From Phenylobacterium sp. (lineage in GTDB: Bacteria; Pseudomonadota; Alphaproteobacteria; Caulobacterales; Caulobacteraceae): a DNA stretch of 64,000 nucleotides. Position numbers and translations under genes: made by a program. Under the pieces are notes generated by a model. That model did not search any database. It worked only from the letters and a program-made list of their open reading frames with translations, and was not told the origin of the DNA. How positions within the stretch are numbered: the stretch's first letter is position 1; each line of letters starts with the position of its first letter. The DNA lies in assembly GCF_004297125.1 (NCBI RefSeq), contig NZ_SCVD01000025.1, positions 1 through 64,000 on the forward strand. Reading direction: 5' to 3'. Of this stretch, positions 1-64,000 are shown one piece after another.

Positions 1-1168
<1,168 letters not shown>

Positions 1169-1169
<1 letters not shown>

Positions 1170-2296
1170 CAGGCGACTTCCTTCCGGCGCGCGGCGTGAC
1201 GGGCATGGGCTTCAAGCCACGCGTCCGCGAACCGGTTCCAATCTTGTTCGGTGGTGTCCCACCCGCCTGAGACGCGGATCGCGCAGGCGGCGAGGTCGCC
1301 CAGGCCCATGGCGGCGAGGACCGGGCTGGCCTTCACCTTGCCGGACGAGCAGGCCGATCCGGCGCTGACCATCACCCCGGCCAGGTCGAGCCCCATGACC
1401 TGCAGGTCGGAGGTCCAGCCGGGCGTGGCGACGCAGAGGGTGTTGGGCAGCCGGGGCGACGCTTCGCCGACGACCACGGCGCCCGCCGCCTGCAGGCGCG
1501 CGGCGGCCGCGTCGCGGAGAGCTCCCTGCGCGGCAAGGCCGGCCACCGCGACCTTAGCCGCTGCGCCGAACCCACTGATTCCCGGAAGGTTCTCGGTTCC
1601 GCCGCGCCGGCCGCGCTCCTGGCCGCCGCCGTGCTGGCGCCGGACCATGGTGGCGCGGGGGCCGAAGGTGAGTGCGCCGACGCCCTGGGGGCCGCCGATC
1701 TTGTGGGCCGAGACGGACAGCGTGTCCGCGCCCAGGCCCCGGCTGTCGACCGGGACCTTGCCGGCCGCCTGGATGGCGTCGACGTGCAGCCAGCCGTCGG
1801 CGGCGCGCACCAGCTCGGCGGCCTCCGCGACGGGCTGGATGACGCCGGTCTCGTTGTTGGCGAGCATCAGGGCGACGAACGGTTTGCCGTCTGCGGCGTC
1901 CCAGCGGGCCAGGCGCTCGCCCAGCCAGTCCAGGTCGGCGACGCCGTTCGCGTCCACCGGCAAGGTCTCCACCGGTACGCCGAGCGCCCTGGACGTTTCC
2001 TGGACGCTGTCGTGCTCGATGGCCGAGACGACCAGGCGCTTCGCCCCCGCCGCGACCGCACTCTCGATGGCCAGGGCATTGGCCTCGGTGCCGCCGCTGG
2101 TGAAGATCACCGTCGAAGCCGGCGCGGCGATCAGGGCGGCGACGTCGGACCGGGCCTGCTCCATCACCGCACGCGCCGCGCGGCCGGCCGCGTGGATCGA
2201 CGACGGATTGCCGACGTGGGCCAGGACGTGGGTGATGGCCGCGATCGCTTCGGGCCGCACCTTCGCCGTGGCGTTATGGTCGAGGTAGACGCTCAT
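1169..2296 (-). CDS. Cysteine desulfurase (NifS/IscS-like aminotransferase class V)
   Basis: [17 protein letters not shown]..., PLP-Lys motif [14 protein letters not shown], Cys loop [10 protein letters not shown]; in-frame part of ORF 1169..3727. Confidence 0.93.
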
Positions 2297-2721
2297 GCGG
2301 CGCGCCGCAGCCTTCCGCCGATCACGTCGGCCAGGCTGACCGAGGCCAGGTAGTCCTCGATCTTGTCGCCCAGGTCGGCCCAGAGGTCGTGGGTCAGGCA
2401 GCGCTCGCCACGGATCATGCAGCCCTGCCCGGCCTTCTCGCAGCGGGTGGCGCGCAGGGGCTCGTCCACGGCGTGGACAATCTCGGCGATGGTGGTGGTG
2501 TCGGCCGTGCGCGCCAGGCGGTAGCCGCCGCCGGGACCGCGGGCGCTCTTCACCAGGCCCTGGCGGCGCAGGCGCGCGAAGAGCTGTTCCAGGTAGCTGA
2601 GCGAGATCTCCTGCCGCGCGGCGATGTCGGCCAGGGCCACGGCGCGGCAGGCGTCGCTTTCGCGGCGCGCGAGGTCGGCCATCGCCATCACGGCGTAGCG
2701 ACCTTTGGTTGAGAGACGCAT
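2293..2721 (-). CDS. iscR: Rrf2/IscR family transcriptional regulator
   Basis: MRLSTKGRYAVMAMADLA..., wHTH GPGGGYRLAR, three-Cys cluster (RCEKAGQGCMIRGERCLTH); 4-bp overlap with desulfurase. Confidence 0.9.
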   Translation of the reverse strand: MRLSTKGRYAVMAMADLARRESDACRAVALADIAARQEISLSYLEQLFARLRRQGLVKSARGPGGGYRLARTADTTTIAEIVHAVDEPLRATRCEKAGQGCMIRGERCLTHDLWADLGDKIEDYLASVSLADVIGGRLRRAA

Positions 2722-2878
2722 GGCTTTGGGTCCGATGCAGTTTTCGCGCGCATCCGGGGCCGCCTATGTTATTAGCCCCGCCTCGCGCAGGGCTCCCAAG
2801 CAGGTCGCGCCGGATAGGCTGCGACTTAGGAAGACCCAGCACAGCAGTCAAGTATTCCGGACGGATGAGAGACCACGA

Positions 2879-3529
2879 ATGCCAGAGATAGTTCTGACCG
2901 GCGCAGCTGGACGGATCGAGGGGCGCTATTCCCAGGGCAAGAGCGAGACCGCACCGGTCGCCTTGATCCTGCACCCCCACCCCAAGGCCGGCGGCCAGAT
3001 GAACAATCCCGTGGCGGTGCAGCTCTTCCACCTGTTCATGAAGCGCGGCTTCTCCGTCCTGCGGTTCAACTTCCGCGGCGTGGGCCGGTCCCAGGGCGAG
3101 TTCGACGGCGGCATCGGCGAACTGGCCGACGCGGCGACGGCGCTGGATTGGCTGCAGTCCACCAACCCGGCGGCGTCGCAGTGCTGGGTGGCCGGCTATT
3201 CCTTCGGCGCCTGGGTGGGCATGCAGCTCCTGATGCGCCGCCCCGAGACGGACGGCTTCATCTCGGTGTCGCCGCCGACCAACGCCTATGATTTCTCGTT
3301 CCTGGCCCCCTGCCCGGCCTCGGGCCTGATCCTGCACGGCCAGAACGACACCGTCGTCCCGCCGACGGACGTGGAGCGCGTGGTGTCCAAGCTGCGCACG
3401 CAGAAGGGCATCGTCATCGACTACGACGTGGTCGAGGGCGCCAGCCACTTCTGGATGGAGAACCTGCCGGACGTGGAACGCCGGGTGGGCGACTACCTGG
3501 ACAAGCGCCTGGCGGCGAACCCGGCCTGA
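2879..3529 (+). CDS. Alpha/beta hydrolase
   Basis: MPEIVLTGAAGRIEGRYSQGK...LILHPHPKAGGQMNN...VAGYSFGAWVGMQ; ATG at 2879 in frame with ORF 2705..3529. Confidence 0.85.
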   Translation: MPEIVLTGAAGRIEGRYSQGKSETAPVALILHPHPKAGGQMNNPVAVQLFHLFMKRGFSVLRFNFRGVGRSQGEFDGGIGELADAATALDWLQSTNPAASQCWVAGYSFGAWVGMQLLMRRPETDGFISVSPPTNAYDFSFLAPCPASGLILHGQNDTVVPPTDVERVVSKLRTQKGIVIDYDVVEGASHFWMENLPDVERRVGDYLDKRLAANPA

Positions 3530-3533
3530 CCCC

Positions 3534-3911
3534 GTGCCCGCGCCGGAGGATGCGATCCGCGCGCGGCGCAAGCTGACCAACCGGCTGATCGCGGCGCACC
3601 AGGCTGAGCGGCTGCGGCCGTTCTTCCTGCCCGACGTGACCCTGATCGTCGGCGATGGCGGCCTGATCCTGGGCCTGAACGCGGTGATCGAAGCGTTCGC
3701 GGCCCAGTTCGCCGACCCGACCTTCAAGACCTACATTCGTGAAACCGAGACCGTCAGCCTCGACGCGAAGGGGACTCGCGCCGCCGAGTCAGGCCGCTGG
3801 ACCGGCGTCTACGCCGATGCGGAACTGCGGGGCAGCTACCTGGCGGCCTGGCGCAATGTCCGCGGCCAGTGGGCCATCGAGAGCGAGCTCTACGTCACCC
3901 TGGCCGGCTAG
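3534..3911 (+). CDS. SnoaL/NTF2-like (DUF4440-type) protein
   Basis: 125-aa ORF with NTF2-like pattern (LIVGDGGLILGLNAVIEAFAAQFADPTF ... GRWTGVYADAELRGSYLAAWRNVRGQWAIESELYV). Confidence 0.7.
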   Translation: MPAPEDAIRARRKLTNRLIAAHQAERLRPFFLPDVTLIVGDGGLILGLNAVIEAFAAQFADPTFKTYIRETETVSLDAKGTRAAESGRWTGVYADAELRGSYLAAWRNVRGQWAIESELYVTLAG

Positions 3912-4111
3912 AACCGTCTTTGCCGCGTCCGCTCCAGGGCGCTCACGGCGAAGGCCGCGAAGGCGGCCGACCGGCGGGCCGCGCTGCGATCGGGGGCGAG
4001 GCCACCGACCTGCGCGCCGTCCGGTGCGGTCAGCCGCCAGGACCAGGCCTCGCCGGCGGCTTCCAGGGAAAACGCAAACCCGCCGGTGCTGGGGGAGATG
4101 GGCTTGTCCAT
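3908..4111 (-). CDS. Small hypothetical protein
   Basis: 67-aa ORF (MDKPISPSTGGFAFSLEAAGEAWSWRLTAPDG...) filling the gap between flanking genes. Confidence 0.5.
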   Translation of the reverse strand: MDKPISPSTGGFAFSLEAAGEAWSWRLTAPDGAQVGGLAPDRSAARRSAAFAAFAVSALERTRQRRF

Positions 4112-4175
4112 GCCGTGAAGGTCGCCCGCCGGCGTGCAGGTGGATCGCCGCGCGGTGTGGAGATTGGGTGCAGGC

Positions 4176-5735
4176 TCAGTCCGCCCTGGGCAGGGTCACC
4201 CGGAACGCCGCGCCCTGCCCTGTCTCGACCAGCTCGATCCTCGCGTGGCTGGCGGCCAGCAGCGAGCGGGCGATGGGCAGGCCCAGGCCGGTCCCGCCTT
4301 CGGCCCGGCGGCTCGTGAAGAAGGGTTCGAACAGGCGCTCGCGGTCCGCGGCGGGAACCCCCGGCCCGTCGTCGGCGACGGTGAGGATCACATCGGCGCC
4401 CTCCCGCGCCGCTGTCACCGTCGCGCGGCCCGCCCCGGCCTGGCGGGCGTTCTGCAGCAGGATGGTCAGCACGCTTTCCACCGTCGTGAGCGGCGCGGCG
4501 ACGGCCGGGATGTCACGCGGCACGTCCACCTCGACCGGAAAGCCGGCGGCGTCGGCGGCGCGGCGGGCGGGTTCGGCCAGGTCGGCGGCCGCGCCCGCCT
4601 CGGGCATGGCCATGTCGGCGCGGGCCAGGTCCAGCAGCCGCGTCACCAGCTGCGAGAGGCGGTCGCTGTCGCCGGCGATGTTGTCCAGGAAGCGGCGCCG
4701 CTCATCCGGCGACATGGTTTCGAAGTGGTCCTGCAGCAGCTCCACCGCGCCGCCGATGCCGGCCAGCGGGGTCTTGAACTCGTGGCTGACCGCCGCGGCG
4801 AAGTCGCGGAGGTAGCCGCTGCGCCGCTCGATCCGCTCGGCCATGGCGCGGAAATCCTCGTAGAGGTCGCGGATCTCCACGGCCGCCGTGCGCGGGGTGC
4901 GCGGGATCTCCCCCCCACCGCCCGCCACCTGGCGCGACGCGGCGCTCAGCGTCTCGATCGGCAGGGTCACGCCGCGGGCGATCAGGCCCGAGAGCACCAC
5001 CAGCAGGCCCAGGATCACACCGGCGGCCAGCGCGAACTTGCCCCGGTCCTCGTAGAGGCCGCGGAACAGCGCGCGGGGCGAACGCGACAGGAGGATCACC
5101 CCCTTCACCTGTCCGCCCACCACGATCGGCCGGGCATGGTGCAGGCGGATGCCCGACGCCTTGCTGAGCCATTCGAAGCGGTAGAGCGGACGGTAGTCGC
5201 CGTTCTCCCGCAGGACGGTGCGCGGCCGGCCGGCCAGGGCGGCCTGGACCTCGGGCAGGCCGGAATAGTCCTCGCCGTCCACCGAGACGCCATGACGGTC
5301 CAGCACCACGGCGGAGGCCAAGGTCGTGCGCGTGGTGCGCTCCATCACCGGCTCCAGCGCCCGGGCGACGCCCACGGCCTGGGGATCGGCGGGCTGGCGG
5401 GCGCGGGGCGGAACCGGCCGTTCGGGCAGCACGGGGTCGCGGCTGAGGTCGATGGTGGTGAACTCCGGCCGGAAGTAGCCGTCCGGCGGCTTCTCGGGCC
5501 GCGGGACAGCCGCCGGCGCCCCTGGCCAGCCGACGGCCGCCACCGCCGTCAGCGCCGCGCCCTGGGCCACCAGCTCGGCCTCGGTCTGCCGGACCAGGGT
5601 GTTCTCGAAGACCCGCAGCGAGATGGCCCCGATGGCGGGCATTGCGGCGGCGAACAACAGCACCCCGAACAGGATGGTGCGCAGCCGCAGCGCCGGCCAC
5701 CAGGGGGCGATCAGGTCCTTGATGCGCTCGATCAA
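4176..5735 (-). CDS. Sensor histidine kinase
   Basis: HAMP-like region, H-box AAVSHEFKTPLAGI, N-box LLQNARQAG, G boxes DDGPGVP and GTGLGL. Confidence 0.92.
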   Translation of the reverse strand: MIERIKDLIAPWWPALRLRTILFGVLLFAAAMPAIGAISLRVFENTLVRQTEAELVAQGAALTAVAAVGWPGAPAAVPRPEKPPDGYFRPEFTTIDLSRDPVLPERPVPPRARQPADPQAVGVARALEPVMERTTRTTLASAVVLDRHGVSVDGEDYSGLPEVQAALAGRPRTVLRENGDYRPLYRFEWLSKASGIRLHHARPIVVGGQVKGVILLSRSPRALFRGLYEDRGKFALAAGVILGLLVVLSGLIARGVTLPIETLSAASRQVAGGGGEIPRTPRTAAVEIRDLYEDFRAMAERIERRSGYLRDFAAAVSHEFKTPLAGIGGAVELLQDHFETMSPDERRRFLDNIAGDSDRLSQLVTRLLDLARADMAMPEAGAAADLAEPARRAADAAGFPVEVDVPRDIPAVAAPLTTVESVLTILLQNARQAGAGRATVTAAREGADVILTVADDGPGVPAADRERLFEPFFTSRRAEGGTGLGLPIARSLLAASHARIELVETGQGAAFRVTLPRAD

Positions 5736-6439
5736 GCCGGCTGGCCGAGGCAGGGGCCCAATCGGTAGCCGACGCCGGCGCGGGTCTCGACCACGTCGTC
5801 GCCCCCGAGAGCGGCGAACTTGCCGCGCAGGTTGCGCACGTGGCTGTCGATCGTGCGATCGGTGATGGCGAAGCCCGGGCCGTGCAGGTTGTCGATGATG
5901 GCGTCGCGGCTGAACACGCGGGCCGGCGCGCCCATCAGGATGCGCAGGATGCCGAATTCGGTGACGGTCAGGGCCACCTCCTTGTCGCCCCAGCGGGCGA
6001 TCCAGCTCTCCGGATCCAGGGCGAGCCGGCCTTGGCTCATGACGGCCTGCGCCGGCTTTGGCGCAGGAGCTCGGGCCCGGCGCAGGATCGCCTGGACGCG
6101 GGCCACTACCTCGCGCGGGCTGAACGGCTTCACGACATAGTCGTCGGCGCCCAGCTCTATCCCCAGGATGCGGTCGATCTCGTCGTCGCGGGAGGACAGG
6201 AACAGGATCGGCAGGTCGCCCTGGGCGCGCAGGCGGCGGCAGACCTCCAGCCCGTCCAGCTTGGGCATGTTGATGTCCAGCACCACCAGGTCGGGGCGCT
6301 GCTGCTCGACGCTGGCCAGCGCAGCCTCGCCGTCCTCGGCCTCGCGCGCGGCGAGGCCGGCCTTCTCCAGGGCGAAGACCAGGAGCTGGCGGATGTGCGG
6401 ATCGTCGTCGACGACGAGGACCTGGGGCATGGGGCTCAT
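5732..6439 (-). CDS. OmpR-family response regulator
   Basis: MSPMPQVLVVDDDPHIRQLL...VVLDINMPKLDG...C-terminal wHTH; 4-bp overlap with the kinase. Confidence 0.92.
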   Translation of the reverse strand: MSPMPQVLVVDDDPHIRQLLVFALEKAGLAAREAEDGEAALASVEQQRPDLVVLDINMPKLDGLEVCRRLRAQGDLPILFLSSRDDEIDRILGIELGADDYVVKPFSPREVVARVQAILRRARAPAPKPAQAVMSQGRLALDPESWIARWGDKEVALTVTEFGILRILMGAPARVFSRDAIIDNLHGPGFAITDRTIDSHVRNLRGKFAALGGDDVVETRAGVGYRLGPCLGQPA

Positions 6440-7959
6440 GTTCCGGGGTTCGGGGTGGGCGTCAATGGAGCGGTGGGTTTCGGCGGGGGCGGCAGCGCCC
6501 CCTCGCAGTTGCGGCCGCTGCTTGCCGGCCGCGCGAAGGACTCTCCGGTCAAGGCCTGGACGCGTTCCAGCCGTCGGGCGTCGCGCCAGCGCCAAGTGCG
6601 CCACGCCGTCTGCTGGACCGCCACGTCGGCCGCAAGCATCCGGCGCTTCCAGGCGATGCGGTCGCGGAAGTCCCCCGGCGGCAGGCGGCGTTCCAGCTCC
6701 GCGAGGGAGACGACGCCCGCGCCCTTGAGGTCGCCGAAGTAGCAGACGTCCAGATTCACGCCCTTGCCCCCGACCTCGCGGGCGTGCCGGACGTTCCAGG
6801 ACGCGGCGACGGCGCCCAGGTCGACCACGCTGCAGCCCAGCAGGACCACGCCCGCGGCCAGGACGTTGGCGTTCAGCAGCCAGCCGGAACTCTTCCGCGC
6901 CAGCAGCCGCCAGCAGATCAGCGCCAGCCCCAGGGCCACCAGGCCCATCCACAACAGGGCGGCGATCCGCATCCGCGTCAGCGAATAGACCTCAATGTAG
7001 TCCAGCGTCCGCAGGACGGTGGAGGCGACCAGGAACAGGTTCTGCGCCACCCAGGCCGTGACCAGGATGCGGACCAGGCGCGAGTCCGCCGTGCGCGACC
7101 CGGGCCGCAGGAAGACCAGGACGAACAGGCCCGCCAGCACCGCCGTCGCGATCAGGGCGTAGGCGCCGCGGTGGGCGTAGTCGGCGAAGCTGACCCCTTC
7201 CGGCAGGCCCGCCCCGCTCCAGAGGAAGGCGACGTCGAGGACGTTCTGCAGGCCGAACAGGGCGTTGAAGACGATCAGTGACACGGTGATCGAGGCGGTG
7301 GTCACGCCCGGCAGGTCCACGTCGCCCTCCATGCCCGGCGCGGCGCGGGTGCAACGAAGGCCGCGGGGCCGCAACAGGGCCCACACCGGCAGGGCGACGA
7401 AGGCCCAGAACACCACCCGTCCGACGTCCGGCTCCGGCAGCGCCAGCGTAGCCAGGCCCTCGCTGATCAGCGGATTGGCGCTGGCGAACAGCCACAGGAA
7501 GATCGCGCCGCCGCACACCGGCAGGATCGCCGCCAGCAGGATGGCGGTGACCTTCAACGGTCGCGACCGCGCCCGGACCTTGAGGATCCGCTTCAGATCG
7601 AGCAGCGGCCCGATCAGGCTCTTGATCCCGGCCATCACGAGCCGCTGCGCCCAGCGCCAGGCGTCGTCGCCCGCGGCCGCTCGAGGCGCCAGCGCCGCGA
7701 CCGCCAGGGCGAGGATGCAAAGCAGAACCCCGACCAGCGTCGGGCGCTCGACCTGCACGGCGGCCAGGATCGCGGCGACCCCGAGCGCCGGCCAGGCGGC
7801 GCGGCTGGTCCGGACGGCCGGCAGGACGGCGACGCAGGCCAGGGCGAACAACGCCAGACCTAACCCCGGCTGCTGTTCGAACAGCAGCACATCGGCGGCG
7901 GCCACCAGGCCCACGGCCAGGGTCGCCTTGATCCAGAAGCTCGGAAGCCGCGCGGGCAT
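6436..7959 (-). CDS. DUF4173-like multi-pass membrane protein
   Basis: 507-aa ORF with about ten hydrophobic segments and DUF4173-like C-terminus (RMRIAALLWMGLVALGLALICWRL ... VNLDVCYFGDLK). Confidence 0.75.
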   Translation of the reverse strand: MPARLPSFWIKATLAVGLVAAADVLLFEQQPGLGLALFALACVAVLPAVRTSRAAWPALGVAAILAAVQVERPTLVGVLLCILALAVAALAPRAAAGDDAWRWAQRLVMAGIKSLIGPLLDLKRILKVRARSRPLKVTAILLAAILPVCGGAIFLWLFASANPLISEGLATLALPEPDVGRVVFWAFVALPVWALLRPRGLRCTRAAPGMEGDVDLPGVTTASITVSLIVFNALFGLQNVLDVAFLWSGAGLPEGVSFADYAHRGAYALIATAVLAGLFVLVFLRPGSRTADSRLVRILVTAWVAQNLFLVASTVLRTLDYIEVYSLTRMRIAALLWMGLVALGLALICWRLLARKSSGWLLNANVLAAGVVLLGCSVVDLGAVAASWNVRHAREVGGKGVNLDVCYFGDLKGAGVVSLAELERRLPPGDFRDRIAWKRRMLAADVAVQQTAWRTWRWRDARRLERVQALTGESFARPASSGRNCEGALPPPPKPTAPLTPTPNPGT

Positions 7960-8063
7960 GCGGAAGTCCCCTTGTCGGAGAACCTTCCTAGCGACGCCCG
8001 GTCGCGCCCTGCCCGAGCCGCCGTGCGCAGGCGGCCCGGTTCATGTGCAGAAGTTGTGCAGGC

Positions 8064-9857
<1,794 letters not shown>

Positions 9858-9931
9858 CGTCTTCCTCCGCCGTTATGTTATCGGCGTTCAGCCTGCCGAA
9901 CGAATGTTTGAACGGCAAGGGGGACGTTAGG

Positions 9932-10753
9932 TCAGCGTGGGCGCGGCGCCTTGCCCAGGTCCTTCAGCGGCCCACGATCCTCGATCTGCCCATCCACGAT
10001 CAGCCAGGCGTGATCGCCCGCACCGACGATCAAGGCCTGACGGCTCTGGAGCTGCAGGAAGACGTGCGTCTCCAACGGCGTCGGCGACACGACATGGGTG
10101 ACGAACGCCGCCACAGCATTTCCGGCCTTCGCATCCGGCTTTGGCATGACCATGCAGCTCGCCGTCAGGGCGTCCAGGGCCGTGACCGTCTTGCCATCGG
10201 CTGTGACGCTGAAGCGGTAGTGGCCACCGATGGGGATGGCCCCAAGTTCCGGCATTGGCGCGAGCAGCCAGACCAGCCACCCATCGCGCTCGGGATCCTT
10301 CAGGACGATGTGGTTGTAGCCGGTGCGGCAAACCGGCCGCCCCTTCATTGCGGCGGTGGCCGTCGTCCAGGCGGCGAAGTTGGCCTTCTCCTCGGCCGAC
10401 AAGGTCCGATCCGCCGGCTCGGAAACCTTGGTCTTGGGATCGGGGGTCACGTCGATGTCGTAGCCAGCCTCCAGACCTCGACCGATGTCCCGCAGGAAGC
10501 GCACGCGTTGGCCGGTCGGGGTGTCCTCGACAATCCAACCTCGCAGGCCCGCTGCGGCCGGGTCGGCGAGTTGCGGCCGCAGAGCATCGGTCGCGACCCA
10601 CGCGGCGACGTCCTGCCGGGCCATCGCCCGACCGAGCTTCTCGACCGTGGCGATCGGAAACTCGCGAATGGGCGCGCGGACAGGCGGCGGTGCGTCCGCC
10701 GCCGCTGCGGGCGACGTCAGGATCAGCGCCAGCGCGACGAGGACACTCCGCAT
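9932..10753 (-). CDS. Hypothetical secreted protein
   Basis: N-terminal signal peptide MRSVLVALALILTSPAAAADA; no family recognised. Confidence 0.65.
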   Translation of the reverse strand: MRSVLVALALILTSPAAAADAPPPVRAPIREFPIATVEKLGRAMARQDVAAWVATDALRPQLADPAAAGLRGWIVEDTPTGQRVRFLRDIGRGLEAGYDIDVTPDPKTKVSEPADRTLSAEEKANFAAWTTATAAMKGRPVCRTGYNHIVLKDPERDGWLVWLLAPMPELGAIPIGGHYRFSVTADGKTVTALDALTASCMVMPKPDAKAGNAVAAFVTHVVSPTPLETHVFLQLQSRQALIVGAGDHAWLIVDGQIEDRGPLKDLGKAPRPR

Positions 10754-10757
10754 CGCG

Positions 10758-12044
10758 CTACTTCTTCAAGCTCGTCAGATAGTCCAGCGCCGTCAGCGCC
10801 TGGGCGCGGACGCCAACCTCCATGGCGCCCTCGTCCATCACGTTGAAGAACGGCGAGTGGTTCACGCCCTTCGGGAAGCCGATTCCCAGGTCGTAGAACA
10901 CGCCCGGGACCTTCTGCTGGTAGTACGAGAAGTCCTCGGCGCCGGTGATGAAGTCGATGTCGTCCTTGATCTTGCCCTGGGCGGCGCGGCTCAGGGTCGG
11001 CTTCATCTTCGCCGTCAGCGCCGGGTCGTTGCTGGTGACGGGGTTGGGCGTGTTCCAGACGACCTCGCCCTTGCCGCCGTAACGGCCGGCGATCGAGTCC
11101 ACCGTCTTCTCGATGCGGGCGATGATGTCCTTGCGCAGCGCGGGATCGAAGGTGCGCAGCGTGCCGCCCAGGGTCATGTCGTCCGGAATGATGTTCCCGC
11201 GCACGCCGCCGTGCACGGTCGCCACGGTCAGGATGGTGGGCGTGCGGGTCACGTTGATCTGGCGTGCGGCGATCTGGTTGAAGGCGAGGACGATCTCGGC
11301 CTGCATCGAGGCGATGTCGATGCCGGCCGAGGGATTGGCTCCGTGGGTCTGCTTGCCCTTCAGCCGGATCTCATAGCCGTCGGAGCCCGCCATCATCGGC
11401 CCGGAGCGCCAGACCAGCGAGCCGGGCTCGCCGGGGACGACGTGTAGGCCGAACACGGCGCTGGGCGCCGGATTGGCCAGGGCGCCTTCCTTGATCATCA
11501 GCGGGGCGCCGCCCTCCTCACCCGCCGGCGGGCCTTCCTCGGCCGGCTGGAACAGGAGGACCACCGTGCCGGGGATCTGGGCCTTCATCGACGCCAGCAC
11601 CTCGGCCGCGCCCATCAGGATCGCCACGTGGGCGTCGTGGCCGCAGGCGTGCATGACCCCGACCGTCGCGCCGTTGTAGGTCGCGGTCACCTTGGAGGCG
11701 AAGGGCGCCCCGGTCTGTTCGGCCACCGGCAGGGCGTCCATGTCAGCCCGCAGGGCCACGACGCCGCCGGGCCGGCCGCCCTTCAGCACCGCCACGACGC
11801 CCGTCTTGGCGACGCCGGTGCGGACTTCGAAGCCCAGGGCCCTCAGGTGATCCGCCACCAGCTTGGCCGTGCGCACCTCGTTGTTGCCCAGCTCGGGGTG
11901 CTCGTGGATGTCGCGCCGCCAGGCGACGACCTTGGGCTGGACGGCCTTGGCCTTGGCGAAGACCGCGGCGTCGAAGCTCTGCGCCGCGGCCGGCGTCGCC
12001 AGGACCAGCGCCAGCGCGCCGGCGATCCAGTGAGATTTGCGCAT
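10758..12044 (-). CDS. M20-family amidohydrolase/peptidase, exported
   Basis: Signal peptide; ALRADMDALPVAEQTGAPFAS, MHACGHDAHVAILMGAAEVL. Confidence 0.92.
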   Translation of the reverse strand: MRKSHWIAGALALVLATPAAAQSFDAAVFAKAKAVQPKVVAWRRDIHEHPELGNNEVRTAKLVADHLRALGFEVRTGVAKTGVVAVLKGGRPGGVVALRADMDALPVAEQTGAPFASKVTATYNGATVGVMHACGHDAHVAILMGAAEVLASMKAQIPGTVVLLFQPAEEGPPAGEEGGAPLMIKEGALANPAPSAVFGLHVVPGEPGSLVWRSGPMMAGSDGYEIRLKGKQTHGANPSAGIDIASMQAEIVLAFNQIAARQINVTRTPTILTVATVHGGVRGNIIPDDMTLGGTLRTFDPALRKDIIARIEKTVDSIAGRYGGKGEVVWNTPNPVTSNDPALTAKMKPTLSRAAQGKIKDDIDFITGAEDFSYYQQKVPGVFYDLGIGFPKGVNHSPFFNVMDEGAMEVGVRAQALTALDYLTSLKK

Positions 12045-12056
12045 GAAACTTCCCCT

Positions 12057-13163
12057 TCAAGGCCGGACGATGCGGCCCCCGGCCATCGGCGCGGCCACCC
12101 CAGTGGTCTTCGGAAACGAGATCGGCAGGCCCCGGAACGTGCGGGCCGCCAGATAGGCGAAGGCCTCGGCCTCGATGGAATCGCCGCGCCAGCCGTGGTC
12201 CTCGGCGGTCTTCACCGGCATGGGCAGGCGCTCAGCCAGGGCCTTCATGATCTCGGGATTGTGCCGCCCGCCGCCGCAGACGATCACCTCGGTCGGCGCG
12301 GCGCCCATCATGTCGAAGCCGGCCTTCACGGCCTCGGCCGTGAAGGCGACCAGCGTCGCGGCGGCGTCCTCGAGCTGCAGGGCCTCCAGCGGTTCCAGAG
12401 AGAAGTCGTAGCGGTCGAGCGACTTGGGCGGCGGCGCCTGGAAATAAGGATGCGCCAGCAGGGCGCGGACCACCGCCTCGTCCACCCGCCCCACGCTGGC
12501 GTACTTGCCGCCGGCGTCGTAGCGGCCGGCGCCGCGGGCCTGGACCAGCAGGTCGATCATCCCGTTGCCGGGGCCGGTGTCGAACGCGGCGATGTCGTCG
12601 CCGCCCGTCCAGAAGGTGACGTTGGCCACGCCGCCGACGTTCAGCACCGCCAGCGGCGCCTGCAGGTTCGAGGCCCGCGCCCGGGCCAGGTGGTAGATCG
12701 GCGCCAGCGGGGCGCCCTCCCCGCCCGCGGCCACGTCGGCGGTGCGGAAGTCGAAGGCCACCGGCCGGCCGGTCAGCCGCGCCAGCATGGCCGCGTCGCC
12801 GAGCTGGACCGTGCGGCCGGGAACGCCGTCCTTCGGCCGCTCGTGCAGCACCGTCTGGCCGTGCATGCCAATCAGGTCGAGGTCGGGCCAGGACAGGCCG
12901 TTGGCCTGCAGGAAGGCCTCGGCGGCGGCGTGATGCTCCTCGGCGACCATCTCGGCCGCGTGAGGGAAGATGGCGGGCTCCGGAGTGCCGCGCTCCCACG
13001 CCAGCGCCTGCTGCGTCGCCTCCAGCATCACGTTGCGGGTGGCGTCGGTCAGCTTGCGTTCGCCCGCCGGGCCGAACGCCTGGATCGCCTCGCCATCGGT
13101 CTCGAGGACGGCCATGTCGACGGCGTCCAGCGAGGTCCCGGTCATGAATCCCAGCACGAGCAT
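12057..13163 (-). CDS. anmK: Anhydro-N-acetylmuramic acid kinase
   Basis: MLVLGFMTGTSLDAVDMAVLETDG..., GNGMIDLLVQ, VIVCGGGRHNPEIM. Confidence 0.93.
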   Translation of the reverse strand: MLVLGFMTGTSLDAVDMAVLETDGEAIQAFGPAGERKLTDATRNVMLEATQQALAWERGTPEPAIFPHAAEMVAEEHHAAAEAFLQANGLSWPDLDLIGMHGQTVLHERPKDGVPGRTVQLGDAAMLARLTGRPVAFDFRTADVAAGGEGAPLAPIYHLARARASNLQAPLAVLNVGGVANVTFWTGGDDIAAFDTGPGNGMIDLLVQARGAGRYDAGGKYASVGRVDEAVVRALLAHPYFQAPPPKSLDRYDFSLEPLEALQLEDAAATLVAFTAEAVKAGFDMMGAAPTEVIVCGGGRHNPEIMKALAERLPMPVKTAEDHGWRGDSIEAEAFAYLAARTFRGLPISFPKTTGVAAPMAGGRIVRP

Positions 13164-13417
13164 GACCGTTGACTGCCATGTCCGAGGACCGCTAGCTAGA
13201 CGCCATGATCGGTCCCGCCGCCAGCACCGGCCGCTATTACCGCCTGCCCTTCTAGCAGGCGCCCGATCCCACGCGCCTGCCCCTCCCGGCCGGCGCATTC
13301 CGAACAAATCCGAGAACGCCGGCCTCCTCGCACCCCAAGGAGCCTGCCATGTCCCTCGAAATCCTCTCCGCCGACGTGCTAGAGCGCGCCGGTCCTACAG
13401 ATGAGATTCCGCCTCCG

Positions 13418-14677
13418 ATGACCGAGACCGCGTTCACGTCCGACTTCCTGAAGGTGCTGCAGGAGCGCGGTTACATCCATCAGGTGACCCACCCGGCCGA
13501 GCTGGATGAGGCGGCGACCAAGGGCGTGATCACCGCCTACATCGGTTTCGACGCCACCGCGCCCTCACTGCACGTGGGCTCGTTGATCCAGATCATGATG
13601 CTGCGCCGGCTGCAGCAGACCGGCCACAAGCCCATCGTGCTGATGGGCGGCGGCACCACCAAGATCGGGGACCCGACCGACAAGGACCAATCGCGCCCCC
13701 TGCTCACCGAAGCCCAGATCCAGGCCAACATCGCCTCGATCAAGACGGTGTTCGCCAAGTTCCTGACCTTCGGCGACGGCCCGACCGACGCGATCATGGT
13801 CGACAACGACGCCTGGCTCTCGAAGTACGGCTACGTCGACTTCCTGCGCGAGTTCGGCGTCCACTTCACGGTCAACCGGATGCTGGCGTTCGACAGCGTG
13901 AAGGCGCGGCTGGAGCGTGAGCAGCCGATGACCTTCCTCGAATTCAACTACATGCTGATGCAGTCGGTGGACTTCCTGGAGCTGGAGCGCCGCAACGGCT
14001 GCCTGCTGCAGATGGGCGGGTCGGACCAGTGGGGGAACATCGTCAACGGGGTGGAGTTGATCCGCCGAGTCGATCAGAAGCCCGCCTTCGGCCTGACCAC
14101 GCCGCTGCTCTCCACCGCGTCGGGCCAGAAGATGGGCAAGACCGTGGGCGGAGCCGTGTGGCTGAACGCCGACATGCGCAGCCCCTACGACTACTGGCAG
14201 TTCTGGCGGAACACCGAGGACGCCGACGTGGGCCGCTTCCTGAAGCTGTTCACCGACCTGCCCCTGGACGAGATCGCCCGGCTGGAGGCCTTGCCCGGCG
14301 CCGAGATCAACGAGGCCAAGGTCATCCTCGCTCGGGAAGCCACGACAATGCTTCACGGGATTGATGACGCGCTGGCGTCAGAGCTTACCGCCCGACTCGC
14401 ATTCAAAGATGGCGTTACGGACGCGAGCCTTCCGACCGTAGAAGTCGCGCGTGACCAGTTCCCGGTCCATCGGACAACGGCCGGATTAGTCGTTGAAGCG
14501 GGACTGGCTAAATCGCTTGGTGAGGCCCGAAGACTGATCGCTGGCGGTGGGGTCTCGATCAATGATCGAAGAGCTTTGGCGGATGAAAAGCACGGCTACG
14601 ACCAACTCCTTCCCGAGCTGAACGCCTTCAAAGTTCAAGTTGGTAAAAAGAAGATCGTGCTGGTGAAGCCGGTGTAG
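13418..14677 (+). CDS. tyrS: Tyrosyl-tRNA synthetase
   Basis: [57 protein letters not shown]-terminal S4 domain. Confidence 0.97.
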
Positions 14678-14678
14678 C

Positions 14679-14826
14679 GCCTCTCCCTCCCCTTTATGGG
14701 GAGGGTGGCCGGAGCGAAGCGAACGGTCGGGTGGGGAGCCCAGGATCAAGCTCGGAGCTTGACCGTGACTTCCCCACCCTGACTGCTTCGCAGTCTGTCC
14801 CTCCCCATGAAGGGGAGGGAAAAGGA
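14679..14826. repeat. REP-like intergenic palindromic element
   Basis: ctccctcccctttatggggaggg ... ccctccccatgaaggggaggga inverted halves, plus internal caagctcggagcttg hairpin, in the tyrS-bcp gap. Confidence 0.6.
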
Positions 14827-14832
14827 GAGACG

Positions 14833-15294
14833 ATGACCGATATCGTGGAAGGCGCCCCAGCGCCGGACTTCGACCTGGAGACGCCTGACGGCCGGGTGAA
14901 GCTCGCCGACTTCGCCGGCAGGACCGTGGTGCTCTACTTCTACCCGAAAGACGACACCACCGGCTGCACCAAGGAAGCGCAGGAGTTCTCCGCCCTCGCC
15001 CCGGAGTTCGCCAAGGCCGGCGTCACGGTGATCGGCGTCTCCAAGGACTCGATCGCCGCGCACAGGAAGTTCGCGGCCAAGTACGACCTCGCGGTGAAGC
15101 TGGGCTCGGACCCCGAGGGGCAGGTCGTGGAACGCTACGGAGCCTGGGTCGAGAAGAGCCTCTACGGCCGCAAGTACATGGGCATCGACCGCTCCACCTT
15201 CCTGATCAGGGACGGCAGGCTCCAGAAGATCTGGCGCAAGGTCCGCGTGGCCAACCATGCGCAACAGGTGTTGGACGCTGCGAAGGCTTCGTGA
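14833..15294 (+). CDS. bcp: Thioredoxin-dependent thiol peroxidase (Bcp/PrxQ)
   Basis: GAPAPDFDLETPDGRVKLADFAGRTVVLYFYPKDDTTGCTKEA. Confidence 0.93.
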   Translation: MTDIVEGAPAPDFDLETPDGRVKLADFAGRTVVLYFYPKDDTTGCTKEAQEFSALAPEFAKAGVTVIGVSKDSIAAHRKFAAKYDLAVKLGSDPEGQVVERYGAWVEKSLYGRKYMGIDRSTFLIRDGRLQKIWRKVRVANHAQQVLDAAKAS

Positions 15295-15431
15295 CGCTTT
15301 TCGCCGATAAACGATGACCGGCATGCGGCCGGCGGTCGCTTTGGGGCCGAACCTGCTCCGAAGCGCTTGCCTGTCGCAAAAAAGTCGTCGCATATCGCCG
15401 ACACCGAGGGTGTGGGGACTTCCGGCAACGC

Positions 15432-16589
15432 ATGAAACGTCTGGCGCAGCTCGGCCGTTCGCTCGTGGAGCTGTTCCCGGAACGGCACCTCTACGTCCGC
15501 TCCGGCGGGGCCATGAAGGCCTTCGTCCTCACCACCAAGAAGCAGCTGATCATCGCCGGCGGCGTCGCGGGCGGCGCCATGTGGATGGGCGTCTGCACGG
15601 CCGCCATGCTGGTGAACCTGATGTCGGCCTCGTCCGCCGACCGCGAGATCGCCAAGCTCAAGGCCCAGTCCGAGCGCTATGTCGCCGACCGCCAGGCCCG
15701 TCTGGACAGCGCCATGGCCCGGCTGAACGCAGCCTCCGGATCAGGCCAGGACGCCGCCGCCTCCATCGAGAAGCGCCACGCCGCGCTGGCCCTGCTGCTC
15801 ACCGACCTGAAGGGCGCGCCGGGCGCCGCCGAGGCCCTGACCCCCGCGATCAACCGCGCCCTGGCCGGCCAGGACGTCAATCCGGTGCGCCGCGTCGAGA
15901 TGGTGCGCATCGGCCAGGAACAGCTCCTGGACGCCGCCGACAGCTTCGCCAAGGGCCGCGCCGACCGGCTGCGCCTGGCGTTCCGCATGGCCGGCCTCTC
16001 GCCCGCCACCTTCGTATCCGGCGCGGACTCGCTAGGCGGGCCGCTGATCGAGTCCAAGGACCCCCGCGCCCTGGCCGCCGTGCTGGACGTGGACGACGAT
16101 TTCGCCGTGCGCATCCAGCGCGCCGCCCGCGACCTCTCCGAGGCCAAGGCGATGGCGCAGGCGGCGGGCGACCTGCCACTGGCCCGGCCCACCGCCAACA
16201 ACCAGCAGACCAGCGGCTTCGGCGTGCGCTTCGATCCCTTCACGCGCCGGCCGGCCTATCACTCCGGCCTCGACTTCGGCGGGGGCTACGCCACCCCGAT
16301 CCATGCCACCGGCCCCGGTGTGGTGTCGTTCACCGGCCAGCGCTCGGGCTACGGGAATGTGGTCGAGATCGACCACGGCCGCGGCCTGAAGACCCGCTAC
16401 GCCCACCTCTCCGGCTTCGCCGTGCAGCGCGGCCAGCGCGTGGCGGTGGGACAAAGGATCGCATCGATGGGCTCGACGGGCCGCTCGACAGGGACCCACC
16501 TTCACTATGAGGTGTGGGTCAACGGTCGGGCCCAGAACCCGGGCCGCTTCCTGAAGGCCGGTCAATATGTTCTCCAAGCCGCAGACTAA
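15432..16589 (+). CDS. M23-family metallopeptidase
   Basis: GFGVRFDPFTRRPAYHSGLDFGGGYATPIHATGPGVV ... GTHLHYEVWVNG (LytM fold). Confidence 0.92.
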   Translation: MKRLAQLGRSLVELFPERHLYVRSGGAMKAFVLTTKKQLIIAGGVAGGAMWMGVCTAAMLVNLMSASSADREIAKLKAQSERYVADRQARLDSAMARLNAASGSGQDAAASIEKRHAALALLLTDLKGAPGAAEALTPAINRALAGQDVNPVRRVEMVRIGQEQLLDAADSFAKGRADRLRLAFRMAGLSPATFVSGADSLGGPLIESKDPRALAAVLDVDDDFAVRIQRAARDLSEAKAMAQAAGDLPLARPTANNQQTSGFGVRFDPFTRRPAYHSGLDFGGGYATPIHATGPGVVSFTGQRSGYGNVVEIDHGRGLKTRYAHLSGFAVQRGQRVAVGQRIASMGSTGRSTGTHLHYEVWVNGRAQNPGRFLKAGQYVLQAAD

Positions 16590-16989
16590 GGGCGCGTCCG
16601 CGCCGATCGAGACCTCTCAGGCGCGGAAGCTCGCCGTGGCTTCGCTGGTGGCCGAGGGCGTGAGCCTCCGCGGCGACTTCACCACCGAGGGCGACCTGCA
16701 TCTGGACGGCGCCGTCGAGGGCGACGTGCGGGTCTCCCAGCTGACGATCGGCGAGACCGGCGTCGTGACGGGCTCCATCCTGGCCGACAGCGTCGAGATC
16801 CGCGGCCGCGTCGCCGGCACGATCTGCGCCCGCCAGGTGCGCCTGTGGGCCACCGCCCACGTGGACGGCGACATCAGCCACACCGAACTCGCGATCGAGG
16901 CCGGGGCCCATTTCGAGGGGCGCAGCTTGGCGCTGACCCCGGCCAAACCCGCGGCCCTCGAGGCGCTCACCGTGGTGGCGGCGGAGTAG
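16567..16989 (+). CDS. Bactofilin family protein
   Basis: VSLRGDFTTEGDLHLDGAVEGDVRVSQLTIGETGVVTGSILADSVEIRGRVAGTI; overlaps the M23 gene end. Confidence 0.9.
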   Translation: MFSKPQTKGASAPIETSQARKLAVASLVAEGVSLRGDFTTEGDLHLDGAVEGDVRVSQLTIGETGVVTGSILADSVEIRGRVAGTICARQVRLWATAHVDGDISHTELAIEAGAHFEGRSLALTPAKPAALEALTVVAAE

Positions 16990-18100
16990 CTACTCCCGCG
17001 TCGCGCCCACCCTCTGCGACAGGGCCGCGCCCATGAAGCGATCCAGGTCGCCGTCCAGGACGCCGTCGGTGTCGCTGGTCTCGACGTCGGTGCGCAGGTC
17101 CTTGACCATCTGGTACGGCTGCAGGACGTAGCTGCGGATCTGGTGGCCCCAGCCGATATCGGTCTTCTGGTCCTCGATCGCCGCCTTGGCGGCTTCGCGC
17201 TTCTCCAGCTCAGCCTCGTAGAGGCGCGCCTTCAGCATTTTCCAGGCCTGGTCGCGGTTCTGGTGCTGGGAACGCTGGTTCTGGCAGGCGACGACGATGC
17301 CGGTCGGGATGTGCGTCAGGCGCACCGCCGAGTCGGTCTTGTTGACGTGCTGGCCGCCGGCGCCGGACGCCCGGTAGGTGTCGGTGCGCACGTCGGCGGG
17401 GTTGATCTCGATCTCGATGGTGTCGTCCACCACCGGATAGACCCAGACCGAGGCGAAGCTGGTGTGGCGCTTGGCGGCGGCGTCGAACGGCGAGATGCGG
17501 ACCAGGCGGTGGACGCCGGCCTCGGTCTTCAGCCAGCCGTAGGCGTTGGGCCCCTTGATCTGCAGGGTCACCGACTTGATGCCGGCCTGTTCGCCCGAGG
17601 TCTCCTCGAGGAACTCGACCTCCATCTTGTGGGCGTTGGCCCAGCGCGAATACATCCTGAGCAGCATCCCGGCCCAGTCGTTGGACTCGGTGCCCCCGGC
17701 GCCGGAGTTGATTTCCATGAAGGCGTCGTTGCCATCGGCCTCGCCGGACAGCAGCGCTTCCAGTTCAGCGCGGTCGGCGCGCTCCTTGATCGCGCGGAGC
17801 TGGGCGATCGCTTCCTGGAAGCTGGCCTCGTCGCCCTCTTCCTCGGCCATCTCGGCATAGCCGACGGCGTCGGTCAGGTCGCGTTCCAGCGACTGGACGG
17901 CCTCGATCTGGGCGGCCAGGCGCGAACGCTCACGGCTGACGACCTGGGCCTCTGCCGGCCGGTCCCAGAGGGTCGGGTCCTCGACCCGGGCGTTCAGTTC
18001 GTCCAGTTTGCGAAGGGAAGGTTCCCAGTCAAAGACGCCTCCTGAGCAGTTCGATCGACTGCTCGATGTCGGCCTTGGCGGCCTCGACATCCGCTCTCAT
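16990..18100 (-). CDS. prfB: Peptide chain release factor 2 (programmed +1 frameshift)
   Basis: [21 protein letters not shown]; true start ATG at 18100: [23 protein letters not shown]-[TGA]-DWEPSLRKL; in-frame TGA at 18031-18029. Confidence 0.95.
18028..18043 (-). promoter_or_regulatory. RF2 programmed +1 frameshift site (AGGAGG CGT CTT TGA C)
   Basis: Minus strand reads CTC AGG AGG CGT CTT TGA C: internal SD-like AGGAGG and slippery CTT TGA C, matching the canonical RF2 recoding site. Confidence 0.93.
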
Positions 18101-18149
18101 GAGAGAACTCCCAATACGTAAGGTCGCGGCGTCTAACGCGCGCCGCCGG

Positions 18150-20603
18150 TTAGAACAAGTCGGACAGGTCGTCCTTCTTCTTCGGCGGGGGCGCGGCCGG
18201 CGGCGCGACGGCCGCCGCCGCGTTCGGCGCGCCCGTGACGTTCCCGGAGCCGAACACCTGGCTGTACGGCTGCGGACCCGAGGCTGGGCCCGCCGCGCCC
18301 AGGGCCTGGTTGGAGACCGAGGGCTCGGTGCCGGGGCGGAACGCCTCGCGGATGCCGCGGATCATCGCGTACTTGGCGTTGGACGGGGCCTTGAACGGTT
18401 CGGCTGGCTTGTCCTTCAGCGCCTGGCCCATGAACTCGACGAAGATCGGCACGGCCGCGACCGAGCCCGTCTCATTGTTGCCGAGGCTGCGGTTGTCGTC
18501 GAAGCCGATGTAGACACCCACAACGAGGTGCGGCGAGAAGCCCATGAACCAGGCCGACCGGTAGTCGTTGGTGGTCCCGGTCTTGCCGCCCAGCGGCTTG
18601 CCGATCGACGAGGCGGCCGTGGCGGTGCCGCGCTGGACGACGCCTTCGAGCATGGAGGTGATCTGATAGGCCGTGATCGGGTCCATCACCTGGTCGCCGG
18701 TGCGCGGGATCCGCGGGCTCTCGTCGCCGGAGAATCCGACCTCGCAACGGTCGCACTGCCGGCGGTCGGCGCGCCAGATGACCTTGCCGTTGCGGTCCTC
18801 GACGACCTCGATCAGATGCGGCTGCACCAGCTTGCCGCCGTTGACGAAGGTCGAATAGGCGGCGGCCATCTTGTAGGTCGTGGTCTCGCCCGACCCCAGG
18901 GCCATGGCCAGCACCTTGTCCATCTTCTTGGTCACGCCCAGCCGTTCGGCCAGGCTGGCGATCCGGGTCATGCCGACGCTCTGGGCCAGGCGCACGGTCA
19001 TGGTGTTGCGCGACAGCTCGAGGCCTTTGCGCAGGGTGAGCGCGCCGTAGTAGTCGCGGCTGTAGTTTTCCGGGCTCCAGTCCTGGCCGCCATAGCCGCG
19101 CAGCGTGATCGGCGCGTCCAGCACCGTGCTGGCCGGCGTGTAGCCGCTCTCCAGGGCCGCGGCGTACACGATCGGCTTGAACGACGAGCCCGGCTGGCGC
19201 AGCGCCTGGGTCGCGCGGTTAAAGCTGGAGAGCGAGAACGAATAGCCGCCGACCATCGCCACGACCCGGCCCGAATAGGGTTCCATGGCCACCAGGGCGC
19301 CGTTGACCGCCGGCACCTGTTTCAGGCGGAAGCCGCCCCCCTCCTTCACCGGCTCGACGAAGACCAGGTCGCCGGTGCCGATCCCCTTCCCGGCCCGGGC
19401 CCACGACACGTCCTGGCCCACGACGTTGCCGGTGGCGCCGTCGATCGTGCGGACGGCGACCGCGCCTCCGGCCACGCTGGTCACGAGGGCGCGCTTCCAG
19501 TCCTGGCGTTCGCGCGGCTTCACGGTCTTGCGGGCGATGTCTTCCCAGCCCTCCGTGGTCGTGACGTGGCCCCAGGCGCCGCGCCAGCCGTGGCGGCGGT
19601 CGTAGCTTTCCAGCCCGTTCATCAGGGCCAGCTTGGCCTGGCTCTGGAGCTGGGGGTCCAGCGTCGTGCGCATGTAATAGCCGCCGGCGTTCAGCCGCTC
19701 GTCGCCCAGCTCCTTCATGTTGAGCGAGATGCGGCGCACCTCCTCCACGAAGTAGTCGGCGTCGCGGTACTGGGAACGCGAGGGCGCGGCCTGGACCTTC
19801 AGCGGCTCGGCGATGGCCGCCCTGGCCTCGGCGCGGGTGACCCAGCCTAGGTCGGCCATCTGGTCGATCACCCAGTCGCGCCGCGCCTTGGCCTGCCGCG
19901 GCCGACGCAGCGGATGGTAGTTGTCGGGCCCCTTGGGCAAGGCGGCCAGATAGGCGCTCTCGGCCAGGGTCAGCTCCGACAGCGACTTGCCGAAATAGTT
20001 GTAGGCGGCGGCCCCGACCCCGTACGAGCGGTACCCGAGCCAGATCTCGTTCATGTAGAGCTCGAGGATCCGCTCCTTCGACAGCGTTTGTTCGAGCTGG
20101 GAGGCCAGGATCGCCTCCTTGAGCTTTCGCCCGACCGTCTGGTCGCTGTTCAGCAGGATGTTCTTGGCCACCTGCTGGGTGATGGTCGAACCGCCCTCGA
20201 GGCGCCGGCCCTGAACCAGGTTGACCACGTTCTTCATCTGCGCGCGGGCGAAGCCGCCCACGTCGACGCCGCCATGCTTGAAGAAGCTGTGGTCCTCGGC
20301 CGCCAGGAACGCCTGGGCGGTCTGGGCGGGAATGGCGTCGTAGGGGACGAAGATGCGCCGCTCGCGGGAGAACTCGCCGATCAGGGTGCCGTCCCAGGCG
20401 TAGGCGCGGGTGGCGGTCGGCGGATGGTAGTCCACGAGGTCGCCGGCGTCGGGCAGGTCGTGGAACAGCCAGGCCGCGTAGACGCCGACGGCCGCGGCCG
20501 AGAGCGCGATGAAGCTGAGCGCCACCACGCCGGCCAGGGCCACCCAACGCGGCAGCTTGGCCCGCTGGGGCCCGGCCCGTTCGGGACTGGCGGTAGGATT
20601 CAA
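18150..20603 (-). CDS. mrcA: Penicillin-binding protein 1A
   Basis: Glycosyltransferase AAEDHSFFKHGGVD, GGSTITQQVAKN; transpeptidase QPGSSFKP, KTGTTNDYRSAWF. Confidence 0.94.
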   Translation of the reverse strand: MNPTASPERAGPQRAKLPRWVALAGVVALSFIALSAAAVGVYAAWLFHDLPDAGDLVDYHPPTATRAYAWDGTLIGEFSRERRIFVPYDAIPAQTAQAFLAAEDHSFFKHGGVDVGGFARAQMKNVVNLVQGRRLEGGSTITQQVAKNILLNSDQTVGRKLKEAILASQLEQTLSKERILELYMNEIWLGYRSYGVGAAAYNYFGKSLSELTLAESAYLAALPKGPDNYHPLRRPRQAKARRDWVIDQMADLGWVTRAEARAAIAEPLKVQAAPSRSQYRDADYFVEEVRRISLNMKELGDERLNAGGYYMRTTLDPQLQSQAKLALMNGLESYDRRHGWRGAWGHVTTTEGWEDIARKTVKPRERQDWKRALVTSVAGGAVAVRTIDGATGNVVGQDVSWARAGKGIGTGDLVFVEPVKEGGGFRLKQVPAVNGALVAMEPYSGRVVAMVGGYSFSLSSFNRATQALRQPGSSFKPIVYAAALESGYTPASTVLDAPITLRGYGGQDWSPENYSRDYYGALTLRKGLELSRNTMTVRLAQSVGMTRIASLAERLGVTKKMDKVLAMALGSGETTTYKMAAAYSTFVNGGKLVQPHLIEVVEDRNGKVIWRADRRQCDRCEVGFSGDESPRIPRTGDQVMDPITAYQITSMLEGVVQRGTATAASSIGKPLGGKTGTTNDYRSAWFMGFSPHLVVGVYIGFDDNRSLGNNETGSVAAVPIFVEFMGQALKDKPAEPFKAPSNAKYAMIRGIREAFRPGTEPSVSNQALGAAGPASGPQPYSQVFGSGNVTGAPNAAAAVAPPAAPPPKKKDDLSDLF

Positions 20604-20686
20604 CTGACGACGGGCTCCGGGCGCTCCAGACCTGTCGTCCTAACGTGTGTCGAAGCAGGCGCCAACGGGCGGAGGGTGCGGCTGCG

Positions 20687-21907
20687 TCAGCGCGACGCCA
20701 GCTTCATCTGTTCGCCGAAGTGGATGTCGATGGCGCCGGTGACCGCGCGCATGAGCCGGACCCGGGCCGCGGGATCGCGCAGCCGGGCCTCGTCCTCGGG
20801 ATTGTTCACGAAGCCCATCTCCAGCAGGACCGCGGGCACGTCGGGGGCCAGCAGCACCATGAACCCGGCGTCGCGGTGGCTGCGGCGCAGCATCGGGGCC
20901 TTGCCCTCGATGCTGGAGACCAGGGTCTGGGCGAAGACGGCCGAGCGGTTGCGGGTCGCGCGCTGGGTCAGGTCGAACAGGATGTCGCGCACCCCCTGGT
21001 CGCCGGTCAGGCTGGCCTTCATGAACCAGTCGTCGCGGCTGACGAACTTCGCCGCGCGCTGCGAAGCCTTGTCCGACAGGGTGTAGACGCTGGCGCCCTT
21101 GAGGTTGGTCTCCGGCGCCGAGTCGGAATGCAGAGAGATGAACAGGTCCGCGCCGGCGCGCTGGGCGACGCGCACGCGGTCCTCCAGCGGCACATAGACG
21201 TCCGAGGTGCGCGTCAGCACCACCTTGTAGCGGCCCGTGCGGCCCAGCTGGTCGGCGAGGGTGAGCGCGGCGGCGAGGTTCACGTCCTTCTCGTAGCCGG
21301 ACGTACCCGAGGCCCCGACGTCGCGGCCGCCGTGGCCGGCGTCGATGACCACGACCTTCTTCAGCGGCAGGGCCGGCTTCTTGGCCGGAAGGAATTGGGT
21401 GCGGATCGGCGCGGTCGGCGCCGCCACGCTGGCGGCGGTGGTCGAGGTGAGCACCGCGCCGGGCGGGCTGGCGGCGACGTCGATCACATAGCGGTAGTTG
21501 GCGACCCCATCGGCCGGCGGCAGCAGGAAGCGCCGCTTCAGCTTGGCGTCGCCCGCCAGGTCGAGCTGGAGCCGGGCGCCGCCCTGGACCTGGTCGAGCA
21601 TCCAGGCGCGCACGATGCCCTTGCCCGAACCCTGCTGGGTCTGGCCGGCGATCACATTGGGCAGCATGACCACGACGCGGCGGTCGACGGCGCCGTCGGA
21701 AACGACCTTGGCGCTGGTGGCCCCGTCCAGGTCGATGACCAGCCGCGTCTCGCTGGAATCACCACCCATGCGGACCTTGATCAGCGCGGCGGTCTCGGTG
21801 GCGGCGTGGCCCACGGCGAAGGCGGCGAGGCCGACGGCGACGGCGGCGCAGGCGGCCATTGCGCGCCCCCGGCCCTGCCTCACCACGCCCTTTAGCCGCC
21901 CCAGCAT
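20687..21907 (-). CDS. amiC: N-acetylmuramoyl-L-alanine amidase
   Basis: AMIN-like N-terminus; VVIDAGHGGRDVGASG, LFISLHSDSAPE, VLLEMGFVNNPEDEA. Confidence 0.93.
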   Translation of the reverse strand: MLGRLKGVVRQGRGRAMAACAAVAVGLAAFAVGHAATETAALIKVRMGGDSSETRLVIDLDGATSAKVVSDGAVDRRVVVMLPNVIAGQTQQGSGKGIVRAWMLDQVQGGARLQLDLAGDAKLKRRFLLPPADGVANYRYVIDVAASPPGAVLTSTTAASVAAPTAPIRTQFLPAKKPALPLKKVVVIDAGHGGRDVGASGTSGYEKDVNLAAALTLADQLGRTGRYKVVLTRTSDVYVPLEDRVRVAQRAGADLFISLHSDSAPETNLKGASVYTLSDKASQRAAKFVSRDDWFMKASLTGDQGVRDILFDLTQRATRNRSAVFAQTLVSSIEGKAPMLRRSHRDAGFMVLLAPDVPAVLLEMGFVNNPEDEARLRDPAARVRLMRAVTGAIDIHFGEQMKLASR

Positions 21908-22339
21908 GCTAACGCCCCGAAAACACGGAGATTCGCCGAACGCGAACCGATCACCCATATAGGCGGCGGCGTCGTAGACAAAGGGTTAACGAGGTCTTGC
22001 GGCCGACGACAATCGCGTGAACGGCTGCTTTCCTTTTGCAGCCCGGTGTTGCAATGTCGCGCCGCGCGACGTCGGAGCGCCCGATCCGGGCCCGAACGCC
22101 ACGCGACAAAACCAGCCGGCGTCGGCTTCGACCGAGTACTCGGTGGCGACGCATCATCCGATCCGCGACCTTCGGGACGCGCCTAGGAACACACCCGATG
22201 AGCTGCGCAGCTCGAGCCACATCTGGCCCCAAGGCCTCACGGACCGCCGTTCCCGGCGTATTCGTAGTCCACGCGCGCGCTCGTCCCATAAGCAGGCAGC
22301 GCCCGGGCCGAGACGCCCCCGCGCGCCGCGGAGAGACTA

Positions 22340-25018
22340 ATGCCCAAGACTATGTTGATCGACGCAGCCCACGCGGAAGAGACGCGTGTGGTGGTCGTCG
22401 ACGGGAACCGCGTTGAAGAGTTCGATTTCGAAAGCCAGAACCGAAAGCAGCTTCGAGGGAATATCTACCTCGCCAAGGTGACGCGCGTTGAGCCGTCGCT
22501 GCAGGCGGCCTTCGTCGAGTATGGCGGCAATCGCCATGGCTTCCTGGCCTTCAACGAGATCCACCCCGACTACTACCAGATCCCGGTCGCCGACCGCGAA
22601 GCCCTGCTGCGCGAGGAAGCCGAGGACCACGACGAGGACGAGCGCCCGGCCCGCGGCCGCCGCCGCAACGGCGGCGACGACGCCGAGGCGCACGGCGACG
22701 ACGAGGACGAAGCCGAATCCGCCGGCTCGGACGACGATGACGACGTGATGGAAGAAGAGCTGGCGCGCCGCCGCCGCCGGCTCATGCGCCGCTACAAGAT
22801 CCAGGAAGTGATCCGCCGCCGGCAGATCATGCTGGTCCAGGTCGTCAAGGAAGAGCGCGGCAACAAGGGCGCGGCGCTCACCACCTACCTCTCGCTGGCC
22901 GGCCGTTACGGCGTGTTGATGCCCAACACGGCTCGAGGGGGCGGCATCTCGCGCAAGATCGACACCGCCACCGACCGCAAGCGCCTGAAGGGCGTGGTCG
23001 CCAGCCTGGCCGTGCCGCAGGGCATGGGCCTGATCGTCCGCACCGCCGGCGCCAAGCGCACCAAGGCCGAGATCAAGCGCGACTACGACTACCTGCTGCG
23101 CCTCTGGGAGAATATCCGCGAGAAGACGCTGCACTCGATCGCGCCGGCGCTGATCTACGAGGAAGAAGACCTCGTGAAGCGCACGATCCGCGACCTGTAC
23201 GACAAGGACATCGACGAGGTCTGGGTCGAGGGCGAAGCCGCCTTCAAGGAAGCCCGCGACTTCATGCGGATGCTGATGCCCAGCCAGGCCAAGAAGGTCA
23301 TGGCCTACCGCGAACCGATGCCGCTCTTCGTGAAGCACCGGGTCGAGGACCACCTCAGCCAGATCTACACCCCGGTCGTCCCCCTGCGTTCGGGCGGCTA
23401 CCTGGTGATCAACCAGACCGAGGCGCTGGTCGCCGTCGACGTGAACTCCGGCCGCTCCACCCGCGAGCGGAACATCGAGGCCACGGCGCTGAAGACCAAC
23501 ATGGAGGCGGCCGAGGAGGCCTGCCGCCAGCTGCGCCTGCGCGACCTGGCCGGCCTGATCGTCATCGATTTCATCGACATGGATGAGTCGAAGAACAACC
23601 GGGCGGTCGAGAAGAAGCTGAAGGACGCGCTCAAGGACGACCGCGCCCGGGTCCAGATGGGCAAGATCAGCCCGTTCGGCCTGATGGAGATCAGCCGCCA
23701 GCGCCGCCGCACCGGCGTGCTGGAAGGCACGACCCACGTCTGCGAGCACTGCCAGGGCACCGGCCGGGTGCGCTCGGTGGAATCGAGCGCGCTGGCGTCG
23801 CTGCGGGCGCTGGAGATCGAGGCGCTGAAGGGCGGCGGCGAGGCGACGCTGCGGGTGCCCCGCGCCGTCGGCCTCTACATCCTCAACGAGAAACGCGCCC
23901 ACCTGGCGCGGCTGAACCAGACGTTCGGGCTCTTCGTCACCGTGGTGATCGAAGACGAGATGGCCCACGCGGACCACGCCATCGAGCGCACCTCGATGGA
24001 GACCCGCGCCGAGCACGCCCAGCCCCTGCCCTCGGCGACCCCCGCCTATGAACCCGTGGCCGAAGACGACGACTTCGACGACGAGGCCTACGAGGACGAG
24101 GAAGAAGACGAGGAAGAGGACGAAGACGCCCTCGAGCGCGAGGACACCGACGACGACGCCGCCCATGCCCGCAACGCCCGCGAGGAGCGTCCGGCGCGCG
24201 AGGACGACGAGGAAGGCGGCCGCCGTGGCCGCGGTCGCCGTCGTCGCCGTGGACGTCGCGGCGACGAGCCGCGCGCCGCCGACCGCGAACCGCGCCCCGA
24301 GCGGGGCCCGCGTCCCGAAGGCGAGCCGCGGCCCGCCCGCGCGGAGACCGAGGAAGACCGCGACGGCCGCCGCCGCCGCCGGGGCCGCCGCGGCGGTCGC
24401 CGGATGCGCGAGGACGTCCGCCCGCAGGATGCGTTCTCGTGGGTGCGCCCCTGGGTGCCCTACGGCGACGATCCGTTCGTCTGGTACGACCCGTCCGAAG
24501 ACCTGAAGATCGCGCCGCAGCCGACCGCGGCGGAGCCCGCGGCCCACGCGCCGACGGTCGAGGCTCCGGCGCCCGCGCCGGTCGCCCGTGACGGCGGCAG
24601 CGACGAGGACGTCTGGGTCGAACTGCCCGAGGTCGAGGAAAAGCCGAAGCGCGCCCGCCGCGCCCGCGGTCGCGGCCGGGGTCGTGACGGCGACGCCGCC
24701 GCGGACGCCGACGCCGCCTCGATGACGGTCGAAGCGGCCGCGGTCGAGCCCGAGGCGCCCGTCGCCCCCGAGCCCGAACCGGTCGCCGCCGTGGCCGAAG
24801 AGCCCCCGGCCAAGCCGAAGCGCTCGCGCAGCCGCAAGGCCGCGCCGGTCGCCGAAGCCGCCGAGGCCGTGGCCGCCCCGGAGCCGGTCCTGGAGGTCGT
24901 GGCCGCCGAGCCCGAGCCGGAACCCGCGCCGCCGCCCCCCGCGCCCCGCGCGCCCGATCCGGCGGAGATCTCGGGTCCCGCGCCGGCGCCGAAGCGCGGC
25001 TGGTGGCGCCGCGGCTAG
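22340..25018 (+). CDS. rne: Ribonuclease E/G
   Basis: MPKTMLIDAAHAEETRVVVVDGNRVEEFDFES, GLIVIDFIDMDESKNNRAVEKKLK, CEHCQGTGRVRSVES; disordered acidic/basic C-terminus. Confidence 0.96.
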   Translation: MPKTMLIDAAHAEETRVVVVDGNRVEEFDFESQNRKQLRGNIYLAKVTRVEPSLQAAFVEYGGNRHGFLAFNEIHPDYYQIPVADREALLREEAEDHDEDERPARGRRRNGGDDAEAHGDDEDEAESAGSDDDDDVMEEELARRRRRLMRRYKIQEVIRRRQIMLVQVVKEERGNKGAALTTYLSLAGRYGVLMPNTARGGGISRKIDTATDRKRLKGVVASLAVPQGMGLIVRTAGAKRTKAEIKRDYDYLLRLWENIREKTLHSIAPALIYEEEDLVKRTIRDLYDKDIDEVWVEGEAAFKEARDFMRMLMPSQAKKVMAYREPMPLFVKHRVEDHLSQIYTPVVPLRSGGYLVINQTEALVAVDVNSGRSTRERNIEATALKTNMEAAEEACRQLRLRDLAGLIVIDFIDMDESKNNRAVEKKLKDALKDDRARVQMGKISPFGLMEISRQRRRTGVLEGTTHVCEHCQGTGRVRSVESSALASLRALEIEALKGGGEATLRVPRAVGLYILNEKRAHLARLNQTFGLFVTVVIEDEMAHADHAIERTSMETRAEHAQPLPSATPAYEPVAEDDDFDDEAYEDEEEDEEEDEDALEREDTDDDAAHARNAREERPAREDDEEGGRRGRGRRRRRGRRGDEPRAADREPRPERGPRPEGEPRPARAETEEDRDGRRRRRGRRGGRRMREDVRPQDAFSWVRPWVPYGDDPFVWYDPSEDLKIAPQPTAAEPAAHAPTVEAPAPAPVARDGGSDEDVWVELPEVEEKPKRARRARGRGRGRDGDAAADADAASMTVEAAAVEPEAPVAPEPEPVAAVAEEPPAKPKRSRSRKAAPVAEAAEAVAAPEPVLEVVAAEPEPEPAPPPPAPRAPDPAEISGPAPAPKRGWWRRG

Positions 25019-25127
25019 TCCATCGCCATGTGTCAGCCCGTGTCCCGCCAAACCGGTTTCCTGTTTGGCGGGATGCGCGCTAGCATCCCACCCGCTGGGG
25101 GCGTCGGACTACGATAGAGTGTCGAGG

Positions 25128-26519
25128 ATGAACTCCCCTTTCCGTTCGGTTTCGCGCCTCGCTCTGACAGCCTTGGCCGCCACGGGCCTGGCGCTGACGG
25201 CGGCCCCCGCCTCGGCCCAGTCGACGGCGCGCGACACCGAGATCGAAGAGATCCTGGCGCGGGATGCGGAGCCGATCCTGAAGGCCGCCGGCATCGACCC
25301 GAAGAATGTCGAGATCGTGCTGGTTACCTCGAAGGAACTCAACGCCTTCGCCGGTCCTCGCGTGATGGGCTTCAACACCGGCCTGATCCTCGAATCCGAC
25401 GATCCGAACGAGTTGCAGGGCGTCATCGCCCACGAAGTCGGCCACTTGGCCGCCGGCCACAGCGCCCGCTCGGGCGACATGCAGTCGGCCGGCATGAAGC
25501 CGTTCCTGCTGACCATGGGCCTGGGCGTGCTGGCGGCCATCGCCGGATCCCCCGAGGCGGCCGCGGGCCTGGCCGGCAGCGCCAGCTACTTCGGCACGCT
25601 GGGCGCCATGGGCTACAGCCGCGAACAGGAGAGCCGCGCCGACCAGGCCGGCGCGACGCTGCTCGACCGGGCGGGCCTGTCCGGGAAGGGCCTGGCCGAC
25701 TTCTTCGACAACTTCCGCTACCAGGAGGTCTTCGACGAAGCGCGGCGCTATGCCTATTTCCGCAGCCACCCGATCTCCTCCGACCGGATCGAGGGCCTGC
25801 GCCGCAAGGTCGAAGCCCAGCCGAACTACAACAAGAAGGACAGCCCCGAGGCCATGGCCGAACACGCGGTCATGAAGGCCAAGCTGGACGGCTTCCTCAA
25901 TCCGCAGGTGGCGATCACCAAGTACGACGAGAAGGCCACCGACTATCCGTCACGCTATGCGCGGGCCATCGCCTACTACCAGCTCAAGGAGCCCGACAAG
26001 GCGCTCAAGCTGGTCGACGTCATGCTGCAGGAGCAGCCCAACAATCCCTACCTGTGGGAATTGAAAGGCCAGATCCTCTTCGAGTTCGGCCGCACGGAAG
26101 AAGCCGAGCAGCCCCAGCGCAAGTCCGTGGAGCTGAAGCCCGAGGCCCCGCTGCTGCGCGTGAACCTGGGCCAGACCCTGATCGCGCTCGACGACAAGAA
26201 GAAGGTCGCCGAGGGCGTCGTCGAGCTGAAGCGCGCCATCACCCAGGAAGAGGACAACGCCGTCGCCTGGCGGCTCCTGGCCGAAGGCTACGACAAGCTG
26301 AACGAGGACGGCCTCGCCCGCCTCGCCACCGCCGAATACAACTTCAACATCGGCGACAAGCGCCAGGCCCGCGTCTTCGCCATGCGCGCCCGCGAGATGC
26401 TGACCCGCGGCACGCCCGAGTGGCGGCGCGCCACCGACATCGTGCTGGTGGCCGAACCGACCCGCGAAGACCTGAAGGATCTGGCCCGTGAGGGCTCGAT
26501 CGCCGGGAACACGCGTTGA
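25128..26519 (+). CDS. M48-family metalloprotease with TPR region (BepA-like)
   Basis: Signal peptide; GVIAHEVGHLAAGHSAR (HExxH), SRADQAGATLLDRAG, C-terminal TPRs. Confidence 0.92.
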   Translation: MNSPFRSVSRLALTALAATGLALTAAPASAQSTARDTEIEEILARDAEPILKAAGIDPKNVEIVLVTSKELNAFAGPRVMGFNTGLILESDDPNELQGVIAHEVGHLAAGHSARSGDMQSAGMKPFLLTMGLGVLAAIAGSPEAAAGLAGSASYFGTLGAMGYSREQESRADQAGATLLDRAGLSGKGLADFFDNFRYQEVFDEARRYAYFRSHPISSDRIEGLRRKVEAQPNYNKKDSPEAMAEHAVMKAKLDGFLNPQVAITKYDEKATDYPSRYARAIAYYQLKEPDKALKLVDVMLQEQPNNPYLWELKGQILFEFGRTEEAEQPQRKSVELKPEAPLLRVNLGQTLIALDDKKKVAEGVVELKRAITQEEDNAVAWRLLAEGYDKLNEDGLARLATAEYNFNIGDKRQARVFAMRAREMLTRGTPEWRRATDIVLVAEPTREDLKDLAREGSIAGNTR

Positions 26520-26550
26520 GCCGTCAGGCTCCCTGACCTATCGAGAGCCC

Positions 26551-27297
26551 ATGAAGCCGTTCCTCCCCCTCGCCGCCCTCCTCGCGGGTTCGCTCGCCCT
26601 GTCCGCCTGCAACAAGCCCGCCGAGGCCGACCCCGCCTTCGGGGCCAAGGTGCGCGCCTATCTGCTCGAACACCCCGAGGTGATCGAGGAGGCGGTGGTG
26701 AAGCTGCGCCAGAAGCAGACGCTGGAGCAGGCCAAGACCTCCGCCGCCACCCTGGCGAAGTACCGCCAGCAGCTCGAACGCGACCCCCGCGACCTGGTGA
26801 TCAACCCGAACGGCGAGTTCACGGTCGTCGAGTTCTTCGACTACCGCTGCGGCTACTGCAAGGTGGTGGCCCCCGAGGTGGTGAAGCTGATCCAGGAGAA
26901 CCCGGACGTCCGCTTCGTCTTCAAGGAGTTCCCGATCTTCGGCGAGGTGTCGGACAGCGCCGCGAAGCTGGCGCTGACCCCGCAGGGCAAGCAGAAGGGC
27001 GTCGAGCTCTACAAGGCCTGGATGGCCGACAAGGGCCTGGACGAGACGGCGCTGGACCGCCACCTGGCCGAAGCCGGCCTGGATCCGGCGGCCGTGCGCA
27101 AGGCCGCGGCCGATCCGGCCATCGCCCAACAGATCCACGACATCCGCCTGCTGGCCGGCGCCCTGGGGCTGCAGGGCACGCCCGCTTTCGTGGTCGGCGA
27201 CTACGTGATCCCCGGCGCCGACATCGGCTCGGTGCGCGCGGCGCTCGCCAAGGTGAAGGCTGCGGCGATGAAGCGGCCTTCAGGCTCCCCGACGTAA
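26551..27297 (+). CDS. DsbA-family thiol:disulfide interchange protein
   Basis: Lipoprotein-type signal LAGSLALSAC; FFDYRCGYCKVVAPEV (CxxC), GTPAFVVGDYVIPGA. Confidence 0.9.
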   Translation: MKPFLPLAALLAGSLALSACNKPAEADPAFGAKVRAYLLEHPEVIEEAVVKLRQKQTLEQAKTSAATLAKYRQQLERDPRDLVINPNGEFTVVEFFDYRCGYCKVVAPEVVKLIQENPDVRFVFKEFPIFGEVSDSAAKLALTPQGKQKGVELYKAWMADKGLDETALDRHLAEAGLDPAAVRKAAADPAIAQQIHDIRLLAGALGLQGTPAFVVGDYVIPGADIGSVRAALAKVKAAAMKRPSGSPT

Positions 27298-27345
27298 AGA
27301 TCGGCCTCTGCTAGACTGCCGGCCTGACATCTCGCGGGGTACGGC

Positions 27346-28839
27346 ATGGTCGAGCGGGTTCTGGTGATCGGCGCGGGGATGGCGGGCCTCTGGACCGCCA
27401 TGGCCCTGGCGGGACCCGATCGCGAGGTCACGGTGCTGGACCGCGATCCACCGCCGCCGGCGGGCGGCCCCGACGTGGCCTTCGAGGACTGGCAGCGCCG
27501 CGGCGTCGGCCACCTGCGCCACAGCCACGCCTTCCTCGCCCGCCTGCGCACCCTGGCCCGCGACCGCCACCCGGCCCTGCTGGAGGCCCTGCTGGCCGAG
27601 GGCGTGCGCGAACTGGGCTTCGAGGGCTCGCTCACCGCCCAGCACAGGAAGACCTACGTCCCCGCCCCCATCGACCGTGACCTGGCGATCCTGACCAGCC
27701 GGCGCACGACCCTGGAACTGGTGATGCGCCGCTACGCCGAGGCCCTGCCCGGCGTCACCATGCGCGCCCAGACCTTCGTGAAGGGCCTCAGGACCACGCC
27801 CGGCGCGCCGCCGACGGTCACCGGCGTGGTGCTGGAGGACGGGACCGAGCTCTCCGCCGACCTGGTGGTCGACGCCCAGGGCAAGGGCTCCCAGGCCTAC
27901 GAGTGGCTGGCGGAGGCCGGCGCGACGATCCCGGAGAGCTCCGAGCCCTGCGGCGTCATCTACTTCACCCGCCACTACCGCCTGCGGTCCGGCCAGGAGG
28001 AGCCGCCCCGGGGCGCGGGCTCCACAACCGGGGACCTGGGCTTCCTGAAGTTCGGGGTCTTCCCGGGCGACAACGGCTGCTTCTCGATCACCCTGTGCGT
28101 CCCCGAGGTCGAGGAGGAGATGCGCAAGGCCATCGTCGATCCGGCGGTCTTCGACGGCGTCTGCCGCGAGTTGCCGGGCCTGGTCGCCTGGATCGACCCC
28201 GAGCGCACCGACCCCACCAGCCGGGTGTTCGGCATGGGCCAGCTCGAGAGCCGCTGGCGCGAGATGGCGCCGGACGGCAGGCCCGCCGTCCTGGGTTTCT
28301 TCCCCGTCGGCGACTGCGTGGTCCGCACCAATCCCCTGTACGGCCGGGGCTGCTCATTCGCCGCGGTCGGCGCCCACCTGCTCAAGGATGCGCTGGACGC
28401 CACGCCCGACCCGGTCCAGCGCCTCGCGCACTACCGCGCCGGCCTCGAGCGCGAGCTGCGGCCCTACTACGACGTGATGCGCAAGGCCGACCGGTCGGCG
28501 ATCCGCCGGGCCCGCGCCGCCCTGCTGCCGCCCAAGAAACCCACCCTGAAGGGAAGGCTGGCGAAGAGCTTCCTGGAGGACGGCGTCGCCATCGCCATCC
28601 GCGAGGACGTCGAGCTGCTGCGCGCCTTCCTGCGCGGCTTCCACATGCTGGAGCATCCGCAAGCCTGGCTGAAGCGGCCCAGGAACCTGGCCAAGATCGT
28701 CCGGGTCTGGGCGCGCGGCAAGGCGGCCAACGCCGAGCTCTATCCGGCGCAGGGTGCGCCCGGCCGGACCGAGATGCTGCAGGCGGTGGGGGTCTCGCCA
28801 GACGCCGACGTCCAGCGGGTGCGGGCGCTGGCGGCTTGA
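27346..28839 (+). CDS. FAD-dependent oxidoreductase/monooxygenase
   Basis: VLVIGAGMAGLWTAMALAGPDREVTVLDRD; GDCVVRTNPLYGRGCSFAAVGAHLL. Confidence 0.85.
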   Translation: MVERVLVIGAGMAGLWTAMALAGPDREVTVLDRDPPPPAGGPDVAFEDWQRRGVGHLRHSHAFLARLRTLARDRHPALLEALLAEGVRELGFEGSLTAQHRKTYVPAPIDRDLAILTSRRTTLELVMRRYAEALPGVTMRAQTFVKGLRTTPGAPPTVTGVVLEDGTELSADLVVDAQGKGSQAYEWLAEAGATIPESSEPCGVIYFTRHYRLRSGQEEPPRGAGSTTGDLGFLKFGVFPGDNGCFSITLCVPEVEEEMRKAIVDPAVFDGVCRELPGLVAWIDPERTDPTSRVFGMGQLESRWREMAPDGRPAVLGFFPVGDCVVRTNPLYGRGCSFAAVGAHLLKDALDATPDPVQRLAHYRAGLERELRPYYDVMRKADRSAIRRARAALLPPKKPTLKGRLAKSFLEDGVAIAIREDVELLRAFLRGFHMLEHPQAWLKRPRNLAKIVRVWARGKAANAELYPAQGAPGRTEMLQAVGVSPDADVQRVRALAA

Positions 28840-28895
28840 CCGCCGCAGCGTAAGGCGCGTTGCCTGCCCGCCGAGAACTTCGCGGGAGGATCCCC

Positions 28896-30299
28896 ATGTC
28901 CGAATACAAGCTGCTCATCAACGGCCAGATGGTCGCCGGCGACGCCACCATGACCGTCCTCAATCCCGCGACGGAAGAGCCGGTGGCTGTGTGCGCCAGG
29001 GCGTCGAAGGGCCAGCTCGACCAGGCCGTGGCCGCCGCCAAGGCCGCCTTCCCCGCCTGGAGCGCCACCTCGATCGACGAGCGGCGCAAGGTGCTGATCG
29101 CCATGGCCGACGCGATCCAGGCCAACATCCCGGAACTCGCCCGCCTGCTGACCCAGGAACAGGGCAAGCCCCTGGCCGACGCCACCGGCGAGATCTTCGG
29201 GACCTCGGCCTTCTTCCGCTATTTCGCCAGCCTGGACCTGCCGGCTCGCGTGGTGACCGACGACGCGACGTCGCGCATCGAGGTGCGCCGCAAGCCGCTG
29301 GGCGTGGTGGGCGCGATCGTGCCCTGGAACTTCCCGATGATCCTGATGGCCTTCAAGGTTCCCGCCGCCCTGCTGGCGGGCAACACCGTGGTCCTGAAGC
29401 CGGCGGCCACGACGCCGCTGTCGACCCTGCGGTTCGCCGAGCTGGTGAAGGACCTGGTCCCGCCGGGCGTGCTGAACGTGATCGCGGACGCCAACGACCT
29501 GGGCGGCGACATGACCAAGCATCCCGACATCCGCAAGATCAGCTTCACCGGCTCCACCGAGACCGGCAAGAAGGTGATGGCCAGCGCCGCCGACGCGCTC
29601 AAGCGCATCTCGCTGGAGCTGGGCGGCAACGACGCGCTGATCGTCCTGGACGACGTGGACGTGGCGGCGACTGCGCCCAAGGTGTTCGGCGCGGCCATGC
29701 AGAACGCCGGCCAGGTGTGCATCGCGGCCAAGCGGATCTACGTCCACGAAAGCATCTACGACGCCATGTGCGACGAGTTCGCCGCCCTGGCGAAGAACAT
29801 GGTGGTCGGCGACGGCCTGGAGCAAGGGGTCCAGATGGGCCCGCTGCAGAACAAGGCCCAGTTCGACAAGGTCATGGGCTTCATCGAGAGCGCGAAGAAG
29901 GACGGCAAGGTGATCGCCGGCGGCGACCGCAAGGGCGACAAGGGCTACTTCATCAACCCCACCGTCGTGCGCGACATCGCCGAGGGCTCGCAGCTGGTGG
30001 ACGAGGAGCAGTTCGGCCCCGTCATGCCGGTGATCAAGTACTCCGACCCCAAGGACGCCGTCGCCCGCGCCAACGCCTCGATCTACGGTCTGGGCGGCTC
30101 GATCTGGGCGAAGGACAGCGACCGCGCCTGGGGGCTGGCCGAGGGCATGGAGTCGGGCTCGGTGTGGGTGAACAAGCACGCCGACCTGCAGCCCCACCTC
30201 CCCTTCGGCGGCGCCAAGTTCTCCGGCATCGGCAGCGAACTGGGCGAAGAGGGCCTGAAGGAATTCACCCAGGTCCAAGTCCTGAACATGGCCCGCTAG
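28896..30299 (+). CDS. NAD(P)-dependent aldehyde dehydrogenase
   Basis: VPWNFPMILMAFKVPAALLAGNTVVLKPA, SLELGGNDALIVLDD, NAGQVCIAAKR. Confidence 0.93.
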   Translation: MSEYKLLINGQMVAGDATMTVLNPATEEPVAVCARASKGQLDQAVAAAKAAFPAWSATSIDERRKVLIAMADAIQANIPELARLLTQEQGKPLADATGEIFGTSAFFRYFASLDLPARVVTDDATSRIEVRRKPLGVVGAIVPWNFPMILMAFKVPAALLAGNTVVLKPAATTPLSTLRFAELVKDLVPPGVLNVIADANDLGGDMTKHPDIRKISFTGSTETGKKVMASAADALKRISLELGGNDALIVLDDVDVAATAPKVFGAAMQNAGQVCIAAKRIYVHESIYDAMCDEFAALAKNMVVGDGLEQGVQMGPLQNKAQFDKVMGFIESAKKDGKVIAGGDRKGDKGYFINPTVVRDIAEGSQLVDEEQFGPVMPVIKYSDPKDAVARANASIYGLGGSIWAKDSDRAWGLAEGMESGSVWVNKHADLQPHLPFGGAKFSGIGSELGEEGLKEFTQVQVLNMAR

Positions 30300-30381
30300 C
30301 GGGGCGCGGGCGGCAGGGTCGGAGGCGCTGCCGCCCGAATTTGCGATGGAACGGCGCGCCGGCGCGCACTATGAGCCGACC

Positions 30382-30822
30382 ATGAAGATCGCCATCGCCT
30401 CCGACCATGCGGCCTTCGCGATGAAGGGCGAGCTCGCGGCCTGGCTGCGCGAGCTCGGGCACGACGTCACCGACCTGGGCCCGGACGGCGCCGCGTCCGT
30501 CGACTATCCCGACTACGGCTACAAGCTGGCCCGGCACATCGCCGCCGGCCACGCCGATTTCGGCGTCGCCGCCTGCGGCAGCGGCATCGGCATCTCGATC
30601 GCGGTCAACCGTGACCCGGCCGCGCGCTGCGCGCTGGTCTCCGAGCCGCTCTCCGCGGCCCTGGCGCGCGAGCACAACGACGCCAACGTGATCGCGCTGG
30701 GCGCGCGGCTGATCGGCGTCGAGATGGCCAAGGCCTGCATCGAAGCCTTCCTCGCCACCCCGTTCGGCGGCGAGCGCCACAAGCGCCGCGTCGAGAAGCT
30801 GTCGAAGCCTCAGGGCGCCTGA
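30382..30822 (+). CDS. rpiB: Ribose-5-phosphate isomerase B
   Basis: MKIAIASDHAAFAMKGEL...DYPDYGYKLAR...GVAACGSGIGISIAVNR. Confidence 0.94.
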   Translation: MKIAIASDHAAFAMKGELAAWLRELGHDVTDLGPDGAASVDYPDYGYKLARHIAAGHADFGVAACGSGIGISIAVNRDPAARCALVSEPLSAALAREHNDANVIALGARLIGVEMAKACIEAFLATPFGGERHKRRVEKLSKPQGA

Positions 30823-30916
30823 GCCCGCTGATTTGCCCGAGAGCGGCTTTCGCGAGGGTCGCCAGGGGGTGGCTAGCGGTCCGTCCATCTGGCAGGCTCA
30901 AGACGGCTTGGTCTGA

Positions 30917-31600
30917 GTGATGCGTATGCGCCGAACTTTCCTCCGCGCCCTTACAGTCGCCTTCGGCGCCCTGGCCGCCGTGATCGCCACACCCGTGGCC
31001 GTTCACGCCCAGGCCACCTCGCGCGCCTGTATTGGCGAAGCGGGCGAGACACCCGGTCCCGCCTGCCTGGTCGCCCATGTGGAGCTCGGAACCCCGCCGC
31101 CGGGGCCGCTGTACTGGCGCGTCTACGATTTTCCAGATCTGGAGGCTGCGACACGCGCGAAGGACGGTCGCGGGGCGGTCGTACAGGCCTTCGGCCGCGT
31201 CTGGCTGTTTGAGGTCGGCGGCAAGGGGGTCAAGGTCCCCGGCGGACGTCACTTGGCGGACGTTGGGCCGCTGCCGATGGATGGGACATCGAGCCCGCTC
31301 AGCGTCGAATATCTGAAATCCACCTTCACGCCCGGCATGACGGCGCCGGTCCACGTGCATTCGGGGCCTGAGGCCTTCTACGCGATCAGCGGCGCAAGCT
31401 GTCTGGAAACGCCGGATGGCGCCCAGGTCGCCCGCGGCGCCGGTCATTCGCTGATGGTGCGGCGCGGCCCGCCAATGCTGCTCATGGCCACCGGCGCGGA
31501 GACCCGGCGGGGCTTCGCCATGATCCTGCACGAGCCGGGAGCCCCGCCGACGACGCTCACTTCGGACTGGACGCCCAAGGGCCTTTGCCCCGCCCGGTGA
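30917..31600 (+). CDS. Cupin-domain secreted protein
   Basis: Signal peptide MRRTFLRALTVAFGALAAVIATPVAVHAQ; cupin-like APVHVHSGPEAFYAISGASCLE. Confidence 0.65.
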   Translation: MMRMRRTFLRALTVAFGALAAVIATPVAVHAQATSRACIGEAGETPGPACLVAHVELGTPPPGPLYWRVYDFPDLEAATRAKDGRGAVVQAFGRVWLFEVGGKGVKVPGGRHLADVGPLPMDGTSSPLSVEYLKSTFTPGMTAPVHVHSGPEAFYAISGASCLETPDGAQVARGAGHSLMVRRGPPMLLMATGAETRRGFAMILHEPGAPPTTLTSDWTPKGLCPAR

Positions 31601-31950
31601 GGCTCAAGAGACACCCACGCAGCTATGCTTGACGGCCCTGGACGCGCTCGATGAGCTGCTGGAGGCCGAGGAGCTCGACATCGAGGCCGTCCACGACGCG
31701 GTCGAGGCGTCCATGGCGCGCATCCGCCGCGACATCGCCGCCGACCCGCTGCTGGTGAAGGCCGGCGTGCTGGAGGCGAACAGCCCGACGCCCGCTCCGG
31801 AGCGCATTGGCCTTCCCACCGCCCTGCCGGGGCCCCGCAACCGACGATCCGAGCTCATGGGCGCCGTGACCTTCTCGCGCCCTGCGGCGTCGCACGCCGA
31901 CCTCGGTCAGCTTGTCAGGCGCAGCTCCGCCTGATCCGGCGCGAAGCGCC

Positions 31951-32739
31951 CTAGATCAATCCGCTCAGCGGCGACGACGGGTCGGCGTACATCCGCTTGC
32001 CCATCCGGCCGGCCAGATAGGCTTCGCGGCCGGCAATGACGGCGTGCCGCATGGCCCGGGCCATGCGGATCGGGTCCTTGGCCTCGGCGATGGCGGTGTT
32101 CATCAGCACCGCGTCGCAGCCCAGCTCCATGGCGATCACCGCGTCCGAGGCGGTGCCGACCCCGGCGTCCACCAGCACCGGGACCTTGGTCTGTTCGATG
32201 ATCAGGCCCAGGTTGAGCGTGTTCTGGATGCCGCGGCCCGAGCCGATCGGGGCGGCGGCCGGCATGATCGCCGCGGCGCCGGCGTCCTCCAGCTTCCTGG
32301 CGTAGACCGGGTCGTCCGAACAATAGACCATCACCTGGAAGCCGTCGGCGATCAGCAGCTTCAGCGCCCTGAGCGTCTCTTCCATGTCGGGCAGCAGGTG
32401 CGGCGTGTTCGACAGCACCTCCAGCTTCACCAGGTCCCAGCCGCCCGCTTCCCTGGCAAGTCGAAGCAGCCGCACGGCGTCTTCGCCGGTGAAGCAGCCG
32501 GCGGTGTTGGGCAGGTAGGTGAATCGGTCGGGCTTCACATGGTCGGTCAGCATGGGCTGGTTGACGTCGGAGAGGTTCACCCGACGTAGCGCCACCGTGA
32601 CGATCTCCGCCCCCGCGGCCTCGGCGGCGGCGGCGTTCTGGGCGTAGTCCTTGTACTTGCCCGTGCCGACGATCAGGCGGGACTTGAAGGTGCGGCCGGC
32701 GACCGACCAGGTGTCCTCAGTGTGCGTGGACCCATCCAT
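31951..32739 (-). CDS. thiG: Thiazole synthase
   Basis: [53 protein letters not shown]. Confidence 0.96.
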
Positions 32740-32740
32740 C

Positions 32741-32941
32741 TCAGCCGCCTCCGACAAAAGCCACGATCTCGATCCGGTCGCCGTCGGCGAGCGAGGTCCT
32801 CGCATAGGCCGACCGCGGCACGATCTCCAGGTTGCGCTCCACCGCCACCTTCCGCATGTCGAGGCCGAGCGCCGACACCAGCGCCGCCACGTCGGCGACG
32901 CCGGAAAAGGCTCGGATCTCTCCATTCACGGTCAGCTGCAA
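32741..32941 (-). CDS. thiS: Sulfur carrier protein ThiS
   Basis: 66 aa, ends IVAFVGGG (C-terminal Gly-Gly); adjacent to thiG. Confidence 0.9.
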
Positions 32942-33018
32942 AGCGGATGCTCCTGTCGGGTTGCTTGTGGCGTCCGCCGCCGACCGTTACAAGGGCCCGG
33001 AATCGACGGCGGAGCCGA

Positions 33019-33459
33019 ATGCCGAAACCGATCTATGTGCTGAGCGGCCCCAACCTCAATCTCCTGGGGACCCGCGAGCCGGAGATTTACGGACATCAGA
33101 CCCTGGACGACGTGCGTGGCCTCTGTGAGGCGCGGGCGAAGTCCCTGGGCTATGAGGTCGTGTTCCGCCAATCCAACCACGAAGGCGAACTCGTGGACTG
33201 GATCCAGGAGGCGCGCGAACAGGCCTCGGCCGTCATATTGAACCCCGCCGCCTATGGGCACACCTCCATCGCCATCCTCGACGCGCTCAAGATGCTTTCC
33301 ATCCCGATCGTCGAGTGCCACCTCTCGAACCCGGCCGCGCGCGAGGCGTTCCGTAGGGAAACCTACGTGTCGCTGGCCGCCACCGGGCTCGTCTCGGGCT
33401 TCGGGGCGAAGAGCTATGAACTGGCCGTCGAGGCCGCCGCGGGCCTGCTGGCCCGCTAG
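33019..33459 (+). CDS. aroQ: Type II 3-dehydroquinate dehydratase
   Basis: [55 protein letters not shown]. Confidence 0.96.
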
Positions 33460-33485
33460 ATATCAAAGAAGACAAGGGCCGATAC

Positions 33486-33977
33486 ATGGCTAACACCCCC
33501 AAGGCGCCTGCCGATCCGTTCGACGCTCGCCTGGTGCGCAAGCTGGCGGACATCCTCACCGAGACCGGCCTGTCCGAGATCGAGGTGGAGCATGGCGAGC
33601 TGAAGATCCGCGTCGCCAAGCAGCTGACCGCGGCCGCCGCACCCGTGCATTACGCGCCGGCGCCCGCGCCCGCGGCAACCGCCCCGGCGTCCGCAGCCGC
33701 CCCGGCCGCCGCCGCCGCTCCGGCCGCGCCCGTGCGCGCCGCCGGCGACGAGGTGAAGTCGCCCATGGTCGGCACCATCTACCTGCAGCCGAACCCCGGC
33801 TCTCCGTCCTTCGTGAAGGTCGGCGACACGGTGGAGGCCGGCCAGACGCTGTTCATCGTCGAGGCGATGAAGACGATGAACCCGATCCCCGCGCCGCGCG
33901 CCGGCAAGATCGTGGAGATCCTGGTCGAAGACGCCCAGCCCGTGGAGTTCGGCGAACCTCTCGCCATCATCGAGTAG
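33486..33977 (+). CDS. accB: Acetyl-CoA carboxylase biotin carboxyl carrier protein
   Basis: Ala/Pro linker then [17 protein letters not shown]...[11 protein letters not shown]. Confidence 0.96.
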
Positions 33978-33981
33978 GCAG

Positions 33982-35330
<1,349 letters not shown>

Positions 35331-35334
<4 letters not shown>

Positions 35335-36920
35335 TTCACGGTCTTCAGGCGGCTGGGGAGCAATTCGCCGCCGGTGCGCAGGATCGGATAGGCGGCGGCT
35401 TCCACTAGGTGGGAGTTGATGCTCTTCAAGTCGCGCAGGGCGTCGAGATGGAGCGAGCTGGTCTCCACCGTCTTGGCGTTGCCCGAGCGCAGGCGCGCGA
35501 AGTGCGCGGCCACGCCCTCGCTCTCGATCTCGCGGAACGCCTCTTTCTCCGCGACCAGCGTGCGCGCCGTCCCGGGGTCCCGGTTGACGAACAGAGAGGC
35601 CGCCAGCCGCACGTTGCCGATCAGGCGATCGACCAGCTTCACCAGCTCCGCCTCCCCCTCGGTCGAGAAGGCGACGCCGCGACTCTGGCGGCGCTCGGCG
35701 ACGCTCAGCAGGTCGCGGGCGATCAGGTCTCCGGCGTGCTCCAGGTTGATGGCGAACATCAGCACCTCGGTCTGGCGCGCCACGTCCGCGGGCTCCTGCC
35801 GTTCGGCCGGGATCGACAGGACGTAGCCCTTGATGGCGCTGTTCAGGCCGTCCAGCACGTCGTCGAGCTGGCGCGTGGTGTGGATGGGCCCGCGGCTGTC
35901 GGACTGCAGCGCCTCGCGCAGGCCGTTGAGCATCCCCTCGATCGTGTCGGCCATCCGCAGCGCCTCGCGCGTGGCGAGCGCCAGGGCTACCTGGGGCGTC
36001 TCGCGTGCGGCCGGGTCCAGGTAGATGGGCGTGCCGGGCCGCGCCTCGGCGGCAGGGCTGGGCAGCAGGCGCTTGATCAGGTCGGCATAGGGCCCCAGGA
36101 ACGGCAGGAAGGCCAGCGCCAGGGCCAGGTTGAACAGGGTGTGGAAATTGGCCAATGCCCGCGCCGGATCCGGACCGAGGCGAGCGACATGGGGCGCGGC
36201 GTAGCTGAGGGCCCCAAGCGCCACCACCAGCCCGACCAGCCTGTTGAGGAAGTTGCCCAGGGGAAGCCGCCGGCTGGCCGGATCGGAGCCGACACCGCCT
36301 TCCAGCAGCGGGTTGATCGCCGAGCCCAGGTTTGCCCCCAGGACCAGCGCCACGCCGGTGTCGATGCCGACCACGCCCTTGGCGGCCAGGGACATGGCCA
36401 GCAGGACCGTCACGACGCTGGAGTGCGCGGCCCAGGTCAGTAGGGCCGCGCCAGCGACCACCAGGGGCATGTAGTCGCCCAAGGCCCGCAATGCCTCGCC
36501 GACGCCCGGGCGCGCCACCAGCGGTTCCAGAAGCTGGAGGAACTGGTGCAGCGAGATCAGCACCAAGCCCAGCCCGATCAAGACCCGGCCGAAATCGTGC
36601 GCCTCGTCCTGCCAGCGGCGGAACAGCGTCACCCCCGCCAGCACCAGGATCGGGGCCAGCACGGCGATGTCGAACGAGAGCGCCTGGACGACCAGACTGG
36701 ACCCGACATTGGCCCCCAGCATCACGGCCAGGGCCGGCGCCAACTCCACGAGACCGCCGGCCGAGAAGGCCGTGAGCATAAGGGCGGTGGCGGTGCTGCT
36801 CTGCACCGCGATGGTCACCGCGGTCCCGGCCGCGAAGGCGCGGATGCGGTTGCGCAACGCGCCGGCCAGGAAGTGGCGGAGCTTCGGCCCGAAGGTCCGC
36901 TGGACCCCGGTCTGCACCAT
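35331..36920 (-). CDS. Na/Pi cotransporter family protein (NptA/PhoU-like); 5' end uncertain
   Basis: [48 protein letters not shown] repeats; PhoU-like C-terminus; coding frame continues upstream of the first ATG. Confidence 0.85.
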
Positions 36921-37035
36921 GTGGACGCCCCACAGTAGGAGGGCGGCGAAGCCGGCGAGTTCCAGGATGACGACGGTCGTGGCGATGACTCTGAACTCCG
37001 CGAGCGGGAGATAAGGCGACGTCGGGCTCCGGGCT

Positions 37036-38394
37036 TCAAGTGCGGAAGCGGACCACCACCCGCAACCCCGGCGCGGCGTCTTCCAGGCGAAGCTCCGCCT
37101 CGTGCCGTTCGGCCGCCGCCGCGACGAGGCTCAGGCCTAGGCCGAAGCCCGCCGCGCCGGATCCCGGCCCACGATAGAACCGTTCCAGCACGCGGCCTCG
37201 TTCCGCCTCCGGCACGCCGGGCCCGTTGTCGACCACGGTCACCTGCACGCCGTCGGCCAGCGGCTGTCCGTCCAGGCGGACGACCCCGCCAGGCGGCGCG
37301 AACTTCACCGCGTTGTCGAGCAGGTTGCTGACCATCTGGAAGATCAGGTCCCGATCTCCGTGGATAACCAGGTCTGGCGCGATCCGAGTGATGAGCCCCT
37401 GCCCCCGGTCCTCGGCCGCCGGCCGATGCAGTTCCACCGCGTCCTCCAGCAGCGCCGAGAGATCCACCCACGCCCCCTTGTCCCGCGGGCCGCTCTGCAG
37501 GCGGGCGATCCGCAGCAGCGCCTCGAACATCGACTGCAGGCGCTCGGCCTCTTCCAGCGCCGCGCCCGTGCGCGCGGCGACCTCCGCGGGGTCGTCGCCC
37601 GCGTCGGCCAGCTCCTCCAGCTCGGCGCGCAGGCGCGTCAGCGGCGTGCGCAGCTCATGGGCGATGTTGTCGGAGACGCGGCTGATCGAGGCGACCAGCC
37701 CTTCGATGCGGGCCAGCATCTCGTTCAGCGTGGCGGAAAGCTGGTCGAAGTCGTCGCCGCTGCCGTGCAGGGCGACGCGGCCCGACAGGTCGCCGGCGAT
37801 CACCGCCCGGGCTGCGCGGTTGATGCGGTCCAGCCGCTGGTTCACCGCGAAGGTCATGACCAGCCCGCCCAGCAGACCCAGCGCCAGGCTCATCCCCGCG
37901 CCCCAGGACAGCGCCTCGAAGATCATGTCCTCGCGCTCGTCCAGGTCCTCGGTGTCGAGGCCGACCAGCAGACGATAGCCCCCGGGCAGGGCCACGTCGC
38001 GTATGACCGCCTCGTGTTCCTCCTCCGCGCCGGTGGCGTAGGTGCCGAACTCGTAGCGCAGCCATTCCCGCCCGCTGACCTTCGGCCAGTCGACGAGGTT
38101 GGAGGCGACGACGGCTCCGCCGGGCGCGATCAGCACATGATAGGGCAGCCGGCCGCGGGCCGTGACCAGCCGGCGCTCCAGCGCCCGGATCAGGGCGTCC
38201 CGGCCCCGGGCCCGATAGACCGCCACCAGGGCGTCGCTCTCGCGGGTGACCGCGGCCTCGACCTGCCGAAGCGGCCGCCAGACACCGCCGACATAGGTCA
38301 CGGCGAGCATGATGCCGACCGAGGCGCAGAACAGCGCCATGTAGACCAGGGTCAGCCGCAGCGTCAGGCTGCGCAGGGGCTTGGGCCAGGTCAT
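37036..38394 (-). CDS. Sensor histidine kinase
   Basis: TM, HAMP-like, SDNIAHELRTPLTRLRAELEEL, DNGPGVPEAERGRVLERFYRG, GFGLGLSLV. Confidence 0.92.
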   Translation of the reverse strand: MTWPKPLRSLTLRLTLVYMALFCASVGIMLAVTYVGGVWRPLRQVEAAVTRESDALVAVYRARGRDALIRALERRLVTARGRLPYHVLIAPGGAVVASNLVDWPKVSGREWLRYEFGTYATGAEEEHEAVIRDVALPGGYRLLVGLDTEDLDEREDMIFEALSWGAGMSLALGLLGGLVMTFAVNQRLDRINRAARAVIAGDLSGRVALHGSGDDFDQLSATLNEMLARIEGLVASISRVSDNIAHELRTPLTRLRAELEELADAGDDPAEVAARTGAALEEAERLQSMFEALLRIARLQSGPRDKGAWVDLSALLEDAVELHRPAAEDRGQGLITRIAPDLVIHGDRDLIFQMVSNLLDNAVKFAPPGGVVRLDGQPLADGVQVTVVDNGPGVPEAERGRVLERFYRGPGSGAAGFGLGLSLVAAAAERHEAELRLEDAAPGLRVVVRFRT

Positions 38395-39062
38395 GCGCGC
38401 AGGCTGTAGCCCATGCCGCGGATCGTCTGCAGAAGGGGCGGGTCGAAGTCCTTGTCGATCTTCTGGCGCAGCCGGCTGACGTGCTGGTCGATGATGTTGG
38501 TCTGGGGATCGAAATTGTAGTCCCAGACCGCCTCCAGCAGCATGCTGCGGCTCACCACCCGGCCAGCGTTGCGCAGCAGGTATTCCAGCAGGCTGAATTC
38601 GCGGGTGGTGAGGTCGATAGCCTGGCCGCGGCGGGTGACCGTGCGGGTCAGGAGGTTCATCTCCAGGTCGGCCAGGCTGAGCTCGGTGGTCTCCTGGACC
38701 ACGCCCTTGCGGCGGCTCAGCGCCTCGACGCGGGCCAGCAGTTCGGAGAACGCGAAGGGCTTGGCCAGGTAGTCGTCGCCGCCGGCGCGAAGGCCCTTCA
38801 CCCGGTTGTCCACGTCGCCGAGCGCCGAGAGGATCAGCACCGGCGTGCTGTCTCCCGACGCCCGCATGGTCTGCAGGATCTTCAGGCCGTCGACGTTGGG
38901 CAGCATTCGGTCGAGGACGATGACGTCGTAGGTCTCGGCGGCGACCTGGAAGAGCGCCTGGCGGCCATCGGCCACGTGGTCGACCAGCCAGCCTTCGCCC
39001 TTCAGGCCCTTCACGACGTGGCCCGCGACCCGCTCGTCATCCTCCACGACCAGAACATGCAT
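38391..39062 (-). CDS. OmpR-family response regulator
   Basis: MHVLVVEDDERVAGHVVKGLKGEGW...DVIVLDRMLPNVDG...DDYLAKPF; C-terminal wHTH. Confidence 0.93.
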   Translation of the reverse strand: MHVLVVEDDERVAGHVVKGLKGEGWLVDHVADGRQALFQVAAETYDVIVLDRMLPNVDGLKILQTMRASGDSTPVLILSALGDVDNRVKGLRAGGDDYLAKPFAFSELLARVEALSRRKGVVQETTELSLADLEMNLLTRTVTRRGQAIDLTTREFSLLEYLLRNAGRVVSRSMLLEAVWDYNFDPQTNIIDQHVSRLRQKIDKDFDPPLLQTIRGMGYSLRA

Positions 39063-39079
39063 GTGGCGGTCCGCTCCGA

Positions 39080-39580
39080 TCAGTCGCCGATGAGCGGCGT
39101 GATGGCGCCGGTCCGAACGTCCACGAGGACGTCGCGATCCGGGGCGCCGACAAGTTCCACCTCGTAGTAGTGCCGGCCGCCGCGGCGCTCCAGCCCGATC
39201 TCGGCGACCTTGCCCTTGGTGGCCTCCTCGACCATGGCGATGGTCTGGGTCAGGGTCCGCGGGGCCGTCTGGGCGGCCTTCAGGTGCTCGCCGACGACGG
39301 GCAGACGCGCCTTGATCGGCTTGGACTGGCGCACGACCCTGCCGCTGACGGCGTCGACCTTCACCTCGATGGGCTTGCCGTTCTTCACCAGGCCGATCTC
39401 GTAGACCATGTCGCCAAGGTCCATGTCGAACTCGGCGTCGTAGGCGCGGGCGCCGAGTTCGGCCTCTGCGGTGGCGACGGCCTGGGCCAGCGAGATCTTC
39501 GGCCGGACGACCTGGGCCACGGCCGGCGCGGCGACGGTGGCGGCGGCCGCCGCGGCCAGAAGGATGGTGCGAATGTTCAT
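39080..39580 (-). CDS. PepSY-domain periplasmic protein
   Basis: Signal peptide; two PepSY-like units (ISLAQAVATAEAELGARAYDAEFD...YEIGLVKNGKPIEVKVDAVSGRVV; ...YYEVELVGAPDRDVLVDVRTGAI). Confidence 0.78.
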   Translation of the reverse strand: MNIRTILLAAAAAATVAAPAVAQVVRPKISLAQAVATAEAELGARAYDAEFDMDLGDMVYEIGLVKNGKPIEVKVDAVSGRVVRQSKPIKARLPVVGEHLKAAQTAPRTLTQTIAMVEEATKGKVAEIGLERRGGRHYYEVELVGAPDRDVLVDVRTGAITPLIGD

Positions 39581-39581
39581 G

Positions 39582-40787
39582 TCAGTACTCCGTGTTCGTG
39601 CCCCGCAGCCCACCAGATAGCGGCCGCAGATGGCCGGCCCCTTCGGGCTGCATTTGGATTTCGTCATGTTCGGAGCGGGCGTTGGCGACGATCCGGCACA
39701 GGCGGTCGGTCACTGCGTCCAGCCCGAAGGCCTGGACCCGGTCGCCCGCCGCGACGCGGGTCTCGACCCGGACCTGGGCGGTGATGGCGCGCGCCAGGTC
39801 GGCCGGGTCGGTCGGGTCCGCCAGGGCGCCATAGCGGCCGCCGGCCAGCACCTCGGGCGCATTGCCGGCGATGCGCGACGCCACGACCGGAACGCCGCAC
39901 GCCAGGGCTTCGAGCAGGCTGTTGGAGGCGCCCTCCCAAAGGGACGGCAGGACGTAGGCCGCCGCGCGGCGCACCAGGGGAAAGGGATTCGCCACCTCGC
40001 CCTCGAAGCGGATCGCGCCGGACAGGCCCCGCGCCCGCGCCTGCCCTTCCAGGGCCGCCCGACGATCCGGCGGCGCGGCGCCCAGCACCAGCAGGCGCAG
40101 GCCGGGAACCTCCGTCCGCGCCAACGCCAGGGCGTCAATCAGGGCCTCGTAGTTCTTCTGGCGATGCAGGCGGCCCACCGCGACCAGGAACGGCTTGCCA
40201 TCCTCCAGCCACGGATGGCGCACCGGCCCGGCGGCGCGGGCCCTGACGGCCACGGCGTCGACGCCATTCGGAAGAATGTCCACCCGCCGGTCGCGTCGGG
40301 CCCGGCGAAAAGGTTCGCGGGCCGCGATCGCCGCCGAAACGCAGAGCACGCGCGTCGCGTCGGCCGCGATCAGCCGCAGGCCCAGCTCCCGCAGCCCGCC
40401 GCGAAGGCGATCGCGGCCGTGATGCGCCGGGTCGTTGCTGATCCGGTAGATGCGCGGCGTATCGGGCAGTCCCCGCAGAGCCGCCCAGACGGCCAGGTGG
40501 GCATGGTTGCCCATGGAGACCACGACAGAAGGTCCCAGGGCCTTCAGCCGGGCGTGCAGCGCCGGGACGGCGGCGGCGAGCGCCAGGCCGCGCGGGCCGA
40601 CGCCGCGACCAAGGCATGTCACCGGGGGACCGCGCAGGTCGGCCGCCAATGCCCCGCCCTTGAGGCACACGACCTCCACCGGCGCGCCCCGGCGGGCCAG
40701 CGCATTGGCGAGGTGGACGGTGTTGCGGGCGACGCCGTCGCCGGCGAGGCTGCCGCTGAAGAGCACGACGGGGTGTAGGCTTGGCAT
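39582..40787 (-). CDS. Group 1 (GT4-type) glycosyltransferase
   Basis: GSLAGDGVARNTVHLANALARRG; VAVGRLHRQKNYEALIDA; VLPSLWEGASNSLLEALACGVPVVAS. Confidence 0.88.
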   Translation of the reverse strand: MPSLHPVVLFSGSLAGDGVARNTVHLANALARRGAPVEVVCLKGGALAADLRGPPVTCLGRGVGPRGLALAAAVPALHARLKALGPSVVVSMGNHAHLAVWAALRGLPDTPRIYRISNDPAHHGRDRLRGGLRELGLRLIAADATRVLCVSAAIAAREPFRRARRDRRVDILPNGVDAVAVRARAAGPVRHPWLEDGKPFLVAVGRLHRQKNYEALIDALALARTEVPGLRLLVLGAAPPDRRAALEGQARARGLSGAIRFEGEVANPFPLVRRAAAYVLPSLWEGASNSLLEALACGVPVVASRIAGNAPEVLAGGRYGALADPTDPADLARAITAQVRVETRVAAGDRVQAFGLDAVTDRLCRIVANARSEHDEIQMQPEGAGHLRPLSGGLRGTNTEY

Positions 40788-40891
40788 CGGCCCAGCTAGC
40801 GAGCGTCGGATTTGGCGGGCCTCGCTCGAACATTTGCTTTTGCCCATGTTCCACTGTGAGGTCCGGCGAACGATCGAGGGGAGAGACGGCC

Positions 40892-42529
40892 ATGGTGGAT
40901 CGGCGCGATGTGCTGATGGCGACCGGAGTGGCGGGACTGGTCGCGGCGGCGGGCGGCGCGGCCACCGCCAAGCCTGGCGGATCCGGCGGCGCCGGCCGGC
41001 TTTCGACGCCGCCCGAGGCGATCGTCGAGACGAAGCACGGCAAGGTGCGCGGCGCCGTCCGCGACGGGATCTTCGTCTTCAAGGGCGTGCCCTACGGCAA
41101 GGACACCGGCGGTGCGGCCCGGTTCCTGCCGCCGCAGCCTCCGGCGGCCTGGACCGGCGTTCGGGCCGCCCTGTCCTACGGCGCCTGCTGTCCGCAGATG
41201 GTCCGGGCCGGCTGGCAGAACAGCGAGACGGCCTTCATCTACGACTGGGACGACGGCTTCGCGGGCGAGGACTGCCTGAAGCTGAACGTCTGGTCGCCGG
41301 GCCCGGGCAAGGGCGCCCGGCCGGTGATGTTCTGGATCCACGGCGGCGGCTACGAGGCCGGCTCGGCGCAGGAGCTTCCCGGCTACGACGGAGAGCGCCT
41401 GGCGCGGCGCGGCGACGTCGTGGTGGTCTCGGTGAACCACCGGCTGGGGCCGTTCGGCTTCCTGGACCTGTCGGAGTTCGGCGGGGACCGATACGGCCTC
41501 TCCGCCAATGCCGGCATGCTGGACCTGGTCCTGGCGCTGGAGTGGGTGAAGGCCAACGCGGCGGCGTTCGGCGGCGATCCGGGCAAGGTGACAATCTTCG
41601 GTCAGTCGGGCGGCGGGGCGAAGGTCTCCAACCTGATGGCCATGCCGTCCGCCAAGGGTCTGTTCCACAGGGCCATCGTCCAGAGCGGTTCGCTGCTGGA
41701 GATCGGCGACACCGCGCGGTCGCGACAACTGGCGCAGGTGGTGCTGAAGGAGCTCGGGATCGGGCGTGGCGAGCTGGACCGGCTGACCGGCGTCTCGGCG
41801 GCGGACCTCATCAAGGCGGGCGAAGCGGCCCGCAAGGAAATGCCGAAGCCGCCGGCCGGGCGGATCAACCTGCATTGGGGTCCGACGCTGGACGGGACGG
41901 CCATTCCCGGCGCCTGGGGCGGCGGGGCGCCCGCCCTTTCCGCGGACGTGCCGATGATCGTCGGCTCCTGCCTCAACGAATATAGCCCGAGCCTCGGCAA
42001 TCCCGCCCTGGAGGACATGGGCGAGGACCAGGCGCGCGGAATGGCCAAGGCGATCGCCGGCGCCTCGCCCGCCGCCTGGGATGTGTTCCGCGCCGCCCAT
42101 CCCAAGGCCAGGCCGGTCGAGGTGCTGTCCGTGCTGGTCTCCAGTCAGTTCCGGGCCCCCGCGGTGGCCCAGGCGCGGCGCAAGGGCGCGCAGGGCAAGG
42201 CGCCGGCCTGGCTCTACCGCTTCGACTACAACCCGGCCTCGGTGCTGGACGGCCGGGTGCGGGCGTTCCACTGCGCCGAGCTGGCCTATTGCTTCGACAA
42301 CGTCGATCGATGCCTCAACGCCACGGGCGGTACGGCCGAGGCGCGCGCCCTGGCCGGGCGGGTGGCCGACGCCTGGGTCGCCTTCGCCCGCACCGGCGAC
42401 CCGAACCACAGGGGCCTACCCCGATGGCCGGCGGTCTCCGCGAGCGCCACGCCCAACATGCTGTTCGACGCAAAATGCGCCGTCGTGGAGGATCCGGACG
42501 CCAGGGAACGCGCCGCGCTCGTCGCCTGA
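40892..42529 (+). CDS. Type B carboxylesterase
   Basis: Tat-like signal MVDRRDVLMATGVAGLVAAAGG; EDCLKLNVWSPG; FGQSGGGAKVSNLMAMP. Confidence 0.9.
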   Translation: MVDRRDVLMATGVAGLVAAAGGAATAKPGGSGGAGRLSTPPEAIVETKHGKVRGAVRDGIFVFKGVPYGKDTGGAARFLPPQPPAAWTGVRAALSYGACCPQMVRAGWQNSETAFIYDWDDGFAGEDCLKLNVWSPGPGKGARPVMFWIHGGGYEAGSAQELPGYDGERLARRGDVVVVSVNHRLGPFGFLDLSEFGGDRYGLSANAGMLDLVLALEWVKANAAAFGGDPGKVTIFGQSGGGAKVSNLMAMPSAKGLFHRAIVQSGSLLEIGDTARSRQLAQVVLKELGIGRGELDRLTGVSAADLIKAGEAARKEMPKPPAGRINLHWGPTLDGTAIPGAWGGGAPALSADVPMIVGSCLNEYSPSLGNPALEDMGEDQARGMAKAIAGASPAAWDVFRAAHPKARPVEVLSVLVSSQFRAPAVAQARRKGAQGKAPAWLYRFDYNPASVLDGRVRAFHCAELAYCFDNVDRCLNATGGTAEARALAGRVADAWVAFARTGDPNHRGLPRWPAVSASATPNMLFDAKCAVVEDPDARERAALVA

Positions 42530-42567
42530 CCGTTCCCTGGCGCGCGGCGGGCGGCTAGAGGTCAGGC

Positions 42568-43389
42568 ATGTCCGCGTTCGACGCCCGCGACCTGCTCGAC
42601 TGCTACGCCCGCGGCGTGTTCCCGATGGCCGACGCGCGCGAGGACAGCCGCGTCTTCCTCATCGATCCGGAACGCCGGGGGGTGATCCCGCTGGACCGGT
42701 TCCATGTGTCCCGCAGGCTTGCGCGGACGGTGCGCGGCGACCCGTTCGAGGTGCGGTTCGACACCGCCTTCCACCAGGTGGTGCTGGAGTGCGCGGCTTT
42801 GGGTCCGGGCCGGACGGAAACCTGGATCAACCGGCCGATCGAGGATCTCTACCTGCAACTTCACGCGGCGGGCCGCGCGCACAGCGTGGAGTGCTGGCAG
42901 GACGGCGAGCTGGTGGGCGGACTGTACGGCGTCTCGCTCCGCGGCGCCTTCTTCGGCGAGAGCATGTTCTCGCGCCGCCGCGACGCCTCGAAGGTGGCGC
43001 TGGTCCATCTGGTGGCGCGGTTGATCGCCGGAGGGTTCGTGCTGCTGGACGCCCAGTTCATGACCGAGCACCTGAGCCAGTTCGGCGCCGAGGAGATCGG
43101 GCGCGCGGCCTACCACAAGCGCCTGGCCAGGGCCCTGGAGGTCGAGGCCCACTTCTACGTGGGCGGGGTCGCAGGCGGTTCCGTCGGCGGCGCGGGCTTG
43201 GGCTCCGGCGTGGCCGGCGGCGGGACCGCGGCCTTGGGCGCAGGCGTGACGGGTTTGGCCGCCGGGAGGTCCAGCAGCTTGGGCTCGGAGGCTTCGGGCG
43301 CCTTGGCGGCAGGCGGGCGCACCGGCGCGGCGGCGGCCACCGCGGGGGCCGGCGCGGCCGCCCTGCAACTGATCGCCCAGGCGTCGTAG
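42568..43389 (+). CDS. aat: Leucyl/phenylalanyl-tRNA--protein transferase
   Basis: [66 protein letters not shown]; low-complexity C-terminal extension. Confidence 0.92.
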
Positions 43390-43985
43390 GTGGCGTGCTC
43401 CACCGGGTTCAGGCCCGGCGAGGAGGCGAACATCCAGCCCCGGAACGCCTGGCGCGGCGGCGGCGTGGGCCGGCCCGGCTGGGGCCGCGGCTGGGAATCG
43501 ATGGTCAGGTAGACGATGGAGTCATCGATCGCCTCGTCCGGCGCCGAGCGCTCGCAGGCGCGGACCGTGAACACCAGGCCCTTCCAGCGCACCGGCTGGC
43601 CCACGGCGGCCTCGAAACGCAGGGTCTCGGCGGTCACCTTGTCCAGCGCCTGAAGGACCGCGATGTTGTAGCGGGCGCGGCGGATCGGGGCGGCGACGGG
43701 CTTCTCGGCCACCTGTTCCTTGGGCGCGGCGGCCGGCGCCACCTCTTCGGCCTTGACCGGCGGCGCGACGATCGGCGCGGGCGCGGCCACGGTGGAGGGT
43801 GGAGCCTCTTCGGGGAGACCGGGAACCGGCGCAGGCGGCGCCTCGGTCGGAACCGGCGCCGCGGGCGCCGTCGGCTGGGCCGAGACGATCCCCGTCAGCG
43901 ACGCGCCCAGGGCGACGCCCAATCCCACCCCGCGAAGGAGGCCGGCGCGGCGAACGAAGGGGGTCGGGATGCGGCGCGGGCCCAC
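43155..43985 (-). CDS. DUF2155-domain protein
   Basis: [44 protein letters not shown]...[25 protein letters not shown]; Pro/Ala-rich flanks. Confidence 0.82.
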
Positions 43986-43987
43986 GG

Positions 43988-44392
43988 CTATTCCGGGGTC
44001 CAGGCCTCGTAGTCGCCGGTGGCGATCTGGCGGTCCCCGCCGCGCGAGATCGCGCCCTTCGGCTTACGGGCGTAGATGGTGCCCGTCAGGTTCGGCAGAT
44101 GGTCCTTCTCCCACGCCCGGCGCAGCAGCGGCTCCACCGTCGGCGGCTCGTCGAAGGTGTAGCGCAGCCAGCCGTGCCAGTCGGGGGTCACCTTCGAGGC
44201 GTCGGCGTAGCCCTTGTAGATCACCCAGCGGCGCTTGCGGCCCTTGTCGTAGGCGTCGTGGTCGTCGCGGGCTTCGTAATATTTGTTGCCCAGCTCGTCC
44301 TGGCCGACGAAGCGGCCGCGGCGCGCCACGGTGAAGTGGATGCCGGTCGTGGCGCCGTTCCACCAGGTGAAGATCGTCTTCAGGACGGACAA
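43988..44392 (-). CDS. NADH:ubiquinone oxidoreductase NDUFA12-family subunit
   Basis: ARRGRFVGQDELGNKYYEARDDHDAYDKGRKRRWVIYKGYADASKVTPDWHGWLRYTFDEPPT. Confidence 0.87.
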   Translation of the reverse strand: MSVLKTIFTWWNGATTGIHFTVARRGRFVGQDELGNKYYEARDDHDAYDKGRKRRWVIYKGYADASKVTPDWHGWLRYTFDEPPTVEPLLRRAWEKDHLPNLTGTIYARKPKGAISRGGDRQIATGDYEAWTPE

Positions 44393-44575
44393 ATCAGGGC
44401 TCTCGGGGCTCGAAATTCGGCCGGACTATAGGCGGGCGCCTCTTGAGCGTCCAGCGCGGGCCGCAACGGCGTCGCCCAGCAATATGTTGGGGATGACCGG
44501 GCTTCTTACCCCAACATCTATTGCTCAGGGCGCTCGGCGACGCCTAGGCTCGCGTGTCAGGGAGTCGGCCGCATC

Positions 44576-47029
44576 ATGAGCGAAACGTCGCGCGCGGGAA
44601 TCGAAGGGCGGATCCTGGAGCTGGGCGACCGCCTGGTGGAGGTCGAGGCTCCGGCCCACTTCACCAATGCGCGGGCCGAAGCCTGGATCGACTGGGCCGG
44701 CGGACGGACCGACCTGGCCGCCGCCATCCTGCAATACGCCTATACCCTGGCCGGCAAGGCGCAGGCCAAGGGCCTGACCAAGGACCTGAAGAGCCGCACC
44801 CGGTTCCGCGAGGCGATCACGGAGGCGATGATGCTGGGCCTGGTGGCGCTGACGCCCGCCGCCGAGCCGCTCCGCGTCCTGGAGGCTGGGGCCGGCGCGC
44901 TCGACCGCATGACCGCGTCCCAGCGGGGCCGCGAGGCCGCTCAGGCGGCGGCGGGGCTGATGGGCGCGCGCCTGCAGGCCGTGATGGACGCGGTCCTGCG
45001 CTGCGAGGGCGGGCCCGAGGCCTGCGCCGACCCCGCCCGCAACACCAGCCTGGCCCGGGCCACGGAGGCCGCCCGGGCTGCGGGCGCGGCCGACGCCACC
45101 ATCCTGGAGGCCATCGCGCTGGCCCGCGCCGGCGAGATGGAGTGGCTCTGCGCCGCCCCGCCGCCCGCGCCCATGACGCCGGTGGTGGCGCTGGCCGCCG
45201 AAGGCCCTGCCCTCGCCCGCGCCGCCTGGACCACCGGCCGGGTGATCGCCGCCCCCGACGCGGCGGCCGCGGCCGCCATCGCCGAGGCCGCCGCCCTGCC
45301 CGCCGTCGGCGTTGAGCTGATGGCTTTCTGGCGCGACGGCGCCTTCGATGACGCCGCCTTCGCCGAGGCGGCGAAGCTGGCCGCGACGGCGCTGGGCGCG
45401 GAGGCCGAAGGGCCGATGCTGTTCGGACTGGGCGGGCTGGGCGAATGGCTGGTCGCCCAGGGTTTCGACTACGACAGCGAAGAAGCGCGCCAGGCGGCCC
45501 GCAACCTGTTCCAGGCGGCGCGCGACGCGACCGACGACCTGGGCCTGGACCTTCGCTTCGGCCTGATCAGCGACCCCGAACTGGCGCTGCGGCTGGGCGT
45601 CCGGCTGGACGCGGCGCCCTGGGCCGGCCCGGTCACCGTCGCCGAGACCGCCGACGGCGAAACCGTCCGGGTGCTGTCGGAAGCCGCCATGCTGGGCGTC
45701 GCGGCCACGGGCGCGGACCTGGCGGCGGTGCGCGACGCCCTGCTGGGCCACCGCGGCCTGTCCGACGCGCCGGCGGTGAACCACCAGGCGCTGACCGCGC
45801 GGGGCTTCACCAGCCTGGAGATCGCCGCCGCCGAGGCCGAACTGCCGTTCGTGCGCAGCCTGGCGCGGGCCTTCGCGCCCACCGTGGTCGGCGAGGGCTT
45901 CCTGCGCGACGTACTGGGCGCGACGCCCGAGCAACTGGCCGATCCGGGCCTGGACGTCCTGGCTCTGGCCGGCTTCGACGCGGACGAGATCGCGCGGGCC
46001 GAGGTCCACGCGCTGGGCGGCGACAGCTTGGCGGACGCGGACGTCCTGACCGAGGACCAGCGGCTGGTCCTGCGCGGCGCGGGCGACCTGCCCCCGGCCG
46101 CCGAGACCGCGATGCTGGGCGCGCTTGCGCCGATCCTCGACGTTCCGCCGGTCCTGGAACTCACCCTGCCCTGGGAGGCCACCCTCGCAGAGGTCGAAGC
46201 CATGATTTCGGCGTGCGAGGTGGCGATCCGCGTTCGCCGCGCGCCGGGCCCGGCCGCCCTCGCCCTCGACATCCCGCCGGTGGCCGACCGTCCGGTCCGC
46301 GCGCCCGCCGCGCCGCAGCCGGAAGAACGGATCGTGGAGCGCATCGTCGAGCGCGAGCGCACCCGCCAGAAGCTGCCGGACCGGCGCAAGGGCTACATCC
46401 AGAAGGCCAGCGTCGGCGGCCACAAGGTCTATCTGCACACCGGCGAGTACGACGACGGCCAGCTCGGCGAGATCTTCATCGACATGCACAAGGAAGGCGC
46501 CGCCTTTCGCTCGCTGATGAACAACTTCGCGATCGCGATCTCGATCGGCCTGCAATACGGCGTGCCGCTGGACGAGTTCGTGGACGCCTTCGTCTTCACC
46601 CGCTTCGAGCCGGCGGGGTCCGTGACGGGCAACGACACGGTGAAGTCGGCGACCTCGATCCTGGACTACATCTTCCGCGAGCTGGGGATCAGCTACCTGG
46701 GCCGCAACGAGCTGGCCAGCGCCGACCCGGGCGAGCTCAACGCCGACGGCCTGGGCCGCGGCAAGGCCGACGCCGTCGCCGCCGACGACGCAGAGCCGAT
46801 CCCGCAGCCGGCGTCGCGCTTCATCTCCCGCGGCTTCGCCCGCGGCGCGGCGCCCGACAACCTCGTCTTCCTGCCCTCCGCGAACCGGGGCGCCGGCCCT
46901 GCGGCCCTGGCCGCGGCCGAGGTCTGCGCCGCCTGCGGCGACATCGCCGTGGTGAAGAAGGGCCAGGCGCTGATCTGCGAGACCTGCGGGACGCGCGCAG
47001 GCCGCTTGCCCGAGGACCAGACGGGTTAG
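44576..47029 (+). CDS. TSCPD-domain protein with NrdJ-like C-terminus
   Basis: C-terminus [85 protein letters not shown]...[26 protein letters not shown] resembles the class II RNR C-terminus; N-terminal half is helical and not recognisably RNR. Confidence 0.82.
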
Positions 47030-47130
47030 AACGTCGCAGCTAAGAGCCTGGAAGTTACCGCGATTTAAGTGGCGTCGCAGGGGCGCAGCGGGCACAGGTG
47101 ACAGCGAGACTGCAAGGAAAAGCCGCTCTG

Positions 47131-48153
47131 ATGTTGCGTATGACCCGCTTTCTGGCCGCCACGGCCGCCCTCGTCGCGATCGTCCCGATCGCCGGGCGCG
47201 CGATGGCCGGCGAGAAGGAAATCCGGCGTCAGGACTCGTTTGGCGGCTCGTGCGTGAAATGCGAGCTGTCGGGCCGCAACATGTCGGGCGCCCGGATCAT
47301 CGGCGCCAATTTCTCGGGCGCGACCATGATGGGCGCCAATCTGCGCGACGCCAAGTTTCTCGCGTCGGTGTTCGTCGGCGCCGACCTCACCAAGGCCGAC
47401 CTCAGCGATTCCGCGATGACCGGCGCGAACTTCTCCGGCGCCAATCTCACCAGCGCCCGCCTCAGTTCCAGCGAGGCCAACGGCGTGGTGTTCAGCGCCG
47501 CCAACCTGACCCGGGCCGACTTGTCGGACGCCCAGGCCACGGGGGCCAACTTCCGCAAGGCGATCCTCGTGGGCGCGGTCCTGCGCTCGGCCACGCTGCA
47601 CGGTGTCGTCTTCGACAGCGCCGACCTGTCGCGCGCCACGCTGACCGACGTGGAGGCCACCGGCGCCAACTTCGTGCGGGCGCGCCTGACGGGCGCCAAC
47701 CTGCGCTCGGCCGAACTGACCGCCGCCAACTTCAGCCGTGTCGACGCGCAAGGCGCGGTGTTCCAGGATGCAGACCTGAGCAACGCCAGCCTGTCGTACG
47801 GGACCTTCAGCCACGCCTCGTTCCGCTCGGCGGACCTCAGCAACGCCAACCTGACCGGCTCGACCTTCGACGGCGCCGATTTCCGCGACGCCGACCTCTC
47901 GCGCACCGCCCTGAACGGCGTCGACCTGTCCAACGCCCGCGGCCTGACCCAGGACCAGATGGACGATGCCTGCGGCGACAGCCGCACCCGGGCCCCGCGC
48001 GGCCTGACCGTGCGGATCTGCAGCGGCGTGCGGATGATCATGCGCCACGACGCGCCGAAGCCGGCGATGCGCATGGTCCCGGCGATGCCGGCGGTTCCCG
48101 TCCCGCCGGTCCCGCCGGCCGAGCCGCGCTACATCATCTCGATCCAGCGCTGA
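47131..48153 (+). CDS. Exported pentapeptide-repeat protein
   Basis: Signal peptide then many A(D/N)LSxA pentapeptides (GANFSGATMMGANLRDAKF...SADLSNANLTGSTFDGADFRDADLS). Confidence 0.92.
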   Translation: MLRMTRFLAATAALVAIVPIAGRAMAGEKEIRRQDSFGGSCVKCELSGRNMSGARIIGANFSGATMMGANLRDAKFLASVFVGADLTKADLSDSAMTGANFSGANLTSARLSSSEANGVVFSAANLTRADLSDAQATGANFRKAILVGAVLRSATLHGVVFDSADLSRATLTDVEATGANFVRARLTGANLRSAELTAANFSRVDAQGAVFQDADLSNASLSYGTFSHASFRSADLSNANLTGSTFDGADFRDADLSRTALNGVDLSNARGLTQDQMDDACGDSRTRAPRGLTVRICSGVRMIMRHDAPKPAMRMVPAMPAVPVPPVPPAEPRYIISIQR

Positions 48154-48165
48154 GCGACGCCGCCG

Positions 48166-49947
48166 CTAGCTTGCCTTGAGCGGCGGCGCGAGGCGAATAT
48201 GCAGTTCTTTCAACTGCCTGTCCTCGACTTCTGACGGCGCATTCATCATCAGGTCCTGGCCCTGCTGGTTCAGCGGGAAGGCGATGACCTCGCGGATCGC
48301 GACCTGGCCGGCCAACAGCATGACGATCCGGTCGATGCCGGGCGCGAGGCCGCCGTGGGGCGGCGCGCCGTGCCGGAACGCGTTCAGCATGCCGCCGAAC
48401 TGCTCCTCCACCACCTCCGGCCCGTAGCCGGCGGTCTCGAAGGCCTTCAACATGATCTCCGGCAGGTGGTTCCGGATCGCGCCCGAGCACAGCTCGTAGC
48501 CGTTGCAGACGATGTCGTACTGGTAGGCCAGGATGTCGAGCGGGTCCTTGGTGTTCAGGGCCTCCAGCTCGCCCTGCGGCATCGAGAACGGGTTGTGCGA
48601 GAAGTCGACGCGGTTGGTCTCCTCGTTCATCTCGAACATCGGGAAATCGACGATCCAGACGAACTCGAAGCGGTTCTCGTCCACGAGTTGCAGGTCCGTG
48701 CCCACCTTGGTGCGCGCCGAGCCGGCGAACTTGGCGAACACTTTCGGATCGCCCGCCACGAAGAAGGCGGCGTCGCCCTGCCCCATGCCCAGCTGACCCA
48801 TGACCACATCGGTCTTTTCCGGGCCCAGGTTCTTCGCGATCGGGCCGCCCCAACCGCCCTGGTCCTCGCTCCAGAAGATATAGCCCAGGCCCGGCTGGCC
48901 CTCCCCCTGCGCCCAGCTGTTCATGCGGTCGCAGAACGCCCGGCTGCCCCCCTTCGGCGCGGGGATGCCCCAAACGGCGTTCTTGGCGTCTTCCAGGATG
49001 CGCGCGAACAGCCCAAAGCCGCCGCCCCGGAACGGGTCGGAGACGTCCTGCATGACGATCGGGTTGCGCAGGTCCGGCTTGTCGGTGCCGTACTTGCTCA
49101 TGCACTCTCGGTACGGGATCCGCGGGAACGGGTACGGCGTCACCGGCTTGCCTTCGGAGAACTCCTCGAACACGCCGTGCATCACCGGCTCAATGGCCGC
49201 GAACACGTCCTCTTGGGTGACGAAGCTCATCTCGACGTCGAGCTGGTAGAATTCCAGGCTGCGGTCGGCGCGAAGGTCCTCGTCGCGGAAGCAAGGCGCG
49301 ATCTGGAAGTAGCGGTCGAAGCCCGAGACCATCAGCAGCTGCTTGAACTGCTGCGGCGCCTGCGGCAGCGCATAGAACTTCGACGGGTGCAGCCGCGACG
49401 GCACCAGGAAGTCCCGCGCGCCTTCCGGCGACGAGGCCGTCAGGATCGGCGTCTGGTACTCGAGGAAGCCCTGCCCGATCATCCGGTTGCGGATCGACTG
49501 GATCACCTTGGACCGCAGCACGATGTTCTTGTGCAGGGTCTCGCGCCGCAGGTCGAGGTGGCGGTTCTTCAGCCGGATCTCTTCCGGATAGTCGGGCTCG
49601 CCGAACACCGGCAGCGGCAGCTCGGCGGCCTCCGATAGAACCGCGATCTCCTTGACCCGGATCTCGACCTCGCCGGTGGGGAGGTTGGCGTTCACGGTGT
49701 CGCCGGAACGGGCCACGACCTCGCCGTCCACCCGGATCACGCTCTCGGCGCGCAGGCGTTCGACGACACTGAAGCCGGGCGTCTCCGGGCTGATCACCAG
49801 CTGCGTCAGGCCGTAGTGGTCACGCAGGTCGATGAAGACCAGCCCGCCGTGGTCGCGCTTGCGGTGGATCCAGCCGGAGAGGCGGACCGTCTTGCCGGTG
49901 TCGGCGGCGCGAAGCGCGCCGCAGGTATGGGTGCGGTAGGCGTGCAT
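48166..49947 (-). CDS. aspS: Aspartyl-tRNA synthetase
   Basis: [78 protein letters not shown]. Confidence 0.97.
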
Positions 49948-50088
49948 TTTTCTTGGGGAAATCAGCTGATTTACGAGGCGCGGAAGGGCGCATGGGGCGC
50001 CCCGAAAGTCAAGGCGCGCTGGGCCGCGAAGCGCTTGACACCGGGCGCGAGCAACCTTCCCATCGCGCGGTCTGTTCGGGGATCTCCA

Positions 50089-51543
50089 GTGAACAAAGCT
50101 TTCGGGACCGCGCTCGCGGTGCTCGCCAGCGCAAGCCTCGCCGCCTGCGCCACCACCACGCCCAAGCCGTCGGCCGGCAAGAGCCCGCCCGCCGGATCGT
50201 CGTCCCAGCCCGCGGCGCCCCTGGCGAAGGGGCTGGACCCGGCCCAGTCGAAGGATCCATTCCCGTCCACCTACCGCCCTCTGCCCGGCCGCAACCTGGC
50301 CTTGGTAGGCGCCACAGTGCTGACCGGCGCGGGAACCCAGATCGAGAACGGCACGGTGCTGATCCGCGATGGCCGCATCGCCGCGGTCGGCGCGGGCCTT
50401 GCCGTGCCCGCGGGCTACGAGACCGTCGACGCGCGCGGCAAGTGGGTCACCCCCGGCCTGATCGACACCCACTCGCACGCCGGCGTCTATCCCTCGCCCG
50501 AGGTGCAGGCGCACTCGGACGGCAACGAGGCGACCGATCCCAATACCGCCCAGGTCTGGGCCGAGCATTCCGTCTGGCCGCAGGACCCCACCTTCAACCT
50601 GGCCCGCGCCGGCGGGGTGACCACGCTCCTGGTGCTGCCGGGCTCGGCCAACCTCTTCGGCGGCCGCGGCGTGACGCTTCGCAACATTCCCGCCCGCACG
50701 GTGCAGGACATGAAGTTCCCGGGCGCGCCCTACACGCTGAAGATGGCCTGCGGCGAGAACCCCAAGCGGGTCTATGGCTCCAAGAACCGCTCCCCCTCCA
50801 CGCGGATGGGCAATGTGGCGGGCTATCGGACCGCCTGGATCAACGCCGCCGACTACAAGCGCAAGTGGGACGACTACCGCGCCAAGGCGGCCAAGGGTGA
50901 GAAAGCCGACCCGCCTAAGCGCGACCTGCAGCTCGACACCCTGGTGGGCGTGCTGAACGGCGAGATCCTGGTTGAGAACCACTGCTACCGGGCCGACGAG
51001 ATGGCCCAGATGATCGATATCTCGAAGGAGTTCGGCTACCACATCACTGCGTTCCACCATACGGTCGAGGCCTACAAGATCGCCGACCTGCTGGCGAAGA
51101 ACGACATCTGCGCCGCCACCTGGACCAACTGGTGGGGCTCGAAGCTGGAGATGAACGACTCGATCGAGGCGAACGTCCCGCTGGTGGAAGCCGCCGGGGC
51201 CTGCGCGATCATCAAGTCTGACGATCCGGACCTGATCCAGCGGCTGAACCAGGAAGCCGCCGAGGCCCTGGCCGCCGGCCGCGCCGCGGGCCTCTCGATA
51301 ACCGAGGCCCAGGCCATCCGCTGGATCACCGCCAACCCGGCCAAAGCCCTGGGCATCCTGGCCGAGACCGGCACCCTCGAAGCCGGCAAGCGGGCCGACG
51401 TGACGCTCTGGGACTCCAATCCCTTCTCGATCTACGCGCGCGCCCAGCGGGTCTGGATCGACGGCGGCCTCGCCTACGACCGGACCGATCCGCGGTTCCA
51501 GTCCCGATCCGACTTCGAACTCGGCCAGGAGGGCCGCCGATGA
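50089..51543 (+). CDS. Metal-dependent amidohydrolase (lipoprotein-like N-terminus)
   Basis: GTG start; ASASLAAC lipobox-like; [11 protein letters not shown] (HxH), [15 protein letters not shown]. Confidence 0.88.
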
Positions 51544-52892
51544 TCCGCCGCCTCGCCTCCCTGCTGGCCGCGACGGCGATCGTCGCCGTTCCCGGCAGCG
51601 CCCTGGCCGCCACGGTGGCCATCGTCAACGCCCGCATCCAGAACCCCGGCGCGGCCGAGATTCCCAACGGCACGGTCGTGATCCGCGACGGCAAGATCGT
51701 CTCGGTCAGCGCCAGCGCCGCCACCCCCGCCGGCGCCCAGGTGGTGGACGCTAAGGGCGGCGTTCTCACCCCCGGATTCGTGGCCGTGAACAGCATGCTG
51801 GGCGCGGTGGAAGTCTCGGCGGTCGGCGATGACGTCGACGTCAACACCCCGGATCTGGGGGCGGCGTTCGACGTGCAGTACGCGCTCAACCCTGACTCCG
51901 TCGTGATCCCCGTCGCCCGGCTGGGCGGTATCACCAGCGCGGTGGTCACCCCCCGGGCCGAGGGCGGCCAGGGCGGCGCGGGCGAGCACGACGACAGCGG
52001 CGTCGAGGCCACCTCGGGCGCTCCCGCCTCCGAGAACGCCCACCACCTGTTCGCCGGCCAGGCGGCGGTGATCCAGCTCGCCCGCGGCCCGGACATGCTG
52101 CTGAAGGCCAAGGTGGCCATGGTCAGCCCGTTCGGCGACGCCGGCGCCAAGGTGGCCGGCGGCGCGCGCGGCGCGCAGTACGTCCTGCTCAAGGAAGCGC
52201 TGGAAGACGTTCGCGCCTACATGCGCAACCGCGCCGCCTACGAGCGCGCCGGCTACCGCGACCTGTCGCTGTCGCGCGCCGACCTCGAGGCGCTGATCCC
52301 CGTCGTGCAAGGTCAGATGCCCCTGATCGCCGTCGCCAACAAGGCCTCGGACATCCGCACGGTCCTGAAGCTGGCCAGGGACGAGAAGCTCAAGCTGATC
52401 CTGTCCGGCGCCGCCGAGGCCTGGCGCGTGGCGCCCGAGATCGCGGCGGCCGGCGTGCCGGTGATCCTGAACCCCGTCCTGGATCGTCCGACCAGCTTCG
52501 AGACCCTGGGCTCGACCCTGGAGAACGCCGCTCGCCTGGAAGCCACCGGCGTCACGGTGGCGATCGAGGGCAACAGCGGCGCGCACCGGGCGCACGAGAT
52601 GCGCTACAACGCCGGCATCGCGGTCGCCAACGGCATGACCAAGGCCGGCGCCCTGGCCGCCGTCACCATCAACCCCGCCAGGATCTTCGGCGTCGCGGGC
52701 CGCGTGGGCTCGCTGGAGCCCGGCAAGGACGCCGATCTGGTGATCTGGTCCGGCGACCCCTTCGAGCCGCTGTCGAAGCCCCAGTTCATCCTGGTGCGCG
52801 GCGAAAGCCAGCCGCTCCGCTCCCGCCAGCTCGACCTGCGCGACCGGTACCTCGACCTGAACCGGCCAATGCCTCCGGGGTATTCGCACTAG
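51540..52892 (+). CDS. Amidohydrolase-family protein, HxH motif lost
   Basis: [33 protein letters not shown]...[14 protein letters not shown]...[19 protein letters not shown]; 4-bp ATGA overlap with previous CDS. Confidence 0.88.
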
Positions 52893-52921
52893 GACCGTCC
52901 CCCTCCCTGGAGGGATGGTCC
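52892..52921. terminator. Terminator-like hairpin between convergent genes
   Basis: GGACC gtcc CCCTCC ct GGAGGG at GGTCC nested inverted repeat. Confidence 0.5.
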
Positions 52922-52928
52922 CGCCCAC

Positions 52929-54290
52929 CTACTTCGCCGGATCCACCAGCGCCTGGTAGGTCAGGGTCCGGGACATGGCGCCCAGGTCGTCGCCGCCGGT
53001 GCCGCCGAGCCGCTGGATCATGCCCACGAAGATCAGGTCGTTCTTGGGATCGACCCAGAACCAGGTGCCGGCCGCGCCGCCCCAGCTCATCGTGCCGTCA
53101 CCTTCGAGGCTGCCGGCCTCACGGGCGTCCTTGATCACCATGAAGTCGAGGCCGAAACCGACGGCCTCGTTGAAGCGGCTGACGCCGTTCCCGTTTGAAG
53201 CGACCAGCGCATCCTTCGAGATCACGTTCGTGCCCATCAGTTCGACCGAGGCCGGCGACAGGATGCGCACGCCGTCGAGCACGCCCTTGTTGGCGATCAT
53301 CTGGGCGAAGCGCGCATAGTCCATGGTCGTGCCCACCAGGCCGCCGCCGCCCGATTCCATCGCGGGCGCGGCCAGGTAGGTCGGCATCGGATTGCCGAAG
53401 AGGTTCACCGCCTCCTCGACCTTCTTGGTCTCGCGGTTGGCCATGTAGACAGTGGCCAGACGGCTGGCCTTGTCGGCCGGCACGAAGAAGGCGGTGTCGT
53501 TCATCTTCAGCGGCTTGAAGACCCGCTGTTCCAGGAACTGCCCCAGGGTCTGGCCCGAGATCCGCTCGACGATGGCGCCCTGGATGTCGACCGACGACGA
53601 GTAGCGCCACGACGCGCCCGGCTGGAAGATCAGGGGGATGGTGGCCGTGCGGTCGATCATGTCCTTGAGGCCGTTGGCGCCCAGGACCCCCTTCTCGCGG
53701 TACAGCTTGTCCACCGGATGCTCGTCCTGCAGGCCGTACCCGAAGCCCGCCGTGTGGCTCATGATCTCGCGCATGGTCGGCGGGCGCTTCATGTCCTCCA
53801 GCACCATCGTGCCGTCGGGATTGACCGTCTTCACCACCTGCAGGGTCTTGAACTCGGGAATGAAGCGGGTGACCGGATCGTCCAGGCGCCACTTGCCCTC
53901 CTCGAAGAGGATCATCATGGCGACCCCCGTGATCGGCTTGGTCATCGAGTAGATGCGGAAGATCGTGTCCTCGGTCATCGGGGCGCCGGTGGCCCAGCTC
54001 TTCTTGCCGTAGGTCTTGTAGCTGACGATCTTGCCGTGGCGGGCCAGCAGCGTGATCATCCCGGGGATGCGGCCCTGGGCCACTGCGCCGCTCATATAGG
54101 CGTCCAGCCGGGCGAGGCGGGCGCTGTCGAAGCCCAGCGCTTCGGGGCTGGCGGCGGGCGAGAGGCCGGCGGCGGCTTTGGCCGCGGCGGTCGGCTTCTT
54201 CACCGCCTGGGCGTAGCCCACGCCCGCCGGCGTGAGGGCCAGCGAAACGGCCGTCAGCGCGACGGCGAGGCGGGTGGTCGTGCGCAGCAT
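52929..54290 (-). CDS. Serine hydrolase (beta-lactamase/class C PBP family)
   Basis: Signal peptide; SMTKPITGVAMMILFEEGKW (SxxK), WRYSSSVDIQGAIVERISG (YxS). Confidence 0.92.
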   Translation of the reverse strand: MLRTTTRLAVALTAVSLALTPAGVGYAQAVKKPTAAAKAAAGLSPAASPEALGFDSARLARLDAYMSGAVAQGRIPGMITLLARHGKIVSYKTYGKKSWATGAPMTEDTIFRIYSMTKPITGVAMMILFEEGKWRLDDPVTRFIPEFKTLQVVKTVNPDGTMVLEDMKRPPTMREIMSHTAGFGYGLQDEHPVDKLYREKGVLGANGLKDMIDRTATIPLIFQPGASWRYSSSVDIQGAIVERISGQTLGQFLEQRVFKPLKMNDTAFFVPADKASRLATVYMANRETKKVEEAVNLFGNPMPTYLAAPAMESGGGGLVGTTMDYARFAQMIANKGVLDGVRILSPASVELMGTNVISKDALVASNGNGVSRFNEAVGFGLDFMVIKDAREAGSLEGDGTMSWGGAAGTWFWVDPKNDLIFVGMIQRLGGTGGDDLGAMSRTLTYQALVDPAK

Positions 54291-54394
54291 CTAGGGTCCC
54301 CTCCCAAACTGTTGTTGGGTCCGAGCTTAGGGGTCGACAGCTTGGGCGCAAGCGCGGGTGCGTTTCAGCGCGGCAATCCGTTAGTTTGGAGCCC

Positions 54395-54886
54395 ATGAAG
54401 CGACTCCTCATCGTCTGGCATTCGCGGACCGGGGCCGCGCGGGCGATGGCGCAGGCGGCGGCGGGGGGCGCGGCGGCGGAACCGGACGTCGAGGTCCGCG
54501 TGCTGGCCGCGGCGGACGCGGGCCCGGACGACCTGCTGGCGGCCGACGGCTATCTGTTCGCCTGCCCGGAGAACCTCGCCTCCATGTCCGGAGAGATGAA
54601 GGAGTTCTTCGACCGGTCCTACTATCCCGTGCTCGAGAAACTGAGCGGCCGGCCCTATGCCTCGCTGGTCGCGGCGGGCAGCGACGGAACCGGGGCCGCA
54701 CGGCAACTGGCCCGCATCGCCACCGGCTGGCGGCTGAAGCCGATCGCCGACCCGCTCATCGTCGGGACCCACGCCCAGACGCCCGAGGCGATCCTCGCCG
54801 AGAAGGCGCTGGGAGAGGCCGAACTGACGCCCTGTGCGGAGTTAGGCGCCGCCATGGCCGCCGGGTTGGCGATGGGTGTGTTCTAG
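54395..54886 (+). CDS. Flavodoxin-like protein
   Basis: MKRLLIVWHSRTGAARAMAQAAAGG...ADGYLFACPENLASMSGEMKEFFDR. Confidence 0.72.
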   Translation: MKRLLIVWHSRTGAARAMAQAAAGGAAAEPDVEVRVLAAADAGPDDLLAADGYLFACPENLASMSGEMKEFFDRSYYPVLEKLSGRPYASLVAAGSDGTGAARQLARIATGWRLKPIADPLIVGTHAQTPEAILAEKALGEAELTPCAELGAAMAAGLAMGVF

Positions 54887-55057
54887 GCTGCGGACGGGGT
54901 GGATCCCGAAAACGGCCTCGTCGCCGATGACGATAATCGGGGGAAAGTCCGCCGGCGGGCCCGCCATCAGTGCGTCGATCTGCCGGGCGCGCGTTTCCGG
55001 GTCGTCGGCCCAGTCGCCGTCGGTGATCGCGCGCGCCGCCACCGGTTCGTCCGCCAT
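54842..55057 (-). CDS. Small hypothetical protein
   Basis: MADEPVAARAITDGDWADDPETRARQIDALMAGPPADFPPIIVIGDEAVFGIHPVRSL; overlaps the 3' end of the preceding convergent gene. Confidence 0.45.
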   Translation of the reverse strand: MADEPVAARAITDGDWADDPETRARQIDALMAGPPADFPPIIVIGDEAVFGIHPVRSLEHTHRQPGGHGGA

Positions 55058-55170
55058 CGCACCCTCTCCAGCGTGTAGACAAGTCGGATACCCGTCATGC
55101 GGTTCCCAGCCGGTGGCCTGACGAGCCGGCAACGCCGTGCTAAGGTCGCCTCTGGTTCTGGGGGAGGACC

Positions 55171-55836
55171 ATGCTGGGGATCGATCTTACCGCCTTGAAT
55201 TCGGCCGAGCTGCGGCGATTGCTGGAGCGCGCGCGGGAGCGTGGCCAGGACGGCCTGGTCCGCCGGGTGGAGGCCGAGCTGTCCGCCCGGACCGGCCGTC
55301 CGCGGGCCCAGCCCATGCCGATGCCGGCCGCCGCCCCGCCCGTTCGCCGGCGCGGTCCCGCGGTCGCCATCGCGGGGCTCGCCGCGTTCACGGGGGCGGC
55401 GGTGGCCTGGGGCCTGAGCCTCGCGGTTCCGCCGCCGGCGCCGCAACCGCAGCCGCAGCCGCAGCCCGTGGCGCTGACCACCGCCGAACCGGCGCCGCGC
55501 ATCGCGGTGGCGCTGACCACCACGGCGCTCGCGGAACAGGCCGCCGACGCGGCGGCCGAAGCACCCGCAGCGCCGGTCCGGCCGGCCGAGCGGGGGCGCA
55601 ATCCCTGCTACGACCTGCCCACCAACCAGGAGCGGCTGCTCTGCGGCTACCCCAGCCTGGCGATCCAGCACCGCAAGATGAAGGCGGCGCTGGATCGGGC
55701 CCGGGCCAACGGCTCGGACGTCAAGGCCATCGAGGACGCCCAGGCGGCCTGGCAGGCCGGGAGCGTCAACGTCGCCGACCGCACGGTCCTGGGCCAGCGC
55801 TACGCCCGGCGGATCGCCGAGCTGGAGACCGACTAG
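55171..55836 (+). CDS. Hypothetical single-TM protein with C-terminal Cys pair (LprI-like pattern)
   Basis: MLGIDLTALNSAELRRLLERARERG...TM AVAIAGLAAFTGAAVAWGLSL...NPCYDLPTNQERLLCGYPSLAIQHRKM. Confidence 0.65.
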   Translation: MLGIDLTALNSAELRRLLERARERGQDGLVRRVEAELSARTGRPRAQPMPMPAAAPPVRRRGPAVAIAGLAAFTGAAVAWGLSLAVPPPAPQPQPQPQPVALTTAEPAPRIAVALTTTALAEQAADAAAEAPAAPVRPAERGRNPCYDLPTNQERLLCGYPSLAIQHRKMKAALDRARANGSDVKAIEDAQAAWQAGSVNVADRTVLGQRYARRIAELETD

Positions 55837-55839
55837 GGC

Positions 55840-56172
55840 CTAACGGTAGTAGCCGCCGCGATCGTCGTAGCGATAGTCGTAGCGGCCGTGGTCGCGACGA
55901 TCCCAGCCGCGATGGTGATGTCGGTCTCGGCGGTTGTCGTAGCGGTCGTACTGGTCGGGACGGCCGTCACGGTCGCGGTCGCGATTCCATTCACGACGGT
56001 CCGGGATGCCGTCGCGGTCGCTGTCCCGGTAGCCGCGGTCGTAGCGGTAGTCGCGTTCGTAGCCGCCGCGATAGTCGCGGTATTCGCCACGGTATCCGTA
56101 GGGCTGGGCCATGGCGGCGCCGGCGGCGAAGGTCGCGGCCGCTACGGTCAGGCCAAGGATGATCTTCTTCAT
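55840..56172 (-). CDS. Secreted Arg/Asp/Tyr-rich protein
   Basis: Signal peptide MKKIILGLTVAAATFAAGAAMAQ; DSDRDGIPDRREWNRDRDRDGRPDQYDRYDNRRD. Confidence 0.62.
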   Translation of the reverse strand: MKKIILGLTVAAATFAAGAAMAQPYGYRGEYRDYRGGYERDYRYDRGYRDSDRDGIPDRREWNRDRDRDGRPDQYDRYDNRRDRHHHRGWDRRDHGRYDYRYDDRGGYYR

Positions 56173-56349
56173 TGCGGTCTCCTTCCAGAGTTGCCCGGAA
56201 GGTAGGCCGACGGGCCTGAACGGGGTCGGGGCCGCGCGTTCAGCCACGGGTCACCTAACTGAACGAGCTTGGCCGGAAACCTTGGCCGTGGTTGGCGGGT
56301 TGATCCGGGCACGGCCGCGCTTGGACGCGACCGCCAGGGAGAGGCGCGC

Positions 56350-57042
56350 ATGCCCGGGGTGGACCTGTCGAGCCTGAACTCGCCCGAGATGCGCCGGCTG
56401 CTGGCGGCCGCGGAGGCGCGCCACAACCACGTCCTGGCCGAGCAGCTGCGGGGCGAGCTGGCGCGGCGCGGGGCGCGGGTGCGGGCCCTGCCGCGGGAGC
56501 CCACGACCTTCGTGACCGGCAGCTTCGACGAGGTGTGGGGCCTGGAGCCCGCCGAGGCCGAGGCCCGCCCGAAGGCCGCGCCGCGCAGGCGTGTCGCGGC
56601 CGCGATCCTGGGCGCCGTCGGCGCGGCCGCGGTCGCCATCGTGGTGGGCTGGCAGCTGGCCCGGTCCGGGGCGGAGACGCCGCCCCCGCCCCAAGCGGTG
56701 ATGGCGGCGCAGGTCCCGGTCCCGCCGGCGCCCCTGCCCGCCCCCGCGGCCGCGGCCGTCGCCGCGCCCGTCGCGCCGGAGCGGCCGGCTCCGAAGAAGG
56801 CCATCGCGAAGCCCAAGGCCGCGCGACCCGTCCCCGCCAAGGCCGATCGGGCCGCCCAGGACCGGCGGATCCTGCGGGCCTACGAAGGCGCCGTGGCCGC
56901 CGGCGTCGATCCGCTGGTGCTGGACCGCGACCAGGCCCGGTTCCGCATCGCGCTGTCCCGCACCACCAACCGCGGGCGCGTGGACCAGCTCTATGCCGAG
57001 CGGATCCGCGAGCTGGAGGCGGCGGCGCGGCGGCGGCGCTAG
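56350..57042 (+). CDS. Hypothetical single-TM protein, diverged paralog of 55171..55836
   Basis: MPGVDLSSLNSPEMRRLLAAAEARHNHVLAEQLRGEL...TM RRVAAAILGAVGAAAVAIVVGW...LYAERIRELEAA. Confidence 0.65.
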   Translation: MPGVDLSSLNSPEMRRLLAAAEARHNHVLAEQLRGELARRGARVRALPREPTTFVTGSFDEVWGLEPAEAEARPKAAPRRRVAAAILGAVGAAAVAIVVGWQLARSGAETPPPPQAVMAAQVPVPPAPLPAPAAAAVAAPVAPERPAPKKAIAKPKAARPVPAKADRAAQDRRILRAYEGAVAAGVDPLVLDRDQARFRIALSRTTNRGRVDQLYAERIRELEAAARRRR

Positions 57043-57211
57043 ACGGCAGAACGACGCGCCACCGGTTAGGGTGACGCGCCGCCATGGTGCGTGTCGTTGT
57101 TTCATCTTCGGCCGCCCTTTCGAGGGACGGGAGAGCGGACGACCGTCGATGGGGGGATATTCGGACCCCGTGGCTGAACTGGGGATGAATGAAGGTGAAG
57201 CCGCCCCAGGC

Positions 57212-57643
57212 CTAGGAGAACAGGTCGCCGTAGCTGTACTGGGCGCCGCCGCCGTACGACTTGTACTCGCTGGCCTGGACCAGGCCGCCGGTGGGGGCGT
57301 AGTCCACGTCGGTGCTGTCGCCGTCGATGCTGTAGTAGAACTCGCCGCCGGTCCCGCCGCGCGCGCTGCCGAACTTGATCGCCACGCCGGCCAGGTCCTC
57401 GGCCGCGAGCTGGGTGTTGCGCGCCAGGATCTCGTTCAGCGCGTCCTGGTACCAGGCGTCGAGGTCGTCCGCGACGGAGTCCGGGGTCTCGATCTTCACG
57501 AAGAAGAACTCGGAGTCCTCGTGGTCCTCGGGCGTGGCGTCGAAGTAGAACGTCACGTGCGAGATGTCCTTGGGCATCGTCGCGAAGTTGCCGCCGTCGA
57601 TGGCGGCGTCGACGGGCGAGTCGATGATGGTGGTCTTCGGCAT
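57212..57643 (-). CDS. Hypothetical acidic protein
   Basis: 143-aa ORF MPKTTIIDSPVDAAIDGGNFATMPKDISHVTFYFDATPEDHEDSEFFFVKIETPD..., consistent GC-rich codon usage. Confidence 0.6.
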   Translation of the reverse strand: MPKTTIIDSPVDAAIDGGNFATMPKDISHVTFYFDATPEDHEDSEFFFVKIETPDSVADDLDAWYQDALNEILARNTQLAAEDLAGVAIKFGSARGGTGGEFYYSIDGDSTDVDYAPTGGLVQASEYKSYGGGAQYSYGDLFS

Positions 57644-57846
57644 GGTTCGCTCCAGAAGGTCTAGACTTCCCGATATCTCGAACTGTTATGAAGACCTCCG
57701 GAATCATCAGGCTTAATTCGCGGGAAAGACTAGCCACGTCCGCCCGCCCCGCCCCCGCGACCTCTCGGCAGTGTTCGCGATCCGCCGGCTCCCCTAGAGT
57801 GACCCCCGACGAGGCTGCGCGTGGGCGCGGCCCCAGGGGCGCCCGT

Positions 57847-58809
57847 GTGACCGATTTTCTGGTGCGGAGGATAGCGCGGCGGCCGCGCGGCGCAGCGGCG
57901 CGGATCGCGCTGGGCCTGGCGCTGGCCGTGCTGGCGCTTGCGATCCGGCTGGCGCTGGCGCCCTGGATCGGCCTGGGCGCGCCGTTCGCGGCCTTCATCC
58001 TGGCGGTGCTGGCGGCCACCGTGTTCGGCGGCGCGGTGGCGGGGGCGGCCAGCGTGGCGCTGCTGAGCGTGGGCGGGGTGATCCTGCTGGAGCCGCACGC
58101 CGGGCCGGTGGCGGCGCGCCGGCTGGCGCTGGGCGTGGGGTTCTTCCTGGCCTCCAGCGGCTTCGTGATCTGGATCGTCTCGCTGCTGCGCTCGGCCCTG
58201 GCCCGCGAGATGGCGGCCCGCGACGCCGAGCGCCTGCTGAAGCTGGAGCTGCACCACCGGGTGAAGAACACCCTGGCCGTCGTCCAGTCCCTGGCCGACC
58301 AGACCTTCCGCGGCGCGAGCGACCCCGAGGCCGCCCGGCGCGACTTCGCCGCCCGGCTGCAGGCCCTGGCCGAGGCGCACGACGTGCTGGTGGCCGCCGG
58401 CTGGGGCGAGGTGACGCTGCAGGGCCTGGCCGAGCGGGCGCTGGCGCCGTTCCGGCCGGCGGGGGCCGGGCGCCTGGTCCTGGAGGGGACGCCGGTGACG
58501 GTGGCGCCCGAGACGGCCGTGCCGCTGACCCTGTGCCTGCACGAGCTGGCCACCAACGCCACCAAGCACGGGGCGCTGTCGGCGGCCGGCGGCGAGGTCC
58601 GGCTGACCTGGCGGGTGGAGGACACCGACGGCCGGCGGCGGCTGGCCCTGGACTGGCGCGAGCGCGGCGGCCCCCGCCCGGCCCCGGCCGACCGCAAGGG
58701 GTTCGGCATCCGGCTGCTGAAGCGCGCCCTGGCCTCGGAGGCGAACGCCGAGACCAAGCTGAGCTTCCCCGCCGAGGGCGCGCGGTGGACGGCGACCTTC
58801 GACCTCTGA
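57847..58809 (+). CDS. HWE/HisKA_2-type sensor histidine kinase
   Basis: Four N-terminal hydrophobic segments; LKLELHHRVKNTLAVVQSLADQTFRGASDPEAARRDFAARLQALAEAHDVL; HELATNATKHGALS. Confidence 0.85.
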   Translation: MTDFLVRRIARRPRGAAARIALGLALAVLALAIRLALAPWIGLGAPFAAFILAVLAATVFGGAVAGAASVALLSVGGVILLEPHAGPVAARRLALGVGFFLASSGFVIWIVSLLRSALAREMAARDAERLLKLELHHRVKNTLAVVQSLADQTFRGASDPEAARRDFAARLQALAEAHDVLVAAGWGEVTLQGLAERALAPFRPAGAGRLVLEGTPVTVAPETAVPLTLCLHELATNATKHGALSAAGGEVRLTWRVEDTDGRRRLALDWRERGGPRPAPADRKGFGIRLLKRALASEANAETKLSFPAEGARWTATFDL

Positions 58810-58915
58810 GCGAGGGGCGGGCGTGGTGTGGTTCGTGGACGGCCCTTCGGCGCCGGCGCGCCACGGCGGCTGAACGGCTGGCGCGTGCCGTCCACCCGAC
58901 CTTGAGACTGCACGC

Positions 58916-59737
58916 TCAGTAGCCGGAGCCGCCGGGGAAGCGGCCGTGGGGGTTTTGCTCCCAGGGCGGGAGGTAGGGTTCCGGGTCCGGGGGCCTGGGG
59001 TCCGGGGGCCTGGGGTCCGGCGGGGGTGGCGGTTCGGGGTCGGGGTCCGGCGGCGGCGGCTCGGGGGCGACGGGCGGCGGGAGGGGGCGGAGCGTTTCCG
59101 GCTCGCCCTCCCCTTCGTCCGGCTCGTCGTCGGGGTCGTCGTCGTCCGCTTCGTCGCCCTCCCCGTCCTCTTCGTCGTCGTCCGTCCAGCCCATCAGGTC
59201 GCGCAGGCGGGCGGCGGCGCGCGCCGGGTCGGCCACGCGGGGGCGGCAGCGGCGGGGCGTGTAGTCGTGCCTGGCCTCGCCCGTCAGGCCCAGTTCGGCG
59301 GCGAGGCGGGCGACCTGGGCGTCCACGTCCTCGTCGATGAAGGCGTCGTCCAGGGCCTCGGTCTCCAGCCGCTCCTCGAAGTCGGCCAGCCAGGCGTCGG
59401 CCTCGCCGGGGTCGATCTCGCAATAGATCTGCCGCTCGACCTCGGCGCGCACCCGGTCGCGGCGGCGGCCCACGGCCCGCTCTTGCGCCTCGGCGGCGTC
59501 GGCCTCCGCGGCCTTGAGGTCGCGGGCCCGGTCGCGGACCAGCTTGGCCTCCCACGCCACCGACTGGCGCAGCGCCCGGCCCAGGCGGTGGAAGGCCTCG
59601 GCCAGCCGGGCCTTCTGCTCCGGCTCGGGCGCCGCGACCGCGGCCGCATGCACGTCCTCGGCCAGCGTCAGGCTGAGTTCGGCGAACCGCGCCAGCTGGC
59701 GCCCGTGGCGCTCGGCCATGTCCGGAGGGACGGTCAT
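58916..59737 (-). CDS. Hypothetical protein with acidic and Pro-rich C-terminus
   Basis: MTVPPDMAERHGRQLARFAELSLTLAEDVHAAAV...DDDEEDGEGDEADDDDPDDEP...PDPRPPDPRPPDPEP. Confidence 0.6.
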   Translation of the reverse strand: MTVPPDMAERHGRQLARFAELSLTLAEDVHAAAVAAPEPEQKARLAEAFHRLGRALRQSVAWEAKLVRDRARDLKAAEADAAEAQERAVGRRRDRVRAEVERQIYCEIDPGEADAWLADFEERLETEALDDAFIDEDVDAQVARLAAELGLTGEARHDYTPRRCRPRVADPARAAARLRDLMGWTDDDEEDGEGDEADDDDPDDEPDEGEGEPETLRPLPPPVAPEPPPPDPDPEPPPPPDPRPPDPRPPDPEPYLPPWEQNPHGRFPGGSGY

Positions 59738-59885
59738 GGTCGGGAGTGTAGAGGGCCGGTGCGTCAGAAACGGTCGGAGGGGGTGTGGCGCGAAACTGGC
59801 GCTGTCGTCAAAGTTGCTGGACGGCCATATCCAACCCGCCCTAGCTTGGCCGTGAGTATCTTACCGGCCATGGGGGGCCGCCATC

Positions 59886-60404
59886 ATGAAATTCAACCAC
59901 TTGGCGGCCCTCGCCGCCGCGATGTCGCTCGTCGCCGGCCAGGCCCTGGCGGCGGAGATCAAGGTCCCGGAGGGGACCGAGTTCCCCATGCGGCTGGAGG
60001 ACGCCATTTCCAGCAAGACCGCCAACACCGGCGACCGCTTCACCGTCAGCCTGGACGACAACGTCAAGCTGCCCGACGGCACGGTGCTGAAGGCCGGCTA
60101 TCGCGGCGTGGGCGAGATCGTCGAGGCGCGCAAGAACGGGATGCTGGGCAAGACCGGCAAGCTGAACGTGCGCCTGCTCTATCTGAAGGTCGGCGACGAA
60201 CGCATCCGCCTGCGCGCCAACCGGGGCGTCCAGGGCGAGCACCGCACCGGCGCCCAGGTGGTGAGCGTCGTCCTGCTCTGGCCGGTGGCCGGCTTCATCA
60301 AGGGCAAGAACATCACCATCAACAAGGGCACGATGCTGACCGCGTTCTCGGACAACGACACCGTGCTGACCGCACCGATCACGCCGCCGCCGGCGGAGAT
60401 GTAG
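59886..60404 (+). CDS. Hypothetical secreted protein
   Basis: Signal peptide MKFNHLAALAAAMSLVAGQALAAEIKVPEGTEFPMRLEDAISSKTANTGDRF. Confidence 0.7.
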   Translation: MKFNHLAALAAAMSLVAGQALAAEIKVPEGTEFPMRLEDAISSKTANTGDRFTVSLDDNVKLPDGTVLKAGYRGVGEIVEARKNGMLGKTGKLNVRLLYLKVGDERIRLRANRGVQGEHRTGAQVVSVVLLWPVAGFIKGKNITINKGTMLTAFSDNDTVLTAPITPPPAEM

Positions 60405-60434
60405 GCGGGGGTTCGGGGCTGTAGGGGTTCGGGT

Positions 60435-60455
60435 CCGGGCGCGGAGCGTGCCCGG
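60435..60455. terminator. GC-rich hairpin downstream of 59886..60404
   Basis: CCGGGC gcggagcgt GCCCGG, flanked by GGG/CCC; possible terminator. Confidence 0.4.
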
Positions 60456-60467
60456 CCCCTTCGCCCC

Positions 60468-60513
60468 GTCAAGGACTCGCTGACGCGCGGCTGGGCAGAG
60501 CCCGGTCCTTGAC
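60468..60513. repeat. Inverted repeat GTCAAGGAC ... GTCCTTGAC
   Basis: 9-bp perfect arms at 60468-60476 and 60505-60513, with internal GGGC-aga-GCCC hairpin. Confidence 0.5.
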
Positions 60514-60643
60514 CCGGCTGCGGCGCCGGGCCGGTGGGCTGCCGTGGACTTAAGGTGGGGTGGCATCCTGGGGATGCGTGAATAGGGATGGATATCCTGT
60601 CCCCGAATTTCGCTCACTTTGGGCATTCCCACCACGGGTCGTG

Positions 60644-60820
60644 ATGAGAACATTCGACGCCAAGCGGCAAACCCTGCCTGCGCCGAGCGAGATTGCTCAC
60701 ATCGCAAACATGGGGTTGTATCTCCGCTGGGTGGGCATCTTCGTGGACAACATCGACCGACATGAAAATCGCGTAGCAACGCGGCGGCTCAGTTCGCGCG
60801 AAGCCAGTCATGGCTATTGA
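60644..60820 (+). CDS. Small ORF upstream of and overlapping the RT
   Basis: 58 aa MRTFDAKRQTLPAPSEIAHIANMGLYLRWVGIFVDNIDRHENRVATRRLSSREASHGY; stop overlaps RT start (ATGGCTATTGA, 11 bp); alternative upstream start at 60560. Confidence 0.4.
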   Translation: MRTFDAKRQTLPAPSEIAHIANMGLYLRWVGIFVDNIDRHENRVATRRLSSREASHGY

Positions 60821-62441
60821 CCTCGGTCCGCTCCAATTTGACGACGAAATTGTCCTCCGCCAACTGCGCCGGGATCTCCGAGACGACTGGTTCCCCGATC
60901 CTAGAGAGTTCGAGGACATATTTCGGCACGACCAAATCCAGGGGGTCCTTTCCCAGAATTTTGATGGGAATGAGGGGGTCTACCGCCCCATCAGACGCAA
61001 CTTGCTCAACGTTCCGAAATCCAACTTCACGCTTCGATACGCGTTGGAAACGGGTGTCGCGGACCGAGCGCTCTACCAAGGCATCGCGACATACCTCGTC
61101 CCCTTCTACGACCCGTTGTTGCCGTGGAACGTCTTCAATCATCGACAGGCCGAGGAGAAGGACGCGGCGAAGCACCTCTTCAAGCGCGCCGTGCAATCGT
61201 GGCAAGATTTTATCGGGGTCGTTAAGACCTCGGTGAAAACAAACCCGACGCTGCTCTCTACCGATCTCACGAACTATTTCGAGAACATCAATCTTGATAT
61301 TCTCAAACAAACCCTACAGTCACTAATTCCAGAAATAAAAACTAGCGCCGCCGAGAAATCTCGCATCCGCTCACACCTTGCGATTCTGTTCGACTGCCTA
61401 CGCGAGTGGTGCTTTAGCGAGAACGCAGGGCTTCCTCAAAACCGAGACGCATCGTCGTTCTTGGCCAACGTCTACATGCTCCCCGTGGACCGCGCGATGC
61501 TCCAGCGGGGACACCAGTATTTTCGCTACATGGATGACATCAAGATTGCATGCCGCGACGAGTTCCAGGCTCGACGGGCTCTAAAGGAACTCAGCATTGA
61601 ACTTCGAAAGATTGGGCTGTCGGTAAATTCGGGAAAGACCCAAATCTGCCGCCCCGGTGATGACGAGGCGCTAGACAAGTGCCTCGACCTGGGCGGCACT
61701 GAGTTGCATCAGATTGATGCCATCTGGAACACTCGTGCCATACGGCCAATCTCCCGATCCTTTCCGCTCCTGAAGGAGCTTACACAGCGACTTCTGAGAA
61801 GCGGCGAGGTTGATAAACGCGTCTTCCGATACTGCATCCGACGCCTTGAGGTGCTCGCCCAGTGTCCTGAGTTTGCGGTGCCCCCGGAATATTTCGACGG
61901 AATTACACCCCTTGTTGTGGACGCCCTCGCCACGGCTCCAGCCGCGACGGACCAATTGGCCCGCTACCTACGATCTGTGCCTCTGAGCCCCCAGCTCCTC
62001 GGGCAGATTTCCGGCTTGCTCCGAGATCCTGAGAAGAACTTCTACACATGGCAGAGTTATCGCTTGTGGGCGCTGCTCGTGCAGAAGGAGCACATGGATC
62101 CAGATCTTATGCTCCACGCGCTCGGCCTCGTTCGAACGGCACCAGATGATGCCAATCGATCAGGGGCAACGCTTTACGTCGGCGCGCTGGGTGGGAAGGC
62201 GGAACGCGTCGTAGTTGCTGAGAACTTCTCTCGCTCAGAGTCCTACCTTGGACAGCGGACCGCTCTGATAGCGGTTCAAGAACTCCACTACCGCCCGCAT
62301 ATCGAAGTAAATGTTCAGCCCTATTTGAGAGGCGACCTCAAGAACGTATACAAAGGATTGTCTAGGGAGGGTATTTACATGGCCCCTCCCGAAGCTGGCC
62401 CAATTACCCGCTACATCGATCTAGGTCGCGATTATGATTGA
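60810..62441 (+). CDS. Reverse transcriptase (UG/Abi-like, putative defence RT)
   Basis: RT motifs: LNVPKSNFTLRYALE, LLSTDLTNYFENI (catalytic D), GLPQNRDASSFLANVYMLPVDRAML, YFRYMDDIKI (YMDD at 61527-61538), IGLSVNSGKTQI; about 230-aa helical C-terminal extension. Confidence 0.94.
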   Translation: MAIDLGPLQFDDEIVLRQLRRDLRDDWFPDPREFEDIFRHDQIQGVLSQNFDGNEGVYRPIRRNLLNVPKSNFTLRYALETGVADRALYQGIATYLVPFYDPLLPWNVFNHRQAEEKDAAKHLFKRAVQSWQDFIGVVKTSVKTNPTLLSTDLTNYFENINLDILKQTLQSLIPEIKTSAAEKSRIRSHLAILFDCLREWCFSENAGLPQNRDASSFLANVYMLPVDRAMLQRGHQYFRYMDDIKIACRDEFQARRALKELSIELRKIGLSVNSGKTQICRPGDDEALDKCLDLGGTELHQIDAIWNTRAIRPISRSFPLLKELTQRLLRSGEVDKRVFRYCIRRLEVLAQCPEFAVPPEYFDGITPLVVDALATAPAATDQLARYLRSVPLSPQLLGQISGLLRDPEKNFYTWQSYRLWALLVQKEHMDPDLMLHALGLVRTAPDDANRSGATLYVGALGGKAERVVVAENFSRSESYLGQRTALIAVQELHYRPHIEVNVQPYLRGDLKNVYKGLSREGIYMAPPEAGPITRYIDLGRDYD

Positions 62442-64000
62442 TGGATACCTCTCATACTTGCCCGATCCTTTCGCGGTGAGGGCGTCGCTCTTCTATTTGC
62501 GGCTCCCCGACGGCAGTGCAAAGCGCGTTTCAGGGCGAGAGGTAAGCGACTTCTCAGGACTGCTTGCGACCTATGATCTAGCTGCGCTGGTCGATGATCT
62601 ACGCCGGCTAGGCTACGCTCCACCAAGTCGCCCACTAGACCTAGGCGACGCCCTCCGGCTTGCTGCGGGGATACCCAGAGATGAGGGGGGAGACCGCCAA
62701 TGGGACGTGTGGAGATACCTCTCGCGCTACTTCGCTGATCGGCAGGGCGGCGCGAAATTTGCAGGGATTGCACAATCCCGTTGTCCTAGGCCGGGCGAAC
62801 CCGAAATCACGGAGTTGCTCGACGCAGCTGCGAAGGCCCTGCATGAGGGGTGGGACGGAATTCTGTTGCGCCTCAAGGAAGCGGGCGAGCTGTCGCGACT
62901 GCTTGAGGTTGAGGCGCCGGTCCAGTCGATTTTTGCGAACCGCCAAAGTGTCGGTATCGCTGTGGATCACGACGTGGTGGATCGACTTCTCAAAGAAGTC
63001 GCGGATGAAAAGTACGAGGCGTATCATTCAGTTGCGGCAGCGCTGAACTCTAGCCCTAGTGGGCTCAACTTCTGGAACGTCTCCCAGCACTTGGAGCGCA
63101 CGGACGCCTCCCATCTGCTACCGACGACCGAGGGCGGGCTCCTGCGTGAAGCCTTCAAGATGGCGGCGCCCAATTCGGGGTTTGCTCGCGACTTTCTTCA
63201 ATTCGCCGACGCCAGTCGAGACGAGACTATTCTCCGACGCGCATCGGGTGTGGGCAATCGCTTGCACCCGATCTTCAACGTCATGGGAACTGTGAGCGGC
63301 CGAATCTTGGTCGCCGACCCGTTTCTCCAGCAACTGAGGCGGGGGTACCGGAGCCTTATCGCTCCCGATCCAAACAAGCGTCTTGCGTATCTGGATTACG
63401 CTCAATTTGAGCCGGGGATTATGGCCTCCCTGGCACATGATTCCGGCTTCGTGGCGGCCTACAACAGAGGGGACGTCTACGAGGCCCTAAGCGAGCGCGT
63501 GTTTGGGACGGTAGAGGACCGGCCCTTAGCAAAGCGGATCTTCTTAGCCTTCTCGTACGGCATGACTCTGGAACGGATCGCAACCCTTGCAGTAGCGCCC
63601 AACGCCACGGAAGCGGAACGGGGCGCGTGCAAGGAAGCCGTCCAAGGCTTCTTCGATGCCTATCCCGGCCTCGCCAAATTTAGGGCTGATATGGAAGCTC
63701 AACTCAGCGCGAAAGGCTATGTTTCGAGCGCCTTCGGAAATCGGCGCAAGCGCGCCAACGCTGGCCCACTGAACCGGAAGGAACGTCGCTGGGCGGTCAA
63801 TCAGCCAATACAAGCGACTGCGTCGCTTGTGTTCAAAGAAGCGCTGATCGACCTAGCGCGGCAATTTGGAGCTCAAAGCATTCTCCTGCCGATGCATGAC
63901 GCCGTCCTCATGCAATTCGACCTTGCGGGTTACGACGACGCTGTGACGGCGGCCCAGACGGCTATGGTCGAAGCCTTTCAGCGACGTTGCCCGACGGTGA
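62434..64000 (+). CDS. Divergent family A (Pol I-like) DNA polymerase, open at window edge
   Basis: ATG at 62434 overlaps RT stop by 8 bp; 522 codons with no stop: TVSGRILVADPFLQQLRRGYRSLIAP; motif A LAYLDYAQFEPGIMASLAHD; O-helix RPLAKRIFLAFSYGMT; VNQPIQATASLVFKEAL; motif C LPMHDAVLMQF. Confidence 0.93.
   Translation, partial: MIDGYLSYLPDPFAVRASLFYLRLPDGSAKRVSGREVSDFSGLLATYDLAALVDDLRRLGYAPPSRPLDLGDALRLAAGIPRDEGGDRQWDVWRYLSRYFADRQGGAKFAGIAQSRCPRPGEPEITELLDAAAKALHEGWDGILLRLKEAGELSRLLEVEAPVQSIFANRQSVGIAVDHDVVDRLLKEVADEKYEAYHSVAAALNSSPSGLNFWNVSQHLERTDASHLLPTTEGGLLREAFKMAAPNSGFARDFLQFADASRDETILRRASGVGNRLHPIFNVMGTVSGRILVADPFLQQLRRGYRSLIAPDPNKRLAYLDYAQFEPGIMASLAHDSGFVAAYNRGDVYEALSERVFGTVEDRPLAKRIFLAFSYGMTLERIATLAVAPNATEAERGACKEAVQGFFDAYPGLAKFRADMEAQLSAKGYVSSAFGNRRKRANAGPLNRKERRWAVNQPIQATASLVFKEALIDLARQFGAQSILLPMHDAVLMQFDLAGYDDAVTAAQTAMVEAFQRRCPTV

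Follow-up and report, generated by a model that had tools for sequence, protein, structure and literature searches.

A Mobile UG9-Type Reverse Transcriptase Operon with a Family A DNA Polymerase Partner in Phenylobacterium

The window, by which we mean the whole 64,000-nucleotide stretch of Phenylobacterium contig NZ_SCVD01000025.1 that was analyzed, ends in two overlapping genes on the + strand. The first (60810-62441, +) is an intact open reading frame (ORF) encoding a UG9-group reverse transcriptase (RT) of 543 amino acids, and the second (62434-64041, +) encodes an RT-associated family A DNA polymerase (PolA) of 535 amino acids. The last bases of the PolA gene lie beyond the window end at 64000, where the contig continues through the stop codon at 64041. 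The two genes share 8 bp (62434-62441, +; ATGATTGA), and the G+C content across them is 0.56 to 0.60, compared with 0.69 to 0.77 in the adjoining kilobases. The RT contains a match to Pfam RVT_1 (1.8e-15) and a complete YMDD core at residues 240 to 243 (~61527-61538, +). The PolA contains a match to DNA_pol_A (5.6e-33), with motif A at ~63382-63417, motif B at ~63520-63561, and motif C, which reads HDA, at 63895-63903 (all +). A preliminary description of this DNA had reported the gene order and overlap, the lower G+C content, the YMDD core, and the motif A and motif C aspartates (D321 and D489), and was correct on each.

In a PADLOC-DB profile search, the RT matches RT_UG9_small over residues 2 to 543 (E = 6.1e-204, 677 bits), and the next-best profiles are UG9_large (285 bits) and UG21 (199 bits); its proposed place in the UG/Abi (DRT) supergroup therefore holds. 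Similarity to the UG21, UG32, and UG23 profiles extends into the C-terminal half of the protein, and similarity to those of DRT2, DRT9, and UG17 is confined to the core. The PolA matches RTasPolA ("RT-associated PolA"; E = 9.7e-135) as well as the PRK14975 models (1.5e-28), and both PADLOC models (PDLC03786/PDLC03816) are filed under DRT. Judged by these matches, the locus is a complete UG9-type DRT operon consisting of an RT and an RT-associated PolA. The system had been put forward as undescribed, which it is not. The PADLOC-DB models and the myRT survey (2021; PMC8934634, Table 4), in which 94% of UG9 RTs have a PRK14975 (PolA-type) neighbor, indicate that the pairing was described previously. 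As in other UG9 RT-RTasPolA pairs, the two proteins match their models over nearly the full length and are adjacent in the same order. A search of the literature recovered no experimental work on UG9 with PolA and named the UG9 RT only in PMC8934634, and the portion of a 2026 review of DRT1-9 that was available lists no PolA partner. The pair thus falls within an RT/PolA family that is already described but apparently without biochemical characterization.

Close relatives of the pair are rare. Counting the source genome itself each time, they occur in 1 of 385 genomes from the class, 2 of 101 from the genus, and 5 of 368 from the family. A single-sequence query of genome contigs returned one relative, and a family-wide genome search added three. 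Nine loci are full length: the window copy; L146 and L148, from two genomes with a common 8.2-kb island (99.4% identity); L147; L036 to L038, on plasmids of Falsirhodobacter, Dinoroseobacter, and Paraburkholderia; and L039 and L040, on prophage-like contigs. The RT of L148 is frameshifted, leaving eight intact RTs. A tenth copy, L003 (Phenylobacterium MAG RYN_472), is 90% identical over 225 residues and has lost internal pieces of both the RT and PolA genes. The Caulobacteraceae sequences and the plasmid and prophage sequences form separate branches with only 30 to 33% identity between their RTs, such that the window copy is, from its sequence, a divergent member of the described DRT group and otherwise a plain one. 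This nine-locus survey of Caulobacteraceae, plasmids, and prophages, with the pair present in each, is new here.

The expectation that RT homologs would regularly lie beside a PolA homolog was borne out, with PolA directly 3' of the RT in all nine full-length loci. The two genes overlap by 8 bp in eight of the nine, with the sequence ATGATTGA, ATGATTAA (one locus), or ATGCGTGA (two loci). In the ninth, L147, the overlap is 14 bp and PolA starts with GTG. At the level of sequence, this constancy is evidence that the two genes are translationally coupled.

In the window, the pair is carried as a mobile cassette of 3.5 kb between 25-nt inverted repeats. The left repeat (GGGATGGATATCCTGTCCCCGAATT; 60585-60609, +) is complementary at 23 of 25 positions to the right repeat (64067-64091, just beyond the window), a value reached in none of 1,000 shuffles of the right flank. 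The repeat core occurs eight times in the genome with two or fewer mismatches (these two copies included), versus no occurrences of a reversed control pattern. As candidate ends of an IS200/REP-type element, the repeats were rejected: their core corresponds to the short palindromic repeats of the genome, and no Y1 transposase is encoded. The cassette is followed by genes for a DUF4440 protein (L002:4273-4683), a PEP-CTERM-like protein, a TetR-like regulator, and parC, which indicates that the insertion holds the RT and PolA alone. In a search for an empty site within the genus, 7 other genomes proved to carry the left neighbor gene, without the tested flanking genes beside it.

The genomic settings of the other copies bear on whether the pair serves the upkeep of its carriers. 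Several copies reside on plasmids, one of them near repC, or in prophages, as would be anticipated if the RT and PolA formed a replication or mobility module for these elements and had no part in defense. However, neighbors differ at every independent locus, with settings that include plasmid transfer genes, repC and a recombinase, phage head genes, restriction genes, and chromosomal housekeeping genes, and the cassette in the window, which is chromosomal, consists of two genes only. Moreover, genes for restriction and other forms of conflict turn up repeatedly: a type ISP restriction enzyme beside L040, an MmeI-type restriction enzyme and a HigA antitoxin beside L036, a predicted pPIWI-associated nuclease beside L037, and a DUF4062-AAA-TPR protein beside L146 and L148. 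(The L039 copy sits among phage head and neck genes.) The combination of varied mobile settings and recurring conflict genes fits defense cargo and argues against a replication module, which we consider very improbable. For the proposed antiphage function, the restriction, nuclease, and DUF4062 neighbors provide genomic context.

The active site of the RT is conserved in an alignment of eight homologs, in which the motif A aspartate (D152) and both aspartates of (Y)xDD (D242 and D243) are invariant. Beyond the core, residues 297 to 491 or so (61698-62282, +) are predicted to form a C-terminal helical-repeat region. An AlphaFold2 model of the RT, built from three sequences, contains a run of helices over residues 311 to 470 for which pLDDT values are mostly 62 to 90, and the last 50 to 70 residues are of low confidence. 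The helical run is predicted to extend from residue 318 to residue 491, with moderate confidence up to about residue 476. Foldseek searches with this model place DRT4/UG15 first, followed by DRT6, AbiK, AbiA, and Abi-P2, among others, over long alignments that cover about 375 to 430 columns for DRT4/UG15, DRT6, and AbiK, and DRT2 aligns across 242 columns only. Because the model is poor (overall pLDDT of 52), the fold assignment is provisional, and the RT appears to possess a C-terminal helical-repeat domain like those of AbiK, DRT4, and DRT3b.

This predicted architecture matters since a C-terminal alpha-Rep domain marks the Class 1 RTs, and those that have been studied synthesize DNA without a nucleic acid template, some of them from a protein primer (PMC13174585). 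In DRT3b, which comprises an RT (residues 1 to 322), an alpha-Rep domain (323 to 621), and a tail (622 to 667), synthesis is primed from Y666, the penultimate of 667 residues, and a Y666F substitution abolishes both product synthesis and defense (PMC13174585). The UG9 RT likewise has a penultimate tyrosine, Y542 of 543 (codon at 62433-62435, +), which is invariant in all eight intact UG9 RTs. The tail past residue 490 is otherwise variable, with V502 and D537 the only other invariant positions. In seven of the eight intact copies, the Tyr542 codon overlaps the PolA start, an arrangement that would permit Y, H, N, or D at this position. In L147, the tyrosine codon is TAC and is separate from the PolA start, indicating that the overlap does not force the tyrosine and that selection acts on the protein. 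By analogy with DRT3b, Y542 is a putative priming residue. C-terminal tyrosines can also be conserved for other reasons.

Upstream of the RT, the preliminary description had included a small ORF (60560-60820, +) as a third gene. Its 11-bp overlap with the RT gene is real, and its status as a conserved gene is not. In the closest relative, L003, the frame is broken by single- and multibase indels and the start codon is absent; the ORF has no significant family match in Pfam or PADLOC-DB, and none of the other loci showed a counterpart. We therefore judge it not to be a gene. The same region contains a conserved noncoding element (60686-60745, +), some 65 to 125 nt 5' of the RT start, in which the window and L003 are ~80 to 85% identical over the first ~45 nt (85% in the first 20-nt windows), declining to 70% by the end of the block. 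For comparison, fourfold-degenerate sites of the two copies are 27% identical in the RT gene, which is saturation, and 33% identical in the PolA gene. Since the frame is broken between the window and L003, the block does not encode a peptide and represents either a local RNA or a control element. It is probably a promoter or 5' untranslated control element, and a local RNA may be made from it in the window/L003 branch. The block was not recovered upstream of the other relatives, and a scan of viral contigs for the leader motif gave no match.

Conservation of this block above saturated synonymous sites is one of two observations in favor of a templated scheme, in which the RT would copy a cis-encoded noncoding RNA (ncRNA) in the 60.6- to 60.8-kb leader, in the style of Class 2 DRTs, and PolA would make the second strand. 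The other is that the Dinoroseobacter and Falsirhodobacter plasmid copies have ~200 nt of upstream sequence in common, but this similarity does not exceed the synonymous identity between them (~0.85). Leader similarity is lacking in every other pair apart from the near-identical L146 and L148, even where RTs are 86 to 90% identical: the Paraburkholderia, L039, and L040 copies, compared at this level of RT identity, have no upstream sequence in common above chance. Downstream of the pair, a single 52-nt block is common to L039 and L040 alone, at differing distances. In L040, only 58 nt separate the stop codon of the preceding gene from the RT start. Leaders are not unusually structured (folding z-scores of 0.48, for the whole window leader, and 0.85), Rfam returned no match, and synonymous-site conservation within the RT and PolA genes revealed no strong embedded element. 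A conserved cis-encoded ncRNA, a trait of Class 2 UG/Abi DRTs, was thus not found in this family, with a constrained leader in one pair only. The lack of a conserved leader, the short gap in L040, and the absence of added structure or an Rfam match make a flanking ncRNA template unlikely for the family as a whole, and we regard the templated scheme for this locus as quite improbable.

The PolA was aligned with 28 cellular Pol I sequences and a solved Pol I. Motifs A, B, and C and the two catalytic aspartates that characterize family A are all in place: the protein retains the motif A aspartate (D321) with QxE, the O-helix residues R363, K367, and Y375, and H488-D489 of motif C, and the residues D321, D489, R363, K367, and Y375 are invariant in the nine PolA sequences. 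Motif C of cellular PolA is generally HDE. In all nine sequences, it is instead HDA, the glutamate having been replaced by alanine, a difference to be read against a cellular set that was chosen to contain HDE. Two other changes are fixed, the arginine after QxE to glycine and the O-helix phenylalanine to leucine. The N-terminal 130 residues occupy the place of the exonuclease domain, but neither exo motifs I to III nor a Pfam exonuclease match, either of which would point to a 3'-5' proofreading domain, was found there, and the local profile alignment begins only near residue 106. (The structure model of PolA, with a pLDDT of 43, is too poor for use.) From its sequence, a PolA that does not proofread would be suited to copy a strand that is random or of low complexity.

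With these three constant substitutions, the active site departs consistently from that of cellular Pol I. They also lend themselves to a role other than second-strand synthesis, with PolA modifying or elongating the RT product, by adding nucleotides or capping the strand, or acting as a regulator. Set against this, both metal-binding aspartates, the O-helix arginine, lysine, and tyrosine, and the motif A glutamine and glutamate are invariant, which fits templated synthesis, and a modifying or regulatory PolA is the less probable role, though the least improbable of the alternatives considered here.

The preferred reading is that of an antiphage system in which Y542-primed, probably nontemplated DNA made by the RT would be rendered double stranded by PolA, and we consider it about evenly balanced between right and wrong. 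On phage infection, an oligomeric RT would prime DNA synthesis from its C-terminal Y542 and extend the linked strand without a dedicated RNA template. The cotranslated, exonuclease-lacking PolA would then copy this protein-linked strand into duplex DNA. A family A polymerase requires a primer, which for the second strand might be provided by snap-back priming, as one possibility. Protein-linked DNA would accumulate and phage growth would stop, probably through abortive infection, the outcome being toxicity or sequestration.

Known systems resemble this scheme in part. DRT3 (a UG3 RT, a UG8 RT, and an ncRNA; PMC13174585) likewise employs two polymerases in one system, and its product, made by the two RTs, is double-stranded DNA (PMC13174585). 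Its DRT3b subunit joins an RT to helical repeats and ends in a tail whose penultimate residue, a tyrosine, primes synthesis, the arrangement predicted for the UG9 RT. Unlike in DRT3, the second polymerase of UG9 is of family A and is not an RT, and there is no family-wide ncRNA. DRT7/UG10, a fusion of an RT with a primase-polymerase, resembles UG9-PolA in joining an RT to a second, non-RT DNA polymerase, the difference being a fused PrimPol versus a separate PolA; its product is duplex-like according to a preprint, as cited in PMC13213688. The best structural matches, AbiK, Abi-P2, DRT4 (UG15), and DRT6, pair an RT with a helical domain, and synthesis is template independent in AbiK, Abi-P2, and DRT4. 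In contrast to UG9-PolA, these four are single-gene systems without a polymerase partner, and the tyrosines of AbiK (N-terminal Y44, the priming residue) and Abi-P2 (Y61, on which it depends) differ from the C-terminal candidate of UG9. The earlier suggestion that the two polymerases together may make double-stranded DNA is strengthened, by analogy, by DRT3, by DRT7 (in the preprint), and by the penultimate tyrosine. More tentative than the antiphage reading itself is the view that the pair constitutes a third independent route to double-stranded DNA in two-polymerase immunity, beside DRT3 and DRT7, with a strand primed at the penultimate tyrosine of the RT and made duplex by an HDA-bearing, exonuclease-less PolA.

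Work on DRTs has established that defense RTs yield odd DNA products, and duplex DNA arises from two polymerase activities in DRT3 (and, per the preprint, in DRT7). UG9 is a DRT group whose polymerase partner is fixed. Its tyrosine next to the C terminus, its seeming want of an RNA template across the family, and the constant change in the PolA active site lead to predictions at the level of single residues (Y542, the YMDD core, D321 and D489, and A490), and the mechanism predicted here was not found in the literature searched. If the scheme is true, a polymerase of the replication type can be enlisted to finish a DNA product used in defense.

In two Caulobacteraceae genomes with the UG9-PolA locus (L146 and L148), the reverse transcriptase (RT) is preceded, across a gap of ~105 nt, by the gene for a DUF4062-AAA-TPR protein of 1163 aa (L148:2462-5953; on the reverse strand in L146), possibly a companion or a separate defence gene. 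These genomes have an 8.2-kb island in common, with 99.4% identity. A frameshift close to residue 275 breaks the RT of L148 (L148:6059-7701) in two, while the almost identical RT of L146 has no such break; either this is an error of sequencing or the gene was inactivated recently. Two internal deletions in the UG9-PolA copy from Phenylobacterium MAG RYN_472 (L003:5854-7598) fuse the front of the RT to pieces of PolA, indicating either decay or an assembly error.

The prophage loci L039 and L040 share a 52-nt block downstream of PolA, at unequal distances (z 8.8; approximately L039:4810-4861 and L040:8220-8272). In L040, a DEDDh-type exonuclease carrying a BRCT-like domain (L040:3978-4859) ends 57 nt upstream of the RT, and its gene adjoins that of a Type ISP restriction enzyme.

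Elsewhere in the window's own genome (L128, contig C42), near-identical palindromic repeats of ~70 bp, with the core TGTCCCCGAATT found in the repeats of the window cassette, flank an 833-aa ORF (L128:4580-7081) on both sides (L128:3888-3906 and L128:7131-7149). This ORF, which contains an NPPY methyltransferase-like motif and had no match in Pfam or PADLOC, is possibly another cargo gene, brought by the same repeat family as the window cassette.
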